Below the pieces are notes generated by a model. That model saw only the letters and a program-made list of their open reading frames with translations, ran no database searches and had not been told where the DNA came from. From the NCBI RefSeq assembly GCF_000314995.1, contig NZ_BAEO01000055.1, forward strand, positions 248,001 through 312,000: a DNA stretch of 64,000 nucleotides, written 5' to 3'. Position 1 is the first letter of the stretch; each line of letters starts with the position of its first letter. This stretch comes from Paraglaciecola arctica BSs20135 (GTDB taxonomy: Bacteria > Pseudomonadota > Gammaproteobacteria > Enterobacterales > Alteromonadaceae). Made by a program: the position numbers and the translations under genes. Shown piece by piece: positions 1 to 64,000 of the stretch.

Positions 1-160
1 TGTTTGGATTTTCTCTGCACAAAATTGCTAACATTAGACACGAATAAAAAACCATTCTTTGAATATGAGAATTATTCACAGTATAGCAGAATTTATTTTT
101 TTCCCGAAAATGAAGATAAATTTATACTCTCTTTACAATACATCCATAACTCAGGTTAAT

Positions 161-1120
161 TTACCACCCCATATGACTGATCCAGCCATAAATTTCCTTG
201 CTAAGATAGGCACTATGTTGCTGAGGCATATTAAACCCGAGTAATTTTCGTTGCCGGTATTGTAGTTTTAATGATTTTATTGCTGCTATTTCACGGCGAG
301 CAACTGTCTCTCTTGCCCATCCGTTATCCCGTCCACTATACAGGTCCAGTACTGGCATTGGGGTGTTAGCAATCCATTCTGGCAGGTGCCTATTGTGCTT
401 TCTATCTGGCCAATAGGGACTGATTACAACAAAAGCGTCAGGGGCATCTAAGGTTTTCTCAGCATAAATTTTACTTAACCAAGCGGCACTTGTACCTTGG
501 CTGATAACCATAAAAAATCCAGGGTACTCTTGAGATTTTTCGATTGCAGCTTGTAAAAGTGAAGTTAGTTGTTGTTCGTGTTTTATAAATGCCTGGGTAT
601 TTATGATGGTAGCTGCGGACTTACTGATATCTAACTCTGTTATTAACTCAATTGGGTTGGTTACTGGCGTACCCCCTGAAGTGTTTATTTCCGTTTCATC
701 TGAAGTTGCTGCATCCTCTGTTGCTGCGGTTTCTTCGACTTCTTCGACTTCTTCGACTTCATCATTAATAGGATTAAAACCAGCGTCTGGAGCTGGCAGC
801 AAGATGGTGACCCAACCAATTTTGTTAAGTTCTGTGGCTAAAGCAGCGAAACCTTCTTGGCTTAGTATGGGAATACCGCTATCTGCAACCATCACTGCAA
901 ACCCTCGAGTAATAGCCGTGGTGTTTTCTTGTAATACATAAATAATTGCTTGATCGTTAATGTCAAAACTTTGGTAACTATCAGCAAATAACCCACGCTT
1001 AATATCCAATTGTCTTAACAATTGACTATCAGGGGCCGCAAAACTGTGGGAGCACAGAGCTGCGAGAATAAAAACAAGTAGAAATTTAATAACGATAATG
1101 ACTCTGAATAAGTATCTCAA
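161..1120 (-). CDS. DUF3530 family exported protein (alpha/beta-hydrolase-like)
   Basis: The 319-residue product begins with a hydrophobic signal peptide (about residues 8-28, ending near SFA-AP), so it is probably periplasmic. The middle has the DUF3530 pattern: a statement-like 'GFAVMVADSG' segment, a 'GWVTILLPAP' strand and a 'FFMVISQGTSAAWL' nucleophile-elbow-like turn around residue 205. DUF3530 proteins are predicted alpha/beta hydrolases with no established substrate. The only usable start in frame is TTG at 1120; an in-frame stop lies about 40 bases upstream, so the 8-bp repeat beyond it is not coding. An acidic low-complexity stretch (repeated Glu-Val-Glu, near residues 121-130) is coded by a 9-bp tandem repeat. 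It lies downstream of rapA on the same strand, 209 bases from it. The function is unknown beyond the family call. Confidence 0.75.
   Translation of the reverse strand: MRYLFRVIIVIKFLLVFILAALCSHSFAAPDSQLLRQLDIKRGLFADSYQSFDINDQAIIYVLQENTTAITRGFAVMVADSGIPILSQEGFAALATELNKIGWVTILLPAPDAGFNPINDEVEEVEEVEETAATEDAATSDETEINTSGGTPVTNPIELITELDISKSAATIINTQAFIKHEQQLTSLLQAAIEKSQEYPGFFMVISQGTSAAWLSKIYAEKTLDAPDAFVVISPYWPDRKHNRHLPEWIANTPMPVLDLYSGRDNGWARETVARREIAAIKSLKLQYRQRKLLGFNMPQQHSAYLSKEIYGWISHMGW
731..760. repeat. 9-bp tandem repeat inside the DUF3530 gene
   Basis: The unit TTCTTCGAC is present 3.3 times in perfect tandem and codes, on the minus strand, for a Glu-Val-Glu run. Because the unit is a multiple of three, slippage would change length without breaking the frame. 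Confidence 0.9.
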
Positions 1121-1164
1121 ATAGGGTATCGGATAGTATTCAGTAGTTCTTTAATTTTGCACCC

Positions 1165-1206
1165 TTTATTGTTTTATTGTTTTATTGTTTTATTGTTTTA
1201 TTGTTT
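1165..1206. repeat. 8-bp tandem repeat between rapA and the DUF3530 gene
   Basis: The unit TTTTATTG is repeated in perfect tandem, four full copies plus partial copies at both ends. It begins about 45 bases upstream of the DUF3530 start and lies beyond an in-frame stop, so a change in copy number would alter promoter or leader spacing, not the reading frame. Confidence 0.9.
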
Positions 1207-1328
1207 CGTCAATAATGGGTAATTCAAAAAGGCACCTGAGACTCAAATCGTAAAGTTTGTTCGGTAACTGGATGGCGAAGCTTAAGAACACCCTATGTAA
1301 ATTGAGTCTATTGGCCATATGTCAGTGC

Positions 1329-4163
1329 CTATTTGGGATTGTTCACTATCAACCTGACTGCTTCTAGATTTAACTTCGCTTCACCCATGATATTTTCAAG
1401 ACTACTAATTTGATTGGCGACATGTTCAATTTCTTCATCACGGATCGCAGGGTTCACTTTTTGTAAGCTTTGTAATCTTGCCAATTCATCACCTAACAAT
1501 TCCTGCATCTGGCTTATTCGTCTAGTTTTTACCAATTGTGATTCTTGCTCGGCTTGTTGTTGTGCATTATCTAAACATTTTTCCACCTGAGTTTTTAACG
1601 CACTGATTAACTGGTTGCCCATTTTAGGTAATACTGACTCTAATTGAATAAATTGTTTGTTTATCAATTGTAAGTTGGCATCAATACAAATCTTAATGGG
1701 TGTTGGCGGTAAAAATCGTGACAGTTGTAAGCCATGTGCCGCTTTTGCCGAAAGAACAAATAGGCATTCTAGCCAATAGGCGCCAGCGGGTTTGCTTTTA
1801 TCTTTACAAAAAGCGATAGAACTTTTGCCAATCACGTCTGTGGTCAACATATCCATAGCATGATGGATCATAGGGTGATCCCAACTTAGGAAAGTAACAT
1901 GCTCCAATAGTGTTGCCGTTGTGCGTTCATAGGTAATGGTCATGCCTTCTTCGTCCAGACCAGGGAGAGGGCTAATCATGGTTTCGGTAGGTCGCAATAT
2001 ATAGCAACTCTCGCCTTCGTCTTCTTGCAACAAACCAATGGCATCAAATAATCGAGTCATAAATAACTCCAGCTTAGGAGACTGCTCTGCCTGTAAAATT
2101 TGTTCTAAAAAGGCATCGATTCGACCTTGACCAGATGAATTGAGTTCTAGCAATTTATCTCTACCCTGCTCAAGTTTTAACTTGAGTTCGCGATGTAGGC
2201 TAGCGGTTTGATTAATTAGTTGCTCTGACTTATGAATATCTTTAGGTTCTTGAATACAGGCATGTAACAGTTCTTGGGTTTCTTCATAGACAGTCATACC
2301 AGTGGGACAGGTATGTTCAAATGCGCCCAACCCTTGATGATACCAATCAAGTAACACCTGTTGCGCACTCATATCAAAATAGGGCACATGAATACAGACA
2401 TCGTGTTTTTGGCCGATGCGATCAAGACGCCCGATACGTTGCTCCAGAAGATCAGGCACTAAAGGTAAATCAAATAAAATAAGGTGGTGGGCAAATTGGA
2501 AGTTACGCCCTTCACTGCCTATTTCACTACAAATTAGCACTTGAGCGCCGTCTTCAGACTGAGCGAAATAATTGGCTGCTCTGTCGCGTTCTACAATACC
2601 CATGCCTTCATGAAATACAGTTGAACGTGTGCCAGCTTTGACTCGTAACGCCTCTGATAATTGCAATGCGGTACTGGCATTGGCACAAATTGTTAGGACT
2701 TTTTCGCCCTTTAATAATTTTAACTGAGAGATAAACCAGTCAACCCTAGGATCGAAATTCACCCATGTATTAATCACGTCTGGGTGCCTTTCTGGGGTTA
2801 ACTGTAACTGTAGGTTGTGCGGATCTTCTGACAGTAATAAGGAATATTCGATAGGCTGAATTAATGAATAGCCAAATAATTTTCTAGTTGGAAAACCACT
2901 TACCCCAGCGCGACTGTTTCTAAATAACAATCTTCCCGTTCCGTGCTGATCTAATAAAGTGTGCAGAATTTTGGTCTTAGTTTCTGGCGTTGATAAATTG
3001 ATGTCTTTTAACATCTCAGGTTCAGCAAATTGGCTGATAGCCTGAATATTGTCATCACTAAGTTTCTTACCACTCAGCAAGGGCCCAATAGCCGTCGCCA
3101 ATTGACTATACTGTTTTTCCTCAGCTACAAAGCTGTGATAGTCATGAAAACGAGCAGGGTCGAGTAATCTGAGTCGAGCAAAGTGGCTTTCATGGCCGAG
3201 TTGGTCGGGGGTGGCGGTAAGTAGTAATACCCCTTTAGTGACATTGGCTAACCCTTCTATCACTTGATATTGCTGAGAAGGCTGGCCTTGTGACCAAATT
3301 AAATGATGGGCCTCATCTACCACCATTAAGTCCCACTCTGCCTCAAGTGCTTGTTGATAGTAACGACTGTTATGGGTTAAAAAATCCAGGCTACATATGA
3401 TCAGTTGTTCTGCTTCAAATGGGTTACTTGCATCTTCAGACATGGCTTCACAACGTTCTTCATCGAACACTGAAAATGCTAAATTAACTCTACGTAACAT
3501 TTCAACTAGCCATTGGTGTACCAAACTAGAAGGTACCACTATCAGTACTCGTTGGGCTCTGGCCGTGAGTAATTGCTGGTGGATAATTAACGCAGCTTCT
3601 ATGGTTTTACCTAGGCCTACTTCGTCTGCTAATAATACTCTAGGGGCATGGCGTCCACCGACCTCAGAGGCAATGTGTAATTGGTGGGGAATAAGATCAA
3701 CTCTTGCACCAACAAAACCAAGTAACGATGAGGTACTGTGGTCGAATTGATGGGTAAGGCATTGTTCACGTAAGTCAAACCATTTAGGGTCGTCGAACTG
3801 GCCATTTAATAATCGTTGTTCTGGTTGATTAAGTTGAAAATGATGATCGATAAAGGTTTCTTTTAGGGTAACAGCTAGGTTGTTATCAATTCGGTGTCCA
3901 ATATAGGTTAGTTGATTATCTTTTTGCTGAACTTGATCAACCAGTAACTCCCAGCCTTCGTGACTTTTTACACTATCGCCAATCGCAAATTCTATTCGGG
4001 TTAAAGGGGCCGTCTGGGCTGCATACACACGGCTTTCGCCTGTCGCTGGAAACAGCACTGTGACTGTTCGCGATTCAATTAGTACAATGGTACCTAGGCC
4101 TAAATCAGTCTCTGTATCACTGAGCCAACGTTGCCCTAGGGCAAAATATTGTTGCTTAGCCAT
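1329..4163 (-). CDS. rapA: RNA polymerase-associated ATPase RapA (HepA), Swi2/Snf2 family
   Basis: RapA binds RNA polymerase and uses ATP to help recycle it after transcription. The product is about 944 residues, close to the usual 968 of the E. coli protein. The N-terminal Tudor-like region is followed by the helicase core: Walker A in 'LADEVGLGKTIEAAL' (about residue 180), the DEAH box in 'VVDEAHH' (about 285), 'LLLTATP', and the C-terminal lobe with 'LICSEIGSEGRNFQFA' and 'EQRIGRLDRIGQ' (motif VI). A longer frame begins at 4223, but the ATG at 4163 is preceded by GAGG at SD distance and gives the family's usual start (MAKQQYFALGQRW). A palindromic element lies just upstream. Confidence 0.97.
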   Translation of the reverse strand: MAKQQYFALGQRWLSDTETDLGLGTIVLIESRTVTVLFPATGESRVYAAQTAPLTRIEFAIGDSVKSHEGWELLVDQVQQKDNQLTYIGHRIDNNLAVTLKETFIDHHFQLNQPEQRLLNGQFDDPKWFDLREQCLTHQFDHSTSSLLGFVGARVDLIPHQLHIASEVGGRHAPRVLLADEVGLGKTIEAALIIHQQLLTARAQRVLIVVPSSLVHQWLVEMLRRVNLAFSVFDEERCEAMSEDASNPFEAEQLIICSLDFLTHNSRYYQQALEAEWDLMVVDEAHHLIWSQGQPSQQYQVIEGLANVTKGVLLLTATPDQLGHESHFARLRLLDPARFHDYHSFVAEEKQYSQLATAIGPLLSGKKLSDDNIQAISQFAEPEMLKDINLSTPETKTKILHTLLDQHGTGRLLFRNSRAGVSGFPTRKLFGYSLIQPIEYSLLLSEDPHNLQLQLTPERHPDVINTWVNFDPRVDWFISQLKLLKGEKVLTICANASTALQLSEALRVKAGTRSTVFHEGMGIVERDRAANYFAQSEDGAQVLICSEIGSEGRNFQFAHHLILFDLPLVPDLLEQRIGRLDRIGQKHDVCIHVPYFDMSAQQVLLDWYHQGLGAFEHTCPTGMTVYEETQELLHACIQEPKDIHKSEQLINQTASLHRELKLKLEQGRDKLLELNSSGQGRIDAFLEQILQAEQSPKLELFMTRLFDAIGLLQEDEGESCYILRPTETMISPLPGLDEEGMTITYERTTATLLEHVTFLSWDHPMIHHAMDMLTTDVIGKSSIAFCKDKSKPAGAYWLECLFVLSAKAAHGLQLSRFLPPTPIKICIDANLQLINKQFIQLESVLPKMGNQLISALKTQVEKCLDNAQQQAEQESQLVKTRRISQMQELLGDELARLQSLQKVNPAIRDEEIEHVANQISSLENIMGEAKLNLEAVRLIVNNPK

Positions 4164-4242
4164 GGTCTTGTCCTCACCTATAGAATTGCTGTTATTAATA
4201 CCCGCATTGCGGCGGGCGCGCATTGTAGCAAAAATTTAATAT

Positions 4243-4509
4243 TTATACCCAATCCACCTCAAAATGACGGATTCAGCGGGAGTTTAAAGCGGTTTAGGTT
4301 AGGCGGCCATTTGCAGACCTAGTGGTCTAAGTCAAAAATGGCCAACGCAGCATAAATCGCTTTAAAACCCGCCCGAAGGGAACGACTGGGGCACTCCACT
4401 TCTTCGTTACGCCAATTCAGAAGGTGGCCGACATTCAGTCATTGACGCGCCTCGAATTGAAGCGCCCCAGTCGTTCTGAAACGCGCATTTTGAGATGGTT
4501 TGGGTATAA
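4243..4509. mobile_element. Miniature inverted-repeat element with nested palindromes
   Basis: The left end at 4243-4266 and the right end at 4486-4509 are inverted repeats of each other, 22 of 24 bases matching (TTATACCCAA-x-CCA-y-CTCAAAATG). Inside are two further inverted pairs: 4380-4392 with 4464-4476 (GAACGACTGGGGC and its exact complement), and a long imperfect stem from about 4278 to 4372, with arms around 'TTTAAAGCG' and 'CGCTTTAAA' and an inner GGCCATTT/AAATGGCC pair. The element holds no gene. It sits between the divergent starts of rapA and the PhoH gene. Size, terminal repeats and lack of coding suggest a MITE or a large palindromic repetitive element; other copies cannot be tested from this window. 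Confidence 0.75.
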
Positions 4510-4689
4510 CACTGTTTAAAAGTAGATGATTGTCTGGAGAAAGTGTTTTATTGTGGAAACGGGTTGTTGACCCGTGAAACCTGTAGTTAAGTATGTTTTT
4601 AGCACAAGTGTTTACTTTTCAAACCTCGGGCTGAGAAAAATCATGACTTAACTGGCAGGTACTTTATCTAAGTTCTACAGGAGAGACGG

Positions 4690-6087
4690 ATGCCAAAAGA
4701 AAAAGCAGTAAGTTCAAAAATTTACGTTTTAGATACCAATATACTCCTACATGAACCCCTAGCCTTTTTATCCTTTAAAGAAAATGACGTTGTTGTCCCC
4801 ATGACAGTTCTTGAAGAACTAGATTATATAAAAGACAGCAAAAAAGATGTCGCCCGAGACGCTCGCGTATCTATTCGCGCTATGGAAGACTTACTTCACG
4901 ATGCTACACCTGAAGAGTTGATGCAGGGTGTATCAATGTTAGGTAAGGGAGCTGGGGAGTCAGCTCCAACAGGTAGTTTATCGATTTTTGTTGATCATGG
5001 TATGCCCGAGTCCCAGCAAGTTTTCACAAGTAACGAAAACGACAACCGTATTATTAATAGCGCGCTGTATTTACAAAAATCGCTACAGTCTAAGCAAGTA
5101 GTATTGGTAACCAAAGACATCAATATGCGTTTGAAGGCGAAGGGCGCAGGATTGGCTCATGTTGAAGATTATCGTACCGATCAGTTGATCACAGATATCA
5201 AATATCTATCTAAAGGTTATCATCAGTTTTCTGGCAATTTTTGGGATGAAGTTAAATCGGTAGATAGCCGTACTGAGGGCAGAGATACTATTCATAGCAT
5301 TGAACGTAAGGTATTGCCAGAAGCTTACGTGAATGAATTTTTACTGGATGACAGTCAGAGTTTTGCAGGTTTAGTGGAGACTGTTACAGCCGATCATTTG
5401 GAAGTTTTAGATTTAGGTTATGAACGACTGATGGGGCGAAGAGCGTGGGGGATTACACCCAAAAATATTGGTCAAGCAATGGGCTTACATGCCCTTCTCG
5501 ATCCACATATTGATTTAGTGATACTGACTGGTCCTGCTGGCAGTGGTAAGACTCTATTGGCTTTAGCGGCGGCGCTTGAAATGGTCGTAGAGAGAAATAT
5601 GTATGACAAAATCATAGTCACTAGAAGCACCCCAGAAATCGCCGAATCCATTGGTTTTTTACCCGGCACCGAAGAAGAAAAAATGGCTCCTTGGCTTGCC
5701 GCTATTACAGACAGTTTAGAAGTGCTGCATAAAAATGATGAAAACGTAAAAGGCTCTATGAGTTACATCATGGAAAAAGCCAATATTCAGTTTAAATCAG
5801 TGAATTTTATGCGTGGTCGTAGTATTCAAAATGCCATAGTTATTTTAGATGAGTCACAAAATCTAACGGCTTCTCAATTAAAAACCATCATTACCCGCTG
5901 CGGTGAAGGAACTAAGTTAATTTGTAGTGGTAATTTGGCACAAATAGATAGTAATTACTTATCGGCAGTCACTTCGGGTTTAACCTATATAGTTGAGAAG
6001 TTTAAGAATTTTTCTGGCAGTGCCACGATAAACTTAGACGGTGTAGTACGTAGTAGGTTGGCAGAATTTGCTGAAGAACAATTATAA
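4690..6087 (+). CDS. PhoH family protein with N-terminal PIN domain (PhoH2-like)
   Basis: The 465-residue protein fuses a PIN-type nuclease domain to a PhoH ATPase. The PIN part (about residues 8-165) shows 'YVLDTNILLHEP' and 'PMTVLEELDYIK', with acidic residues typical of the metal site. The PhoH part (about 265-460) has Walker A 'GPAGSGKT' and Walker B-like 'VILDESQN'. PIN-PhoH proteins have been described as RNA helicase/ribonucleases; that activity is inferred here from the family. The ATG at 4690 follows AGGAGAG at good SD spacing. A 6-bp GC-rich hairpin lies upstream at 4559-4575. The gene appears to stand alone. Confidence 0.9.
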   Translation: MPKEKAVSSKIYVLDTNILLHEPLAFLSFKENDVVVPMTVLEELDYIKDSKKDVARDARVSIRAMEDLLHDATPEELMQGVSMLGKGAGESAPTGSLSIFVDHGMPESQQVFTSNENDNRIINSALYLQKSLQSKQVVLVTKDINMRLKAKGAGLAHVEDYRTDQLITDIKYLSKGYHQFSGNFWDEVKSVDSRTEGRDTIHSIERKVLPEAYVNEFLLDDSQSFAGLVETVTADHLEVLDLGYERLMGRRAWGITPKNIGQAMGLHALLDPHIDLVILTGPAGSGKTLLALAAALEMVVERNMYDKIIVTRSTPEIAESIGFLPGTEEEKMAPWLAAITDSLEVLHKNDENVKGSMSYIMEKANIQFKSVNFMRGRSIQNAIVILDESQNLTASQLKTIITRCGEGTKLICSGNLAQIDSNYLSAVTSGLTYIVEKFKNFSGSATINLDGVVRSRLAEFAEEQL

Positions 6088-6416
6088 CCATAAGGTTCAG
6101 ATATTAGGTAAGTTCAGCGCGTGACTATCATGATAGTGGATGAGGTATGAGCAATATTAATATTCTATTGTTAGAGTTTTAAAACCGTCATGATGTCCTG
6201 CGTTGCCAACGTAGCAACTTTAGATAGTGGTAAATGGCAAATAACTAGAAGTAAGTCGGCCTAGTGTATTCATTCAATGCATATCTACAACAGCTGCTCT
6301 AATGTTTTTATTTCAACAAATTTTGGTCAAGCCAGAATAGCTTGATCGACTGAATGTTTAGCTTTTCATGCCCTCTTTAACTTGAATAAGCTTTAATTCT
6401 ATTGATTTTGAATATA

Positions 6417-6431
6417 ACCAATCAAATTGGT
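6417..6431. promoter_or_regulatory. Candidate operator upstream of the mannonate/fructuronate dehydrogenase gene
   Basis: The inverted repeat ACCAAT-caa-ATTGGT lies about 97 bases before the uxuB-type start. It is the only well-formed dyad near that promoter. The 440-base gap at 6088-6527 otherwise holds a 14-bp palindrome at 6124-6137 and no gene that I can see. The cognate regulator is not identified. Confidence 0.35.
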
Positions 6432-6527
6432 AAGGCCATTTGACTCTATGATTGCTCTAGTTGTAAAATCAATTTATTCATTAGGCAAATTCTTGTCTTT
6501 ATAGTAATTACGAAGTAATGGCCGTTT

Positions 6528-8012
6528 ATGAGAGTAAAATCAAAGCAATTAAATCAAATGTTTTTGCAATCAGTCGATTGTGTTAACGATACTACAGATG
6601 TTATTTATCCCTCCTATAAACGTGACGATATTAACATTGGCATTGTTCATTTAGGTTTAGGGGCATTCCATCGTTCTCATCAAGCCATGTATACCGAGCA
6701 GCTATTAAACCTACAAGGGGGAGGTAACTGGGGCATATGTGCAGTTAGTTTTCGTAATGAAGCATTACAAGCGCAGTTAAACAGTCAAGATTGTCTGTAT
6801 ACCATGGCGGTTTTAGATGTAGAAGACAGCTTTCAGGTAGTAGGGGCAATTAAAGAAGTGCTAGTGGTAAAAAATGAAGCTTCAGTTGTTTTGGAACGAA
6901 TGGCTGCAGAAACCACTAAAATTGTTTCACTAACGGTAACGGAGAAAGGTTATTGTTTAAATACTGAAGGTGTTTTGGACGAAGCCCTACCTTCAATAAT
7001 CAATGACTTAGCATCACCCGAAAATCCAAGTACTGCCATAGGTTTGTTAGTCGCTGCCCTTAATATACGTTTCAAAAACTCTATTAAACCTTTTAATGTT
7101 ATTGCTTGCGACAACTTGCCTGACAATGGCCGAAAACTAAAGTCTGCGGTGATCCAATTTGCCAGCCATATCAGTAAAGAGTTAGCGCAGTGGATAGATA
7201 AAGAAGTGCAATTTCCGAATACTATGGTCGATAGTATTACCCCTAAAACCGAACAAGCGACTATTGACCTTATTGATATCAAGCTTGGTCTTGTGGATAG
7301 CGCGCCGGTTCAAAGAGAGTTGTTTACTCAGTGGGTTATTGAGGAGTGCCCTCATATTGAACGTCCAGAATGGGAGAAAGTAGGCGTTATCTTTACCGAT
7401 AATGTTGAGTCTTTTGAAAATGCCAAACTTAGAATTTTAAATGGATTACATTCGGCACTTGCCTATATTGGTTTATTGGTGGGTTATGAAACTGTTTATC
7501 AGGCTATCTGGGATAAAAATATTAAATCATTTTTAGTGGGCCTTATTGATAATGAAATTATTCCCACAATTGAAGCACCCAAAGGCCTTGATTTACACGA
7601 CTACTCCCGTGCCATTATCGCGCGTTTTGAAAATCCCAAAATTAAGCATTTACTGAGTCAGATAGCCTGTGATGGCTCAATTAAAATTCCGGTTCGTACT
7701 TTAGCGCCAATTCAAAACAATGTTTTAGCAAATAGAAGGTTTAAATCCTTATCTGTTGTTGTAGCTGCTTGGATACATTTCATAGGTTTTAGTTTTGTTA
7801 ATAAACACGCTTTACATGATCCAAAAGCAAAAGAGTTATTTGCTGCAATGAGTGAGTTTCAAGAAAATGAAAATATTAAAGTTTTTTTAGAGGCTAGTGG
7901 ACTGCTACCCGATACCTTAAAAAATAATGACAACTTTATAACCAATATCCAAGATGCATATGTTGATATTGCTAATGTCATTAAGAGCGGTGTTTTTAAG
8001 ATTGACGCTTAA
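6528..8012 (+). CDS. uxuB: Mannitol dehydrogenase family oxidoreductase, probable fructuronate reductase
   Basis: The 494-residue protein belongs to the long-chain mannitol dehydrogenase family. The N-terminal nucleotide-binding stretch 'IVHLGLGAFHRSHQA' (about residues 38-52) is the family signature. The catalytic pattern K-x4-N-x2-H is present exactly as 'KLRILNGLH' (about residues 302-310), and 'CDNLPDNG' lies between. In uronate catabolism this enzyme reduces fructuronate to mannonate with NADH. Choosing fructuronate over mannitol or tagaturonate is an inference from the neighbours: a broken glucuronate isomerase gene directly downstream and a gluconokinase. The SD before the ATG at 6528 is weak; a later Met at residue 11 is an alternative start. 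Confidence 0.8.
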   Translation: MRVKSKQLNQMFLQSVDCVNDTTDVIYPSYKRDDINIGIVHLGLGAFHRSHQAMYTEQLLNLQGGGNWGICAVSFRNEALQAQLNSQDCLYTMAVLDVEDSFQVVGAIKEVLVVKNEASVVLERMAAETTKIVSLTVTEKGYCLNTEGVLDEALPSIINDLASPENPSTAIGLLVAALNIRFKNSIKPFNVIACDNLPDNGRKLKSAVIQFASHISKELAQWIDKEVQFPNTMVDSITPKTEQATIDLIDIKLGLVDSAPVQRELFTQWVIEECPHIERPEWEKVGVIFTDNVESFENAKLRILNGLHSALAYIGLLVGYETVYQAIWDKNIKSFLVGLIDNEIIPTIEAPKGLDLHDYSRAIIARFENPKIKHLLSQIACDGSIKIPVRTLAPIQNNVLANRRFKSLSVVVAAWIHFIGFSFVNKHALHDPKAKELFAAMSEFQENENIKVFLEASGLLPDTLKNNDNFITNIQDAYVDIANVIKSGVFKIDA

Positions 8013-8083
8013 TCAACATAAATTGAAATGAAAATACGGACAGTTTAAGAATTATTTAATGAGAACATTATGAGCCACAAAGA

Positions 8084-8570
8084 ATGAGTCGCACCGATAA
8101 CCGTTTTATTTTACATCCTGACCGTTTGTTTAGTAGTGATAAAACAGAGCGACCGATAAGTCGTTCATTATATAGCAGCATTAAAGATTTACCGATTATT
8201 AGTCCTCATGGCCAAACTGATCCTCGTTGGTTTGCTGAGAATAACTGTTTTAACAATGCGACTGAGCTTTAATTATTCCCGATCATTATGTTTTTCGGAT
8301 GTTATATAGCCAAGGAATTACATTAGAGAGCCTTGGAATTCGAGCATTTGATGGAAGTGTTAGTGAAACTGATTACTTAAAAGTGTGGATGGTATTTGCA
8401 CGTCATTATCATTTATTTTATGGAACGCCTTCTCGTGGATGGATGGATTATGTTTTTGTGAAGTCTTTGGTTTTGATGTTGAATTAAACGAAGCTAATGC
8501 AGAATACTTTTTTGACACTATCAATAAAGCATTAGCGACTGATTCCTTCCGTCCTAGAGAATTATCAAAA
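8084..8570 (+). pseudogene. Broken 5' part of a glucuronate isomerase gene (uxaC-like)
   Basis: Three successive frames read as one protein of the UxaC superfamily (the type starting 'LHPDRL...LPIISPHGxTDPRWFA'). Frame 1 runs 8084-8272 and ends at a stop. The next segment ('PDHYVFRMLYSQG...YHLFYGTPSRGWMDYV') is in a second frame to about 8457. The third ('EVFGFDVELNEANAEYFFDTI...FRPREL') runs to about 8570. Each junction is explained by one missing T in a T-run (near 8269-8272 and 8453-8457). Homology stops at about residue 165 of an expected 450-plus, so the 3' two thirds are missing. The 150 bases to the gluconokinase start hold nothing I recognise. The isomerase is almost certainly not made from this copy. 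Confidence 0.8.
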
Positions 8571-8724
8571 CTGCTTAGATTAATTGTCTTAAAAATAATT
8601 TTATCATTTGTTTTTTTAAGCAACAAAGTTGTATTGGTGACTGAATCTAGTCGTGAACTAAGACGCGCTATTGCTTTAGTTTTATGGTTGTGAATAACAA
8701 CAAAAGAGTAATCAGAGAATTTAT

Positions 8725-9207
8725 ATGATTTATATCGTAATGGGCGTAAGTGGTTGTGGTAAATCGACGCTAGGCAAGCTGCTTGGTGAAACGTTAACCT
8801 TACCTTTTTATGACGCGGATGATTATCATTTTCCAAAAAACATTAAAAAAATGGAGAATGGGATCCCATTAACTGATGAAGATCGTAAGCCATGGTTGAC
8901 ATTATTGGCGGATAAAATTAAACACTGGGAAACATTAGGTGGGGCAATATTAGCTTGCTCATCCTTGAAACAAATCTACCGGGATATATTATCTTCAACA
9001 ACCAATGATGTGGTTAAGTTTATTTATTTAAAAGGAGATAAGGCTGTATTACATTCTCGCTTAAGTCATAGAGAATCACATTTTATGCCAGAAACCTTAT
9101 TGGATAGCCAATTACAAACCTTAGAGCCTCCTCTAGATGCTATTACTATTTTAATCGAAAATTCTTTAGATGAAATGCTGGCTCAAACTCTAACAGAAGT
9201 TGGTTAA
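8725..9207 (+). CDS. gntK: Gluconokinase
   Basis: The 160-residue protein has the size and pattern of the GntK/IdnK family, which phosphorylates gluconate to 6-phosphogluconate. The Walker A motif is 'GVSGCGKST' at residues 7-15. The family's acidic stretch 'FYDADDYHFPKNIKKM' (about residues 28-43) and 'PLTDEDRKPWL' (about 49-59) follow, and 'ACSSLKQIYRDIL' lies near residue 78. It is cytoplasmic, with no signal sequence. It lies downstream of the broken uxaC remnant on the same strand, so it was probably part of a sugar-acid operon. No gluconate transporter or dehydratase is seen here. Confidence 0.93.
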   Translation: MIYIVMGVSGCGKSTLGKLLGETLTLPFYDADDYHFPKNIKKMENGIPLTDEDRKPWLTLLADKIKHWETLGGAILACSSLKQIYRDILSSTTNDVVKFIYLKGDKAVLHSRLSHRESHFMPETLLDSQLQTLEPPLDAITILIENSLDEMLAQTLTEVG

Positions 9208-9346
9208 TGGCTTACCAAATTTCTGTCAGTTAATCCTGAGAAGATTTTGACTGATGATAATGAATAAAAATGTTGATAACTTTATTGTTCAAAGGCAATA
9301 AAAGAGACATTTTTTTCTTCTTGGTGCTTATGTTTAGTGAATATTG

Positions 9347-10303
9347 TTAAGGCACTTCTTCAATACTAAACATATTACCCGCAATATCCCGGGCACTGCG
9401 GTTAGCAATCTCGCCCAAGGGGATTTTGGCGGGGCCTGTCGGCTCCATTAATAAATAGTCTGCACCCTCTATATCTAAGGTTTGTTCGTTGGTTCTAAAG
9501 GGTAGAGCTATGCCTAATAATGCATGGTTAGGTAGGTATACCATGATCATTTTCACTTCAGGTAATAACGAACGTATTAAGCTTGCCATTAATACCGTTT
9601 TGCTATCACAGTCCCCTTGGTTATTAGCCACTACGGATAATGGCGGTAAGTAGCCTGCGCCATTAGAGGTTAAGCGATTTTTTAATTCATTATAGGGAAT
9701 ACTTTGTACCCAACTTAGCACTAAATTTACATAGTTACGGGTTTCACTATTGGTAGGCAGTTTGTCATACACGGCTTGGGCTATAGGTTTTAGAGATGCG
9801 GTGTTTTCTTCTATATAGCGTAAGTGATCTGGTTTTATTGCTTGTTGTCCTAAATAAGTTTGAAAGTGACTGTAGTAATTATCTTGAAGGTATTGGTCTA
9901 GGGCTTTTTTCTTACTTTGATCCATCGATCTCTGCCATTTAGCAAATAGCTTGTCAGATCTGCTGGTGACTTGAATAAGAATATCTTGACCTCGATGCTG
10001 GATCTGTACTCGGGCTTCTCGTGGATCGATCTTACGTGCGGCTTTGTGTAATTCAATATAAACATATTGTTGGGCTAAGTCGGGAATGAATTTTTTGTGA
10101 TTTTGGGTATTTACTTGGCGCAACGGCAATGTGAAGGTTATGTCTCTTGTTTGATCTTGATGATCAGACCAAGTGTAATTGAAACTCAGCTCTTTATTTT
10201 GTTTGGACTTAGCGAAGCTCAACTGTTGAGTAAAGCCACACATATGCACGTTTAAAAGCCCTAATATAATCCATTTAATATAGTGGCGAGATATCAGGTT
10301 CAT
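9347..10303 (-). CDS. Exported protein with transglutaminase-like C-terminal domain
   Basis: The 318-residue product starts with a hydrophobic stretch (residues 10-29) that fits a signal peptide or N-terminal anchor. The C-terminal third resembles a transglutaminase-like (papain fold) domain: Cys in 'NNQGDCDSKTVLMASLIR' (about residue 232), His in 'YLPNHALLGIALP' (about 255) and an acidic residue in 'YLLMEPTG' (about 282), in the right order for a Cys-His-Asp/Glu triad. Such periplasmic proteins often act as peptidases or peptide ligases; no substrate can be named. The N-terminal 150 residues are not recognised. The next gene upstream on the same strand is the small CPXCG protein, 17 bases away, so the two are probably co-transcribed. 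Confidence 0.6.
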   Translation of the reverse strand: MNLISRHYIKWIILGLLNVHMCGFTQQLSFAKSKQNKELSFNYTWSDHQDQTRDITFTLPLRQVNTQNHKKFIPDLAQQYVYIELHKAARKIDPREARVQIQHRGQDILIQVTSRSDKLFAKWQRSMDQSKKKALDQYLQDNYYSHFQTYLGQQAIKPDHLRYIEENTASLKPIAQAVYDKLPTNSETRNYVNLVLSWVQSIPYNELKNRLTSNGAGYLPPLSVVANNQGDCDSKTVLMASLIRSLLPEVKMIMVYLPNHALLGIALPFRTNEQTLDIEGADYLLMEPTGPAKIPLGEIANRSARDIAGNMFSIEEVP

Positions 10304-10320
10304 AAATACGATTTTGACTA

Positions 10321-10515
10321 TTACTCACTATCAGTAGTGGCGATTATATTAAACCTATCGTGGATACCATTTGTCACTACCACCTCAATTGGGGAACAAC
10401 AAATTCGACAATCAACGATTTGTTGCTGATTCAAATCGTTGTCTTCATCAATTTCGAGGTCATTTGTGACCATGCAATAGGGGCAACTAAATTCTGCTAT
10501 TTCGGTTAGGCTCAT
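10321..10515 (-). CDS. CPXCG-motif cysteine-rich small protein
   Basis: This 64-residue protein has two cysteine pairs, 'CPYC' near the N-terminus and 'CRIC' in the middle, in the layout of the Cys_rich_CPXG family, a probable zinc ribbon. The family role is unknown. A longer frame begins at 10527, but GGAAG sits just before the ATG at 10515 at SD spacing, so the shorter form starting MSLTEIAEF is preferred. It lies directly upstream of the transglutaminase-like gene. Confidence 0.75.
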   Translation of the reverse strand: MSLTEIAEFSCPYCMVTNDLEIDEDNDLNQQQIVDCRICCSPIEVVVTNGIHDRFNIIATTDSE

Positions 10516-10616
10516 TTTTTCTTCCATAAAAAATATTACGATGCTGTACCTACATTTTACTCCAATAGCATATAAATGGATCGCTAATTTTAATATTTAA
10601 CCCGAATTCAGGTTAT

Positions 10617-11276
10617 TTAACTAAAACTAGAGAGATATTTTTTGAATTCTACATTTGCTAGTTTCCTGTCTTCGGCAATTTTTATCACGTCTTGGCGCTG
10701 ATTTAATGTAGCCATAAGCTGTTTAGCACCCGGTGCCATCTCAAGTAAGTCAATAGCAAATAACTTTCCTGCCACTGCAGCAGCTAAGTCTGCACTATAC
10801 AGAAATACAATGTCTGCTGCTGTTAGTTGCTCACCTGTCAAATAAGGACTGAATTGGGCGCAACGAGCCATACCTTCGATACCCTTACATAAAGCACGTT
10901 TAACTTCTTTCTTAGTAAGATCGTCTACTTTTTGTCCAAAAAAAGCTTCAGAGTGGCAACGCCTTGCGGGTAGCTCCAAATACAACTCTGCCATTTTAAC
11001 CAACTCTTTAATCTTAGCTTTTTCAAATGCATTGCCAGGATACAAGGGTGTGTCTGGATAGGCTTCGTCTAGATATTCAAGGATGACATTGGTTTCAGTC
11101 AAAATACCTTGCTCTGTCTCTAAAGCCGGTACTTTTCCCATTGGGCTTTTGCTGAGGTATTCGGGTGTCTGATTGGGATAAAGGGTGACCGTTTTATATT
11201 CTACACCCTTAATATCCAAGGCTAGTTTGATCATATTGAAGTAGTTACTGACGTCAAAACCATAAAGAGTGAGCAT
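10617..11276 (-). CDS. Glutathione S-transferase family protein
   Basis: The 219-residue product has a thioredoxin-fold N-terminal half with 'MLTLYGFDVSNYFNMIKLAL' at the start, the conserved cis-Pro region 'GKVPALETEQG' (about residues 48-58) and the glutathione-contacting 'TETNVILEYLDEAYP' (about 61-75). The helical C-terminal half has 'LTGEQLTAADIVFLY', the usual GST N-capping region. The substrate and physiological role are not predictable. It is a single cytoplasmic gene, pointing away from the DUF3010 gene. Confidence 0.88.
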   Translation of the reverse strand: MLTLYGFDVSNYFNMIKLALDIKGVEYKTVTLYPNQTPEYLSKSPMGKVPALETEQGILTETNVILEYLDEAYPDTPLYPGNAFEKAKIKELVKMAELYLELPARRCHSEAFFGQKVDDLTKKEVKRALCKGIEGMARCAQFSPYLTGEQLTAADIVFLYSADLAAAVAGKLFAIDLLEMAPGAKQLMATLNQRQDVIKIAEDRKLANVEFKKYLSSFS

Positions 11277-11423
11277 TTTTTACCTGCGAACGAGTTATTT
11301 GAAGATTGTATATCTTGGTACAAGCATTCAATTCACTCAAGATGGTTTTATTGATGGTTAGGTATCACTGATTTTTAGGATCTACGTTATAATCCACACA
11401 ATTAAATTTAAGAGTAATGTGTT

Positions 11424-11861
11424 ATGCGAGTAATAGGTGTTGAATTAAGTGGCAATGATGCCAATGTGTGTTTGTTATCTTTGGCAGATGAGGTGTTTCA
11501 AATTCCAGATTGTCGTACCCGCAAACTGTCACTGCCTAAAGACGCAAAGGCCAAAGAGTTACGTTATTTTCAAAAAACCTTTGCGCAGTTAATACAAGAC
11601 TACAAAATAGACCAAATTGTAATTCGTCAACGCCCCATGAAAGGTAAATTTGCTGGTGGTGCAGTAGGTTTTAAATTGGAAGCAGCGTTAGAGTTGCTGG
11701 AAAACGTTGAGGTGATAGTGCTGACTCCTACTGTGATTAAAGAATCATTAAAGCGCAACCCAGTGCTTGTGCCTATGCCCGACACTGGCTTAAAAATGTT
11801 TCAAGAAGTGGCTTTTAATACTGCTTATGCGTATTTGATGAAAGACAAATACGCACTCTAA
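11424..11861 (+). CDS. DUF3010 family protein
   Basis: The 145-residue cytoplasmic protein matches the pattern of DUF3010, a family common in Vibrionales and Alteromonadales and of unknown function. Typical stretches are 'MRVIGVELSGNDANVCLL' at the N-terminus, 'IRQRPMKGKFAGGAVGFKLEAALEL' in the middle (only the pattern is quoted) and 'NPVLVPMPDTGLKMFQEVAFN' near the C-terminus. The N-terminal strand resembles an RNase H-like fold start, which is a weak structural hint only. A strong hairpin terminator follows the stop codon. Confidence 0.85.
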   Translation: MRVIGVELSGNDANVCLLSLADEVFQIPDCRTRKLSLPKDAKAKELRYFQKTFAQLIQDYKIDQIVIRQRPMKGKFAGGAVGFKLEAALELLENVEVIVLTPTVIKESLKRNPVLVPMPDTGLKMFQEVAFNTAYAYLMKDKYAL

Positions 11862-11895
11862 GCGCAGCGTATTTTAAAGTTTGTGATAAGCAGAA

Positions 11896-11935
11896 AAAAA
11901 ACGGCGTTATTTACAGAAATAGCGCCGTTTTTATT
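11896..11935. terminator. Bidirectional rho-independent terminator
   Basis: The stem pairs AAAACGGCGTTATTT with AAATAGCGCCGTTTT (one G-U pair) around a short loop, flanked by A's on the left and T's on the right. It lies between the convergent DUF3010 gene and the choice-of-anchor I gene and can serve both. Confidence 0.9.
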
Positions 11936-11959
11936 AGTTTTAAGGTCTAGATTTAGCTC

Positions 11960-13813
11960 TTAGTTTTCGGCAATCTGCCATACCGATACTGTACCGCTGA
12001 CTTCATTACCAATTATAAGCAAAGCTGCGCCTGTTGGACTGTTGTTTGCGTCAACAAACGCCATGCCTTCAGGGGCGCTGTCACCTATTATGTCACCACC
12101 TTCGGTAAGATCACGATTGATCACATAATCAACAAACTTAGCGTCATAAGGGTTAGTGACATCATAAACAAAGATCCCACCCAAACGTTCCATACCAATA
12201 AATGCATAGGTTTTATCGCCCACTTTTCCAACAGTTAGTGCTTCAGGCTCTGGGCCTTTATTGGCTGAACGCGAGTCGCCTTCATTTTCATCGTTGTTGT
12301 TGTTGAATGCATTACCATGTATTGAAGCTGTAATACGTTCAAAGTCATCACCCGAATCAAATACTACTAAACCATTATTGTCCCAGATAGTGAATGAACG
12401 GGCTCCGTAGGCATAAAGCGCCTCGTATTCACCATCATTGTCACTGTCACCCAATTCATTGGTCACTGTTAAGCGCCCTAGTGGGTAGGCAGTGAAGTCA
12501 AAGTCTTTTGGATCATCACCTGCTATGGTGTCTAGGTTCGAGCCAGCGGCATAGTCAAGACGGCGTGCTTGCGTTTCTTCGGTATAAGACAAACATCCAT
12601 CATCTTCGTCAAAGTCTTGGCCGCCGGCAGCAGTGCATAAGTCTTCATCTTGATCGCCGTCAGCATTTAACGTATCGAAAAAGTATTCCCTTGCATCACC
12701 TTCGTTTGCGGTCAATAAAAAGTTAGCGTCCTTCCACTGATATGACGCAATAGTGTCAGGCATGTACATACCGTAGAGATCGTCATATTGGCCAAAACTG
12801 ACAGTGCCATCTTCCATACCATCTAATTGATAGTCGCTCCAATCTTTAAAACCAAGGCCAATGACTTTCACACTGTTGTCAGTTAAATCAACAATAGCTA
12901 AGCCATTATTTTCTTGGAGTGTTACGTAGGCAACTTCATTAGTAGTAGTGATGTATTCAGGCTCTAAATCTTGGGCCACTGTTGTGTTGATCAAAGTGCC
13001 ATTAATAGTGCGACCTGATGGATTAGGGAAGTGCATGCCCTGAGTTTCAAGTTCAGCTTGTTTGCCGTTATAGTCAGAAAAACTGACATTGATTGCTGTG
13101 TCGCTGGGTATTCCATCTACCATTGTGATGACTGATATCGAACCTTCAGGGTCAATATTGTAATCACCACTTGGCTCACCTTCATTAGCCGTTAATACTT
13201 TGCTGGCATCTGGTGTGAAAGTTACCATATCGGGCAAGTTACCTACTTCTACCGCTTTTACAAAAGTTGGCGAGGAGGTATCTAGGCCGTTGTAGAACAA
13301 TACCAAACCATTTGTTGCTTTATCTGCAGCAGGTACGGCTACAGCCATCCAGTCTCCAGCTACTGCTACGCTAGTAGGGCCGGCTAAAACAACGCCGCTT
13401 TGCTCAGTGGGCAGCACAAGTGCTATGGAAGTTAGATTCTCACTCGATAAAGGATTAGTTAAAACTTCTGAGGTCAAAGATGAGGCATCAATGATTTCAA
13501 TGGTAGGCTCATCAGCTGCACTATTAATTGCGTAGATAGTTTTAGAGGCTGAGTGGAATTGCACTATTTCCGCCGCACCTTCAGGATCGCTAGGATTGAG
13601 TTGAATCCGTCCAACCAAACTCAGACTGATACTAGCATTGGCGTCTTGACCATCACTGCCGTCACTACCATTTGTTCCAGCGGTACCTGTTTCACCTTGA
13701 GTTCCAACCGAACCTGGTTCGCCATCGTCACCTTCTAAAAAACATCCGGTTAGCGATAAACTTATTACCAAAGCAAGGGCTGAATACTTAGAACATTTGA
13801 TTACTTGAATCAC
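11960..13813 (-). CDS. Choice-of-anchor I family lipoprotein with collagen-like segment, probable phosphate-starvation protein
   Basis: The 617-residue protein starts with a lipoprotein signal peptide; the lipobox is 'LSLTGC', Cys about residue 23. Residues about 27-58 form a run of Gly-X-Y triplets (GDDGEPGSVGTQGETGTAG and onward), a collagen-like spacer. The rest is a beta-propeller-like domain of the choice-of-anchor I family ('LTANEGEPSGDY', 'LTANEGDAREYF', 'GPEPEALTVG', 'APEGMAFVDA'), often annotated near alkaline phosphatases or esterases; the catalytic role is not established. The start is GTG at 13813 with AGAGGA upstream. A Pho box 59 bases upstream suggests PhoB-dependent expression in low phosphate. 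It would be anchored in the outer membrane or exposed at the surface. Confidence 0.85.
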   Translation of the reverse strand: MIQVIKCSKYSALALVISLSLTGCFLEGDDGEPGSVGTQGETGTAGTNGSDGSDGQDANASISLSLVGRIQLNPSDPEGAAEIVQFHSASKTIYAINSAADEPTIEIIDASSLTSEVLTNPLSSENLTSIALVLPTEQSGVVLAGPTSVAVAGDWMAVAVPAADKATNGLVLFYNGLDTSSPTFVKAVEVGNLPDMVTFTPDASKVLTANEGEPSGDYNIDPEGSISVITMVDGIPSDTAINVSFSDYNGKQAELETQGMHFPNPSGRTINGTLINTTVAQDLEPEYITTTNEVAYVTLQENNGLAIVDLTDNSVKVIGLGFKDWSDYQLDGMEDGTVSFGQYDDLYGMYMPDTIASYQWKDANFLLTANEGDAREYFFDTLNADGDQDEDLCTAAGGQDFDEDDGCLSYTEETQARRLDYAAGSNLDTIAGDDPKDFDFTAYPLGRLTVTNELGDSDNDGEYEALYAYGARSFTIWDNNGLVVFDSGDDFERITASIHGNAFNNNNDENEGDSRSANKGPEPEALTVGKVGDKTYAFIGMERLGGIFVYDVTNPYDAKFVDYVINRDLTEGGDIIGDSAPEGMAFVDANNSPTGAALLIIGNEVSGTVSVWQIAEN

Positions 13814-13825
13814 ACTTTTTCCTCT

Positions 13826-13862
13826 ATATGCTATTTTGCTGTTTAGATTGCAAATAGCATAT
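13826..13862 (-). promoter_or_regulatory. Dyad covering the -10 and start region of the lipoprotein gene
   Basis: ATATGCTATTTTGC at 13826-13839 pairs with GCAAATAGCATAT at 13850-13862 (one bulged base), 10-base loop. On the minus strand the right arm contains TATGCT, the likely -10 box following the Pho box. Transcription would start inside the dyad, so an operator is more likely than an RNA hairpin. Confidence 0.5.
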
Positions 13863-13871
13863 GAAAGTACG

Positions 13872-13910
13872 GTGACAGTAATGTGATGGAGAAATGACAG
13901 CTTTATGACA
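13872..13910 (-). promoter_or_regulatory. Pho box: four 11-bp-spaced PhoB half-sites
   Basis: On the minus strand TGTCAT occurs at 13905-13910 and 13894-13899, CATCAC (degenerate) at 13883-13888 and TGTCAC at 13872-13877, each exactly 11 bases apart. The first two half-sites with their spacer read TGTCATAAAGCTGTCAT, close to the classical phoA Pho box. The site precedes a TATGCT -10 element and the GTG start at 13813. Confidence 0.8.
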
Positions 13911-13989
13911 TTTTAAATGCTAATAAAAACACGTTTTTATCTAATGCACACAACATTATTGGCGAATTGTAGTTAAATATGGCCAGCAG

Positions 13990-14460
13990 TCATTGACTGC
14001 TAAACGCCCCAATACATTCCACTTCAACACGAGCGTTTAAAGCTAAACCATTTGTAGCAAAAGCACTGCGAGCGGGAAAATGTTTTGGGAAATAATCTTT
14101 ATATACTTGATTAAAGGCGGGCCAATCTTTTATGTCTGCCAACATTACTGTGCATTTTACTAAATCGTTCATGGTTAAATTATGTTTTGCTAAACTTGCC
14201 TTGATATTCTCCATGGTTTGTTTAGTTTCATTTTTGATGCCGCCTTCAATCAGTTTACTGGAATTAGGTTGGGTGCCAATTTCTCCGGATAAAAATAATA
14301 AATCGCCGACCCGAACCGCATTTGAAAATGGGTAATGATTGTCAATATTTCGTTGTGACGAAAAGTATTCGATGGGCTCCGCTATTGTTTGTTGCGAAAA
14401 AGAGATACTGATCAAAACAGAAATGAAGCATGTGGTTAATCGTGCATTAGTGAGTTTCAT
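13990..14460 (-). CDS. Exported RidA (YjgF/UK114) family protein, copy A
   Basis: The 156-residue protein has a Sec signal peptide (hydrophobic residues 9-26, probable cleavage after 'TIA') followed by a RidA domain. The hallmark 'FPARSAF' near residue 128 carries the arginine that binds the carboxylate of substrates in RidA enamine/imine deaminases, and 'VGDLLFLSGEIGT' is the family N-terminal motif. RidA is normally cytosolic, so an exported version is unusual; its substrate in the periplasm is unknown. By my count about 24 of 156 residues differ from copy B at 15169-15639. It lies 13 bases downstream of a membrane-protein gene and is probably co-transcribed with it. Confidence 0.9.
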   Translation of the reverse strand: MKLTNARLTTCFISVLISISFSQQTIAEPIEYFSSQRNIDNHYPFSNAVRVGDLLFLSGEIGTQPNSSKLIEGGIKNETKQTMENIKASLAKHNLTMNDLVKCTVMLADIKDWPAFNQVYKDYFPKHFPARSAFATNGLALNARVEVECIGAFSSQ

Positions 14461-14473
14461 TTTGGCTCCTTAA

Positions 14474-15019
14474 TTAGTTATTAGTTGTGGCTTTATTTTT
14501 TCTGCGACTTATACCGTAACCCACTATATAGACCATGAGCGTAGCAATGCCCCCCAAAACACTCCACTTTGTAGCTGTGACATAGCCCGCTAAATCTGCA
14601 GTTTTTAAGTGTATATTAGGATAAGTACTGAGTAAAAACATTAAAAGGGAGTTTTCAGTTAAGTCAAAAAGTACTGCGACATAAGGGATAAAAATGATTT
14701 TTCTAGAGAATGGGATAGCTAGTTTTTTTATTACCAAAGCAATAATCAAAGCTAATAAAGTGCCGTAATAAATGGGATAGGCTAGATCGGCAGTCAATAA
14801 TCCAATTATATATCTGCCACGAATAGTTTCGCCATAACTGGTCAACGTCTGATAAAGCGTGTCGTGATTGTACCAAAATAGCAAGTCCAGCGGGCCAATA
14901 CTACCTGTATTGATGATGTTAGGTAACAGATACAGTGGAAATATTAAATAGATCACACACATAACAATTATCAATCGAATGTTAGTGACTCTGAAGAACC
15001 AAGCAATAATATTTTCCAT
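14474..15019 (-). CDS. Four-helix membrane protein of unknown function
   Basis: The 181-residue product has four hydrophobic segments: about residues 12-32, 68-94, 105-130 and 148-172. The C-terminus is basic (RRKNKA), suggesting a cytoplasmic end. The segment between helices 1 and 2 ('GSIGPLDLLFWYNHDTLYQ') is polar. I do not recognise the family. It is the first gene of a two-gene unit with the exported RidA copy A, and a decayed second copy of this gene lies at 15656-15797 in the same relation to RidA copy B. The conserved pairing implies the two products work together. Confidence 0.75.
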   Translation of the reverse strand: MENIIAWFFRVTNIRLIIVMCVIYLIFPLYLLPNIINTGSIGPLDLLFWYNHDTLYQTLTSYGETIRGRYIIGLLTADLAYPIYYGTLLALIIALVIKKLAIPFSRKIIFIPYVAVLFDLTENSLLMFLLSTYPNIHLKTADLAGYVTATKWSVLGGIATLMVYIVGYGISRRKNKATTNN

Positions 15020-15168
15020 AATATGCTACTACCTAAGATGATGAATTCCTTGAACCTTATCATCTATCTAAAGCTAGTGAAAAAGCTAGGGGTAATGCCC
15101 TTTAATCATAATTTAATAGGAATATTTAAATAGACACCCTTATAGAATGAAATATGTTTGGTCAGTCA

Positions 15169-15639
15169 TTATTGGCTACTAAACGCGGCAATACATTCCA
15201 ACTCAAGTCGTGCATTTAGGCCTAAACCGTTAGTAGCGAAAGCACTACGAGCAGGAAAGTGATTAGAGAAATAGCCTTTATAGACTTCATTAAAAATAGG
15301 CCAATCTTTGATGTCTGCTAACATAGCAGTGCATTTTACTAAATCGTTCATGGTTAAATTATGTTTAGCTAAACTAGCTTTTATATTCTCCATGATTTGT
15401 TTAGTTTCATTTTTGATGCCGCCACCAATCAGTTTACTTGAGTTGGGTAGGGTGCCTAACTCACCGGATAAAAATAATAAATCGCCGACCCGAACCGCAT
15501 TCGAAAATGGGTAATGGTTGTCAATATTTCGCTGCGACGTAAAGTATTCGATGGGCTCCGCAACTGTTTGCAGCGAAAAAAATAGGCTTATCAAAACAGA
15601 AAATAAGTATGTGGTTAATTGTCTATTAGTGAGTTTCAT
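15169..15639 (-). CDS. Exported RidA (YjgF/UK114) family protein, copy B
   Basis: The 156-residue protein is a close paralogue of copy A with the same length, signal peptide layout (cleavage probably after 'TVA') and 'FPARSAF' arginine motif. Most differences fall in the signal peptide; the core is nearly unchanged, suggesting both copies are kept functional. The remnant of the partner membrane gene lies just upstream, so this copy probably lost its partner after the segment duplicated. It would be transcribed from whatever promoter survives in the remnant. Confidence 0.9.
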   Translation of the reverse strand: MKLTNRQLTTYLFSVLISLFFSLQTVAEPIEYFTSQRNIDNHYPFSNAVRVGDLLFLSGELGTLPNSSKLIGGGIKNETKQIMENIKASLAKHNLTMNDLVKCTAMLADIKDWPIFNEVYKGYFSNHFPARSAFATNGLGLNARLELECIAAFSSQ

Positions 15640-15655
15640 TATGGCTCCTTATTAA

Positions 15656-15797
15656 ATGTTATTAGTAGTGGCTTTTACTTTATACCTTGAACCACTAGAT
15701 AGACCATGACGTAACGATGATCCTAAAAGTACTCTACTTTGTAGCTGTGATTTAGCAACTAAATCTGCAACATAAGGGATAAAAATAATTTCGTGGC
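15656..15797 (-). pseudogene. Decayed second copy of the four-helix membrane protein gene
   Basis: The sequence aligns with the 3' end of the intact gene at 14474-15019: shared stretches include 'TTTGTAGCTGTGA', 'TAAATCTGCA', 'ATAGACCATGA' and 'CATAAGGGATAAAAAT'. Between the last two blocks about 100 bases present in the intact gene are missing, and small indels break the frame. Beyond 15797 the similarity ends. It sits in the same place relative to RidA copy B as the intact gene does to copy A. Confidence 0.75.
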
Positions 15798-15863
15798 AAT
15801 AGTGCATATCAACAGGGGGAATTTGTTAAGAAAGGCGGTGTATCTGAGCCAATTTCAGGTTAT

Positions 15864-18299
15864 CTATTGTCTTTCAAGTGATTGATCCCAAAGGGTAACT
15901 TGGTTACGGCCGTTGCTTTTTGATTTGTAGAGCGCTAAATCGGCTTGGTCAATTAACTCTTGGGGGGTTTTGGCATTAAATTGAATGGACGTTACACCAA
16001 AGCTACAGGTAACAGTAACATCGTCAAAGTGGCTGGTTTCGATTTTTCGACGTATAGTCTCGGCGATACGCATAGCCTGATCTTGTGAGGCTCCAGGTAA
16101 AACAACGCAAAATTCTTCACCACCAAAACGCGCAACAATGTCATTTTGACGAATACTATCTTGCAAAATATCTGCTACGGCACGAAGTACAGAGTCACCT
16201 GTTGTGTGGCCGTAGTTGTCATTGACTGCTTTAAACTGGTCAATATCAGCCAGAATAATGCAATATTCGCCAAGCAGTTCTAAATCTGCAAAATCTCGAT
16301 TCATAAGGTCAAACAAAATTCGACGGTTATAACAGTTTGTGAGTGGATCGCGAGCCGCCAAATAGCCGAGTTCTTTATTATGTTTTCGTGAGTGAACAAA
16401 CCGTCGAGATAACAATATCACCGCTAACAAACATATCGCTAGCAACGACGACAGCGCAATACTGGCATATTTGTTTTTTGTGAGTTCTAGTTCAGAAATT
16501 TTCCTTTCTTGCTCTGCAATTTCGATTTCGCTCTTTTTCTTGATTAACTCAATTTGATCGAGCTTTGTTATTTCCTTTAATGATTTCAACTCCATTTCTT
16601 TTTTATGTGAATATAACTTGGCTTTTACTAAAACAAGCTCATTGTCCTCTCTTTCTTCTTGAATTATTTTAGTTAAAGCAATTTCTTCTTCAGCATAGTG
16701 CAGTGATTCAGCAATATTTCCCCGTGACTTTTCTGCCTTGCGAAGCTCACGATAAACGTACAATTTCTGAGTTTTTGAGTCGATTTGGATCGCTAGTTCT
16801 AACGCTTTTTTTAGCAAATCAATGGCTTCTTCAGTATGTTCACCAATGAGGATACCTGCTAGAGGCGTTTGTGCTTTTATTTGGTATATCTCACTGCCTA
16901 TCTCGGTAGCAAGAGACAGTGACTCTCTGTAATAGGCTATCGCATTGGTATCATCTTGTTGGGCGCGATAGATGTTTCCTATGATCCGCGCCGAAATAGA
17001 AGCCTTTGATTTATCGTTGTCGTTTTGATAAATTTTGTGAGCCTTTTGTGCCATCACCTTGGCCGACTCATAATCACCGGATCCTAAATCAATGACGGCC
17101 ATTTCTCTTAATGCCGTCGCAAGGGTCTGTGGTTCTATCTTTTTTTCTGGCTGGTCAATCGTAATTTGGTAAAACGATTTCGCTTGGTCAACCTGGTCTA
17201 ATTGAGTATATATAAACCCCAATTCATTTGACGTTTTTGCGATACCACTGACGTCATTCATTTTCTTGTAGAACAGATGTGCCTTGTGAATATGCTCAAG
17301 GGATTTTTCATAGCTACCTATATGGCGAAAAATTATGCCTGCACCCATTAACGCTTTAACATATCCTATGGGGTCGTCGAGTCGTTCGTGTAATTTTAAA
17401 CCATGAATAGAATAATCAAGGGCTATTAGGTAATTCCCTAAATAGCGCTCCGCCTCAGCAAGAGTATTTAAAGTGCGCGCCATTAATTTGGGGTCTTGCA
17501 AGGCAGTATAGATAGCTAATGCTTTTGTATAAAAAGAAGCTGTCTGCTCTCTATTTTTTAAGCGTTTGTATGACTGTGCAATTATTTTATAGGTATCTGC
17601 TCGGTGTTTCTGTGTCACTTCATCCTTATCAGAAAGATACTTTAGGGCAGGAGTGTATTGCGCAATGGCATCGTCATAGTGTTTTTGTTGATAGTAACCA
17701 TTGCCTTTAGTAATTAAGACCAGAGCGATAGGCAATTCTTCGCCATATTGATGAGTTATAGGTAATAACTCATCTAGTATTTTATCTCCTTCAACATAGC
17801 GATTTGCAGCAAAAAATGTCTCGGCATAAACAATTGAAGACATTATTTGATTCTGCATATCATTCATATTTTTGTAGATAAAGATTGCTTGTAAAAAGTG
17901 CTGCAATGCTTGATCAAGATCCTTTGCTTGTTGTGCCAACTCGCCTAACAAGGTGTGTGCTTGAGCACTCACGGGCTGATTTTTATTAATTTTAGATAAT
18001 CGAAGTGAGTCATTCGCCAACTGGGTGCTTAATGATTGATCACTATGTTGCAGAGATTTGGCTTTCCTTAAAAGCTCTGTCGCTGATAAATTCGCAACTT
18101 CAATTTGAGTTTGTGGGGGATTTTCTTGGGAATTTGCAGTGGTAAAGTAAAACGCTAGAATAATATTAAATAAGACTCGTACTGCGTATTTGGGAATTAA
18201 TTTTTTAAAAGATTTTAAAGCTGCTTGGATGCAGAGTGACTTCCTCGGATGGGCAGAAGTTACCGGATACCAAAGGTATAAGTGGGAGTGCAACTGCAT
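15864..18299 (-). CDS. TPR-repeat diguanylate cyclase
   Basis: The 811-residue protein makes cyclic di-GMP. A hydrophobic segment near residues 42-56 (signal peptide or anchor) is followed by about eight TPR-like repeats (residues 70-520), a charged coiled coil (540-610), one transmembrane helix ('IALSSLLAICLLAVILLS', about 617-634) and a C-terminal GGDEF domain. The active site 'GGEEF' (about 730) is intact and the inhibitory I-site RQND lies five residues before it. This topology suggests periplasmic TPRs sensing a partner and a cytoplasmic cyclase. The start at 18299 puts an unusual 30-residue extension before the hydrophobic segment; no better ATG, GTG or TTG start was found. Confidence 0.9.
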   Translation of the reverse strand: MQLHSHLYLWYPVTSAHPRKSLCIQAALKSFKKLIPKYAVRVLFNIILAFYFTTANSQENPPQTQIEVANLSATELLRKAKSLQHSDQSLSTQLANDSLRLSKINKNQPVSAQAHTLLGELAQQAKDLDQALQHFLQAIFIYKNMNDMQNQIMSSIVYAETFFAANRYVEGDKILDELLPITHQYGEELPIALVLITKGNGYYQQKHYDDAIAQYTPALKYLSDKDEVTQKHRADTYKIIAQSYKRLKNREQTASFYTKALAIYTALQDPKLMARTLNTLAEAERYLGNYLIALDYSIHGLKLHERLDDPIGYVKALMGAGIIFRHIGSYEKSLEHIHKAHLFYKKMNDVSGIAKTSNELGFIYTQLDQVDQAKSFYQITIDQPEKKIEPQTLATALREMAVIDLGSGDYESAKVMAQKAHKIYQNDNDKSKASISARIIGNIYRAQQDDTNAIAYYRESLSLATEIGSEIYQIKAQTPLAGILIGEHTEEAIDLLKKALELAIQIDSKTQKLYVYRELRKAEKSRGNIAESLHYAEEEIALTKIIQEEREDNELVLVKAKLYSHKKEMELKSLKEITKLDQIELIKKKSEIEIAEQERKISELELTKNKYASIALSSLLAICLLAVILLSRRFVHSRKHNKELGYLAARDPLTNCYNRRILFDLMNRDFADLELLGEYCIILADIDQFKAVNDNYGHTTGDSVLRAVADILQDSIRQNDIVARFGGEEFCVVLPGASQDQAMRIAETIRRKIETSHFDDVTVTCSFGVTSIQFNAKTPQELIDQADLALYKSKSNGRNQVTLWDQSLERQ

Positions 18300-18695
18300 A
18301 CATCATCGCCTAATTATTGATCATTTTACAAGAATACGCGTATATATCGATAGCAAAAATATATCTAGTTATGAAAACTTTCATATCGATAAAAATCACG
18401 GTAGGAGTCCATTTCCAGCCTCCTCATAAAGATCCGTACCAGTGCTTTCGCGACTTAAGTACGATTAACTGAGCATATATGAATACCCAAAACCCTTACT
18501 GTGTCTGGCTTCATCGCCTTTAAATGTATATAAAAGGCGACAATATTAGAACGATATCATATAGCCAATCGTCTACAGAAACAACATAGCGTTTCTTACA
18601 TAAAGTAAGTCAATATTAACCTGTCCAAGAGTAAAGGTGGGCAAGAGTTTAATACCTATGCCCAACTTAAAATGATTGTGTGTTGATTGGTATGC
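18300..18695. other. 396-base gap without a gene
   Basis: No open frame of note is seen. ATATCGATA occurs twice in direct orientation, at 18344-18352 and 18383-18391, in the leader of the TPR-GGDEF gene, with an imperfect GAAAACTTTC dyad between. I see no riboswitch. The right part is the region downstream of cydB, with no clear terminator. Confidence 0.5.
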
Positions 18696-19694
18696 TCAGT
18701 AATACTTTAAATCTTGCACTTTTCCCCAAAATACCCGATACGAGAATATTGTGTAAGCCAAAATACAGGGGATAACGATTAACGCTCCATATAAAATAAA
18801 ACGTAGTGATTCAGGAGCACTTGCCGCCTGCCAAATGGTTAACTCGCCGGGTACTACATATGGGTAAAAGCTAAAGGCAAGACCACAAAAACAAAATACA
18901 TAAACCACTACTGTTATTAGAAAGGGTAACCAGCAACCACTGTCATCTTTTAGGGGTAATTGTTTTAATACTAAATGACCAATTAAAAATAAGGTAAAAC
19001 AAACAAATGGCACAATAGCCATAAAATAGGCGAAAGGTGCGGTGGTCCAGCGTTCAAATACAAATTGATTGATAAGCGGATTCACAATACATACTGCTAA
19101 TATTCCAATAAAACTGATTTTTCCGGTTATTTTGGCCCAATTTATGGCGCGTAATTGCAAGTCATCAGAGGTCTTTAATATTAACCAAGTACTGCCAATT
19201 AATGCATATGCACAAGTGACACCTAGCGCACTTAATGCGGCGAATGCATAAGCCATAAAAGATGCTTCAAACCCCATCACAAAGCTACCTAACATATACC
19301 CCTGACTGGAGGATGCAATACAGGAGCCGAGTTTGAAAATTTGGTTCCAGCGGTGTTTATTAACCTGTGCCACTTTGGCTCTAAAATCGAATGCGACCCC
19401 CCTAAGTATCAACCCTACTAACATTATGGCTGATGGGATATACAAGGCTTTTAGAATGACATTGTGCGCGGTTGGAAAGGCTATCAATAATAAACCTACA
19501 GCCATTACCAACCATGTTTCATTGGCATCCCAAAAGGGGCCTATAGAAGCAATCATTTGGTCTGCTTGTTGATCATTGTTAAGAGGTAACAATATACCTA
19601 CCCCCAGATCGTAGCCGTCTAAAATCGCATAAACTATGACAGACAATGCCATCAAAGCTGCGAAAATAGCCGGTAAGTTAGCGTCAGCGATCAT
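18696..19694 (-). CDS. cydB: Cytochrome bd-type ubiquinol oxidase subunit II
   Basis: The 332-residue membrane protein is subunit II of a cytochrome bd-type quinol oxidase. The N-terminus 'VIYAILDGYDLGVGILLP' and 'GPFWDANETWLVMAVG' (about residues 50-65) are family signatures, and eight to nine hydrophobic helices follow. It starts in a 4-base ATGA overlap with the stop of cydA, so the two are translationally coupled. No small cydX-like frame was found downstream. The length is in the range of the short CioB/CydB group. Confidence 0.95.
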   Translation of the reverse strand: MIADANLPAIFAALMALSVIVYAILDGYDLGVGILLPLNNDQQADQMIASIGPFWDANETWLVMAVGLLLIAFPTAHNVILKALYIPSAIMLVGLILRGVAFDFRAKVAQVNKHRWNQIFKLGSCIASSSQGYMLGSFVMGFEASFMAYAFAALSALGVTCAYALIGSTWLILKTSDDLQLRAINWAKITGKISFIGILAVCIVNPLINQFVFERWTTAPFAYFMAIVPFVCFTLFLIGHLVLKQLPLKDDSGCWLPFLITVVVYVFCFCGLAFSFYPYVVPGELTIWQAASAPESLRFILYGALIVIPCILAYTIFSYRVFWGKVQDLKYY

Positions 19695-21067
19695 AATGTG
19701 GCTCCTTCGGTTGTGTTTGCTGTGTGGAAACCTTTTTGGTGAAGTCTTTCTTCAGGTTGAATATCCTCTATTTCGACCGCTTTTCGTGCCATTAAAAATA
19801 GTGTGTGCAAATAAGCAATTAATAAAGAAACATAGACTGATAGATACAAAATAAAGCTAAACATCACATTTTCAGGAGCAATGTCGGTGACAGCCTCTGA
19901 GGTTTTTAACAGGCCCGAAACCAAATAAGGTTGACGGCCAATTTCTGTAACATACCAACCCGCAAGGATGGCTATCCACCCAGAAAAACTCATGGCAATC
20001 AGGCTATATAACATGCCCTTACTTAGTTGTTTGTTGCGGATTAATTTGAAACTGGTGAGCCAAGCGATGACAAGCATTAACATGCCTATACCTACCATGA
20101 TACGAAACCCATAAAATACTGGTTTAACAGGGGGGTGTTCGCCAATAAAGTCATTTAAACCTTGTACTTCTCCTTCTGGATCGTGGGTTAATATGATGCT
20201 AGTAAGATTAGGAATGGCCAATTCAAAATGATTAGTGCGAGTCTTTTCATCTGGTATTGCAAACAACAACATAGGTACTGCTTTTTGGGTTTCCCAAATG
20301 CCTTCCATTGCAGCAACTTTTTGTGGTTGGTGTTCAAGGGTGTTTAAACCATGTAAGTCACCAACAAATATTTGTAAAGGCACAAGTAAAGCAGCAACAA
20401 ACATGGCTGTTTTTAAGGCTAATTTTGGGGCTTTTTTATTATCCCCGCGGATAATACGATAGGCGGATATGCCCGCTATTAAAAACGCTGCGTTTAGCGC
20501 TGACGCCAATAAAACATGGCTTAAACGGTAAGGAAAAGATGGGTTGAAAATGATGTCCCACCAATCCAACGCATGAGCTACACCATCACGCATTTCAAAA
20601 CCCGTTGGGGTTTGCATCCAAGAATTAAGTGCAATAATCCAAAAAGCAGAAAGAGTTGTTCCCACTGCTACCAATAAAGTCGCTAAAGTATGTAACCAAC
20701 TAGGCACTCGGTGCATACCAAATAACATCACGCCCAGAAAGGTCGCTTCTAAAAAGAATGCGGTTAAAACTTCGTAGCCTAAAAGTGGTCCTGCAATATT
20801 GCCCACAGTTTCCATGTAGCCAGGCCAATTGGTACCAAATTGAAATGACATGGTGATACCACTTACCACACCTAGGGCAAATGTAAGGGCAAACACTTTG
20901 ACCCAAAAGCGATATACTCGCATCCAGACGGGATGGCCACTTAGATTAAAGCGTAATTTAAAGTAAAATAAGAACCAGCCTAGTGCGATAGTGATGCTGG
21001 GGAATAAAATATGGAAACTCATGTTTATCGCAAATTGTAAGCGAGACAACAGGAAGACGTCATCCAT
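19691..21067 (-). CDS. cydA: Cytochrome bd-type ubiquinol oxidase subunit I, short Q-loop type
   Basis: This 458-residue subunit carries the haems and the quinol site. The haem-ligand region 'SRLQFAINMSFHILFPS' starts the protein, 'FQFGTNWPGYM' and 'FFLEATFLG' follow, and 'GWYVTEIGRQP' (about residue 375) is the conserved C-terminal motif. The quinol loop is short, lacking the insertion of the E. coli bd-I enzyme, so it belongs to the CIO-like (often cyanide-insensitive) group; resistance itself is inferred. GAGGTG precedes the ATG at 21067, so the longer frame from 21079 is rejected. A GbsR-type regulator gene lies 64 bases upstream on the same strand, and the three genes probably form one operon. 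Confidence 0.95.
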   Translation of the reverse strand: MDDVFLLSRLQFAINMSFHILFPSITIALGWFLFYFKLRFNLSGHPVWMRVYRFWVKVFALTFALGVVSGITMSFQFGTNWPGYMETVGNIAGPLLGYEVLTAFFLEATFLGVMLFGMHRVPSWLHTLATLLVAVGTTLSAFWIIALNSWMQTPTGFEMRDGVAHALDWWDIIFNPSFPYRLSHVLLASALNAAFLIAGISAYRIIRGDNKKAPKLALKTAMFVAALLVPLQIFVGDLHGLNTLEHQPQKVAAMEGIWETQKAVPMLLFAIPDEKTRTNHFELAIPNLTSIILTHDPEGEVQGLNDFIGEHPPVKPVFYGFRIMVGIGMLMLVIAWLTSFKLIRNKQLSKGMLYSLIAMSFSGWIAILAGWYVTEIGRQPYLVSGLLKTSEAVTDIAPENVMFSFILYLSVYVSLLIAYLHTLFLMARKAVEIEDIQPEERLHQKGFHTANTTEGATL

Positions 21068-21131
21068 GGGACACCTCATTTATAATGTGAAAAAATTTGA
21101 TTAGTTGATAGTTTGAGGACTACCGCAGGTA

Positions 21132-21683
21132 TTATTCGTTACTTCGTTTCAGTAATTTATCTTTCATATCCAAAACTTTGCCCACACCCGAACCTAACTT
21201 CATCAAGGTATCGAGTTTTTCTGGGCTCAAACGCTGCAACTCGCTCGACCACTTAGTGATGCCTTCAAGTAAGTCATGCACTTCTTGGAGTTTTTCTTGG
21301 GCGTGTTGTTCTTCTGGATTAGCGGGAGTATCAAGTAAAATATCTCTGAGTAAAGACAAGGTAGGATCCATTTCTCGTTTACGACGCTCTTCGAACACTC
21401 GATTGGCCATATCCCAAATACTGCCATTGGTCTGAAAATAATCTTTTCTATCTGCAGGTTTATGATGAAGTTGGATCAATTGCCAAGACTGCAACTCTTT
21501 TAAACCCATACTCACATTGCCGCGAGAAATACTTAAAGCTTCGGCAATTTGATTGGCGCTAATTGGATCTTTGGTGATCACCAACAAGGCATACATTTGC
21601 CCAACCGTACGGTTAAACCCCCAGCGACTGCCCATTTCACCAAAGTGCATAACGAAGGTTTCAATCATAGGTGTCATTTTCAT
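21132..21683 (-). CDS. GbsR/MarR-type transcriptional regulator, first gene of the cydAB operon
   Basis: The 183-residue protein has an N-terminal winged-helix domain: 'MYALLVITKDPISANQIAEA' leads into the recognition helix 'SRGNVSMGLKELQSWQLI' (about residues 48-65). A dimerising helical C-terminal half follows. The pattern 'FGEMGSRWGFNRTVGQ' is typical of GbsR-like repressors. Its own promoter lies within a 44-bp palindrome just upstream, so self-repression is likely, and because cydAB follow on the same strand it probably sets terminal oxidase levels. The signal sensed cannot be told; no Cys-rich or Fe-S motif is obvious. Confidence 0.85.
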   Translation of the reverse strand: MKMTPMIETFVMHFGEMGSRWGFNRTVGQMYALLVITKDPISANQIAEALSISRGNVSMGLKELQSWQLIQLHHKPADRKDYFQTNGSIWDMANRVFEERRKREMDPTLSLLRDILLDTPANPEEQHAQEKLQEVHDLLEGITKWSSELQRLSPEKLDTLMKLGSGVGKVLDMKDKLLKRSNE

Positions 21684-21688
21684 AGTAC

Positions 21689-21732
21689 AAACCTTCTGAA
21701 GTTTCAGTAATTATTGAAACTTTAAAAGGTTT
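21689..21732. promoter_or_regulatory. 44-bp palindromic operator of the regulator-cydAB operon
   Basis: The two 22-base halves match in 19 positions. The core is GTTTCA-N8-TGAAAC (21701-21720), flanked by AAACCTT and AAGGTTT arms at the two ends. It begins 5 bases before the regulator's ATG and contains the -10 box. Symmetry and place fit a dimer or tetramer of the encoded MarR-type protein. Confidence 0.75.
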
Positions 21733-21747
21733 GCTGATCTAAGTCAA
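21719..21747 (-). promoter_or_regulatory. Sigma-70-type promoter of the regulator-cydAB operon
   Basis: On the minus strand TTGACT (21742-21747) and TAAAGT (21719-21724) are separated by exactly 17 bases. The -10 box lies inside the right half of the palindrome, so repressor binding would block polymerase. Confidence 0.6.
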
Positions 21748-21994
21748 TATATAGTTGCTTAAAAAGGTTAGACGAAGCTTATGTAATCATTCGCCTGAGT
21801 ATTGGAATTTCCCAAAAACTCTAATGCTCAATATCCTGCTCCAAATATGGTTTCGTTTTTACTTTGCTGGTGTATGATATTTGGTAATATTTTAGGTGCT
21901 TATTGGTGCGCTGATATATAGCTATATCCTTTTGTTAGTTGTTCGAGAGCACTTAATAAACCTTAATCAGCGAAGTGAATACTAGGAGAGTGAT

Positions 21995-22348
21995 ATGTCT
22001 TACCTTGATGCCTTTGTGGCCGCGGTTCCAACAGAAAACAAAGAAAAATACCTTGAGCATGCGAAACTTTCAGGCGTGGTGTTTAAGGATCATGGCGCTT
22101 TAAAGATTACTGAAGCATGGGGAGATAACATCCCTGATGGTGAAGTGTCTTCTTTTCCAATGGCGGTAAAATGCAGCGAAAGTGAAACAGTGGTTTTTTC
22201 TACTGTTGTATGGCCGTCGAAAGAAGTTCGTGATGCTGGGTGGGAAGCAATTATGGAAGATCCAAGAATGGCTCCAGAAAATAATCCAATGCCCTTTGAT
22301 GGTAAACGTTTAATATATGGTGGATTCGACGTGCTGCTAGGTGAATAA
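21995..22348 (+). CDS. DUF1428 family protein (YbaA-like)
   Basis: The 117-residue protein matches the DUF1428 family throughout: 'MSYLDAFVAAVPTENKEKY' at the start, 'ITEAWGDNIPDGEVSSFP' (about residues 38-55) and 'MPFDGKRLIYGGFDVLL' at the end. Family members have a ferredoxin-like (dimeric alpha-beta barrel) fold and no established function. The ATG follows AGGAGAG at good spacing. It stands alone, with no operon partner. Confidence 0.9.
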   Translation: MSYLDAFVAAVPTENKEKYLEHAKLSGVVFKDHGALKITEAWGDNIPDGEVSSFPMAVKCSESETVVFSTVVWPSKEVRDAGWEAIMEDPRMAPENNPMPFDGKRLIYGGFDVLLGE

Positions 22349-22497
22349 TCATTTGGCAATAATTACATAAGCTGAACTTGGCTTAAGACTTGCCGTCTTG
22401 CATCTTTATTTTTGCGCCTCTATCTGACAACACTAAAACCTGACTTCGTTTATCTCGTTGTAAAGGAGGTGATGTATTATCTTTTGTGCAAAATGTC

Positions 22498-22522
22498 AGC
22501 AGGTTTATGGGCTAAACCTGCT
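22498..22522. terminator. Hairpin between the DUF1428 and AsmA-like genes
   Basis: AGCAGGTTTA (22498-22507) pairs perfectly with TAAACCTGCT (22513-22522) around a five-base loop. The T-tract is poor on either side, but the convergent position favours a terminator role. Confidence 0.55.
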
Positions 22523-22541
22523 GTTATGAATGACTTCTATT

Positions 22542-23312
22542 TTAATTAAACAAACCTTTGAGTTTATCTTTGGTTTTCTCTAACAGCTTATCCTTTTGTT
22601 CATCTAGTTCTTCATTAACTTTTTTCTTGGCTTCTTCTGCCAAGCGTTTTTTGGCTTCAGACTTAGCTGCAGCAATCACGTTATCTAACATGGCATTAAT
22701 CACAGCAGCGCCTACTTGATCTGCTGGCATACCATTAGGTTGGCCAATAGGACCAGCATTGAAAGTGGGTAAGGTAACTTCATATGCTTTTGTTTCTATT
22801 TTAAAGTCGCCAGTAGACAGTTTTTCAAAATTGAGCTTGAGTCGAACCTTACTTACTGTAACGTTTTCAACAATAATCAAAGGATTAGCGGAATCTTTTG
22901 ACGTTGTTTCACTTTTGGGTAGATTGGCTGTTAAGTTTTTCTTCAGCGCCATTAAGTTACCCTGACCACTGGCGTCTACTTCATAGAGAATTTCTGGTGC
23001 ATTGATACTGATTGTCTGAACTACATAAGGTTCTTTGTACACTTCGCCTAAATCTAGAGTGATTGAATCGACACTGAATGCGTCTTCATCGCTGAAGCCT
23101 TTAGGGTTATCTATGTCCAGATCTTTAATGGTCATTCGCCCTTCAGTCAGAGCCAAGTCTACGTTGAAGACCGACACAGTTGTGCCAAGATATGTACTCC
23201 CTTGTTGTTCTATTTGGGTACGAATAAAATCACCCGCTCCGCTCAACATATAATACGCACCGCCAGCAATCAGCAGTAGTAATAAAACACAAATGCTTAA
23301 TGCTTTTTTCAT
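22542..23312 (-). CDS. AsmA/DUF748-like membrane-anchored periplasmic protein
   Basis: The 256-residue product has a single N-terminal hydrophobic helix (residues 4-24) followed by a beta-rich region with the AsmA/DUF748 style ('YLGTTVSVFNVDLALTEGRM', 'KDLDIDNPKGFSDEDAFSV', 'TISINAPEILYEVDASGQGN'). The last 50 residues are Lys/Glu/Leu-rich and helical ('AKKRLAEEAKKKVNEELDEQ'), a probable coiled coil. Larger relatives form bridges for lipid transport in the envelope, but this short form has no known role. The ATG at 23312 is chosen over the preceding TTG because AGAG lies at SD distance. Confidence 0.65.
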   Translation of the reverse strand: MKKALSICVLLLLLIAGGAYYMLSGAGDFIRTQIEQQGSTYLGTTVSVFNVDLALTEGRMTIKDLDIDNPKGFSDEDAFSVDSITLDLGEVYKEPYVVQTISINAPEILYEVDASGQGNLMALKKNLTANLPKSETTSKDSANPLIIVENVTVSKVRLKLNFEKLSTGDFKIETKAYEVTLPTFNAGPIGQPNGMPADQVGAAVINAMLDNVIAAAKSEAKKRLAEEAKKKVNEELDEQKDKLLEKTKDKLKGLFN

Positions 23313-23427
23313 CAAATTCTCTTTTAGCTATTGAATTAATATTATGATTGTAACAAAGAAAACTACAAGGATACCTAGGTTAATTTGAGGAGTAGCTATT
23401 TAATCCGAGTTCAGATTATACAGCAGG

Positions 23428-24645
23428 GTGAGTGGTCAAGAGAACAGGCAATATAGTATTAGCTTATTGTTTAATGCTAATAAGGTTTACGATCGTCAAG
23501 TAATAGAAGGGATTGGTCACTATCTACAATCAACAAAAGTGGATTGGGATGTGTACCTAGAAGAAGATTGTTTGGCACGTCTGAATAATCTCGATAATTG
23601 GGAAGTCGATGGGATTATTGCTGATTTTGACGATCCGGATATGCAAGCAGCACTAACTGACTTAGCTATTCCTGTAATCGGAGTAGGTGGCTCATATCAA
23701 TCCGCCGACGATTACCCTGATGTACCTTATGTGGCCACTGACAATGAGGCAGTCGTAAATTGTGCCTATCAACACCTTAAACAAAAAGGGTTACAACGTT
23801 TTGCTTTTTATGGTTTTCCACCTGATAAAGAACACCGTTGGGCTTTGGAACGAGAAAGAGCAATTGTTGCTTTATGTGAGAAGGACGGGTTTAGTTGTTC
23901 TGTGTATCGCGGCCATAAAACACAACCTGATACTTGGCACTACAGCATGAATAGACTCGCTGACTGGATTGAAAGTTTACCATTACCTGTTGGTGTCATT
24001 GCGGTCACTGATGCAAGAGCCAGACATTTATTGCAAGCCTGTGATAAAACCCATCGTTTGGTGCCCGACCAAGTATCAATTGTAGGCATTGATGACGACG
24101 ACATTGCCCGTAACTTAAGTCGGGTGAGTTTAAGTTCGGTCAGCCAAGGTTGCTTTGATATGGGGTTTCAGGCTGCAAAGTTATTGCATCGGCTATTAAA
24201 TCGGCAGGCGGCGGAAAAATCATCTGAGCAGAAAGCCAAAAAAAAATCATTAGCACGGGTGCTTGTACCGCCAATTGGTATAGTTCAACGTCAGTCAACG
24301 GATTTTAAAGCACTACAAGACACTTATGTGATCCAGGCTATGCATTATGTCCGTCAACATGCCTGCAGAGGTATTAAAGTCGAACAGGTGATTGACTATG
24401 TTGGCATCTCGCGGTCAAATCTCGAACAGCGTTTTGTGCAAGAATGTGGTCATAGTATTCATACTGAAATCCACAATGAGAAGTTAAATAAAGCCTGCAA
24501 AATGTTAACTGAGACAGACACTGAATTAGCTGAAATAGCGAGTTCCTGTGGTTATCCCTCGATTCAATATTTATACGCGGTGTTTAAGAAACACTTTGGA
24601 CAAACCCCTAAACAATACAAACAAAATGCAGCGCAAATTATATAG
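23428..24645 (+). CDS. xylR: XylR family transcriptional activator (LacI-like sensor plus AraC domain)
   Basis: The 405-residue protein closely follows E. coli XylR: a LacI/periplasmic-binding-like sensor ('ISLLFNANKVYDRQVIEG', 'VIGVGGSYQSADDYP', 'GVIAVTDARARHLLQACD') and a C-terminal AraC double HTH ('VIQAMHYVRQHACRGIKVEQ', 'VGISRSNLEQRF', 'SCGYPSIQYLYAVFKKHFG'). XylR activates xylose catabolic genes when xylose binds. The start is GTG at 23428. No xylose gene is adjacent here, so targets lie elsewhere or the ligand differs. The Ala/Lys-rich linker (about residues 272-283) is longer than in E. coli. Confidence 0.9.
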   Translation: MSGQENRQYSISLLFNANKVYDRQVIEGIGHYLQSTKVDWDVYLEEDCLARLNNLDNWEVDGIIADFDDPDMQAALTDLAIPVIGVGGSYQSADDYPDVPYVATDNEAVVNCAYQHLKQKGLQRFAFYGFPPDKEHRWALERERAIVALCEKDGFSCSVYRGHKTQPDTWHYSMNRLADWIESLPLPVGVIAVTDARARHLLQACDKTHRLVPDQVSIVGIDDDDIARNLSRVSLSSVSQGCFDMGFQAAKLLHRLLNRQAAEKSSEQKAKKKSLARVLVPPIGIVQRQSTDFKALQDTYVIQAMHYVRQHACRGIKVEQVIDYVGISRSNLEQRFVQECGHSIHTEIHNEKLNKACKMLTETDTELAEIASSCGYPSIQYLYAVFKKHFGQTPKQYKQNAAQII

Positions 24646-24824
24646 CCTAATGTCGAATGATTAGTAATGCTTGTTATCTACAGTTATTATTTAGGGTAGG
24701 TAATCAATGTGAATCATTTGTGATACAAACATATTTTTACTTGTGTAATATGAAATATATTCGGATTTCCCATGGTCACTAGGAGCATGAAGTGAAATCA
24801 AATCAATAAAAAAACAGGTAACAC

Positions 24825-25346
24825 ATGCTCAATAATGCCATTGCACTTGAAGGCCAATTAGAAACGGTTCAACAGGCCAAAGAGTTTTTGCAGGATTTAA
24901 CCGCTGAAAATTATCAGCTTGTGCTCAAACCCCATTTTGTTAGCAGCGCTGGCACACATATGCGGCATATATTGGATCACTATTTGGCATTACAAGATGG
25001 AATAAACCAAGGTTTGGTTAATTATAATAAACGAAATCGTTATTCTAGCCTTGAGTCCTGTCCTCAAACTGCACTGCTTGAGTGGCAAAAAATTGAGCAA
25101 TGGTTACAAGAAGTCAGTTATCTAGATGCCAATATGCCCTTAACCGTAGCCTGCGAAACCTCAGTTAATAAAACCCAAAATAGTCAAACCCAATCTACTT
25201 TAGCCCGCGAATTGGTATTTGTTTCTAGTCATGCAATTCATCATTTTTCATTACTTGCGGTGATCAATTCTTTATTAGGCAGCAAGATAGAAAGTAATTT
25301 TGGTATTGCACCAAGTACCGCGACTTTCATGCGCCAACAAGCTTAA
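24825..25346 (+). CDS. DinB-like four-helix protein
   Basis: The 173-residue protein has the DinB/YfiT pattern: a His in 'GTHMRHILDHYLAL' (about residue 48) and a His pair in 'SSHAIHHFSLLAVIN' (about residues 136-143), the expected triad of a divalent metal site in a four-helix bundle. The family includes thiol transferases and stress proteins; a specific activity cannot be assigned. No partner gene is apparent. Confidence 0.75.
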   Translation: MLNNAIALEGQLETVQQAKEFLQDLTAENYQLVLKPHFVSSAGTHMRHILDHYLALQDGINQGLVNYNKRNRYSSLESCPQTALLEWQKIEQWLQEVSYLDANMPLTVACETSVNKTQNSQTQSTLARELVFVSSHAIHHFSLLAVINSLLGSKIESNFGIAPSTATFMRQQA

Positions 25347-25603
25347 TTAATCCCTACTTAGATCTGCATTTAGCTTGGTTTTATCCAACTCCATTTTGAA
25401 TTTATGGTTTTGAATTGAACCAGGATGCAAAATCATAAACGCAAACCATGTTAACTAATTCAGACTAGCAAATATTTACTCCTATTAGTTTTCTGAGTTT
25501 GTCTATTGCAGGTGGGAGGACTTAGAGGCTGGTAATTGTGTTGCAAAGCGCGGATAATTGTCGCAATTATTTTCAATAAATTTTTGTAGTAAGGATTTTT
25601 TTC

Positions 25604-25939
25604 ATGAGTGATTTACCCCATTGTCCCCAGTGTGATTCAGCTTTTACCTATGAAGACAGGGATATGTTTGTTTGTCCAGAATGTGCTCATGAATGGCCAC
25701 AATCTGGTGAAGTCGACGAAGACCAAAAAGTAATAAAAGATTCAAACGGTAATCTACTTGCTGACGGCGATACTATTACTGTCATTAAAGATCTCAAAGT
25801 AAAAGGGTCTTCTTTGGTTGTCAAAGTCGGAACAAAAGTGAAAAATATTCGTTTGGTGGATGGTGATCATGATATCGATTGTAAAATTGATGGTATAGGC
25901 GCCATGAAATTGAAATCGGAGTTTGTTAAAAAGGTATAG
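25604..25939 (+). CDS. yjdM: YjdM (PhnA) family zinc-ribbon protein
   Basis: This 111-residue cytoplasmic protein has an N-terminal zinc ribbon with 'CPQC' and 'CPEC' pairs (residues 8-11 and 25-28) and the conserved C-terminal barrel '[20 protein letters not shown]' and '[20 protein letters not shown]'. Despite the old name PhnA, the family is not part of phosphonate breakdown proper and its role is unclear. AAGGAT lies before the ATG. Confidence 0.93.
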
Positions 25940-26037
25940 TCCTTAGTTGCAACATTATCTTTTCTCTCAACGAGCTTTATAAATGTTTAACCAAAGCGTG
26001 TGAATACAAGAAATACCGCAAATACAGGGAGGTATTA

Positions 26038-26268
26038 AGTAGATATCCAGCACAGGGTAAATTGCACTTATCAGTTGAAGGTCAGGTACTTATTATAAAA
26101 GGTGCAGGGCCTGAAAATTTAGAGATGGTCAAGAATACCAGCAACAAGTTATAGGGCTGCGTAAGTAAATTATGCTTTTTTCAAACAATTGATGAAGCGC
26201 GAGACTGGTTGCAAGCCATTCTGAATAATGAAACTAACGATGCAAAGAGTGTGGCTTTAAAATTGTAA
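26038..26268 (+). pseudogene. Remnant of a small STAS/SpoIIAA-like protein gene
   Basis: The translated pieces 'GKLHLSVEGQVLIIKGAGPEN' (pattern; starts about 26062) and, at the end, 'FQTIDEARDWLQAILNNE' (about 26182-26240) are the beginning and end of a roughly 130-residue family common in Alteromonadales and Vibrionales. The middle 60 or so residues are missing, and a one-base shift near 26133 is needed to keep reading 'KYQQQVIGLRK'. No start codon with an SD remains. The 352-base gap holds nothing else. Confidence 0.45.
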
Positions 26269-26291
26269 GTTTTATAAGCATTAAAGCCACA

Positions 26292-28172
26292 TTAACTCGC
26301 CATTATCACCCGATTTCTACCTTCCTTTTTAGCCGTAAACAGCGCTTTATCTGCTCGTGCCATAGTACTTTCAAGAGTGTCATCTTCTAAAACCGTAGCT
26401 GTGCCTATACTCACTGTTAATATATGAGGTTTCTCGTTGTTATACAGTGGTGCACTTTCAATTTCGATACGGATCCTTTCTGCAATTTCATGGGCTAAAG
26501 TTGCGCCGGTGCCGGGCAGTAATACCATAAATTCTTCACCGCCAATTCGGCCAATTTTATCAAGTTGGCGCAAACAATTAAGTGATCGCTGGCTGACTAA
26601 TTTAAGTGCTTTGTCGCCTAATTCATGACCAAGAGTATCGTTAACGAGTTTGAAATTATCGACATCGAGCATTAATAATGAAAGTGGCTTTTTGTTCGAT
26701 TGGGCATCTTCGAGCATGATATATCCCAGCTCAAAAATAGTTCTACGGTTAGCTATTTGTGTCAGATAATCAATTTGTGCACGATGTTTAAAAAGTCGTC
26801 GGGTTTTAAGTAGGTGTATCAAAAAACCAATTAGGGCGAACACAACCACAACACTTATAAAAATAATTGTTTGAGCGAGTTGTTTTTGGCTTTGTTCTTC
26901 AGCCAGTTGTAGGCGATTAATTTCTAAGACTTGTTGGAGTACTTTGTTATCTAATTCAGTGATACTGTCATTAAGCAATGTTTTGGCAGCGCGTTGATAT
27001 TGTTCAATGAAGGAGCGCCTTTTGTCTGTTTCGGCGCTGATTGCCGAGGCCATTAATTGCATAGCAGTATTGTGATTTCCAGCATAAAACTGTTCTATAC
27101 CTTGCAAGGCCAATGGCCATTTGGTTTTATTTGGTGAGTCTATTAGTAGTTGGGTTAATGTAGATTGTGCCAGTGTATCTAAGCCTTGTTTGAAATAGGC
27201 AATGACTAAATTGTTCAAGGACTGCACCACAAAGTGTTGTTCTTTAGTTGTATTGCGAAGTGCAATTGCCTTTTCAAACTCGGTAATAGATAAAGGCAGT
27301 TGTTGTTGAAAATAGGCAAGGATGCCAGCGTTGTAGTGGCTAAAAAATGTAAAATCGTTAAATTGAGGTTGCGCTTTTGCCAGTGCAAACATTTTATCTA
27401 GATGTTGTTGTGCAGCAGCAAAATTTTTCATTTCAATAGCCAGTGCCAACAGCGTATGTTGCATATTAAACATGTCAGAGTAATCGTCTATTTTGGCCCA
27501 TGCATCGTAGGCTTTTTGTATGTACTCGTAGGCTTTATCAAATAATTGATTTTGTTGATACAGATTACCAGAGGCATTATGTATCATGCCATAAGGACTT
27601 TCCTCAAACTCATTGTTATCGGCCACTTCAATGGCCTCAACTAACAAGGCTAGTCCTTGTGGCAATTTTTCAGGTTCATTGCCAAAACAAAAAGCGGCCT
27701 GGATCAATACTTTTACTAGTAGTTCAGGCTCAGCTAATTGCCGTGATAATGCCAGTGCCTTAAATCGGTCCTCGCAATACACCTTGGGATCATAAGTCTG
27801 AATATATTTCATATATGAGCGCTCAACGTAGCTTCTGGGCAAGGTGTCGGTTAAAGGTAATTGCTGCGCTTCTGATATATTGATTGCGGTACTATAGGCG
27901 TCAATAGCTTGCTGAATTTGATCATTCTGGTCGTAGGCGGTTCCTAATAAATACCAATAACGAGCTTGTTCTTCAACGGATGCTTTTTGAGCAAGTTGTT
28001 TTTGATCATTTAACAGACTAATTTGTTGTTCAGCTGATAAGGATGACAGAGTCGTTTCTAATTTTTCTATTGATTGGGCGTTAATATCAGCACAAATAGT
28101 TAGCCAAATAATAAATAGCACTAGTGTTCGTGAAATTCTGTGGAATATTGTGATTTTGACTTTGTGATGCAT
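26292..28172 (-). CDS. TPR-containing diguanylate cyclase
   Basis: The 626-residue product starts with a signal peptide (about residues 12-32, 'LFIIWLTICADINA'), then TPR-like repeats (about 50-400), a coiled coil, one transmembrane helix ('TIIFISVVVVFALIGFLIHLL', about 436-456) and a GGDEF domain (about 465-626). 'GGEEF' is intact, with the inhibitory RQLD five residues before, so a product-inhibited, active cyclase is expected. Its layout equals that of the 811-residue protein at 15864-18299, and the two are probably ancient paralogues. AGGATTG precedes the ATG. Confidence 0.92.
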   Translation of the reverse strand: MHHKVKITIFHRISRTLVLFIIWLTICADINAQSIEKLETTLSSLSAEQQISLLNDQKQLAQKASVEEQARYWYLLGTAYDQNDQIQQAIDAYSTAINISEAQQLPLTDTLPRSYVERSYMKYIQTYDPKVYCEDRFKALALSRQLAEPELLVKVLIQAAFCFGNEPEKLPQGLALLVEAIEVADNNEFEESPYGMIHNASGNLYQQNQLFDKAYEYIQKAYDAWAKIDDYSDMFNMQHTLLALAIEMKNFAAAQQHLDKMFALAKAQPQFNDFTFFSHYNAGILAYFQQQLPLSITEFEKAIALRNTTKEQHFVVQSLNNLVIAYFKQGLDTLAQSTLTQLLIDSPNKTKWPLALQGIEQFYAGNHNTAMQLMASAISAETDKRRSFIEQYQRAAKTLLNDSITELDNKVLQQVLEINRLQLAEEQSQKQLAQTIIFISVVVVFALIGFLIHLLKTRRLFKHRAQIDYLTQIANRRTIFELGYIMLEDAQSNKKPLSLLMLDVDNFKLVNDTLGHELGDKALKLVSQRSLNCLRQLDKIGRIGGEEFMVLLPGTGATLAHEIAERIRIEIESAPLYNNEKPHILTVSIGTATVLEDDTLESTMARADKALFTAKKEGRNRVIMAS

Positions 28173-28461
28173 TTTTTCAATCCTAATGACTAGTGTAATT
28201 AAGTTCTTAGGTTACCGATTTCAATTTAGAGCTGCATTATAGGGAAAATGGTGTTTTAGGTGCAGTTATTTAAAGCATAAGTGATTATGAATGGCAATAT
28301 AACGTGGCTACAACAAATGACAAGTTGCCTGTAAATAGAGTCATTTTTAATTGTACGGATTGGTATAACCGCAGTTTGTGACCGCAAATCTATTTTTACT
28401 TCTTTTGAGTGCAAAAATTTATAGCCTTTCCTAGTACTAAGCCAAATTAAGAAAGTAATGC

Positions 28462-28492
28462 TTGACCTTACCATGATGGTAAGCTTTACCAT
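28462..28492 (+). promoter_or_regulatory. CueR-type copper promoter of copA
   Basis: TTGACC (28462-28467) and TACCAT (28487-28492) are separated by 19 bases, the over-long spacer of MerR-family promoters. The spacer region carries the perfect dyad CTTACCAT-g-ATGGTAAG (28467-28483). The gene driven is copA, with its own cueR downstream. The gap 28173-28461 otherwise holds only a short repeat copy at 28354-28366. Confidence 0.9.
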
Positions 28493-28531
28493 GCCTCATA
28501 TTAAATAATGAGAGCCTAAATGGAGGTGTGT

Positions 28532-30913
28532 ATGAGTCGCACTATACAGTTAAAAATTGCCGGTATGACCTGTTCCTCTTGTGTTGGTAGGGTTGAAAAA
28601 AAACTAGCTCAAGTCAGCGGTGTTGAAAATGTCAGTGTGAATCTGGCAGTTGAAACGGCAACTGTTAAGGGCACCGCTAATCTTCAAGATTTAGTCATGG
28701 CGGTTACAGACGCGGGTTACCAAGTTCCAACAACTAACGCCAGCTATGGAGTTTCGGGAATGACATGTGCTTCCTGCGCAGGGCGTGTGGAGAAAGCTTT
28801 GCTGAAGTTGCCTCAGGTGCTTAAAGCCAATGTCAATCTTGCGACAGAACAAGTCTCGCTAATATTGATTAACGATTTGCTTGAGGCTGACGTGGCTAGT
28901 ACTTTGAGTAATGCCGGATACGAACTTTTGGCTGTTAGTAACGAGTCGCCTAATCGCGAGGTTACCACTAAGTTTTATTCGGCAGATTGGTTTCCGGCCG
29001 TAGCGGCCAGTTTACTTTCATTGCCTCTGGTTTTTCCCATGGTTGGCATGCTGTTTGGTAAAGAGTGGATGTTGCCTGCGCTAGTTCAATGGTTGTTGGC
29101 AACACCGGTACAGTTTTATTTTGGCGCACGGTTTTATCGTGCTGCTTGGGGAGCGTTGAAGGCCCGAACTGGTAATATGGATTTGTTGGTTGCGATAGGA
29201 ACAAGTGCTGCTTATGGATTATCCGTTTATTTATGGTGGCTCAGTGCTCAAAATCAGAGTGTTGCGCACTTATATTTCGAAAGTAGTAGTGTAGTTTTGA
29301 GTTTGGTTCTTGTTGGTAAATACCTAGAGCACAAAGCCAAACGGCGCACCACCGATGCATTAAGAGCGTTGGAGAATTTGCGCCCGACAACGGCAATAGT
29401 ATGGCGTTTGAGTAATTGGCAACAGGTTGCGGCTGCATCAGTTCAAAGCGGTGAACGGGTGCAAGTAAAACCGGGTGAGCGGGTACCTGTTGATGGTTTG
29501 GTTACTGCAGGACAAAGTCATCTGGATGAGGCGCTGATCAGTGGTGAAAGCCTGCCGGTAAGTAAAACAACAGGGGATAAGGTGACCGGTGGGTCGCTTA
29601 ACTTGGATGGGGTTTTAGAGATTAACGCCAGTAGTGTAGGCGCAGAGTCTACCCTTGCGAAAATTATTCGACTGGTTGAAGAAGCTCAGGGCGCCAAGGC
29701 TCCAGTGCAAGCATTAGTGGATAAAGTTAGTGCGGTGTTTGTACCAGTAGTTCTGTTCCTTGCGACTATAACCTTAATAGCTTGGGGGATGACGACGGGT
29801 AATTGGCAACAAGCCATTCTAAACGCCGTTGCTGTACTGGTTATTGCCTGTCCTTGTGCCCTCGGTTTGGCCACACCTGCTGCTATTATGGCCGGTACTG
29901 GCACTGCCGCCCGTTTTGGGATCTTGATTAAAGATGCCAGTGCGCTGGAACAAGCGACTGCCATTAATATGGTAGTGTTTGATAAAACCGGGACTTTGAC
30001 TGAAGGCAAACCAGCGTTAAGTCAAATGACGGCATTGACTGGGTCTGAACAAGAGTTGCTGCAGCTAGCGGTTTCGGTGCAACAACATAGTGAACACCCC
30101 TTAGCGCAGGCAATTTTAAACAAAGCCAGTGAAATGAATATTTCTCCTCTAGAGGTTGAAGAATTTCAGGTAGTTGCCGGATTGGGGGTAAAAGCAAAGT
30201 TGCATGATTCAATGCTATTTCTAGGAAGTCAGCAGATGATGACCGGATTGGGAATTGAGTTGCCAAAAAACATAATTGAAGTGCGGGGGGCGTCAGTCTC
30301 CTGGTTAGCCAGACAAGGCGGTGAAAAGCCAGAATTACTGGGGCTATTTTGTTTTACCGATATGCTTAAACCTCATTCACAAACGGCAGTTAAACAGTTG
30401 AAGTTGCAAGGGATCAAAGTCGCAATGTTAACCGGTGATAGTCAAGCCAGTGCCAAAGCTGTCGCTAATATTTTGCAGTTAGATGAATATCACGCGGAAG
30501 TGTTGCCTGCCGATAAAGCGGCTTTTGTAAAAAAATATCAACAACAAGGATTTTATGTGGCAATGGTGGGTGATGGTATCAATGATGCACCCGCTTTGGC
30601 GCAGTCTAACTTGGGTATTGCTATGGCAACCGGAACAGAAGTGGCTGTTAGCGCATCAGCCATCACCTTAATGCGTGGTGAACCAAACTTGGTTGCATCG
30701 ACGTTAGTGATGGCGAAGTTAACTTATCGAAAAATAAAGCAGAATCTGTTTTGGGCCTTTATTTTTAATACTGTTGGTATTCCCTTGGCGGCATTCGGTT
30801 ATCTTAATCCTGTGATTGCTGGTGCGGCGATGGCATGTAGTAGTCTTTTTGTGGTTAGCAATGCCTTACTATTACAGCGTTGGCATCCTAAAAAGCTAAG
30901 TAATAATGAATAA
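28532..30913 (+). CDS. copA: Copper(I)-exporting P1B-type ATPase CopA
   Basis: The 793-residue pump moves Cu(I) from the cytoplasm to the periplasm. Two N-terminal metal-binding domains carry 'GMTCSSCVGR' (about residue 10) and 'GMTCASCAGR' (about 75). Eight membrane helices, the metal-binding 'CPCALG' (about 436), the phosphorylation motif 'DKTGTLTEG' and the hinge 'GDGINDAPAL' are all present. The frame extends to 28520, but GGAGGTG sits ideally before the ATG at 28532. It overlaps cueR by 8 bases. The promoter upstream is CueR-type, so expression rises with copper. Confidence 0.97.
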   Translation: MSRTIQLKIAGMTCSSCVGRVEKKLAQVSGVENVSVNLAVETATVKGTANLQDLVMAVTDAGYQVPTTNASYGVSGMTCASCAGRVEKALLKLPQVLKANVNLATEQVSLILINDLLEADVASTLSNAGYELLAVSNESPNREVTTKFYSADWFPAVAASLLSLPLVFPMVGMLFGKEWMLPALVQWLLATPVQFYFGARFYRAAWGALKARTGNMDLLVAIGTSAAYGLSVYLWWLSAQNQSVAHLYFESSSVVLSLVLVGKYLEHKAKRRTTDALRALENLRPTTAIVWRLSNWQQVAAASVQSGERVQVKPGERVPVDGLVTAGQSHLDEALISGESLPVSKTTGDKVTGGSLNLDGVLEINASSVGAESTLAKIIRLVEEAQGAKAPVQALVDKVSAVFVPVVLFLATITLIAWGMTTGNWQQAILNAVAVLVIACPCALGLATPAAIMAGTGTAARFGILIKDASALEQATAINMVVFDKTGTLTEGKPALSQMTALTGSEQELLQLAVSVQQHSEHPLAQAILNKASEMNISPLEVEEFQVVAGLGVKAKLHDSMLFLGSQQMMTGLGIELPKNIIEVRGASVSWLARQGGEKPELLGLFCFTDMLKPHSQTAVKQLKLQGIKVAMLTGDSQASAKAVANILQLDEYHAEVLPADKAAFVKKYQQQGFYVAMVGDGINDAPALAQSNLGIAMATGTEVAVSASAITLMRGEPNLVASTLVMAKLTYRKIKQNLFWAFIFNTVGIPLAAFGYLNPVIAGAAMACSSLFVVSNALLLQRWHPKKLSNNE

Positions 30914-31307
30914 GCTAGTCACTATCGGAGAGGCGGCTAATATAACCGGGCTCTCGGCAAAAATGATTCGACATTATGAAGTCACGGGGCTTATCCCCAA
31001 GGCGATCCGTTCTGACGCCCAATATCGTTTGTATAACAGCCAGCAATTGAAATTATTGGGTGTGATTAAACAAGCCAAAAGACTCGGGTTTTCATTGAAT
31101 CAAATAAGTGCTTTATCTGATTTATGGCAAAACCCGAATAGAGCTAGTCGTGAAGTTAAAAGACTTGCAGAACAACACTTATATGAAATCGATAGTAAAA
31201 TTAGCGAGCTGAAACAAATGAAAACATCACTACAAGAATTGGCCGATAATTGTAATGATGATGAAAATTCCAATTGCTCGATACTTGACGGATTAGATCA
31301 GGGCTAA
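30906..31307 (+). CDS. cueR: Copper-responsive MerR-family activator CueR
   Basis: The 133-residue regulator has the N-terminal MerR winged helix ('TIGEAANITGLSAKMIRHYE'), a long dimerisation helix and the C-terminal metal loop with two cysteines spaced C-x7-C ('CNDDENSNC', about residues 115-123), as in CueR. It overlaps the copA stop by 8 bases in a different frame and is thus translationally coupled to the pump. Because its gene lies behind the CueR promoter, it should raise its own level when copper enters. Confidence 0.93.
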   Translation: MNKLVTIGEAANITGLSAKMIRHYEVTGLIPKAIRSDAQYRLYNSQQLKLLGVIKQAKRLGFSLNQISALSDLWQNPNRASREVKRLAEQHLYEIDSKISELKQMKTSLQELADNCNDDENSNCSILDGLDQG

Positions 31308-31367
31308 CAGCTACAAATTCATCGGAAGGCTAAACGACTATTACTTAACCTTAACCGCTGATTGCTA

Positions 31368-31391
31368 AGCCCAAGTTTGTTTGGGCTTTGG
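31368..31391 (+). terminator. Probable terminator of copA-cueR
   Basis: AGCCCAA (31368-31374) pairs with TTGGGCT (31381-31387) across a 6-base loop. The following tract is only TTGGTTAG, so termination strength is uncertain. The rest of the 352-base gap to 31660 shows no gene. Confidence 0.45.
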
Positions 31392-31659
31392 TTAGTTACA
31401 AAAAACCTGTTGTATGCTCACTCGAACTTAAAGTAATCAATCCTGTAATTCATTGTAAAAAAATTGCAGGTTGTATAAGATCTACCTATATAAATTGCCT
31501 TGGAATGTAACTTTGATACATACGCCGCCCTAAGCTATATCCCCTTTTTACTATGCCTGCTAAGGTATAGTTTTTCGCGTTCATCGCGAGATCCTCTCGT
31601 AATTATAAAAATCAGAAAAAATTCCCAATTTGGGATGATAAACATTATTAGGTTGTTAC

Positions 31660-33150
31660 ATGCTTGAACACATTAAGAGAGATTGGCTCTCTAATATTCG
31701 TGGCGATGTGCTTGCTGGGATTGTAGTGGCGTTAGCCCTTATCCCCGAAGCTATTGCTTTTTCTATAATTGCTGGTGTTGATCCAAAGGTTGGGTTGTAC
31801 GCGTCATTTTGTATTGCGGTTATCATCGCATTTGTAGGCGGACGTCCTGGAATGATTTCTGCGGCCACCGGTGCTATGGCACTTTTGATGGTGACTTTAG
31901 TCAAAGATCATGGGTTGGAATACTTACTAGCTGCAACGCTCTTAACTGGGGTTCTGCAAATATTTGCAGGTTATCTCAAATTAGGTGAATTGATGCGTTT
32001 TGTATCGCGCTCAGTGGTAACTGGCTTCGTTAATGCCCTTGCAATTCTAATATTTATGGCGCAATTACCGGAACTGACTGATGTTACATGGCATGTTTAT
32101 GCGATGACGGCGGCTGGACTGGGTATTATTTATTTGTTTCCGTACTTACCGGTTATAGGTAAAGCCGTACCATCACCACTGGTATGTATAGTGTCGTTAA
32201 CTATTGTCGCTGTGTTTATGGGATTAGACATTCGCACTGTGGGTGATATGGGCGAATTACCCGATACCCTACCGATATTTTTATGGCCTGATGTGCCGCT
32301 TAATTTAGAAACATTAACTATTATCCTTCCTTATTCCATTGGCCTTGCCGTTGTAGGTTTACTTGAATCCATGATGACCGCCACTATAGTCGATGAGTTG
32401 ACCGATACATCTAGTGATCGTAATAAAGAGTGTAAAGGTCAAGGTATCGCTAATATTGGTGCCGGTTTGCTTGGTGGCATGGCGGGGTGCGCTATGATCG
32501 GGCAGTCGATTATCAATGTAAAATCCGGTGGCCGTGGTCGACTTTCTACTTTTGTCGCAGGGGCATTTTTGTTGGTTATGGTGGTTTTCCTAGATGAGTG
32601 GTTGCGCCTAATTCCAATGGCAGCACTAGTAGCCGTAATGATAATGGTGTCCATAGGTACGTTTTCTTGGTCTTCAATTACTGACTTACGTAAAAACCCT
32701 GTCTCCTCAAGTATCGTAATGGTAGCGACTGTTGTTGTGGTGGTTGCAACACACAATCTAGCTCTGGGAGTACTGATAGGTGTGCTGCTCGCTACTTTGT
32801 TCTTTGCTAATAAAATTGGGCGTTTCATGGTAGTTAAGTCTGATTTTTCAACGTCAGAAAACACCAGGGTCTATAAAGTCATTGGGCAGATATTTTTTGC
32901 TTCTTCTGAGCAATTTATCAAGGCTTTTGATTTTAAGGAAGCAGCTGAAAACGTGGTGATTGACCTTACTCATGCACACTTTTGGGATATCACAGCTGTG
33001 TCGTCTTTAGATAAAGTTGTGATTAAATTTAGACGAGAAGGCGCAACCGTGAGTATTATCGGTATGAATGCTGCGACAGAAACAGTGGTCGACAAATTCG
33101 GGGTGCACAATGATCCTAAAGAAGTCGAAAAATTGTTAGGCGGACACTAA
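31660..33150 (+). CDS. SulP family anion transporter with STAS domain
   Basis: The 496-residue protein has the SulP fold: about 12-14 hydrophobic segments beginning with '[20 protein letters not shown]' and the signature '[20 protein letters not shown]' (about residues 29-48), then a cytoplasmic STAS domain (about 410-495; '[20 protein letters not shown]', '[20 protein letters not shown]'). SulP proteins carry sulfate, bicarbonate or other anions; the sequence alone does not decide which. The universal stress gene 10 bases downstream is co-transcribed, a pairing known for SulP transporters in marine bacteria. Confidence 0.9.
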
Positions 33151-33159
33151 GGAAAAACA

Positions 33160-34011
33160 ATGAAAAAAATAATAACCTGTGTGGATGGTTCGGCAATCAC
33201 GGCCGCCGTTACTGACGCGGCAATCTGGGCTTCAAAAAAACTTGATAAACCTTTGTGTTTTTTGCATACCTTGGAAAAAGAACAGCAACATGGTGCGGAT
33301 GATTTTTCTGGTGCTATTGGGCTTGGAGCTCGCTCAGCATTACTTAAAGAAATGACTAAGCTGGACGAACAACGAGGCAAAGTTGCTTTGCAACTTGGCA
33401 AAGAATTGCTTACTACAGTCGCCAACAAAGCAGAAAGTTCAGGAGTCAAAACTGTAGAAGTGATGCATCGACATGGTGATATTGTTGATGCCACTGTAGA
33501 GCTACATGACAAAACACGCCTAATTGTGATTGGTCGAAGTGGCGAAGATCATGACGGTAATTTCAATGTTCTAGGTTCACACATTGAAACCTTACTGCGT
33601 AAAGCGATTCAACCAGTACTTATTGTGCCTGCAGAATTTAAACAACCTACTTCTTTCATGGTGGCCTATGACGGTAGGACCACTGCTGATAAAGCGTTGC
33701 AAAAGGTCATCGATGGTGGCCTGTTACATGGACTGCATTGTCATTTGGTTTCTGTAAAGAATAATGAGAGCAATCTAAAAGACAAACTGGATGCGGCTAA
33801 AAATTGCATGGAAAAAGAAGGGTTTGAGGTAAGTGTTTCATTTGTAGAAGGGGATATTCACCAATCCTTGATGGAGTATAAAACCGCTAATAATGTGGGG
33901 CTAATGGTAATGGGGGCGTTTGCTCATTCCAAGTTGCGGCAGTTTTTTGTGGGCAGTAATACCATTAAAATGTTGGAACATTGTGACGTTCCATTAATTG
34001 TATTGCGTTAG
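33160..34011 (+). CDS. Tandem-domain universal stress protein (UspA family)
   Basis: The 283-residue protein has two Usp domains. The first (about 1-150) shows 'ITCVDGSAITAAVTDAAIWA' and 'LIVIGRSGEDHDG...GSHIETLLRKAIQPVLIVP'; the second (about 160-283) shows 'FMVAYDGRTTADKALQKV' and 'LMVMGAFAHSKLRQFFVGSN'. The G-x2-G-x9-G(S/T) ATP-binding pattern is visible in both. AAGGA precedes the ATG, and the gene follows the SulP transporter in one operon. It may modulate the transporter or respond to the same stress. Confidence 0.9.
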   Translation: MKKIITCVDGSAITAAVTDAAIWASKKLDKPLCFLHTLEKEQQHGADDFSGAIGLGARSALLKEMTKLDEQRGKVALQLGKELLTTVANKAESSGVKTVEVMHRHGDIVDATVELHDKTRLIVIGRSGEDHDGNFNVLGSHIETLLRKAIQPVLIVPAEFKQPTSFMVAYDGRTTADKALQKVIDGGLLHGLHCHLVSVKNNESNLKDKLDAAKNCMEKEGFEVSVSFVEGDIHQSLMEYKTANNVGLMVMGAFAHSKLRQFFVGSNTIKMLEHCDVPLIVLR

Positions 34012-34061
34012 TACTCCCATTAGCTTGAAGGGGCAGTATCAGTATTTAACCTTAATTCGGG

Positions 34062-35327
34062 TTATTTAAATCGCACTGATACTTTTGCCCCTCCCAATGC
34101 AGACTCTGCAATATTAATCTGGGCATCATGCCATGCCGCAATCCTTGTCACTATCGCTAACCCCATGCCAAATCCAGGTTTTTGACTGTTATTGTGACCT
34201 CGGGTAAAAGGTTGTAATAACGCCAGTCGTTTGTCTTTTGGAATGCCTGGGCCATCGTCTTCTACTACTAACTCTATGTAATGTGGTCCTTTTAAAATAC
34301 GCACTTGAATAAATTGTGATGCATATTGTTGGGCATTGCTGAGCAAGTTGTTGATTAACATAGCTAGAAAATTTTGCTCGCCAACAATAGTGATTTCACC
34401 CATTGGTTGCCATTTGATTTGTTTGCCGTCAACACCATCTATGCCATATACACATTGATCCATTAACTGATTGAAGTCTACTGGGACTTTGTCGACTTTT
34501 ATCATGCTTTGCTCAAGTCGAGCATAATTGAGTAACACTTCGACTAGCCGTTCCATCTCGGCGATATCTTGACTAAGATGTTGGATGTATTTGTGTTGTT
34601 TTTCCGGTTTGCTAGTTTCGCTTAAGGCTTCGATACCAAAACGTAATCTGGCTAAAGGTGTACGTAAATCGTGGGATACGGCATTGCCTAATAACTTGTT
34701 ATCTTGTATCAGCGTTTCGATTTTTTGCGCCATTCGATTAAATTCGTTTTCAATATCAGCCACATAGGAAGTGCCTGATACTGGAATACGCCAACCAAAG
34801 TCACCAGAACCAAAGTTTTTTGCGGCCCTATTTAATAACCGTAACCGTTTAATTAGTGGATAAAGCCAGATCCCCACAAATAATAAAATACCTAAATAAA
34901 ACACTGTAGTGAGAAGCATTTGTAAACTTAGATTATCTTGTTGTGAGCCTTGAGGTGCAATCGCCAACACTAACACCTGTTGCTTTGATGCCATGATGTG
35001 ATTCACTGTGATGCGCTCGGCTGACTCCAACACCAAAGACATGCCTTGACTGAAGTCCTGCTTTAATTCTTCTGGCAGAGGAAATTCTGCCAGTGGGATA
35101 AGGTTTAGTTGTTGCTGATTGGTCTGTTGCCAAGTGCTTACAAAAGCTTGGGTATCATCTATTGAATCTAAAGTGGTGGCTAACGAGGCAACAATTTTTC
35201 GATAGGCACTAAATTCATCGGTCGTTTGTTGCTCCTGATAATTATTAAATAAGGTATCAAGAGACCAACCTAAAAATATAATGGCTGTGAACATAACAAA
35301 AACTAAAGAAAGGACTAGCTTCTTCAT
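34062..35327 (-). CDS. RstB-like sensor histidine kinase
   Basis: The 421-residue kinase has an N-terminal transmembrane helix, a periplasmic loop (about residues 25-135), a second helix ('VFYLGILLFVGIWLYPLI'), a HAMP domain and a catalytic core: H-box 'GNAVSHDLRTPLARLRF' (His about 224), N-box 'NNLLSNAQQYASQF', G-box 'VEDDGPGIPKDKRL'. ATG at 35327 is used in place of an upstream TTG. It lies 60 bases downstream of the response regulator on the same strand. The signal is unknown. Confidence 0.88.
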   Translation of the reverse strand: MKKLVLSLVFVMFTAIIFLGWSLDTLFNNYQEQQTTDEFSAYRKIVASLATTLDSIDDTQAFVSTWQQTNQQQLNLIPLAEFPLPEELKQDFSQGMSLVLESAERITVNHIMASKQQVLVLAIAPQGSQQDNLSLQMLLTTVFYLGILLFVGIWLYPLIKRLRLLNRAAKNFGSGDFGWRIPVSGTSYVADIENEFNRMAQKIETLIQDNKLLGNAVSHDLRTPLARLRFGIEALSETSKPEKQHKYIQHLSQDIAEMERLVEVLLNYARLEQSMIKVDKVPVDFNQLMDQCVYGIDGVDGKQIKWQPMGEITIVGEQNFLAMLINNLLSNAQQYASQFIQVRILKGPHYIELVVEDDGPGIPKDKRLALLQPFTRGHNNSQKPGFGMGLAIVTRIAAWHDAQINIAESALGGAKVSVRFK

Positions 35328-35387
35328 AATGCTGTCTGCCAAGTTGCTATTGGTCTATGTGCACTCATCAAAGTAAATCCATCAAAG

Positions 35388-36092
35388 CTATTCCCACGCG
35401 TCTATTACAAACAAATAACCTTGACCCCAAATTGTTTTGATCCTGTAAGGATTGTTGGCATCATCGCCTAACTTTTTACGTAGCCTAGATACTATGATAT
35501 CCATGCTTCGGTCAAAACCGTCGTAATCTATGCCCCGTATAGCTTTGACTAACTCATTACGATTCACCACTTGCCCAGCTGATTGAGCCAAGTACCAAAG
35601 CACGTCAAATTCGTTAGTTGAAATAGCGACTTTTCGGCCATCTAGCAAAGTAGTGCGGGAGTGAGCGTCTAGCTGAAACTGCCCAAATTGAAGGCTGTCT
35701 TCGCTTTCTGGCGTCGATTGTTTTTGGTTGTTTACGCGTCTTAGCAGGGCTTTGACTCTCGACAACATGGCCCTAGGCTTAATAGGTTTAGTGACATAAT
35801 CATCTGCCCCAAGCTCTAAACCTAAGACTTCATCCATCTCTTGGTCTCGGGCCGTCATCATCAGAATAGGACCCTGATAAAAACCGCGCACCTCTCGGCA
35901 TACATCAAACCCGTCTTTTACGGGTAACATAATGTCTAACACCACTAAGTCAGGTTGATCCTCTCTAATTAATTCTACGGCAGCATCTCCTCTGTTAACT
36001 AAGGTCACTAGATAACCATGCTCGGTTAAATAGTCGCTAAACCATTCGGCCAGCGACATATCATCTTCCACCAGCATTATGTGTTGTTGCAT
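35388..36092 (-). CDS. RstA-like OmpR-family response regulator
   Basis: The 234-residue regulator has a receiver domain with the phosphorylation Asp in 'LVVLDIMLPVKDGFDVCREV' (about residue 52) and 'ADDYVTKPI', followed by a winged helix ('NRNELVKAIRGIDYDGFDRS', 'VSRLRKKLGDDANNPYRIKT'). The C-terminal half follows E. coli RstA closely. An upstream TTG would overlap the DUF3019 gene, so ATG at 36092 is used. It is transcribed with the kinase and probably with DUF3019 and MipA-like genes upstream. Confidence 0.9.
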   Translation of the reverse strand: MQQHIMLVEDDMSLAEWFSDYLTEHGYLVTLVNRGDAAVELIREDQPDLVVLDIMLPVKDGFDVCREVRGFYQGPILMMTARDQEMDEVLGLELGADDYVTKPIKPRAMLSRVKALLRRVNNQKQSTPESEDSLQFGQFQLDAHSRTTLLDGRKVAISTNEFDVLWYLAQSAGQVVNRNELVKAIRGIDYDGFDRSMDIIVSRLRKKLGDDANNPYRIKTIWGQGYLFVIDAWE

Positions 36093-36103
36093 TTTTTCGT
36101 TAA

Positions 36104-36553
36104 TCAAAATAACTTCCAACTCGATTTAGGGCGCTTAGAGGATTTGAATACCCAAGAAACTGTAATTTGTGTTTTAGACAGATCAATCTCCTGTTTTTCA
36201 GCGCGTAACACAAAGTCAGTACTTTGCGTTGACTGGAAATCCAAATTAAATGTTCCTTGTTCGGTATTTTGCCAGCATTTTAAAATATGCTTCGTTAAAA
36301 GGTTAATTAGGCAATAGTTTCCTTTTTGTGATTGGCGCCAACTAAAAACTACTTCTTGATAGCAGGTTTGTCCTTGCCGCAATGCAACGCAGCGTTCAGG
36401 TGTAACAAGCAACTCATTACTGTTTTGGTTGAATTCTGCAGAACGAGAATAGGTTGCCCATGTAAAAACCACTAATAATAGTGAGAAATAGCATAATAAA
36501 GTCGGCATGCGTTGTTTATGTTTTTTAGTTAGTATCATTAATCTGCTACTCAT
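36104..36553 (-). CDS. DUF3019 family exported protein
   Basis: The 149-residue product begins with a hydrophobic signal peptide (about residues 17-36, ending near 'SRS-AEF'). The mature part has the DUF3019 pattern 'LLVTPERCVALRQGQTCYQE' with paired cysteines, 'NYCLINLLTKHILKCW' with another pair and a C-terminal 'ITVSWVFKSSKR'. It probably folds as a small disulfide-bonded beta-sandwich in the periplasm. The family is often found beside a MipA-like porin and a two-component system, as here. Its start codon follows the MipA stop directly (TAA-ATG). Confidence 0.8.
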   Translation of the reverse strand: MSSRLMILTKKHKQRMPTLLCYFSLLLVVFTWATYSRSAEFNQNSNELLVTPERCVALRQGQTCYQEVVFSWRQSQKGNYCLINLLTKHILKCWQNTEQGTFNLDFQSTQSTDFVLRAEKQEIDLSKTQITVSWVFKSSKRPKSSWKLF

Positions 36554-37387
36554 TTAAAAAACGTAACTAATGCTGGTACTAATACCGATATAAAAATTTC
36601 TGCTTTTCGCAAACAAAGGACTATTATTTGACCCTAAACCTGCAGAGACTGTCGCGCGATAAATCCAGTGTTCACTTATTGGATAAGTGACACCTATGGA
36701 CGAATTGAATTTAACTGAGGCTTTACCTTCGTAGGCGCTAAAGTTTGTTCTATTGGCTTCTTCTTCGCTTACCCCGAAGAAATAATCTTCGAGCTTTGCA
36801 GTTGCGAAATTTAGCTCTGCTAGACCATGAAAGTTCCAATTTCGGTATTGCCAATTGCGTCCTATTAAGGCAGACGCAATGGTTGCTTGGCTTCTTCCAG
36901 ATATATCCTGTTTGAGTGAAAGTTGAATGATATTTTCGCCGTAGTTACCCGTTGCGCGAACACCGAGCGGCATACTACCTTCTCTTTTGTTAAGCCCCTC
37001 GAAAAGCCCCTCCTTGTCGTTGTCTTGGGTAATGCCATTACCGGTACCACCTAATACCACATCAAATGACCAGTTGTTGTGTTCATATGCATTGTAACCT
37101 ACGACAACTTCCTCGGAAGTCTCTCCGAAAAAATCTATGAAGAATCCATTCCAATTGTAACTGCCTGACGCATTTAGGCTTATACCAACACCTTTGCCAT
37201 CCTCGTCAGTCAAAGATGAACCCACCCAAACACCTGCACCAAGGCCTATTTCGAAGAAATTTTCAGGCTCGCTTTCTTGACTCGCATTGGTGCGCAATGT
37301 GCGAGCAATATCTGATGAATAAGCGAATGATGAAAATACGATTGTAAGGAGCGCAACCAGAGAGAGTGTCTTGATATCTATATACAA
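36554..37387 (-). CDS. MipA/OmpV family outer-membrane protein, copy 1
   Basis: The 277-residue protein has a signal peptide and a 12-strand-like beta-barrel pattern ending in aromatic Phe ('GISTSISYVF'), the outer-membrane assembly signal. Family members are MltA-interacting scaffolds or osmotically regulated porins. The longest frame starts at 37429, but TTG at 37387 is preceded by AAGGAAG at SD distance, lines up with the ATG of copy 2 and gives nearly the same length (277 against 278). It precedes the DUF3019, regulator and kinase genes on one strand. Confidence 0.85.
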   Translation of the reverse strand: MYIDIKTLSLVALLTIVFSSFAYSSDIARTLRTNASQESEPENFFEIGLGAGVWVGSSLTDEDGKGVGISLNASGSYNWNGFFIDFFGETSEEVVVGYNAYEHNNWSFDVVLGGTGNGITQDNDKEGLFEGLNKREGSMPLGVRATGNYGENIIQLSLKQDISGRSQATIASALIGRNWQYRNWNFHGLAELNFATAKLEDYFFGVSEEEANRTNFSAYEGKASVKFNSSIGVTYPISEHWIYRATVSAGLGSNNSPLFAKSRNFYIGISTSISYVF

Positions 37388-37647
37388 TCTGTTTACTTCC
37401 TTAATTTTAACACCCCAAAATATTGTCATAACTAAATATAAAAGGCGTATTAAGACGCCGCACCTGTATCAAAGTTTATTCTAGTTCAGCCCATTACAAC
37501 AACATTCTGAGCAAGGTAAAACCTGAACTATAAGGTGAAGTCAGGTCTTATATCTATCCCAATAAGGTAGTGTTCACTGAGATCGTCACTGAAGTAAATA
37601 GCCAGTTACCTATTTTCTACGCTCAACATAATTGTTTGTTGAATTAT

Positions 37648-38484
37648 TTAAAACTTATAGGTAATGCTTGCACCAATGCCAGTATAAAAGTCTCTTTTTT
37701 TGCTAAATAATGGGCTGTCATTTCTTCCAAAGTCAGAGCCTGCATAAGCAGTTGCTCGAAACTCCCAACTTTCTGAAATAAGGTATGTGGCACCCACTGA
37801 TGAATTAAAGTGTACAGACGCTTTACCGTCGTACGCTGCAAAGTTTGTTCTATTGGCTTCTTCTTCGCTCACACCCAGGAAATAATCTTCAAGCTTTTTA
37901 TCAGCTAAACTCAGACCTACTAGGCCATGAAAATTCCAATTTTGGTATTGCCAATTACGCCCTATTAAGGCAGATGCAATGGTTGCCTGGCTTCTGCCTG
38001 ATACATCATGTTTAAGGGAAAGTTGAATGATATTTTTGCCGTAGTAACCAGTAGCACGGCCACCGAGATAAAAACTCCCTTCTCTTTTGTTCAGACCATC
38101 GAAACGATCATCGGTGTCGTTAGTAATGCCATTGCCCGTCGCACCTAGTACTATATCAAATGACCAATTATTGTGATTATATGCGTTGTAACCTATAACG
38201 ACGTCCTCGGATGCCTCATTAAAAACATCAATGAAAAAACCATTCCAATTGTAACTGCCACTTAAGTTAACACTTAACCCTGCGCCTTTACCATCCTCGT
38301 CAGTCAAAGATGAACCCATTCCAACACCTGCACCAAGGCCTATTTCAAAGAAATTTTCAGGCTCAGTTTTTGGATCCGCATTAGTGCGCAATGTGCGTGC
38401 AATATCTGCAGAATAAACAAATGATGAAAACGAGACTGACAATATCGCAACAAGTGAGAGTTTTTTTATGGGGGAATAATGCAT
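37648..38484 (-). CDS. MipA/OmpV family outer-membrane protein, copy 2
   Basis: The 278-residue paralogue of copy 1 keeps the same signal peptide, 'DIARTLRTNA' after it, 'PENFFEIGLGAGV', 'EEEANRTNF' and the aromatic C-terminus ('GASITYKF'). AGGAA precedes the ATG at SD distance. It is separated from copy 1 by 260 bases, so it may have its own control. The tandem duplication next to a two-component system suggests the barrels respond to, or sense, the envelope signal. Confidence 0.88.
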   Translation of the reverse strand: MHYSPIKKLSLVAILSVSFSSFVYSADIARTLRTNADPKTEPENFFEIGLGAGVGMGSSLTDEDGKGAGLSVNLSGSYNWNGFFIDVFNEASEDVVIGYNAYNHNNWSFDIVLGATGNGITNDTDDRFDGLNKREGSFYLGGRATGYYGKNIIQLSLKHDVSGRSQATIASALIGRNWQYQNWNFHGLVGLSLADKKLEDYFLGVSEEEANRTNFAAYDGKASVHFNSSVGATYLISESWEFRATAYAGSDFGRNDSPLFSKKRDFYTGIGASITYKF

Positions 38485-38672
38485 GTTTATTTCCTAGTTA
38501 ATTGAATACCCATGCATTATGTGGTGGTTTTAACCAGCTTTACGTAACAAGATGCTGGCTTTGTAACAAAGTGTAGGGACAAGCAGCTAATAGCTTCGAG
38601 TCGCGAGCTACTAGCTATAAGAAACACACCGTAAACAGTAGACAGTTTGAAGTTAAACATAAATTTTTGCGA

Positions 38673-38712
38673 AGCTCAAAGCTCAAAGCTCAAAGCTCAA
38701 AGCTCAAAGCTA
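38673..38712. repeat. 7-bp tandem repeat at the 3' end of the acyltransferase gene
   Basis: AGCTCAA is repeated five full times (38673-38707), followed by AGCTA. It abuts and runs into the stop codon of the acyltransferase gene (38710-38712), so slippage would chiefly alter the 3' untranslated region. Upstream at about 38590-38625 lies imperfect AGCT-rich sequence of the same style. Confidence 0.85.
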
Positions 38713-40443
38713 GTTTTTGTATGCCTGCCAACCCTCACCCATATATAACTTCAATAATTTCTCTGGTGCATTAGGCAAATCCACACTGAGCAATAATCCA
38801 GGTGTATCGTTAAAATTTTTATCTATGCCCAAACAATGAAAAATCGCGCCTAGTTTGTTGTAGTGTTTGAGCAGGATGGGCACGTCTTTACCATCTGCTT
38901 CAATACCTTTAAGTAAGGCATTCACATGCTTTTTTAGCCCATGTTGTTTAGCAAAATCCTGTAATTCAGGGTGTAACTGATGTTCAAACGGAGCTATTGG
39001 TGCCACTTTGTCAGTGGGCGTCACCATAGCTTGTTGGATAATAGCTGCACTGCGTACATCATATAATTTGCTAATAGAGACTGTGCCATACAAGGTCCGA
39101 TATTGAGGGTATTGGCAAACAAAGGCGCCAATCCCACGCCACAACAAAAACAAACCTTGGAAGCTACGTTGGTATTCAGGGATTAAAAATGAACGTCCCA
39201 TTTCTAAGCAGGGTTGTTTGCGATTCACAAAGTCAGGGCTAAAATCAAACATGCGCTGTAAATACAGGTTTTCTAAATTACCGTCGGCTAATAATTTGTC
39301 GGTTTGTCCCATGCGGTATGCGCCGATTATTTGCCCTGTGTGGGTTTTTATAACAAATAGGTGAGTGTAGGTGGCGTCGAAGTGATCGGTATCTAGTGCT
39401 TCACCACTGCCTTCGTTATGTTCACGAAAAACCATTTCCCGTAAACGGGCGATTTCATTCACTGTATTTGGCATTTGATTTTGATAACCAAAGTACACCG
39501 ACAGATCTTTGTGATCGAATAAGTGTTGCTCACTAGGAAGTTGCTGTACTTCTTGTAATATCAGGCTACCACTGGTTTCAATTGCGAGTGGTTGTAATTG
39601 AGCAACAGGATCAGCAGGCCAAGCTTTTTGCCAAGCAGGATCAAGCAAATAACTCTGTGCTCTAAACAATTCAGTTTGTTTGCCTGTATCTATGCCCTTT
39701 GCATAGTGTTTAATGGCGATTGCTTCACCTGCAGTCACAGTTATCTTAGCGTTGCGTTTGTTGACCAGTTCACGGGGTAACATCAAGATCCGGAATCGAA
39801 AATAAATCCGCCCTAAACGATAAAACAAGGAGCTATTTAAGCCACTCACAAATATAGGTAAATAGTGCGCGTTTGTGCGGTTGGCGATGCTGGCAATCAA
39901 TCTATTCCAACTATGGTCAGCAATGCGCCGCGTGTCTTTATGAAAATAGCTGACACGTCCAGCGGGAAAAAGAAGTAAGGCTCCACCGGTTTTCACATGT
40001 TTAAGACAAGTACGGATGGATGGTGCATTTCTCGGATCTTTTTCTGATAGTGGGTTGGTATAAATAAAATAGTCTTCAAGCTCGGGAAATATCTTTAACC
40101 CTTGGTTGGCCATCACTTTGATATCGGGGCGTACTTGTTCAATGGCCCAGGCTAAAAACACCCCTTCGATACCACCAAAAGGATGATTACTGGCGATTAC
40201 CAGTGGGCCCGTTTTAGGGATTTTAGCTTGTAACTCTTCAAGGCCTAACAATTGAATATTGAGCCCTTCTAATAGGCTTTTCGCGAAGCTTGTTTTGTCT
40301 AAACCGTGTAGGTTGTTTTCGCGATACAGACCATCTAACTTGTTGATAGCAAGAACTCGGTCTAATAATTTGACGATGATTTTTGTAAAAAAGTTCTTTT
40401 TATCATCAGGGATAACATTTAGCAGGCTGATGGCTGCAGGCAT
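38710..40443 (-). CDS. Bifunctional acyltransferase, OlsF-like (PlsC domain plus OlsB-type domain)
   Basis: The 577-residue protein has an N-terminal PlsC-like lysophospholipid acyltransferase ('VIASNHPFGGIEGVFLAW', the N-H-x-F-x-x form of the HX4D motif; 'LLFPAGRVSYFHKD') and a C-terminal OlsB/hemolysin-like acyl-ACP N-acyltransferase ('RLREMVFREHNEGSGEALD', 'MGRSFLIPEYQRSFQGLFLL'). This domain order is that of OlsF, which makes ornithine lipid in some proteobacteria. A glycine or other amino-acid lipid is also possible. The upstream start is TTG; ATG at 40443 is preferred. The HX4D Asp appears replaced by Glu (residue assignment by eye). Confidence 0.75.
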   Translation of the reverse strand: MPAAISLLNVIPDDKKNFFTKIIVKLLDRVLAINKLDGLYRENNLHGLDKTSFAKSLLEGLNIQLLGLEELQAKIPKTGPLVIASNHPFGGIEGVFLAWAIEQVRPDIKVMANQGLKIFPELEDYFIYTNPLSEKDPRNAPSIRTCLKHVKTGGALLLFPAGRVSYFHKDTRRIADHSWNRLIASIANRTNAHYLPIFVSGLNSSLFYRLGRIYFRFRILMLPRELVNKRNAKITVTAGEAIAIKHYAKGIDTGKQTELFRAQSYLLDPAWQKAWPADPVAQLQPLAIETSGSLILQEVQQLPSEQHLFDHKDLSVYFGYQNQMPNTVNEIARLREMVFREHNEGSGEALDTDHFDATYTHLFVIKTHTGQIIGAYRMGQTDKLLADGNLENLYLQRMFDFSPDFVNRKQPCLEMGRSFLIPEYQRSFQGLFLLWRGIGAFVCQYPQYRTLYGTVSISKLYDVRSAAIIQQAMVTPTDKVAPIAPFEHQLHPELQDFAKQHGLKKHVNALLKGIEADGKDVPILLKHYNKLGAIFHCLGIDKNFNDTPGLLLSVDLPNAPEKLLKLYMGEGWQAYKN

Positions 40444-40650
40444 AAAACAATTCCACAAAATAGATGAATAATTTAGGTCGGTAATAGTGCGTTAATTTAT
40501 TAAAAAATTCAGCAACTTCTTGTTCGAAGGGGCGTATTTTGTTGGCATAAAAATAAATGTTTCTAGAGTCTTAGTTTTTGAATGCTAATTTGAGGCATAA
40601 TAGGCACCTAGTTTAATTGGTTTTTTATTGAATATTCCAGCAGGACAAAG

Positions 40651-41682
40651 ATGCAACAGATTACTATCACTACACCAGACGATTGGCATTTACATTTTAG
40701 AGACGGCGATATGCTTGGCGAAACCGTACCTGCTACTGCTAGGTGTTTTGCTAGGGCGATTGTAATGCCTAATCTAGTGCCTCCTGTGGTAAATGCTAAG
40801 TTAGCCAATGAGTACAAAGGGCGAATTTTAGCGGCCCGACCGCAAGGCAGCAATTTTCAGCCTTTGATGACCTTGTATTTAACGAATCAAACATCTACCC
40901 AAGATATCATTGATGCTAAGCAAGCTGGTGTGGTGGCGGCCAAGTTATATCCTGCCGGCGCGACGACTAATTCGGCACAAGCGGTAAGTGGTATTGAAGC
41001 CTTGTACCCAGTGTTCGAAGAAATGCAAAAGCAAGGTTTGTTGTTATTAGTGCACGGTGAAGTCACAGAAAGTCATGTGGATATTTTTGATCGGGAAAAG
41101 ATATTTATTGATCAATATATGGCTAAAATTGTACAGGCATTTCCTGAATTAAAAGTGGTGTTTGAGCATATTACAACTAGTGAAGCAGCTGACTTTGTTC
41201 TAAGTAGTGCTAATAATGTCGCAGCCACTATTACCCCGCAACATTTATTGTTAAACCGTAATGATTTGCTGGTAGGTGGAGTTAAACCACACAACTATTG
41301 TTTACCGGTATTAAAGCGCAGTACACACCAACAAGCTTTGCGTAAAGTGGTAGCCAGTGGTTCAAAACAATTTTTCTTAGGTACAGACTCAGCACCTCAT
41401 GCTAAACATGCCAAAGAAAATGCTTGTGGTTGTGCTGGCTGTTATAGTGCGTGGAGTGCTTTGGAACTTTATACTCAGGTTTTTGATGAACTAGGTGTTT
41501 TGGACAAATTAGAAGGGTTTGCTAGTTTCCACGGCGCTGATTTTTATGGTCTGCCTCGTAACTCGAGTAATTTGACCTTGGTTAAACAGAGTTGGACTGT
41601 ACCAGATTCTGTTACTTTGCCTAATGGTGAAGCCATTGTGCCATTTTTTGCAGGGCAAACAGTTGATTGGAAAATAGCGTAA
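40651..41682 (+). CDS. pyrC: Dihydroorotase, class II
   Basis: PyrC closes carbamoyl-aspartate to dihydroorotate in pyrimidine synthesis. The 343-residue length is typical of class II. Metal ligands are visible: H-x-H in '[10 protein letters not shown]' (residues 12-14), the carboxylated Lys in '[14 protein letters not shown]' (about 98), His in 'LLLVHGEV' and 'VVFEHITT', and Asp in 'FLGTDSAPH' (about 248). The '[13 protein letters not shown]' cysteine-rich turn is normal for the family. AGGA lies before the ATG. Confidence 0.97.
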
Positions 41683-41730
41683 GGTAATCACTGCGCAATT
41701 TTCAACACACTCTTTTATGGTGATATAAAT

Positions 41731-42537
41731 TTGTATTTATTACATTTGCGAAGCTTGACTATATTAATTGTTTTCTGCTGGGTGGCGGCAGTTATTAAGC
41801 CTGTTTGGGCAAATGAAATGGGTCCTTTAAATAAAAAGCTTCGCTTGGCCGTTATCTATATTCAAGAACCCCCCTATATTTATAGCGATGATAATTCTGG
41901 ATATGTGGGGGTTTTACCTAAACTAGCGCAAGCTTTAAGTCGCGAATTAGAGCTTGAATTAACTTATTTACCTACACCACGAAAAGACTTAGAAAAATCA
42001 GTGATAGAAGGTCGAGCTGATATGACATGGTTATCTCCCAATTGGGTGGGGGCCGAAGATTCGCTGTTGTTTTCAGATCCGGTTCTATTACATCGGGAAT
42101 TTTTGTATAGTTTTTCACCTTTTAATGAAGGCGATGGTCCCAGAGGTTGGTTGCAAGATAAAACTGTCTGTATCCGTCAAGATTATGCATATCCTAATCT
42201 AATTCCCTATTTCGACAGCGGTGTAGCTCAAGGTTTAAGGGTGTCTAGTCAAGTATCATTGGTTAAGTTATTTCAAAAAGGCCGTTGTGATGTGCTTTAT
42301 ATGAATGAGCTTAGAGCTGCGTGGATGATAAATAAACTAGGTATTAAACGTAAAGTGTGGCGCTCTGAGTTTCCTATCGAGGAGGCGAAGTTATCTTTTG
42401 CGTTTAGTCAAAAATGGCAAACAAAAATGACTTTAATTAATCAAGCTGTAGCCAAAATAAAAAGCTCCGGTGAATTGAGCCGCATAGTGGAATCCAGTAT
42501 AGATCCGATAATTCTTTCTAACCTTTCAATCGAGTAA
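41731..42537 (+). CDS. Periplasmic solute-binding protein, family 3-like
   Basis: The 268-residue product has a signal peptide ('LTILIVFCWVAAVIKPVWA') and a single SBP_bac_3 type domain: 'LRLAVIYIQEPPYIYSDDN', 'GVLPKLAQALSRELEL', 'VIEGRADMTW', 'KTVCIRQDYAYPNL'. The start is TTG at 41731 with GGTGAT at SD spacing. There is no transporter gene nearby, so it may be a free-standing sensor or binding protein; many such orphan proteins occur in Alteromonadales. The ligand is unknown. Confidence 0.75.
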   Translation: MYLLHLRSLTILIVFCWVAAVIKPVWANEMGPLNKKLRLAVIYIQEPPYIYSDDNSGYVGVLPKLAQALSRELELELTYLPTPRKDLEKSVIEGRADMTWLSPNWVGAEDSLLFSDPVLLHREFLYSFSPFNEGDGPRGWLQDKTVCIRQDYAYPNLIPYFDSGVAQGLRVSSQVSLVKLFQKGRCDVLYMNELRAAWMINKLGIKRKVWRSEFPIEEAKLSFAFSQKWQTKMTLINQAVAKIKSSGELSRIVESSIDPIILSNLSIE

Positions 42538-42634
42538 GTTTGATTGATAGTTTGCCATGCATATTTATAACTTGCCCTTGCCCCTGTTTATGAAAGATAA
42601 ATAACACCTTCATTATTTTATTAAGAGAATCAAT

Positions 42635-43324
42635 ATGAGCGAACTCGTTAGCTGTCAAATTGAAAACCAAGTAGCCACTATTACAATGCAAAATGGCAAA
42701 GTGAACGCCATTTCACATCAAGTGATAGACGAACTTAATCAAGCACTCGACCAGGCAGAACAAGCGCAAGCAGTTGTAGTACTAACAGGACAAGCAGGCA
42801 TGTTTTCTGGTGGTTATGATTTAAAAGTCATGAAAGAGAGCATGAGTTCGGCTATGGCTTTAGTCGAAAAAGGTACAACACTCACAAGGCGCATGTTGTC
42901 GTTTCCTTATCCTGTTTTGGTGGCGTGTAGCGGCCATGCTATAGCGAAAGGAGCCTTTTTGTTGCTGGCAGCGGATTATCGCATTGGTGTTGATGGTGCA
43001 TTTAAAATTGGTTTAAATGAAGTCGCAATAGGTATGACTATGCACCATGGTGGTGTAGAATTAGCCCGCGGTCGATTGGCACCTGTATTTTTTAACCGTT
43101 CAGTGATTTTAGCTGAAATGGTCTCTCCGAAAGAAGCGGTCACCGCTGGATTTTTAGATAAGGTCGTTAGCGAAGCAGAATTTGTACCTACGGTTCAAGC
43201 AATTGCACATGCTATGACAAAATTAGATATGAAAGCCCATCACCAAACAAAATTAAAAGCACGAGCAGAATTATTGCAAGTGCTCGACGAAAGTATCGAA
43301 AAAGACCGTCATAGTAGCCTTTAA
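42635..43324 (+). CDS. Crotonase/enoyl-CoA hydratase family protein
   Basis: The 229-residue protein has the crotonase fold: oxyanion-hole strands 'GQAGMFSGGYDLKVM' (about 52-66) and 'GHAIAKGAFLLLAADYRIG' (about 104-122), and a potential catalytic Glu in 'GLNEVAIGMTMHH' (about residue 130). 'AKGAF' replaces the usual 'AGGG', and the usual first Glu of hydratases is not at its normal place, so the reaction may not be simple hydration. It is shorter than a typical 260-residue hydratase. It ends 34 bases before dbpA, and the two may be co-transcribed. Confidence 0.85.
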   Translation: MSELVSCQIENQVATITMQNGKVNAISHQVIDELNQALDQAEQAQAVVVLTGQAGMFSGGYDLKVMKESMSSAMALVEKGTTLTRRMLSFPYPVLVACSGHAIAKGAFLLLAADYRIGVDGAFKIGLNEVAIGMTMHHGGVELARGRLAPVFFNRSVILAEMVSPKEAVTAGFLDKVVSEAEFVPTVQAIAHAMTKLDMKAHHQTKLKARAELLQVLDESIEKDRHSSL

Positions 43325-43358
43325 AGCTGATTGACCGGCCTAACAAATAGAGAATGTT

Positions 43359-44738
43359 TTGAATAAAGAATTTGCTTCACTGGGTTTAAAAAACGCCTTG
43401 CTTGAAAACTTGGAATCCATGGGTTTCACAGAAATGACCGACATCCAAGCTATGAGCTTGCCAGCCATTATTGCCGGCAAAGATGTAGTCGGCAAAGCCA
43501 AAACCGGTAGCGGAAAAACCGCGGCTTTTGGTTTAGGTTTATTACATAACCTCAAAGTGAAGCGATTTCGAGTTCAAGCATTGGTTATGTGTCCTACCCG
43601 TGAACTGGCGGAACAAGTGGCGCTAGAAATCCGTAAGTTAGGCCGTGGTATTCATAATATTAAAGTATTAACTTTGTGTGGTGGCACACCTTTAGGTCCA
43701 CAAATTGGCTCTTTAGAACATGGCGCACATATTATTGTGGGTACGCCTGGTCGCATCATGGACCATTTGTTTCGCGGTCGCCTAGACTTAAGCGAAGTGA
43801 ATACCTTAGTACTCGACGAAGCCGATCGTATGTTAGATATGGGGTTTGAAGTAGAAATGGCCAAAGTGATTGACGCTGTGCCACTAGACAGACAAACCTT
43901 GTTGTTTTCTGCCACTTACCCTGATTCTATTGCGCAGATAAGTAGAGATGTGCAGCGCAATCCTCTTGAAGTTAGTGTTGAAGCCACCCACGAAACCACT
44001 AGTATTGAACAGCTGTTTTTTGAAGTAGAAGAGCCCCATCGTATTAAAGCGGTGGCAGCGATGTTAAGTCACTACCAGGCCGAATCAGCCATAGTATTTT
44101 GTAATACCAAAATTGCCTGTCAGGAAGTCGCAGACGAACTCACTAAATTGGGCGTGTCTGTATTAGCTTTACATGGTGATTTAGAACAGCGCGACAGAAC
44201 TGAAGTATTAACCCGTTTTTCTAATCGTAGTGTATCTGTGTTGGTTGCCACTGACGTTGCTTCTCGAGGGCTGGATATCAAAGAAGTGAATGCTGTCATT
44301 AGTTATCAAATCACCCCAGATCCTGAAGTACATATTCACCGTATCGGCCGAACGGGTCGTGCTGATGCTAAAGGTTTGGCGCTGACCTTGTGTACAAAAA
44401 AAGAAATGCCACGGGCCAATGCCATTGAAGATTATCAAAAAGCGAAAATTAAATGGACAGGCATTCAAGCGCTGCGTTTTCACGCTAATCGTTTAATCCA
44501 ACCTGAATATTCAACCATATGCATAGACGGCGGCAAAAAAAGCAAAATTCGCCCTGGTGATATTTTAGGTGCGTTAACCAAAGACGCAGATATTGCCGGT
44601 GATGATATAGGAAAGATAAACGTGACAGCGACTCATTCTTATGTGGCAGTCAAAACCCGCAGCATTAAGCGCGCTCTTAAACAAGTTAACGAAGGTAAAT
44701 TAAAAGGGCGTAAGTTTAAGGCCAGGAAATTAAGCTAG
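43359..44738 (+). CDS. dbpA: ATP-dependent RNA helicase DbpA
   Basis: DbpA is a DEAD-box helicase acting on 23S rRNA hairpin 92 in large-subunit assembly. The 459-residue protein has Walker A 'AKTGSGKT' (about residue 48), 'PTRELAEQV', the DEAD box in 'LVLDEADRML' (about 150), 'SAT' and 'HRIGRTGRAD'. The C-terminal RNA-binding domain is the specific DbpA one: 'ICIDGGKKSKIRPGDILGAL' and 'DIGKINV'. The start is TTG at 43359, overlapping the stop of a two-codon ATG-TTT-TGA frame at 43354-43362. Confidence 0.96.
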   Translation: MNKEFASLGLKNALLENLESMGFTEMTDIQAMSLPAIIAGKDVVGKAKTGSGKTAAFGLGLLHNLKVKRFRVQALVMCPTRELAEQVALEIRKLGRGIHNIKVLTLCGGTPLGPQIGSLEHGAHIIVGTPGRIMDHLFRGRLDLSEVNTLVLDEADRMLDMGFEVEMAKVIDAVPLDRQTLLFSATYPDSIAQISRDVQRNPLEVSVEATHETTSIEQLFFEVEEPHRIKAVAAMLSHYQAESAIVFCNTKIACQEVADELTKLGVSVLALHGDLEQRDRTEVLTRFSNRSVSVLVATDVASRGLDIKEVNAVISYQITPDPEVHIHRIGRTGRADAKGLALTLCTKKEMPRANAIEDYQKAKIKWTGIQALRFHANRLIQPEYSTICIDGGKKSKIRPGDILGALTKDADIAGDDIGKINVTATHSYVAVKTRSIKRALKQVNEGKLKGRKFKARKLS

Positions 44739-44785
44739 ATAAGATTGTATGCTAAGAGCGAAATGATAAAAGCGAAAGGAATTCT

Positions 44786-44880
44786 AACCACAGAGGGCAC
44801 AGAGAACACAGAGGTAAAGAATTTCTAGTCTTAACAATTTATTCCTCTGTGAAGCGAAGCGCTCTGTGTTCTCTGTGGTT
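44786..44880. repeat. Dispersed-type inverted repeat of CACAGAG units
   Basis: The left arm 44786-44814 consists of CACAGAG copies 9 bases apart; the right arm 44844-44880 is its complement with an 8-base insert, arms joined through AT-rich sequence. Similar CACAGAG-type repeats are widespread in environmental bacteria (recollection, not checked). It lies between dbpA and the DUF3592 gene and could fold into a long hairpin. Confidence 0.8.
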
Positions 44881-44929
44881 TAATGCTCTTTTAAAGCTCT
44901 TAATATTCAGCCTAATAGCTAGGAGACAG

Positions 44930-45427
44930 ATGCAAATATTTGATTATATTCTACAAACGTGGGAATTAGCGGTACAAGGAGAAAAGCAAGGCATTTGGTT
45001 TTGGGCGGCGGTTTACGTTTTTTTGGTATGTAACTATTCAGCGTTATTTCAACTACTTATTCGTCGTTGGCCAAGTACTAAAGGTGAATTATTACATATT
45101 GGTTTAGATAAGTTTGGTGCGGCTATTATATTAGCTGATCAAGATTACCGTGCTGCTGCACTTTATAGCTATCAAATAGAAGGTAAAACCTACCAAGGAA
45201 AACGTATTTCGCCTTGGGTTATTGTTGCTAGCCATAACGCCCAATTTGTACTCAAAAAGCAACTTTCCAAGGTTGAGACATTCCCCAACGGTAAGGTCAG
45301 TATTTTCTATAAACCTTCCAATCCCGCCAAAAGCTGGCTTATCTTGCCTAGTAAATTCGGTATAAGTATAACTTTATTAATCAGTGTGCTGCCCGCTTTT
45401 AGTTATTGGGTAGAATATTATGGATAA
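44930..45427 (+). CDS. DUF3592 family membrane protein
   Basis: The 165-residue product has two hydrophobic helices (about residues 22-38, 143-158) and between them the DUF3592 domain: 'ALYSYQIEGKTYQGKRISPW' and 'VSIFYKPSNPAKSWLI'. Function unknown; typical members are single-domain envelope proteins. The frame extends up to 44849 into the repeat, but AGGAG directly precedes the ATG at 44930, so that start is used. It overlaps the following P-loop gene by 8 bases, implying coupled translation. Confidence 0.85.
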   Translation: MQIFDYILQTWELAVQGEKQGIWFWAAVYVFLVCNYSALFQLLIRRWPSTKGELLHIGLDKFGAAIILADQDYRAAALYSYQIEGKTYQGKRISPWVIVASHNAQFVLKKQLSKVETFPNGKVSIFYKPSNPAKSWLILPSKFGISITLLISVLPAFSYWVEYYG

Positions 45428-45935
45428 CTCCCCCGTTCTTTATATTTTTTCAGGCCTTCCTGGAGTCGGTAAAAGCACCTTAGCAACTACACTGGCGAAA
45501 CATATAGGTGCTACTTATTTGCGGGTTGATACAATCGAACAAGGGCTAAGAGACTTTTACCTGACTGATATTTATGATGAAGGTTATCAACTGGCATTTA
45601 GGCTTGCGAAAGATAATTTAAAAATAGGTTTATCAGTCATTGGTGATTCATGTAATTCAATCACCGAATCAAGAACTGCATGGCAGCAAATCGCTACGGA
45701 TTTAGGTATTCAATTCGTAAATATAGAAGTGATTTGCTCAGATGAATCTGAGCATCAAGTTAGAGTAGAGACTCGTAAAACTAGTATCCCAAACTTAACT
45801 TTGCCAACATGGAAACAGGTTCAAGAGCGTGAATATCAGGTTTGGGAAAACGAAGTCTTAAAAGTTGATACTGCAAATCAAACTATTCAGCAATCCGTTT
45901 CTGACTTATTCCAATTACTTAAACAAACATATTAG
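45420..45935 (+). CDS. AAA/P-loop small kinase-like protein
   Basis: The 171-residue protein starts with Walker A 'SGLPGVGKSTLA' (about residues 11-22) and 'YLRVDTIEQGLRD', 'VIGDSCNSITESRTAW' in the switch region, like small AAA_33 kinases (phosphotransferases on nucleosides, sugars or antibiotics). No specific substrate is clear. It overlaps the DUF3592 gene by 8 bases. Nothing recognisable follows before 46050. Confidence 0.75.
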   Translation: MDNSPVLYIFSGLPGVGKSTLATTLAKHIGATYLRVDTIEQGLRDFYLTDIYDEGYQLAFRLAKDNLKIGLSVIGDSCNSITESRTAWQQIATDLGIQFVNIEVICSDESEHQVRVETRKTSIPNLTLPTWKQVQEREYQVWENEVLKVDTANQTIQQSVSDLFQLLKQTY

Positions 45936-46049
45936 GAAGTAAATGCTGAATTAGTCGTCAAATACAGCTGCTTTATATACTAAAGTCCAATGGTGGTTAT
46001 TTAATGACCACTGTATATTCTCAGGTCCCCTAATTATCTGTGGCCCTTG

Positions 46050-47516
46050 ATGCGTTTCTGGCAAAAGTATTTAAATTCAAAATTTTATTTCATGTTGATT
46101 TTTGTGATGTTTGCAGTTGCGTTGAGTGCAATCATATCTCTGTCTAAATCTGTTGAAAATCAGAGTCTGTTGGAAATCCGCAGCCTAACTCCTGCTTTTG
46201 ATATCGTTTCAGAGGAAATTTTAAAGCCGCTTTTTATTGCCGAGACAGTTGCACGCGCATCGGCCTTGAAATTACATATGAACGACAACGTGATTGATGA
46301 AGAAAAAATTACTAATATGCTTGCGGAAATGTCTGAAGAATTTGCAATGGATTTTTTTGTAGCAAGTGAAACAAGTCGCACTCAATACTACTCAGATGGC
46401 TCATCATTACCGCTAAACGCTGCAAAAGTAGAATGGTATTTTCGAGCAAAAAACGCATCACAAAATATCGTGGCTGCACTTGGTAATAGAAAAGATGTTC
46501 ATATTTATTTTGATATCAAAATTTATAATAAACAAGGCGATTTTTTAGGTTTTATTGGTGTCGGAAAAAGACTAAATAGTTTCATCACTTCATTCGAAAA
46601 AATTAAAGACAAGTATGATTACGACTTTGTTTTTGTCGATCACAATGATGATATTGTGCTTTCTTCAGATCAAAGTTTACTGGCAGACGGCAAAGGCATC
46701 AAAAAGCTACAGCAAGTGCCTTGGTTTAAGGCGCTCACATCTGTCCAACAGTCTGGACAGGAGCCTAATGATAATGTGCTGGTCAGCGTTGCAGGCAATG
46801 ATCTACTCATTTCCAAAGCGGATTTAAAGGTACTTAATTGGAAGTTTTTTTTAGTCAATTCATTGAATGTAAGACAAAATGAAACCACAAAGGTGTTTAT
46901 TCTACAGACACTTTACATCGCGTTTGTATTATTACTTGGGCTATTAATTGCTCGGATAGCAATACCTTACATTCAAGCTGAGTTTGCTAGCAAACATCAA
47001 AATGACCCCCTAACTCAATTGCCAAATAGAGCCCATTTAGCTTGGCGTTTCAAACAGATCGTCAAAGAAAAACAACATGTATCAGCGATTATTGCCGATA
47101 TTGATTTCTTCAAAACTATCAATGATACCCATGGTCATGCAGTTGGCGATTTAATCCTTTGCGAATTTGCAAAAGTGATTAAATCTCAATTACGTGATGT
47201 TGACGTAATGGGTCGTTGGGGTGGAGAAGAATTTGTGATCCTATTGCCATCCACAGACTTCCAAATGGCTTATGAAGTTGCTGAAAGGGCAAGAGTTGCT
47301 ATATCACGTCATAACTTTATGTCAGATGATAAAGTGTTAAACATGACCGCAAGCTTCGGTGTTGCGTTTAGAGCCAATGCCTACAAGCTAGAGGATATAG
47401 TTAAGCATGCGGATGAAGCACTTTACCAGGCAAAACGTGAAGGGCGAAACACCGTTCGAACTACTGAAGATGTTGTAGTTAACAAGTTAGCAAGTTTTAA
47501 GAAGCTGCGACTCTAG
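46050..47516 (+). CDS. Membrane-bound diguanylate cyclase with periplasmic sensor domain
   Basis: The 488-residue protein has an N-terminal transmembrane helix ('FYFMLIFVMFAVALSAIIS'), a periplasmic dCache/PAS-like sensor (about residues 40-270; 'DFLGFIGVGKRL' and 'YDYDFVFVDHNDDIVLSSD' are typical), a second helix ('IAFVLLLGLLIARI') and a GGDEF domain. 'GGEEF' (about 400) is intact, with the I-site RDVD five residues upstream. ATG at 46050 is chosen; TTG three bases earlier is the alternative. It precedes the split PAS-GGDEF-EAL gene on the same strand. Confidence 0.93.
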   Translation: MRFWQKYLNSKFYFMLIFVMFAVALSAIISLSKSVENQSLLEIRSLTPAFDIVSEEILKPLFIAETVARASALKLHMNDNVIDEEKITNMLAEMSEEFAMDFFVASETSRTQYYSDGSSLPLNAAKVEWYFRAKNASQNIVAALGNRKDVHIYFDIKIYNKQGDFLGFIGVGKRLNSFITSFEKIKDKYDYDFVFVDHNDDIVLSSDQSLLADGKGIKKLQQVPWFKALTSVQQSGQEPNDNVLVSVAGNDLLISKADLKVLNWKFFLVNSLNVRQNETTKVFILQTLYIAFVLLLGLLIARIAIPYIQAEFASKHQNDPLTQLPNRAHLAWRFKQIVKEKQHVSAIIADIDFFKTINDTHGHAVGDLILCEFAKVIKSQLRDVDVMGRWGGEEFVILLPSTDFQMAYEVAERARVAISRHNFMSDDKVLNMTASFGVAFRANAYKLEDIVKHADEALYQAKREGRNTVRTTEDVVVNKLASFKKLRL

Positions 47517-47658
47517 CTTAAGACCAGATAATTTTTAGACTAGCTAAACCGTATTTATTGACGTAATGGATAGTGATTTCAGCTAGTCACAGCAACGATA
47601 CTTTTTTAATCATTAAGCAATAACCAACGCATGATAAAACTGTAAAATGAGGTAATGA

Positions 47659-50300
47659 ATGCTCGAATCGAAAACCAATAGAGAGATGTTGGACTACGTC
47701 GATAGTATCATTAACACTGTGCGGCACCCCTTAATTACGCTAGATCAGAATTTAAAGGTAGTCACTGTAAACCGTTCTTTTTATGCGTTTTTTAAATCCA
47801 AGCCTGAAAATACTATCGGGCACTATATCTTTGAACTAGATAAAAGACAGTGGGATATTCCCGTATTGAGAGAACTGTTGCAAACTGTTGCACGGCAAAA
47901 AACCAGTTTTGATGACTATGTGGTTGAGCAAAATTTTGCCATCATTGGTCGGCGGATCATGTTGTTGAATGCCCGCCAGGTTAAACAAGCTGAAGGTAAA
48001 GAGCGCATTATTTTATTGGTCATGGAGGACATCACCGAAAGGGCTGATGAATTAGTCATTGCTAAAAAAGAAAAAGATAAGCGAGCAGATGAACTTGTCA
48101 TTGCTAATAAAGAAAAAGAAATGCGAGCAGATGAACTAGTCATTGCTAATGAAGAAAAAGATAAGCGAGCAGATGAACTAGTCATTGCTAATGAAGAAAA
48201 AGATAAGCGAGCAGGTGAACTAGTCATTGCTAATGAAGAGAAAGAAAAGCGAGCGGATGAACTAGTCGTTGCAAATGAAGAAAAGAAAAGCGAGCAAATG
48301 AATTAGGCATTGCAGAAGACGAGAAAGATAAGCGAGCAGATGAATTAGATATTGCCAATGAAGAAAAATATAAACGGGCAGATGAATTAAGCATTGCCAA
48401 TAAAGAAAAAGCTAAGCGAGCAGATGAGTTATTCATTGCCAACGAAAAGCTGGCATTTCAAAGCAAGGAGAAAGATAAGAGAGCGGATGAACTTGTCATT
48501 GCTAATGAAGAAAAAGAAAAGCGAGCGGATGAATTAGGTATTGCCAATGTAGAGAAATATAAACGGGCAGATGAGCTAGTCATTGCGAACAAAGAGAGAG
48601 AACTTCTGCTACGAAAGCTAAAACGTGCCGCCAGTGTTTTTAGCCATTCCAATGAGGGCATCATGATAACCGATGCCACTGCCACTATTACTGAAGTCAA
48701 CGATACTTTCAGCCGTATTACTGGATACACTTCTGAGGAAGTGCTGGGGAAATACCCAAGAATACTTCAATCTGGTCGTCATTCGTCAGAATTTTATGAT
48801 GAAATGTGGACTACGCTAAAAACACAAGATCGCTGGAGTGGCGAGTTATGGAACCGTCGTAAAAATGGCGATGTTTTCCCCGCAATGCTCACCATCAGCA
48901 TCGTAAGAAATGCAGCTGGTTTGGTTCAACATTACGTTTCATTATACACTGATATTACAACGATGAAGGCGTATCAGGGGCAACTGGAACATATCGCTCA
49001 CTACGACTTACTGACTAATCTGCCTAACCGAGTATTACTGGCAGATCGCCTAAGCCATGCTATGGCGCAGTGTCAACGTCGCAACCAGTCACTAGCGGTT
49101 GCGTTTATGGACTTGGATGGCTTCAAAAAAGTCAATGATAATTACGGCCACAATGTGGGAGATGAGCTACTCATTGCCTTGTCACAACGCATGAAAGAGG
49201 CATTACGTGAAAGTGATACCCTCGCTCGTATTGGCGGCGATGAATTTGTTGCAGTTATAGTAGATTTAGAAACCTTCGAGGATAGTCAGCCTGTATTAGA
49301 ACGTCTACTAAAGGCCGCTGCTGATCCTGTTACCTTGGGTGGTAACCTAATACAAGTTTCAGCGAGTATTGGTGTGACGCTTTACCCACAAGACGGTTCA
49401 GACGCAGATCAACTTATGCGTCACGCCGACCAAGCTATGTATGTTGCCAAACATGAAGGTAAGAACCGTTATTGTCTGTTTGATACCGTTCAAGAGAAAG
49501 CGAGCAAAACGCAATTAGAAAGTATAGATGATATTCGCTTAGCTTTGGAGCGACGTGAGTTTGTGCTGCACTATCAACCGAAAGTGAATATGCGCACTGG
49601 CGTAGTAATAGGCGTAGAAGCTTTAATCCGCTGGCAGCATCCAGTGCGCGGTTTAGTACCACCTTTAGAATTTTTACCGGTAATTGAAGGTCAAGCTATT
49701 AGTCTGGAAATTGGCGAATGGGTCATACATAGTGCATTGACCCAAATAAGTCAGTGGCAAAGCATGGCGTTTAATCTACCCATCAGTGTCAACATCAGCG
49801 GTTATCAAATACAACAAGGTAATTTTGCAACTCGCATAGCAGCATTGTTGGCTACCCATCCTGAAGTAAACCCATTCTGTTTAGAATTAGAAATACTGGA
49901 AACCAGTGCGTTACATGACATCAGCAAAGTGTCTGCAACTATGAATGCATGCCATGATTTAGGTGTACGCTTTGCCTTAGATGACTTCGGTACTGGGTAT
50001 TCATCACTTACCCACCTCAGGCGCCTGCCAGCACAATTGATTAAAATCGACCAGAGCTTCGTACGCGACATGTTAGAGGATGCAGACGATTGTGCAATTG
50101 TTGAAGGTGTAATTGGGCTCGCTAACGCATTTCGGCGTGACGTAATAGCTGAGGGTGTAGAAACCATCGCTCATGGAGTCGCACTGTTACAACTAGGTTG
50201 TGAGTTGGCGCAGGGGTTTGGTATTGCTCGACCTATGCCTTCCGGTGATATACCAGAATGGATATCTAACTGGGTAGCTAATGATTCTTGGCGGGCATGA
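47659..50300 (+). pseudogene. Split PAS / 14-residue-repeat / PAS / GGDEF / EAL gene (one-base deletion)
   Basis: Read across one frameshift this is a protein of about 880 residues: N-terminal PAS-like domain (about 1-125), thirteen copies of a 14-residue helix repeat (about 128-315), a PAS domain ('GIMITDATATITEVNDTFSR'), an active-looking GGDEF ('GGDEF' with RESD I-site) and an EAL domain ('EALIRW', 'DDFGTGYSSL', 'AEGVET'). The first part stops at 48304-48306; the second is open from at least 48286 to 50300. The junction lies in an A-run at 48281-48284, four A's where other copies of the repeat have five; one extra A restores the frame. ATG at 48663 could start a separate PAS-GGDEF-EAL protein. 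Real mutation, phase-variable site or sequencing error cannot be told apart here. Confidence 0.85.
48040..48600 (+). repeat. 42-bp coding tandem repeat (RADELVIANEEKDK)
   Basis: Thirteen copies of a 14-residue unit with consensus RADELVIANEEKDK, two heptads per unit, form a predicted long coiled-coil signalling helix between two PAS domains. Copies vary at the DNA level. Between copies 10 and 11 an extra 'LAFQS' insert occurs. The frameshift lies between copies 6 and 7. Confidence 0.9.
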
Positions 50301-50376
50301 GGACTAAACTACAAGATTTCTCATTTCTTTTTTTCAGTAGAATATAATGGAGAACAGAATTCTGGGATAAACGTAT

Positions 50377-51033
50377 TTAAGCTTTTGTTAGATACTGCCC
50401 CAAAAACATAGCCACCGCAGAATCAATAATTTGCTGATATTTAGATTGCTCTGGAAATTCACCAAAGCCAATTATTTGTGGCCAATAGGCGAAAGACTTG
50501 AGTAGGCCGGTAAATTGTGTGGCAGCAATGTCAATATCCGCAATCACTAAACGCCCATCTTCTGTTGCCTTTTTCAACCATATGTTGAGGCCACTTTCTG
50601 TGTCTGCAATGTGAGCCAAGGTTTGTTGTTTAGTATTTTCATTGTGAAGGCATTCGGCAATGATTAAACGAGACACACTGATAAAGGTGGTTGATTTCAG
50701 TAATGCCATTTCTTGCTCGGCAATAGCAGTTAACTGTTCTTCTATAGAAAGTGCTTTTTGATATGTGTAAGCGGTTGCGGTTAACGCTTGTTCCCACATG
50801 ATTGTCGTGATCTCTGTAAACAATGCGTCTTTACTTGAGAAGTGATTATATACAGTTCGTTTTGACACATTGGCTGTTTTCGCTATCTGATCCATACTGG
50901 TTTTTTGAAACCCATGGCTATCAAATTCTTGTATTGCCGCAGCCACTATGTCTGATTTTTTGCGTTCGCTTAAGGTCTGTTTGTCTTGCATTTTTGCACT
51001 TTTTTTAGGCTTCTGTAAACACCTTACACTCAT
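50377..51033 (-). CDS. TetR/AcrR-family transcriptional repressor
   Basis: The 218-residue regulator has the TetR HTH ('TSMDQIAKTANVSKRTVYNH', about residues 46-65, just after a lysine-rich tail) and an all-helical ligand-binding half. It is divergent from the metallo-beta-lactamase-fold hydrolase gene, 72 bases away, with two dyads of its likely binding site between and over its own start. An alternative ATG at 50991 removes the basic N-terminal tail. The likely role is repression of itself and the hydrolase until a ligand, probably lipid- or drug-like, binds; the ligand is unknown. Confidence 0.9.
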   Translation of the reverse strand: MSVRCLQKPKKSAKMQDKQTLSERKKSDIVAAAIQEFDSHGFQKTSMDQIAKTANVSKRTVYNHFSSKDALFTEITTIMWEQALTATAYTYQKALSIEEQLTAIAEQEMALLKSTTFISVSRLIIAECLHNENTKQQTLAHIADTESGLNIWLKKATEDGRLVIADIDIAATQFTGLLKSFAYWPQIIGFGEFPEQSKYQQIIDSAVAMFLGQYLTKA

Positions 51034-51041
51034 GAGTTTAC
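51015..51041. promoter_or_regulatory. Candidate TetR operator 1, over the regulator start
   Basis: GTAAAC (51015-51020) and GTTTAC (51036-51041) form an inverted pair 15 bases apart that spans the regulator's ATG. The same half-sites recur in operator 2, supporting both. Confidence 0.5.
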
Positions 51042-51055
51042 TTTTTCAATTTTAA

Positions 51056-51082
51056 ATGTAAACTGTACAGTGTAGTTTACAT
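51056..51082. promoter_or_regulatory. Candidate TetR operator 2, between the divergent genes
   Basis: ATGTAAACT (51056-51064) and AGTTTACAT (51074-51082) are perfect inverted repeats with a 9-base spacer. A second perfect palindrome, ACTGTACAGT (51062-51071), overlaps it. The hydrolase start follows at 51106. Confidence 0.7.
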
Positions 51083-51105
51083 GTTTTGAGATTGAGCAAT
51101 ATTAA

Positions 51106-52248
51106 ATGAGCAACAAAGATTATTGGTGGGCTAAGTGGTTACTGCTAACCATTTTGGTAATGACAATAAATAAATCGATAGCGGGAGGGGCAAAAATGGA
51201 TAACGCATTGGCTAATGTGCGATTAGAGAGTAGTCATCTTGACGATGGGGCTTATGTAAATGCGGATCCACAAGTAAAGCAGGATATGTCAAAACTAGGC
51301 GGCATTATCAAACGTTTTATTTTTGAAAAGCGGATTGATCCTGTGCCTATTAAAATGCCGTTAAGTCAGATAGATATAAAGGCGTTAGATGAGCATTCAA
51401 AAGATGCAGTTTATCGTTTAGGGCATTCCAGCATGTTGCTTAAACTCAACAATCAAATTTGGCTAACTGACCCAGTATTTTCAGAGCGCGCGTCACCTGT
51501 GCAATGGATGGGACCAAAACGTTTTCATGCTGTTCCATTGGAATTAGAGGGAATAAAAACCATTAAAGGTGTTGTTATCTCTCATGATCATTACGATCAC
51601 TTAGATAAAAGCACAATTCAATTACTAAAGGATAGGGTTGAGTATTTTATTGTACCTTTAGGTGTAGATAAACATCTGCTGGACTGGGGCGTGCCTAAGG
51701 AAAAAATCCATGTCCTCGACTGGTGGCAGGAGATAACTATAGATGAAATCAAATTTGTGGCGACACCGGCCCAGCATTTTTCTGGTCGTGGAGTATTTGA
51801 CGGTAACGAAACCTTGTGGGCGTCTTGGGTGATTAAAACATCGCAACACAGCCTATTTTTCAGCGGTGACAGTGGCTACTTTGATGGATTTAAATTAATA
51901 GGTGAGCGTTATGGCCCATTTGATCTGACTATGATGGAAACTGGGGCCTACGACAAAGACTGGGCCGACATTCATATGCTGCCAGAGCAAAGTGTTCAAG
52001 CCCACCTTGATTTAAATGGCCGGGTTTTAATGCCTATTCACAATGGCACTTTCGATTTGGCACTACACCCTTGGTATGAACCTTTCGCTCGTTTATCAAA
52101 AGCGGCAACCAGTCACAATATTGAAATTGCCACACCTATTATGGGTGAAAAAGTATTGTTTAATCAATCTAGAGTAAACCAACGCTGGTGGGCCGGTATC
52201 AGTCAAGTGGTGAACGAGCTCAGGTTACCAAGGCCTGATCAAAGTTAA
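51106..52248 (+). CDS. Metallo-beta-lactamase-fold hydrolase (NAPE-PLD-like)
   Basis: The 380-residue protein has a membrane-proximal hydrophobic N-terminus (residues 8-26) and an MBL domain: 'HSSMLLKLNNQIWLTDPVF', the metal motif 'SHDHYDHLD' (H-x-H-x-D-H, about residues 166-174), 'PAQHFSGRG', 'FFSGDSGYF' and a distal His in 'MPIHNGTFDL'. The layout matches the N-acyl-phosphatidylethanolamine phospholipase D group; phospholipid cleavage is an inference. It is divergent from a TetR regulator, which likely controls it. No SD is obvious before the ATG. Confidence 0.88.
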   Translation: MSNKDYWWAKWLLLTILVMTINKSIAGGAKMDNALANVRLESSHLDDGAYVNADPQVKQDMSKLGGIIKRFIFEKRIDPVPIKMPLSQIDIKALDEHSKDAVYRLGHSSMLLKLNNQIWLTDPVFSERASPVQWMGPKRFHAVPLELEGIKTIKGVVISHDHYDHLDKSTIQLLKDRVEYFIVPLGVDKHLLDWGVPKEKIHVLDWWQEITIDEIKFVATPAQHFSGRGVFDGNETLWASWVIKTSQHSLFFSGDSGYFDGFKLIGERYGPFDLTMMETGAYDKDWADIHMLPEQSVQAHLDLNGRVLMPIHNGTFDLALHPWYEPFARLSKAATSHNIEIATPIMGEKVLFNQSRVNQRWWAGISQVVNELRLPRPDQS

Positions 52249-52296
52249 ACGTTAAGTAACGATGTTCTGGCCTTAATTATTTTTAATCTAAATGAT

Positions 52297-53178
52297 TTAG
52301 GGTTGGATCACCAAGATATCCGTCTTTAATAATGCTAATACACTTTCGGCTGTGTTACCCATTAGTTTGGCTTTTAAGCCTTTACGTCCGATGCTACCCA
52401 TAATGACCAATCCTGCAGCGTGTTTAGAGGCAACACTTGGTATCACTTTAGAGGCTGGTCCGGCCTTAAAATGAATATTTTCCAATGGCAAGTCGTATTC
52501 TCCCAACATACCTTCGATGATTGGCAGGTATCGCGATTTAGCGTCATTCACTAAGGCTTTTTTGTCTATTATTCCCAAATCTTTGAGTACTGTTGATATA
52601 GGTAAACTGTAACAAATATGCAAAGGCATATTTGCATTTGTGGCAAAGGTGATCCCTGCATCAAGCAATTTTTGATTGAGCGCTTGTTTTGATTTTACGT
52701 GTGTACCAAGATCAAGTGACACCATTACCGATTGTTTTTTACGCCATTTTTTTTCTGCCACAAGTAATGTTGGCACAAGGTTATTACGGAGCAAATGCCA
52801 ATCTGTAGGAACATAGAAAGGTCCTTCGCTGCGGTGACCTGTCTTAATAATTAAATCGTAGTCATGAGAAGCACTATGCTTTTTAACCCATGCAACAATA
52901 TCTTTTTCCCATATAACTTCACTTGTTGATTTTTCTTCAAGTTTACATTCAGCTATTTCCCTTTTTAGCCAGCTTTCACCTTTAGAGAGAATTTTATTTT
53001 GAATATCAAGCTTTTGCTCTTCGTTTAAATTGGTGGCTAGCGTAGCTAAATGTTCATAATTAAAGGCCACAATATGAAGTTTTGCTCCAGTGCGCTTAAC
53101 CAATGACTTTGCATGTGCCAAAGCGCTTTGTTGCTTGTCTTGTTGATCTGCAATGACCAAAATATTTTCAATTTTCAT
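52297..53178 (-). CDS. Tandem-domain universal stress protein, UspE-like
   Basis: The 293-residue protein has two Usp domains (about 1-140 and 150-293). The second retains the G-x2-G-x9-G ATP-type pattern ('MGSIGRKGLKAKLMGNTAE'), the first does not ('TGHRSEGPFYVPTDWHLLRN'), as in UspE. No relation to the neighbours is evident. The gap 53179-53408 holds a 14-bp palindrome at 53319-53332 and no gene. Confidence 0.88.
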   Translation of the reverse strand: MKIENILVIADQQDKQQSALAHAKSLVKRTGAKLHIVAFNYEHLATLATNLNEEQKLDIQNKILSKGESWLKREIAECKLEEKSTSEVIWEKDIVAWVKKHSASHDYDLIIKTGHRSEGPFYVPTDWHLLRNNLVPTLLVAEKKWRKKQSVMVSLDLGTHVKSKQALNQKLLDAGITFATNANMPLHICYSLPISTVLKDLGIIDKKALVNDAKSRYLPIIEGMLGEYDLPLENIHFKAGPASKVIPSVASKHAAGLVIMGSIGRKGLKAKLMGNTAESVLALLKTDILVIQP

Positions 53179-53408
53179 CTGGGTTTCCTGAACATTTAAC
53201 CGAAGTGTATATTAGCCATTGTAAGCAGGAAGGGATTTGATCTACAACAATAAATAACAGTCGAGTGGGTTAATTCTATTTTGCAAGTCGCTCCCCCCGC
53301 AGAAGCACCCCTTTTTAATCCTAAATTTAGGACTATCTTTTAGTATGAGTTGAGTAACTATATTCTCCATACTTCCAATCTATTAGTCATTTCGAACTAA
53401 ACACTCAC

Positions 53409-54761
53409 TCAAAAGGTCATCCGAAAAACCGTGCCACCGGTTTCCTTTATTTCATATTTAATCGCACCACCATGGGCCAACATGATTTGCCTTGTTAATG
53501 CTAAACCTACGCCTGAGCCTTGTTGTTTGGTGGTGTAGAAAGGTACGAAGATTTTGTTGCCTATTTCATCAGGAATACCTTTGCCGTTGTCGCTAACTTC
53601 GATAACTACGTGGCCTCTTTTATTGAGGAATGCGTTTAAGCTGACTTCAGGTGTAGGGCAGTTTTCAATGGCATGCTCGGCGTTTTGCAATAGGTTCAGT
53701 AGGACTTGTTCTAACATGTCTTTATCTATAGAGATTTCAAGTTCAGATGGTTCTATATTGATCTGCAGTTGTATGCCTTTTTTATCCCATTGTTGAGTCG
53801 CTAAGGTGCAACTTTGTTGAAATAAGCTTGCGACTTTTAACTTATTTTTATTGAGGGTAGGTAACCTTGTTAACTGGCGGTAACTGCTAACAAACTTGAT
53901 TAGACCATCACTGCGCCTGGCAACTGTTTCCACTGCTTCTGAAATATCTTGTAGGTCTTCCCTTAGCTCTGAGAAGGAATCGGCTTTGTGTTTGCAATCT
54001 GCTACTAGGTCTACTGTTGTTTTGGCTAATGAGGCAACTGGGGTGATGCTGTTCATTATTTCATGGGTCAGTACTTTAACTAAATCTTGCCATGCCTGAA
54101 GTTGTGCAATATCTAATTCGCTTTGAATATCTTGCATGCTCACCAGAATTTCTTGATTCTTTGGTAGCAGTATTTGTGTGGCTGAAATACTTAACTGATA
54201 CTCCATGCCGTCAATAGTAAAATTGACCAAACGCCTTTCACCTGGTTTGACTGTTGCAAGATGTTTGGCAAACTCTTCACCGAAAGGGGCCAGGTCACTC
54301 AGTTTGGTTACATGGTTAGCACCAAATAATTTTCGAGCGGCGTTATTCCAGAGTGTAAGTAAGCCATCACTACTAATGCTAAGTAGTGGAACTGGTGCAT
54401 GTTCAACTATAGCTTTGAGGTGTCGCTGTTGCTCTTCTTGGGCAGAACGTGCCCTTTGAAAACGCTCAAGTATGTCGGTAAAAGCGCTACCTAGCTCACC
54501 AAAGCCTGATCCTAATGAGGACAAATCAAAACGTTGTGAATAATCGGCGTAACGTGCAGCATCTAAAAAACGCACCAATTCAGCGTTGGTTTTTGACACA
54601 AAGCGCACTAAAGAGAGGCTCTGTAATACCAGTAAAACAAACACTATTAGGATGGTTGCATGATAACCCTCTGCGCTTATTAACACACTTAGTAACAGCA
54701 AGTTAAGCATCACAAAAATAGTGCGTATTGCGATAAATAATGAGAATTTTTTAAAGCCCAT
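53409..54761 (-). CDS. NtrY-like membrane sensor histidine kinase
   Basis: The 450-residue kinase has two N-terminal membrane helices (about 10-30 and 32-55), a HAMP-like linker, a PAS domain (about 115-215; 'LLSISSDGLLTLWNNAARKL'), and a kinase core with 'VLTHEIMNSITPVASLAK' (His about 237), 'LLQNAEHAIENC' and 'VSDNGKGIPDEIGNKIF'. It overlaps the 3' end of the sigma-54 activator gene upstream by 11 bases, a paired, translationally coupled two-component system. Signal unknown; its location next to an export operon suggests envelope or toxin stress. Confidence 0.92.
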   Translation of the reverse strand: MGFKKFSLFIAIRTIFVMLNLLLLSVLISAEGYHATILIVFVLLVLQSLSLVRFVSKTNAELVRFLDAARYADYSQRFDLSSLGSGFGELGSAFTDILERFQRARSAQEEQQRHLKAIVEHAPVPLLSISSDGLLTLWNNAARKLFGANHVTKLSDLAPFGEEFAKHLATVKPGERRLVNFTIDGMEYQLSISATQILLPKNQEILVSMQDIQSELDIAQLQAWQDLVKVLTHEIMNSITPVASLAKTTVDLVADCKHKADSFSELREDLQDISEAVETVARRSDGLIKFVSSYRQLTRLPTLNKNKLKVASLFQQSCTLATQQWDKKGIQLQINIEPSELEISIDKDMLEQVLLNLLQNAEHAIENCPTPEVSLNAFLNKRGHVVIEVSDNGKGIPDEIGNKIFVPFYTTKQQGSGVGLALTRQIMLAHGGAIKYEIKETGGTVFRMTF

Positions 54762-56151
54762 GTTTTTCCATCCTGCGATATAGAGCTGCGCGAGTAAGAC
54801 CCAAGGCTTTGGCAGTATGGCTAATATTGTAGCGGTATTGCTTTAACGCTGTCTCTATGGTCAATTTTTCGATCTTATCGAGATTCAATTCGGCTGTTTC
54901 CTTTGCTATTTGAACTGCCGGTTCGCTTGTAGTGCTTGTTTGGACTAGGTGACTCAATTGAAAATCATCGACAGATAATTGTTCTGATTCAGACAGAATG
55001 ATGGCTCTTTCAATGGCATGCCGCAAGGCGCGCACATTACCGGGCCATGCATAATGTTTGATAATGTGCAGTGCATCTGCACTGATGGTTTTTTCTGGTT
55101 TTTTATATTTTCTTGAATAGAAGGCAATGTAGTGGTTAGCGATAGGTTTAATATCGGCTATTCTGTCACGCAATGGCGGTAAGGTGATTTCCACTGTGTT
55201 TAAGCGAAATAACAAGTCTTGCCGAAATCGAGATCCATCGTTTAAATCTTGTTTAGGAATATTGGTGGCGGCGATAACCCTGACATCAAAAGCAATGGCT
55301 TTGTTAGTGCCAAGGGGGGTGACTATTCTTTGTTCCAAAATTGTCAGTAATTTGGCTTGTAAGTGCAAAGGCAAATTGCCTATTTCGTCTAAAAATAATG
55401 TTCCACCGTTAGCCGCTTGCAAACGCCCAACACGATCTTCATTTGCACCAGTGAATGAGCCTTTTTTGTGACCAAATAATTCACTTTCGAATAAAGTTTC
55501 TGACATAGCGCCTAAATCAACCGACATAAAAACGTGATCAGCGCGCAAACTTTGGCGATGTAACTCTCTGGCTACTAGCTCTTTTCCAGTTCCGTTTTCT
55601 CCCAAAATTAATACGTTTGCATCAGTAGGTGCGCTTCTTTCTATTAAGGAGTGAACTTGTTGCATTACTGAAGACTTGGCTAGTAGAGGTTGTTGTTGAG
55701 TGTTATTGGTATTTTGAGCGAGTAGCTGATTGGTATGACGCAATTCAGTGGCTTCATTACGTGTTTTCCCCAACAACACGGCAGCAGTTAAGGTGGCGAC
55801 CAGTTTTTCGTTTTGCCAAGGTTTGGCGACAAAGTCGGTAGCCCCTAGTTTCATGGCTTCAACTGCGACATCAATACCGCCGTGAGCCGTGATTAATACC
55901 ACCACAGTTTGGGGGGCTATTTCCAGAATTTTCTTCAACCAATTGTAGCCTTGGGCGCCAGAACTTTCACCAGGGCTGAAATTCATATCAAGCAAAACGG
56001 CATCAAAACTATTTTCAGACATGAGTTTTGGAATGTTTGCTGGTGAGTTACATATCATCACCTGACTAAAATGTCTTTTTAGTAATAATTTTCCAGCGGT
56101 CAATATGTCCTGATCATCATCAACGATCAGTATTTTTCCTTCTATCACCAT
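54751..56151 (-). CDS. Sigma-54-dependent response regulator (NtrC family)
   Basis: The 466-residue activator has a receiver domain ('DAVLLDMNFSPGESSG', phosphorylation Asp about 55), an AAA+ domain with Walker A 'GENGTGKELVAREL', 'FTGANED' with the sigma-54 contact loop as GSFTGA (usually GAFTGA), Walker B 'GGTLFLDEIG' and a C-terminal Fis-type HTH ('NISHTAKALGLTRAALYRRM'). It is divergent from the adaptor-ABC operon at 56354-60968, its likely target. The kinase gene follows with an 11-base overlap. Confidence 0.95.
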   Translation of the reverse strand: MVIEGKILIVDDDQDILTAGKLLLKRHFSQVMICNSPANIPKLMSENSFDAVLLDMNFSPGESSGAQGYNWLKKILEIAPQTVVVLITAHGGIDVAVEAMKLGATDFVAKPWQNEKLVATLTAAVLLGKTRNEATELRHTNQLLAQNTNNTQQQPLLAKSSVMQQVHSLIERSAPTDANVLILGENGTGKELVARELHRQSLRADHVFMSVDLGAMSETLFESELFGHKKGSFTGANEDRVGRLQAANGGTLFLDEIGNLPLHLQAKLLTILEQRIVTPLGTNKAIAFDVRVIAATNIPKQDLNDGSRFRQDLLFRLNTVEITLPPLRDRIADIKPIANHYIAFYSRKYKKPEKTISADALHIIKHYAWPGNVRALRHAIERAIILSESEQLSVDDFQLSHLVQTSTTSEPAVQIAKETAELNLDKIEKLTIETALKQYRYNISHTAKALGLTRAALYRRMEKHGL

Positions 56152-56192
56152 AGGGTTATCTCTGTGGGAAACACATTGTTAATGTTCATTAT

Positions 56193-56220
56193 CGTACACC
56201 TACTGTTCGAATCCGTACAC
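56193..56220. promoter_or_regulatory. Candidate upstream activator site
   Basis: CGTACAC occurs twice in direct orientation at 56193-56199 and 56214-56220, 21 bases (two helical turns) apart, 60-90 bases upstream of the putative sigma-54 promoter. The place and spacing fit binding of the divergent activator, but repeats are too short to be certain. Confidence 0.35.
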
Positions 56221-56281
56221 TTTCTAAGTCCAAATATCGCTTCAATAATAAAAAAGCAAATTAAAACAATGGGTTAAATTT

Positions 56282-56297
56282 TGGAACAATACTTGTA
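56282..56297 (+). promoter_or_regulatory. Candidate sigma-54 promoter of the export operon
   Basis: TGGAAC-N5-TTGTA keeps the GG (-24) element with a GT in place of the usual GC at -12, at the required 10-base interval. It lies about 60 bases before the TTG start of the adaptor gene. Adjacent to a sigma-54 activator gene, it is the natural target. Confidence 0.55.
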
Positions 56298-56353
56298 ATA
56301 ACACTACCAATAGAAACAAATTAGCAATCACTACTATCGTCTAGGACGTCACA

Positions 56354-57703
56354 TTGAAACAAATAAAACCACTAGGTAATGATTTTAAAAGCGTTAACGC
56401 CCCTCAAGGAGTTCCAACTCCTAGTGGTGCGGCTGCAAGTAATAGTGCGGCTGCAGGCGCTGCAATGGATCGAAAAATTGTGCCCCAGCGTAATCCATTA
56501 AAACGTATAGCTCTATTGCTTGTCGGCCTGAGTTTGTTGGCACTGTTAGGGTATTGGTTGTTTACTGGACCCAGTGGTAAAGCGCTGAGTGTTACAACGG
56601 ATCGTATAGCTATATCCACAGTGAAGTCTGGTATTTTTGAAGATTTCATTCCCATTCGAGGCAGAGTGACACCAGCAAAAACAGTGTATTTGGATGCTGT
56701 CGAAGGCGGCAGAGTGGAACGTATTCTGGTGGAAGATGGTGCCAGCCTTAAGGCGGGTGATTTAATCGTTGAGTTGTCAAATGCTTCCTTGCAATTAAGT
56801 GTGTTAGGCAATGAAGCAAGCGTGGCCGAGCAGCTAAATAATATGCGTTCTATTGAACTTAGTCTTGAACAAAACCGCCTCGAACATAAACGTAATTTGG
56901 TCGATATCAGGTACCAAATAAAACTATTGAGCAGACAAGTTTCCCGAGAGCAAGCATTAGTCAAAACCGGCGCGGTGAGTCAGTCAGCTTTTGATGATAC
57001 TCATGACACTCTAGATTGGTATAAAAGTCGCTTGGCTTTGACCTTGGAAAGCCAACAATCTGATGCGCGAATGCAGGAAGAACAATTAGTGTTCTTAAAA
57101 GACACCACCAAAAGGCTTGAAGGTAACTTGGCCATCTCAAGGAAAAACCTAGACAACATGAACGTTAAGGCACCTGTTGACGGCACCTTGTCGGGATTCA
57201 ATGTCGAGGTAGGGCAGAGCATTGGCAGGGGTGAACGTCTTGGGCAAATCGACACACCTAATGATTATAAAGTCACTGCTTTTATTGATGAGTTTTATTT
57301 AGGAAGAGTCGATATTGGACAACAGGCAAGCTACGACAATTACGCTATGGTTGTCTCGAAAATTTACCCACAAGTACAAAACGGTCAGTTCGAAGTCGAT
57401 TTCAAATTTACTCAGGCGCAGCCCGCTGATATCCGCCGCGGACAGACTATACAAACCAAACTCACCTTAGGGGATGCTAGCGAAGCATTGCTGATACCTA
57501 ACGGTGCATTTTATCAAGACACAGGTGGTAACTGGATTTTTGTTGTGACTCAAGATGGCAATCAAGCGATTAGACGAACAGTCAGACTGGGAAGGCGCAA
57601 CAGCCGCTTTATTGAAGTGATTGAAGGTTTAGACGTGGGTGAGAAGGTTGTGACCAGCCCTTATACAAGTTACCAAGATATGGCGCTACTCAAGCTTAAT
57701 TAG
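56354..57703 (+). CDS. Periplasmic adaptor (membrane fusion) protein, HlyD family
   Basis: The 449-residue protein has one N-terminal transmembrane helix ('RIALLLVGLSLLALLGYWLF'), a lipoyl-like half ('VEGGRVERILVEDGASLKAG', about 118-137), a long helical hairpin (about 150-275) and a second lipoyl-like half ('APVDGTLSGFNVEVGQSIGR'). Such adaptors join an inner-membrane ABC pump to an outer-membrane channel; no channel gene is here. The start is TTG at 56354 with AGGA at SD distance. It is the first gene of a three-gene export operon. Confidence 0.92.
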   Translation: MKQIKPLGNDFKSVNAPQGVPTPSGAAASNSAAAGAAMDRKIVPQRNPLKRIALLLVGLSLLALLGYWLFTGPSGKALSVTTDRIAISTVKSGIFEDFIPIRGRVTPAKTVYLDAVEGGRVERILVEDGASLKAGDLIVELSNASLQLSVLGNEASVAEQLNNMRSIELSLEQNRLEHKRNLVDIRYQIKLLSRQVSREQALVKTGAVSQSAFDDTHDTLDWYKSRLALTLESQQSDARMQEEQLVFLKDTTKRLEGNLAISRKNLDNMNVKAPVDGTLSGFNVEVGQSIGRGERLGQIDTPNDYKVTAFIDEFYLGRVDIGQQASYDNYAMVVSKIYPQVQNGQFEVDFKFTQAQPADIRRGQTIQTKLTLGDASEALLIPNGAFYQDTGGNWIFVVTQDGNQAIRRTVRLGRRNSRFIEVIEGLDVGEKVVTSPYTSYQDMALLKLN

Positions 57704-57747
57704 TCAAATATTTATTAAAATAATGAAACAAATCAAAGGAAATACAG

Positions 57748-58428
57748 ATGTTGAAACTACATAATTTATGCAGAATGTATCGCACCGATGAAGTAGAAAC
57801 GGTTGCCTTAAATAACGTCAATATTGAAATTCAAAAAGGCGAGTTTGTGGCCATTATGGGCCCCTCGGGTTGCGGTAAATCGACCTTGCTGAATTTAATC
57901 GGCATGTTGGATTCTCCTAGTTCAGGTCAGTATATTTTTAATGACGAAGATATTTCCAGTTATTCAGAAAAACAACTCTCAGCCGTTCGCAAACATCATA
58001 TTGGTTTTATTTTCCAAAATTTTAACTTGATAGAAGAATTAACTGTTGCTGAAAATATTGAGCTGGCTTTGTTGTACCACAATATACCTGCAGCCGAGCG
58101 TAAAGAGAAAGTGTTGGCTGTGATGGACATGGTAGGTGTTGCACACCGTGGTAAACATATGCCAAGTCAACTATCTGGTGGTCAGCAACAACGGGTTGCC
58201 GTTGCCAGAGCTGTGGTGGGTAATCAAGGGCTTATCTTGGCAGATGAGCCTACCGGAAATCTTGACAGTGCTCATGGACAAGAAGTCATGGAGATGCTGC
58301 GCTCTTTGAACCAACAAGGATCAACCATAGTAATGGTGACACATAGCCCTGCACATGCTGACTACGCGAATCGAACCATTAATCTATTTGATGGTGCCGT
58401 GGTAACTCAAAGTGTACGCGCAGCTTAA
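57748..58428 (+). CDS. ABC transporter ATP-binding protein (MacB/LolD group)
   Basis: The 226-residue ATPase has Walker A 'GPSGCGKSTLLN' (about 38-49), Q-loop 'IFQNFNLIEELTVAENI', signature 'LSGGQQQRVAVARAV' and Walker B 'LILADEPTGNLD'. The N-terminal 'MLKLHNLCRMYRTDEVET' and the length match the LolD/MacB-type group serving FtsX-like permeases. AAAGGA precedes the ATG. It works with the permease encoded 26 bases downstream. Confidence 0.95.
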   Translation: MLKLHNLCRMYRTDEVETVALNNVNIEIQKGEFVAIMGPSGCGKSTLLNLIGMLDSPSSGQYIFNDEDISSYSEKQLSAVRKHHIGFIFQNFNLIEELTVAENIELALLYHNIPAAERKEKVLAVMDMVGVAHRGKHMPSQLSGGQQQRVAVARAVVGNQGLILADEPTGNLDSAHGQEVMEMLRSLNQQGSTIVMVTHSPAHADYANRTINLFDGAVVTQSVRAA

Positions 58429-58454
58429 CCCCGCGTAGAAAGGAGCAATAAATT

Positions 58455-60968
58455 ATGTTTAAAAATTACCTGATAACCGCTTGGCGTAACATTATCAAAA
58501 ATGGCATATTTTCTTTGATCAACATATCAGGCCTAGCACTTGGATTGATGAGCTGCATTTTGATCATGTTATTTGTTCGTGAAGAGACTGGGTTTGATAA
58601 ATGGTTAACTGACAGTGACCGAATAGTGCGTATGCATTCAGCATATTATAATCCAGATAACCCTCCGTTTTTGACCGTACGTTCGGCAGGAAACATGATG
58701 GAGGCGGTGCGTGATTACGCTAAAAATGAAGTAGAAGATGGCGTTCGATTAATTCGTTTTGGAGCCTCTGTTCGCAAGGACGACTCAGCTTTGGCAGAGC
58801 AAGTGACCTTTGTGGACGGTAGCTTCTTCAATATTTTTGATTTGTCCTTTGTACATGGATCTAAGGAAAGTTCATTTAAAAAGCCTAATGACTTGGTTAT
58901 AACTGAAGAAACTGCCATTAAATATTTTGGCAAAACTGATGTAATAGGCGAAGTCATGACTGTGTGTTGTGTTGGTCCAGAACCCAGCACTGTTGCTGTT
59001 TCAGGTGTAATCGAAAATTTGCCAGATGCCAGCCATTTGGATTTAGACATGATTGTCTATATAGACCCAGTTATTGTAGAAAATAACTCAGGCTTAAACA
59101 CTTGGACCAGTGTGAATGTGTATACCTATTTTAAAATGCGGCCCGGTATTAGTCTCGAACAGTTTCAGCAACGGCTTACATACTGGATCGATAACGAAAG
59201 CCCTTTTGTGCAGATGTTTGAGGAAAACTTTGGTGAACTAGCAGCAGATGCAAAAATCAGTGACAACATGCGGCATAAATTGATGTACTTGGAAGACTTA
59301 CATCTTAGAGCACGAGAAGATGCAGGTAATATGGGCGATTTAAGCCCTATGGGTGACAAAACATTGATTATCACCTTCAGTATTGTTGCTGCGTTAATCT
59401 TGTTGATTGCATGTATTAATTTTATGAATTTGTCTACCGCTCGGGTTAGCCACCGCGCCAGAGAAGTAGCGATGCGTAAGGTACTAGGGGCGAGCCGCGG
59501 GCAAGTGGCCGTGCAGTTTTTGGGAGAGGCAATTGTTATAGTGTTGATCTCGTTGATCTTAGCCTTAGCCTTGGTCGAGTTGTTACTACCCTTATACAAT
59601 CAAGCTTTAGGTAGACAGCTAGAATTGAGCTTGTTTAGTGACTTAAAATTGGTTTTTGCATTATTAGGTTTGGGCTTGTTGATTGGCTTAGGTGCTGGCT
59701 CTTATCCAGCGATATTTCTATCCGGTTTTCAGCCTGGTCATTTGTTACGTTCCAGTAAAGGAGCTGAGTCAAAGACATCTTCGAGCTTAAGGCTGATTTT
59801 AGTGGTAGTGCAATTTGCTACTTCAATCACTTTAGTTGTGTGTACGGCAGTGATTTATGCACAAACTCAATATGCACAATCAGTGGATGTGGGTTATGTG
59901 AGTGAAGATAAGTTAGTGCTTAATATCAGAGGTGCTGGGGATAATAGGCAAAGACTCAGACATGAATTGCTCAAATTACCAGAGATATCCTCAGTTGTTT
60001 ATTCTTCCGAGTCACCCACCCAAGATAATGAAAATAACAATCAATTTACTTTGCTTGATGGAGAACATGTTGTAGGAGAGAACCCACAAGTATTACTTAA
60101 TTATCATGATATGGGGTATGGCTTTTTTGAAGCTTACAAAGTTAAACCTCTCGCCGGACGACTATTTAGTGAGGATTTTGGTAGCGATGAAATTAAACAA
60201 GATAGCGATGGGCAGAATGGACAATTGAGCGCATCTGTCATCCTAAATGAGTCGGCGTTGCGTAAATTTGGCTTTACTTCACCCCAGCAAGCAATAGGAA
60301 AAACACTGGAGTCAGGCAATTATAAAGGGCAGGCACTGACAATTATCGGCATAGTACCTGACATTTATTTTCGATCAATAAAATTTGGTGTGCGGCCAAC
60401 GGCGTACACCATGAATACTAATCGCCTTCGCGTAGCCAGTTTAACCTTTAGTACCAATAACGTTGCAGCTCTGATGGAAAAAGTGGAATCGATCTGGAAG
60501 CAAACCGTGCCAATGCAACCAATCGAATTGCAGTTTTTAGATGAGATGATGAAAGCCCAGTATGCAGAAGAGTCCATACAATTAAAAATGTTCTCGGTTT
60601 TCTCGTTATTGGCCATAGTCATTGCTTGTTTGGGCCTATATGGGTTGGCATCTTTCACCACTGAACGTAGAACCAGAGAAATTGGTATTCGAAAAGTGAT
60701 GGGGGCCAGTGTTAAGGATATTGTCGCTCTATTGATTTGGCAATTCTCAAAACCAGTCATAATAGCTAACTTGATTGCTTGGCCAATCTCTATTTATGCG
60801 ATGTTGATCTGGCTTGAATCATTTTCTTATCGGATAGATATCTTGTGGTTAGGGCCGATATGTTTAGTGGTAGGTGGCAGTTTACTATTGGTCGCATGGG
60901 CAACAGTAGGAGGTAACGCTGCCAAGGTAGCTAGAGCTAATCCCATTAAAGCTTTGAGACAAGAATAA
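58455..60968 (+). CDS. FtsX/MacB-family ABC permease, two-module type
   Basis: The 837-residue permease has two FtsX-type modules: an N-terminal helix ('IFSLINISGLALGLMSCI'), a large periplasmic domain, three helices around residues 300-440 ('SHRAREVAMRKVLGASRGQV' before them), then a second helix/periplasmic/three-helix unit ('RTREIGIRKVMGASVKDI' near 735). Such permeases transmit ATPase motion to periplasmic substrates and often export peptides, antibiotics or lipids. AAAGGAG precedes the ATG. Substrate unknown. Confidence 0.92.
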   Translation: MFKNYLITAWRNIIKNGIFSLINISGLALGLMSCILIMLFVREETGFDKWLTDSDRIVRMHSAYYNPDNPPFLTVRSAGNMMEAVRDYAKNEVEDGVRLIRFGASVRKDDSALAEQVTFVDGSFFNIFDLSFVHGSKESSFKKPNDLVITEETAIKYFGKTDVIGEVMTVCCVGPEPSTVAVSGVIENLPDASHLDLDMIVYIDPVIVENNSGLNTWTSVNVYTYFKMRPGISLEQFQQRLTYWIDNESPFVQMFEENFGELAADAKISDNMRHKLMYLEDLHLRAREDAGNMGDLSPMGDKTLIITFSIVAALILLIACINFMNLSTARVSHRAREVAMRKVLGASRGQVAVQFLGEAIVIVLISLILALALVELLLPLYNQALGRQLELSLFSDLKLVFALLGLGLLIGLGAGSYPAIFLSGFQPGHLLRSSKGAESKTSSSLRLILVVVQFATSITLVVCTAVIYAQTQYAQSVDVGYVSEDKLVLNIRGAGDNRQRLRHELLKLPEISSVVYSSESPTQDNENNNQFTLLDGEHVVGENPQVLLNYHDMGYGFFEAYKVKPLAGRLFSEDFGSDEIKQDSDGQNGQLSASVILNESALRKFGFTSPQQAIGKTLESGNYKGQALTIIGIVPDIYFRSIKFGVRPTAYTMNTNRLRVASLTFSTNNVAALMEKVESIWKQTVPMQPIELQFLDEMMKAQYAEESIQLKMFSVFSLLAIVIACLGLYGLASFTTERRTREIGIRKVMGASVKDIVALLIWQFSKPVIIANLIAWPISIYAMLIWLESFSYRIDILWLGPICLVVGGSLLLVAWATVGGNAAKVARANPIKALRQE

Positions 60969-61034
60969 TCGATATTGGTATAACTTCCTGTTTGTTATAG
61001 AGTAATAGCCACTTATTTGGCGGAGTAATATTTT

Positions 61035-61457
61035 ATGAACGACACTATTATTGGACTGTTAGGTTATATCACTTGGATTTTAGTGTTATTGGTTTGGATT
61101 GCGGTATATCGCACTTTACTGGTGGCAAAAAAGGAACAGGCGGTAAATGGTTTTAAAGCTGATGGTTCCAACTCTCCACCTTTTGGTGAAAGATTAGCCC
61201 GTGCTCAAGGCAATTGTGTAGAGAGTTTTGCTTTTATTGGTGGCTTAATGTTGTTGGCCTTGGCTACTAATTCAGCTGTTATTACCAACGGTTTAGCTTT
61301 GTTATTGCTAGCTGCCCGTCTAGCTCAATCCATTACACATTTGATTTCCACTAATGTGCTGGCGGTGCAAGTGCGCTTTGGGTTTTTCTTGGTGCAGGTG
61401 GGTATTTGTTTTTATTGGGTATTTTTGTTGTTGTCTAAGTTTATGGGAGGTAACTAA
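61035..61457 (+). CDS. MAPEG family membrane protein
   Basis: The 140-residue product has four hydrophobic helices and the MAPEG signature between helices 1 and 2: 'NSPPFGERLARAQGNCVESF' (about residues 45-64). MAPEG proteins include glutathione transferases of lipid-like substrates; no substrate can be given. It overlaps the RraA-like gene by one base (TAATG), so these are translationally coupled, and it may be read with the export operon 66 bases upstream. Confidence 0.88.
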   Translation: MNDTIIGLLGYITWILVLLVWIAVYRTLLVAKKEQAVNGFKADGSNSPPFGERLARAQGNCVESFAFIGGLMLLALATNSAVITNGLALLLLAARLAQSITHLISTNVLAVQVRFGFFLVQVGICFYWVFLLLSKFMGGN

Positions 61458-62092
61458 TGCCTAAAACTAATCTGCCTACTGTCAGTGAGTTATTAGCTGT
61501 GTCTAGCTGTGAATATGCAGAAGGTTTGTCACGACAGCAGTTTATCGACCCCGTTATTCGCCAGCTTTGGTCACCTATGCCTAGAATTGCAGGCCCAGCA
61601 TTTACCGTGAAATGTGGTGTGGGTGATCATTTGAGCTTACATGCTGCCATTTATCGCGCTAAGCCCGGTGACGTAATAGTGGTACAGGCAGATCCTGATT
61701 TTGCGAGTGCTGGTGGCAATGTTTGTGCGGTTGCCCAAAAGCGTGGCATTGTGGCTATGGTGATTGATGGTTTGGTCAGAGATTTAGGAGAAATACGTGA
61801 TTGTAAATTTCCAGTGTACGCTAGAGGTATGATGCCTAAGCCTGCTGGTAAGAAACAAATTTATCCTTTTAACCAAGCTATCCAATGTGGTGGTGTGACA
61901 GTTCATGGGGGCGACTACATTATTGCCGATGAAGATGGAATTGCGGTTATCCCAAAAGATAGACTCAATGAGGTTTATGCTTTAGCCAAGACCCGTACCG
62001 AAAAGGACGCTGAGATGAATTTAATTGAGTGGGAGGCGCAACATTCGAAAAAAATAGAATCGAAATTGAAAGAATTAGGTTTTAGTGACTAA
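61457..62092 (+). CDS. RraA-like family protein (HMG/CHA aldolase type)
   Basis: The 211-residue protein has the RraA fold. The conserved 'GDVIVVQADPDFASAGGNVC' leads into 'AQKRGIVAMVIDGLVRDLGE' (about 95-114), with Asp and Arg of the metal/oxaloacetate site, and 'HGGDYIIADEDGIAVIP' follows. Two types exist: RNase E inhibitors and 4-hydroxy-4-methyl-2-oxoglutarate aldolases. The active-site Arg-Asp pair in 'GLVRDL' fits the aldolase type. The coupling to a MAPEG gene gives no further clue. Confidence 0.85.
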   Translation: MPKTNLPTVSELLAVSSCEYAEGLSRQQFIDPVIRQLWSPMPRIAGPAFTVKCGVGDHLSLHAAIYRAKPGDVIVVQADPDFASAGGNVCAVAQKRGIVAMVIDGLVRDLGEIRDCKFPVYARGMMPKPAGKKQIYPFNQAIQCGGVTVHGGDYIIADEDGIAVIPKDRLNEVYALAKTRTEKDAEMNLIEWEAQHSKKIESKLKELGFSD

Positions 62093-62125
62093 GTCAATTC
62101 TTGTAAGGAATTAAGCTAAGGAACA

Positions 62126-62155
62126 AATACCAACTGTATTATACGGATTGGTATT
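62126..62155. repeat. 30-bp imperfect palindrome with a second copy of its right arm
   Basis: AATACCAA (62126-62133) and TTGGTATT (62148-62155) form the ends of an imperfect palindrome. TACGGATTGGTAT (62142-62154) recurs exactly at 28354-28366, upstream of copA, suggesting a small dispersed repeat. Confidence 0.6.
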
Positions 62156-62266
62156 AGAAAATGCTGTTCAGCAATACACTGATTTACATTTCAGCGGTAT
62201 TTTTAAACAACTTCGTACAATATGAATTGTTATTCTTGAGTGCTAATCCTAGTTCAGAGCAATATC

Positions 62267-63502
62267 ATGACGGCTAATGTAAAAAAAACACGTATTCAAT
62301 CCATAGATGTTTTGCGAGGATTTGCGTTACTAGGTTTGCTGGGTATGAATATTATTAGCTTCTCTATGCCAAATATCGCTTATTACAACCCAACTGTTGT
62401 GATGGCAGATGCTCCATTGAACATGCCTATTTTTAGTTTGATGTATGTCATGGCAGATCAAAAATTTATGGGGATTTTTTCGTTACTTTTTGGTGCTAGC
62501 ACCTTGCTAATATTACAAAGCAGCAAAAAGGCGAGCATTAGCGAAATAAAATTACATTTTTCCCGTAACTTTTGGCTGATCATAATTGGCTTTCTTCACG
62601 GCTTATTGTTGTGGGAAGGTGATGTGTTATTAATTTATGGGTTATGTGCGTTAGTTCTTTATTTTTTGAAAGACTTTAAGCCTGCTATTTTATTTTTTGC
62701 TGGACTATTTTTGTTTTTAACGCCAGTGGCTTACAACTTAGTTATGGGTTGGCTTGTTTTGCATTTAGATCAATCGAGCACGATTTGGTTGCAGAATTAT
62801 TGGTCACCACCATTGCATGTCCTAACTCAAGATATTCGGTTGTTTCAAGGTGATTACATGAATCAGCTTAACTATAGAATAGAAGGAAGTGAGCAACAAT
62901 ATACTGATAATGACGGGTATGCATTTCATGGCTTGGGTCAGTTAGTTGATTTTTTTGGGAGGTCTATTGGTATGATGCTAATAGGTATGGCGGCTTTTCA
63001 AAAAGGCGTTATCGGCGACCTGAAACCTAGCATCTTTTACTTGAATATGTGCTTATTGGGCTTTGCCATTGGTATACCGCTAGCCATTTTGGGTTTAGTT
63101 ACATTTCATCACTATGATTTTGAGGCAAACTACAGCCTGTTTTTAGGAAGGATCCCTAATCATTTTGCGACTTTGTTTATTGTGACTGGTTATGTTGGAG
63201 CAATCACTTTGTGGTGCCGCACAAAAACACTCAGGTGGTTGCAAAATAGTTTAGCTGCAGTAGGTAAAATGGCGTTGACTAATTATGTCGCGCAAACTGT
63301 GATTGCAGGCTTTGTTTTTTATGGCTTTGGCTTGGGGTTATATGGGCAAGTGAATCGGTTAGAGTTACTGCTGATTATGTTGGCAATTTGGAGTTTACAG
63401 ATAGTGGGTTCCGTTATTTGGTTAAGATGCTACATATACGGTCCAGTCGAATGGATCTGGCGCTCTCTGAGTTATGGTCGGGTGGCTAAGATCCAGCGCT
63501 AG
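62267..63502 (+). CDS. DUF418 family membrane protein
   Basis: The 411-residue polytopic protein has the DUF418/acyltransferase-3-like N-terminus 'RIQSIDVLRGFALLGLLGMN' (about residues 8-27), roughly ten helices and the C-terminal DUF418 region ('AAVGKMALTNYVAQTVIAG', 'GPVEWIWRSLSYG'). Function unknown. GTG at 62240 would add nine residues; the ATG at 62267 gives the family's usual start. Gene order suggests an independent unit. Confidence 0.88.
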   Translation: MTANVKKTRIQSIDVLRGFALLGLLGMNIISFSMPNIAYYNPTVVMADAPLNMPIFSLMYVMADQKFMGIFSLLFGASTLLILQSSKKASISEIKLHFSRNFWLIIIGFLHGLLLWEGDVLLIYGLCALVLYFLKDFKPAILFFAGLFLFLTPVAYNLVMGWLVLHLDQSSTIWLQNYWSPPLHVLTQDIRLFQGDYMNQLNYRIEGSEQQYTDNDGYAFHGLGQLVDFFGRSIGMMLIGMAAFQKGVIGDLKPSIFYLNMCLLGFAIGIPLAILGLVTFHHYDFEANYSLFLGRIPNHFATLFIVTGYVGAITLWCRTKTLRWLQNSLAAVGKMALTNYVAQTVIAGFVFYGFGLGLYGQVNRLELLLIMLAIWSLQIVGSVIWLRCYIYGPVEWIWRSLSYGRVAKIQR

Positions 63503-63613
63503 GCCTCAAGTTATGTAAAATGTTAGTAATGCAAATTAACCAAAAAGATTAGCAACTGTATTAGTTTACATAAGTTATGATACTGCGATTAATTACCAAA
63601 TAAATTACCTACA

Positions 63614-64000
63614 ATGTTTTCATTTTTTGAACGGTTAACTAATCCGTTTCCGACTGCTCACCCTACGCAGCCACCGAATACTATTTTTGCGTTTTGTCGC
63701 TACTATACCCAAGGTATGTGGCCGGTTATTTTTTGTGTCTCCATTTTAGCTGCCTCTATTGCCGCCCTTGAAGTGTCGTTATTTGGTTTCCTTGGTCAAC
63801 TGGTTGATTGGTTAGCTGAAAGTGACAGAGACACATTTTTACAGCAAGAGCTAAGCAGCCTTGTGTGGATGGGCCTGCTGGTATTGGTAATTTTACCCGT
63901 ATTAGTGATTACCCAAGCTTTGTTGTCTCATCAAGGTTTGATGGGCAATTTCCCGATGCAAATTCGCTGGCAAGCCCACAGATATATGATTGGTCAAAGT
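63614..64000 (+). CDS. Type I ABC exporter, 5' part only (cut by the window end)
   Basis: The first 129 codons read MFSFFERLTNPFPTAHP, 'FAFCRYYTQGMWPVIFCVS', a first transmembrane helix ('ILAASIAALEVSLFGFLGQL') and a second one around residue 90. This pattern resembles fused permease-ATPase ABC exporters of the MsbA-like group. The ATPase domain is beyond the window. ATG at 63614 opens the frame; no clear SD is visible. Confidence 0.75.
   Translation, partial: MFSFFERLTNPFPTAHPTQPPNTIFAFCRYYTQGMWPVIFCVSILAASIAALEVSLFGFLGQLVDWLAESDRDTFLQQELSSLVWMGLLVLVILPVLVITQALLSHQGLMGNFPMQIRWQAHRYMIGQS

Follow-up and report, generated by a model that had tools for sequence, protein, structure and literature searches.

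The window, a 64,000-nucleotide stretch of the Paraglaciecola arctica BSs20135 genome (G000:C18:248001-312000), carries what is probably an ancestral gene for c-di-GMP turnover, split in this strain by a one-base loss that was itself probably recent. The ancestral gene would have encoded a single protein composed of a first PAS domain (PAS1), an extended rod whose 14- and 21-residue repeats keep heptad phase and which may have passed the signal on, a second PAS domain (PAS2), and GGDEF and EAL domains. One base would then have been lost in the sixth repeat unit, a loss that we infer to be real in the cell, with translation ending about 20 bases on. This would leave ORF1 to encode PAS1 with a stub of the rod, and the PAS2-GGDEF-EAL half would be either untranslated or, if expressed, weakly translated from an ATG at 48663 into an enzyme freed from the control of PAS1.

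Two open frames make up the locus (Table 1). The second is -1 relative to that of ORF1; its open stretch is preceded by a TGA at 48276-48278, and the ATG at 48663 is the first of any ATG, GTG, or TTG in it. ORF1 matches PAS_4 at residues 23-129 (E 1.3e-8), and the second frame matches PAS_9 (residues 126-227), GGDEF (residues 240-397, E 1.3e-50), and EAL (residues 417-652, E 1.3e-67), in the order found in c-di-GMP enzymes. By eye, the second frame also holds the motifs GGDEF, EAL, and DDFGTGYSS and an RxxD I-site (RESD-TLARI-GGDEF, GVEALIRW, and DDFGTGYSS), which we take to be the catalytic and I-site motifs of such enzymes. By sequence, its closest relatives of known structure include 5m3c, 4rnh, and 5xgb, the last of which aligns across the PAS to EAL region (query 115-656). 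The best NCBIfam match is the phosphodiesterase DibA (NF045675; E 1e-176, residues 98-658), with a score of 589 against the curated equivalog cut-off of 980 bits when the split half alone is scored. The upstream neighbor is a GGDEF gene (46047-47516) with a sub-threshold Cache match, and the downstream neighbor, on the opposite strand, was named TetR-like by eye. No Rfam match was found at gathering thresholds in 45000-52000. A sequence-only reading had ended the PAS-plus-repeat part at 48304-48306 with everything after it in the next frame, and the boundaries of the two open frames agree with this.

Table 1 Features of the split locus and its measured orthologs
Feature	Position	Strand	Length	Linker (residues)	Description
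ORF1	47659-48306	+	215 aa		N-terminal PAS and repeat units 1-6; premature stop TAG 48304-48306
Coding minisatellite	48046-48611	+			13 units in all: 42 bp in eleven (a length assumed for the last), 41 bp in one, 63 bp in one
Odd unit (sixth)	48256-48296	+	41 bp		A4 at 48281-48284; frame-shifting lesion
Second open frame	48279-50300	+	673 codons		Units 7-13, PAS2, GGDEF, EAL
Candidate internal ribosome-binding site and start	48654-48665	+			GAGGG, 4-nt spacer, ATG 48663; inside PAS2; weak
ORF2 from first ATG	48663-50300	+	545 aa		N-clipped PAS2-GGDEF-EAL
Ortholog G012			802 codons	102	One frame
Ortholog G019:C5			918 codons	228	One frame
Ortholog Colwellia sp. C1TZA3	L034:1970-5644		1225 codons	543	One frame
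Ortholog G609			968 codons	277	One frame
Ortholog G107:C12			755 codons	67	One frame
Ortholog G019:C194			731 codons	53	One frame
Ortholog G011	L114, G011:C1:613000-628000			95	Broken elsewhere

The lesion lies within a tandem array whose units encode repeats of two or three heptads (14 or 21 residues). Tandem Repeats Finder reported a 42-bp array at 48046-48446 and 48471-48586, and the 12 spacings between unit starts, counted from 48046, are 42 (five times), 41, 42 (three times), 63, and 42 (twice). At the place where the odd unit has four A's, five are present in 7 of the 11 42-bp units (those starting at 48046, 48088, 48130, 48172, 48339, 48381, and 48486) and absent from the remaining 4. 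The contrast of four A's with five, drawn by the sequence-only reading, thus holds for the odd unit, but the example it gave at 48490-48494 contains no A run; the real run lies 21 bases off, at 48511-48515. As it had also proposed, the 14-residue repeat resumes in the second frame directly past the lesion. In the eleven 42-bp units, minor letters make up on average 0.195 of third codon positions, against 0.104 of first and 0.078 of second positions, an excess expected of coding units. When the array was used as a DNA query against this genome, no second copy appeared at E up to 1e-5.

Relatives carry the joined form, in keeping with the earlier suggestion that a single frame lesion parts the PAS half from the PAS-GGDEF-EAL half. 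A search with the N-terminal PAS (132 aa) gave matches in 12 genomes of the 395 in the family and 5 of the 22 in the genus, this genome counted in both, and six orthologs hold the N-terminal PAS, rod, PAS, GGDEF, and EAL in one unsplit frame. Linker lengths were taken from one anchor motif, [EQ]D[IMV]T where PAS1 ends, to another, RAA in PAS2. The first linker search gave rows only where both anchors matched (5 loci of distinct genes among 22 ids); widened anchors applied to 13 loci gave linkers in 6, no pair in L114 or L166, and no row for L165 and L168-L171. Each of the seven measured ortholog linkers has a length of 4 mod 7, and none shows a net length change other than whole heptads. The linker of the window is 599 nt, or 3 x 200 - 1, and 200 codons would also be 4 mod 7. 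Since 599 nt is one short of the in-phase 600, we infer that one base was lost from an in-phase ancestor in this array. The split is not a product of chance, because six orthologs are one continuous protein and the linker falls one nucleotide short of the phase that the orthologs keep. Further matches to the N-terminal PAS in G013, G542, G579, G643, and G673 lie in open frames of 397-1000 with no stop within the match, and with the motifs used these five gave no linker row. An additional ortholog, on G019:C49, runs off the contig end inside its array.

The G011 ortholog is broken in other places, with a nonsense codon in PAS1 and a frame break that precedes the array. A kinase-like neighbor gene in G011 is spread over three frames, its G012 counterpart being one frame of 554 codons, and three pairs of adjacent partial matches among 75 TonB-receptor matches suggest further frame breaks in that assembly. 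We considered the G011 break as a sign of recurrent switching and set it aside, as the neighbor gene and the TonB-receptor matches suggest that frame breaks in that assembly are not confined to this gene.

Both halves of the split gene look constrained, without long decay in either, as judged from Nei-Gojobori omega for pairs of the window gene with the orthologs of G011, G012, G019:C5, and Colwellia. Across the four pairs omega was 0.17-0.30 for the N half (92-97 codons) and 0.12-0.16 for the C half (556-558 codons); these pairwise values span the whole divergence (dS 0.64-0.92) and so give the lesion no date.

The strongest competitor of a genuine loss is an assembly or sequencing error in a hard-to-assemble 42-bp array, with the gene intact in the cell, which we judge unlikely though by no means negligible. 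The genome is a 5.96-Mb draft of 72 contigs, and contigs of two other genomes end inside such arrays (G019:C49, G355:C111, and G355:C166). In addition, a second GGDEF-EAL gene of this genome (L118, G000:C44:124496-125201, minus strand) changes frame within EAL at a run of eight A, which error or mutation could explain; that run is longer and more slippage-prone than the tract described here. Against an error, the matched stretch is free of stops in 84 of 84 matches to the TonB-receptor barrel, 76 of 77 to GGDEF, and 35 of 36 to EAL, the one EAL exception being the gene with the run of eight A; these counts cover matched domain stretches, and frame breaks outside domains are invisible to them. 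With so few stops, frame breaks are not common across the assembly, and a generally error-rich assembly is unlikely, although repeats are a case apart. Moreover, mis-assembly of a repeat would more naturally add or drop whole units than one base.

Far less probable is a switch of frame by recombination within the array, in which the gain or loss of a 41-bp unit among whole-heptad units would reframe everything downstream. In such a "frame counter", which we likewise rate as very improbable, array recombination would switch cells from a sensor-coupled enzyme to a separate output enzyme and back, with other unit changes altering the rod by whole heptads. Rod length is highly variable among the orthologs, and exact matches of up to 23 bp flank the odd unit on both sides; against it, the 42-bp units are on average 79% identical (57-100%), and no odd, non-heptad unit occurs among 16 other arrays of this repeat. 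These arrays, collected with a repeat profile and from the orthologs, are those of the seven orthologs in Table 1, together with G019:C49, G107:C6, G107:C2, G167, three in G266, G355:C111, and G355:C166. A contig end cuts three of them (G019:C49, G355:C111, and G355:C166), and the two in G355 are possibly halves of one; as far as visible, none of the 16 changes frame inside the array. If frame states were mixed within a clone, this would be a new way of disconnecting a sensor from its output.

As a candidate for switching, array recombination is better than slippage in the A run, which the sequence-only reading had put forward as an on/off switch and which we consider most improbable as a source of phase variation. 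The lesion does sit within an A run and both halves are still constrained, but the tract is short (A4 here and A5 in the sister units), MutS and MutL are intact (1224.5 bits, frame of 890, and 563.6 bits, frame of 615, respectively), and the frame is kept in all 16 other arrays as noted above. The tract is not the long, slippage-prone one of a contingency locus. Simple-repeat contingency loci use longer tracts, long enough to mutate often. In favor of slippage, VF_1200, annotated as a putative diguanylate cyclase of Vibrio fischeri and carrying a 9-T run, is listed among coding repeats found mutagenic (PMC5854121). The same source describes a single-nucleotide indel rate that climbs with run length in Vibrio mutS mutants and gives, in its Table 1, 1.71e-11 and 5.68e-11 indels per nucleotide per generation for wild-type Vibrio mutation-accumulation lines. 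Clostridioides difficile PdcB, a c-di-GMP phosphodiesterase, is described as varying randomly in the population, as the proposed switch would, but it does so by promoter inversion and not by coding frameshift (PMC9286219).

We rejected programmed -1 ribosomal frameshifting on A_AAG (48282-48285), which would join both halves at a set level and to which we give scarcely any credence, as both a stimulator and conservation are lacking. The second frame is -1 to ORF1 as required, and A_AA.G heads the tetramer order with a pseudoknot stimulator in Escherichia coli, but motif constructs without a stimulator averaged 0.147% versus 0.112% without the motif (PMC4066793, section 16), the 92 nt after 48288 (48289-48380) are no more stably folded than shuffled sequences (z +0.78, for folds free of pseudoknots), no strong Shine-Dalgarno-like stretch was seen by eye upstream of A_AAG, and the split is not conserved, with six orthologs unsplit and G011 split elsewhere.

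Under the preferred reading of a one-base loss, the locus is most likely one more frameshift-split signaling gene, and the output half of the split enzyme may still be made. The ATG at 48663 is residue 129 of the second frame, and PAS_9 begins at 126. The "sensor-less enzyme" once expected from this start would indeed have lost PAS1, the coil, and the edge of PAS2, yet most of PAS2 would remain in it. The codons GAG GGC ATC before the ATG are identical in 6 of the 6 orthologs compared, but 5% of the four-column windows in the same alignment equal the conservation of its best one. GAG encodes that Glu in 16 of 34 low-GC relatives versus 10.3 expected from their own usage, the rows not being independent. 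A start driven by the GAGGG is thus a weak candidate. A similar situation is described for the Shigella pseudogenes dgcE, dgcQ, and dgcN, in which a nonsense mutation lies before GGDEF and c-di-GMP is still made; several proteins were reported from these pseudogenes, fitting several starts (PMC11327459). In contrast, the lesion in the window is a frameshift in a repeat, with putative expression of the output half.

The rod is a more interesting by-product than the split. As its units are of 14 or 21 residues, gain or loss of units alone preserves the seven-residue phase, and that phase is kept over a roughly tenfold span of rod length among the measured relatives. The rod is presumably a coiled coil. 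An AlphaFold2 model of ORF1 built with 8 sequences predicts a helix over residues 116-214 at a low mean pLDDT of 47.7. As the rod would, the linkers of PadC and PadC-EAL form a coiled coil that lies between the sensor and the c-di-GMP output, and most PadC linker lengths (54% of PadCs) are reported to differ by multiples of seven (PMC9587094). While the coil of PadC is described as running from the sensor to GGDEF, the rod of the window runs from PAS to PAS, is built of tandem 14/21-residue units, and measures 53-543 residues in the seven relatives. The S-helix shares with the presumed coil of the rod a position beside PAS, GGDEF, EAL, and other signaling domains (PMC1592074); compared by description, it has about 40 residues, mostly five heptads, whereas the rod is a long tandem array. 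A literature search with one repeat peptide string returned no match, which we do not take as a sign that the rod has gone unpublished. Orthologs with so wide a range of in-phase rod lengths could serve to test over what distance a coiled coil can transmit a signal from a sensor to a c-di-GMP enzyme.

The rod also looks to be a shared module. The repeat profile matched 5 of 394 order genomes, this one included, and the same 14/21-residue repeat precedes other signaling modules at L173 (G107:C2), L174 (G167:C1), and L175-L177 (G266:C1). By eye, the output behind the G107:C2 array is histidine kinase-like.

Two other short repeats were observed in the window. Five copies of TTTATTGT at 1165-1206 lie just upstream of a minus-strand open frame (161-1150) and could vary promoter spacing, and AAGCTCA is repeated 5.7 times at 38672-38711, beside the end of a minus-strand ORF (38710-40458). 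In the genome as a whole, 77 GGDEF and 36 EAL domain matches constitute a large c-di-GMP repertoire.
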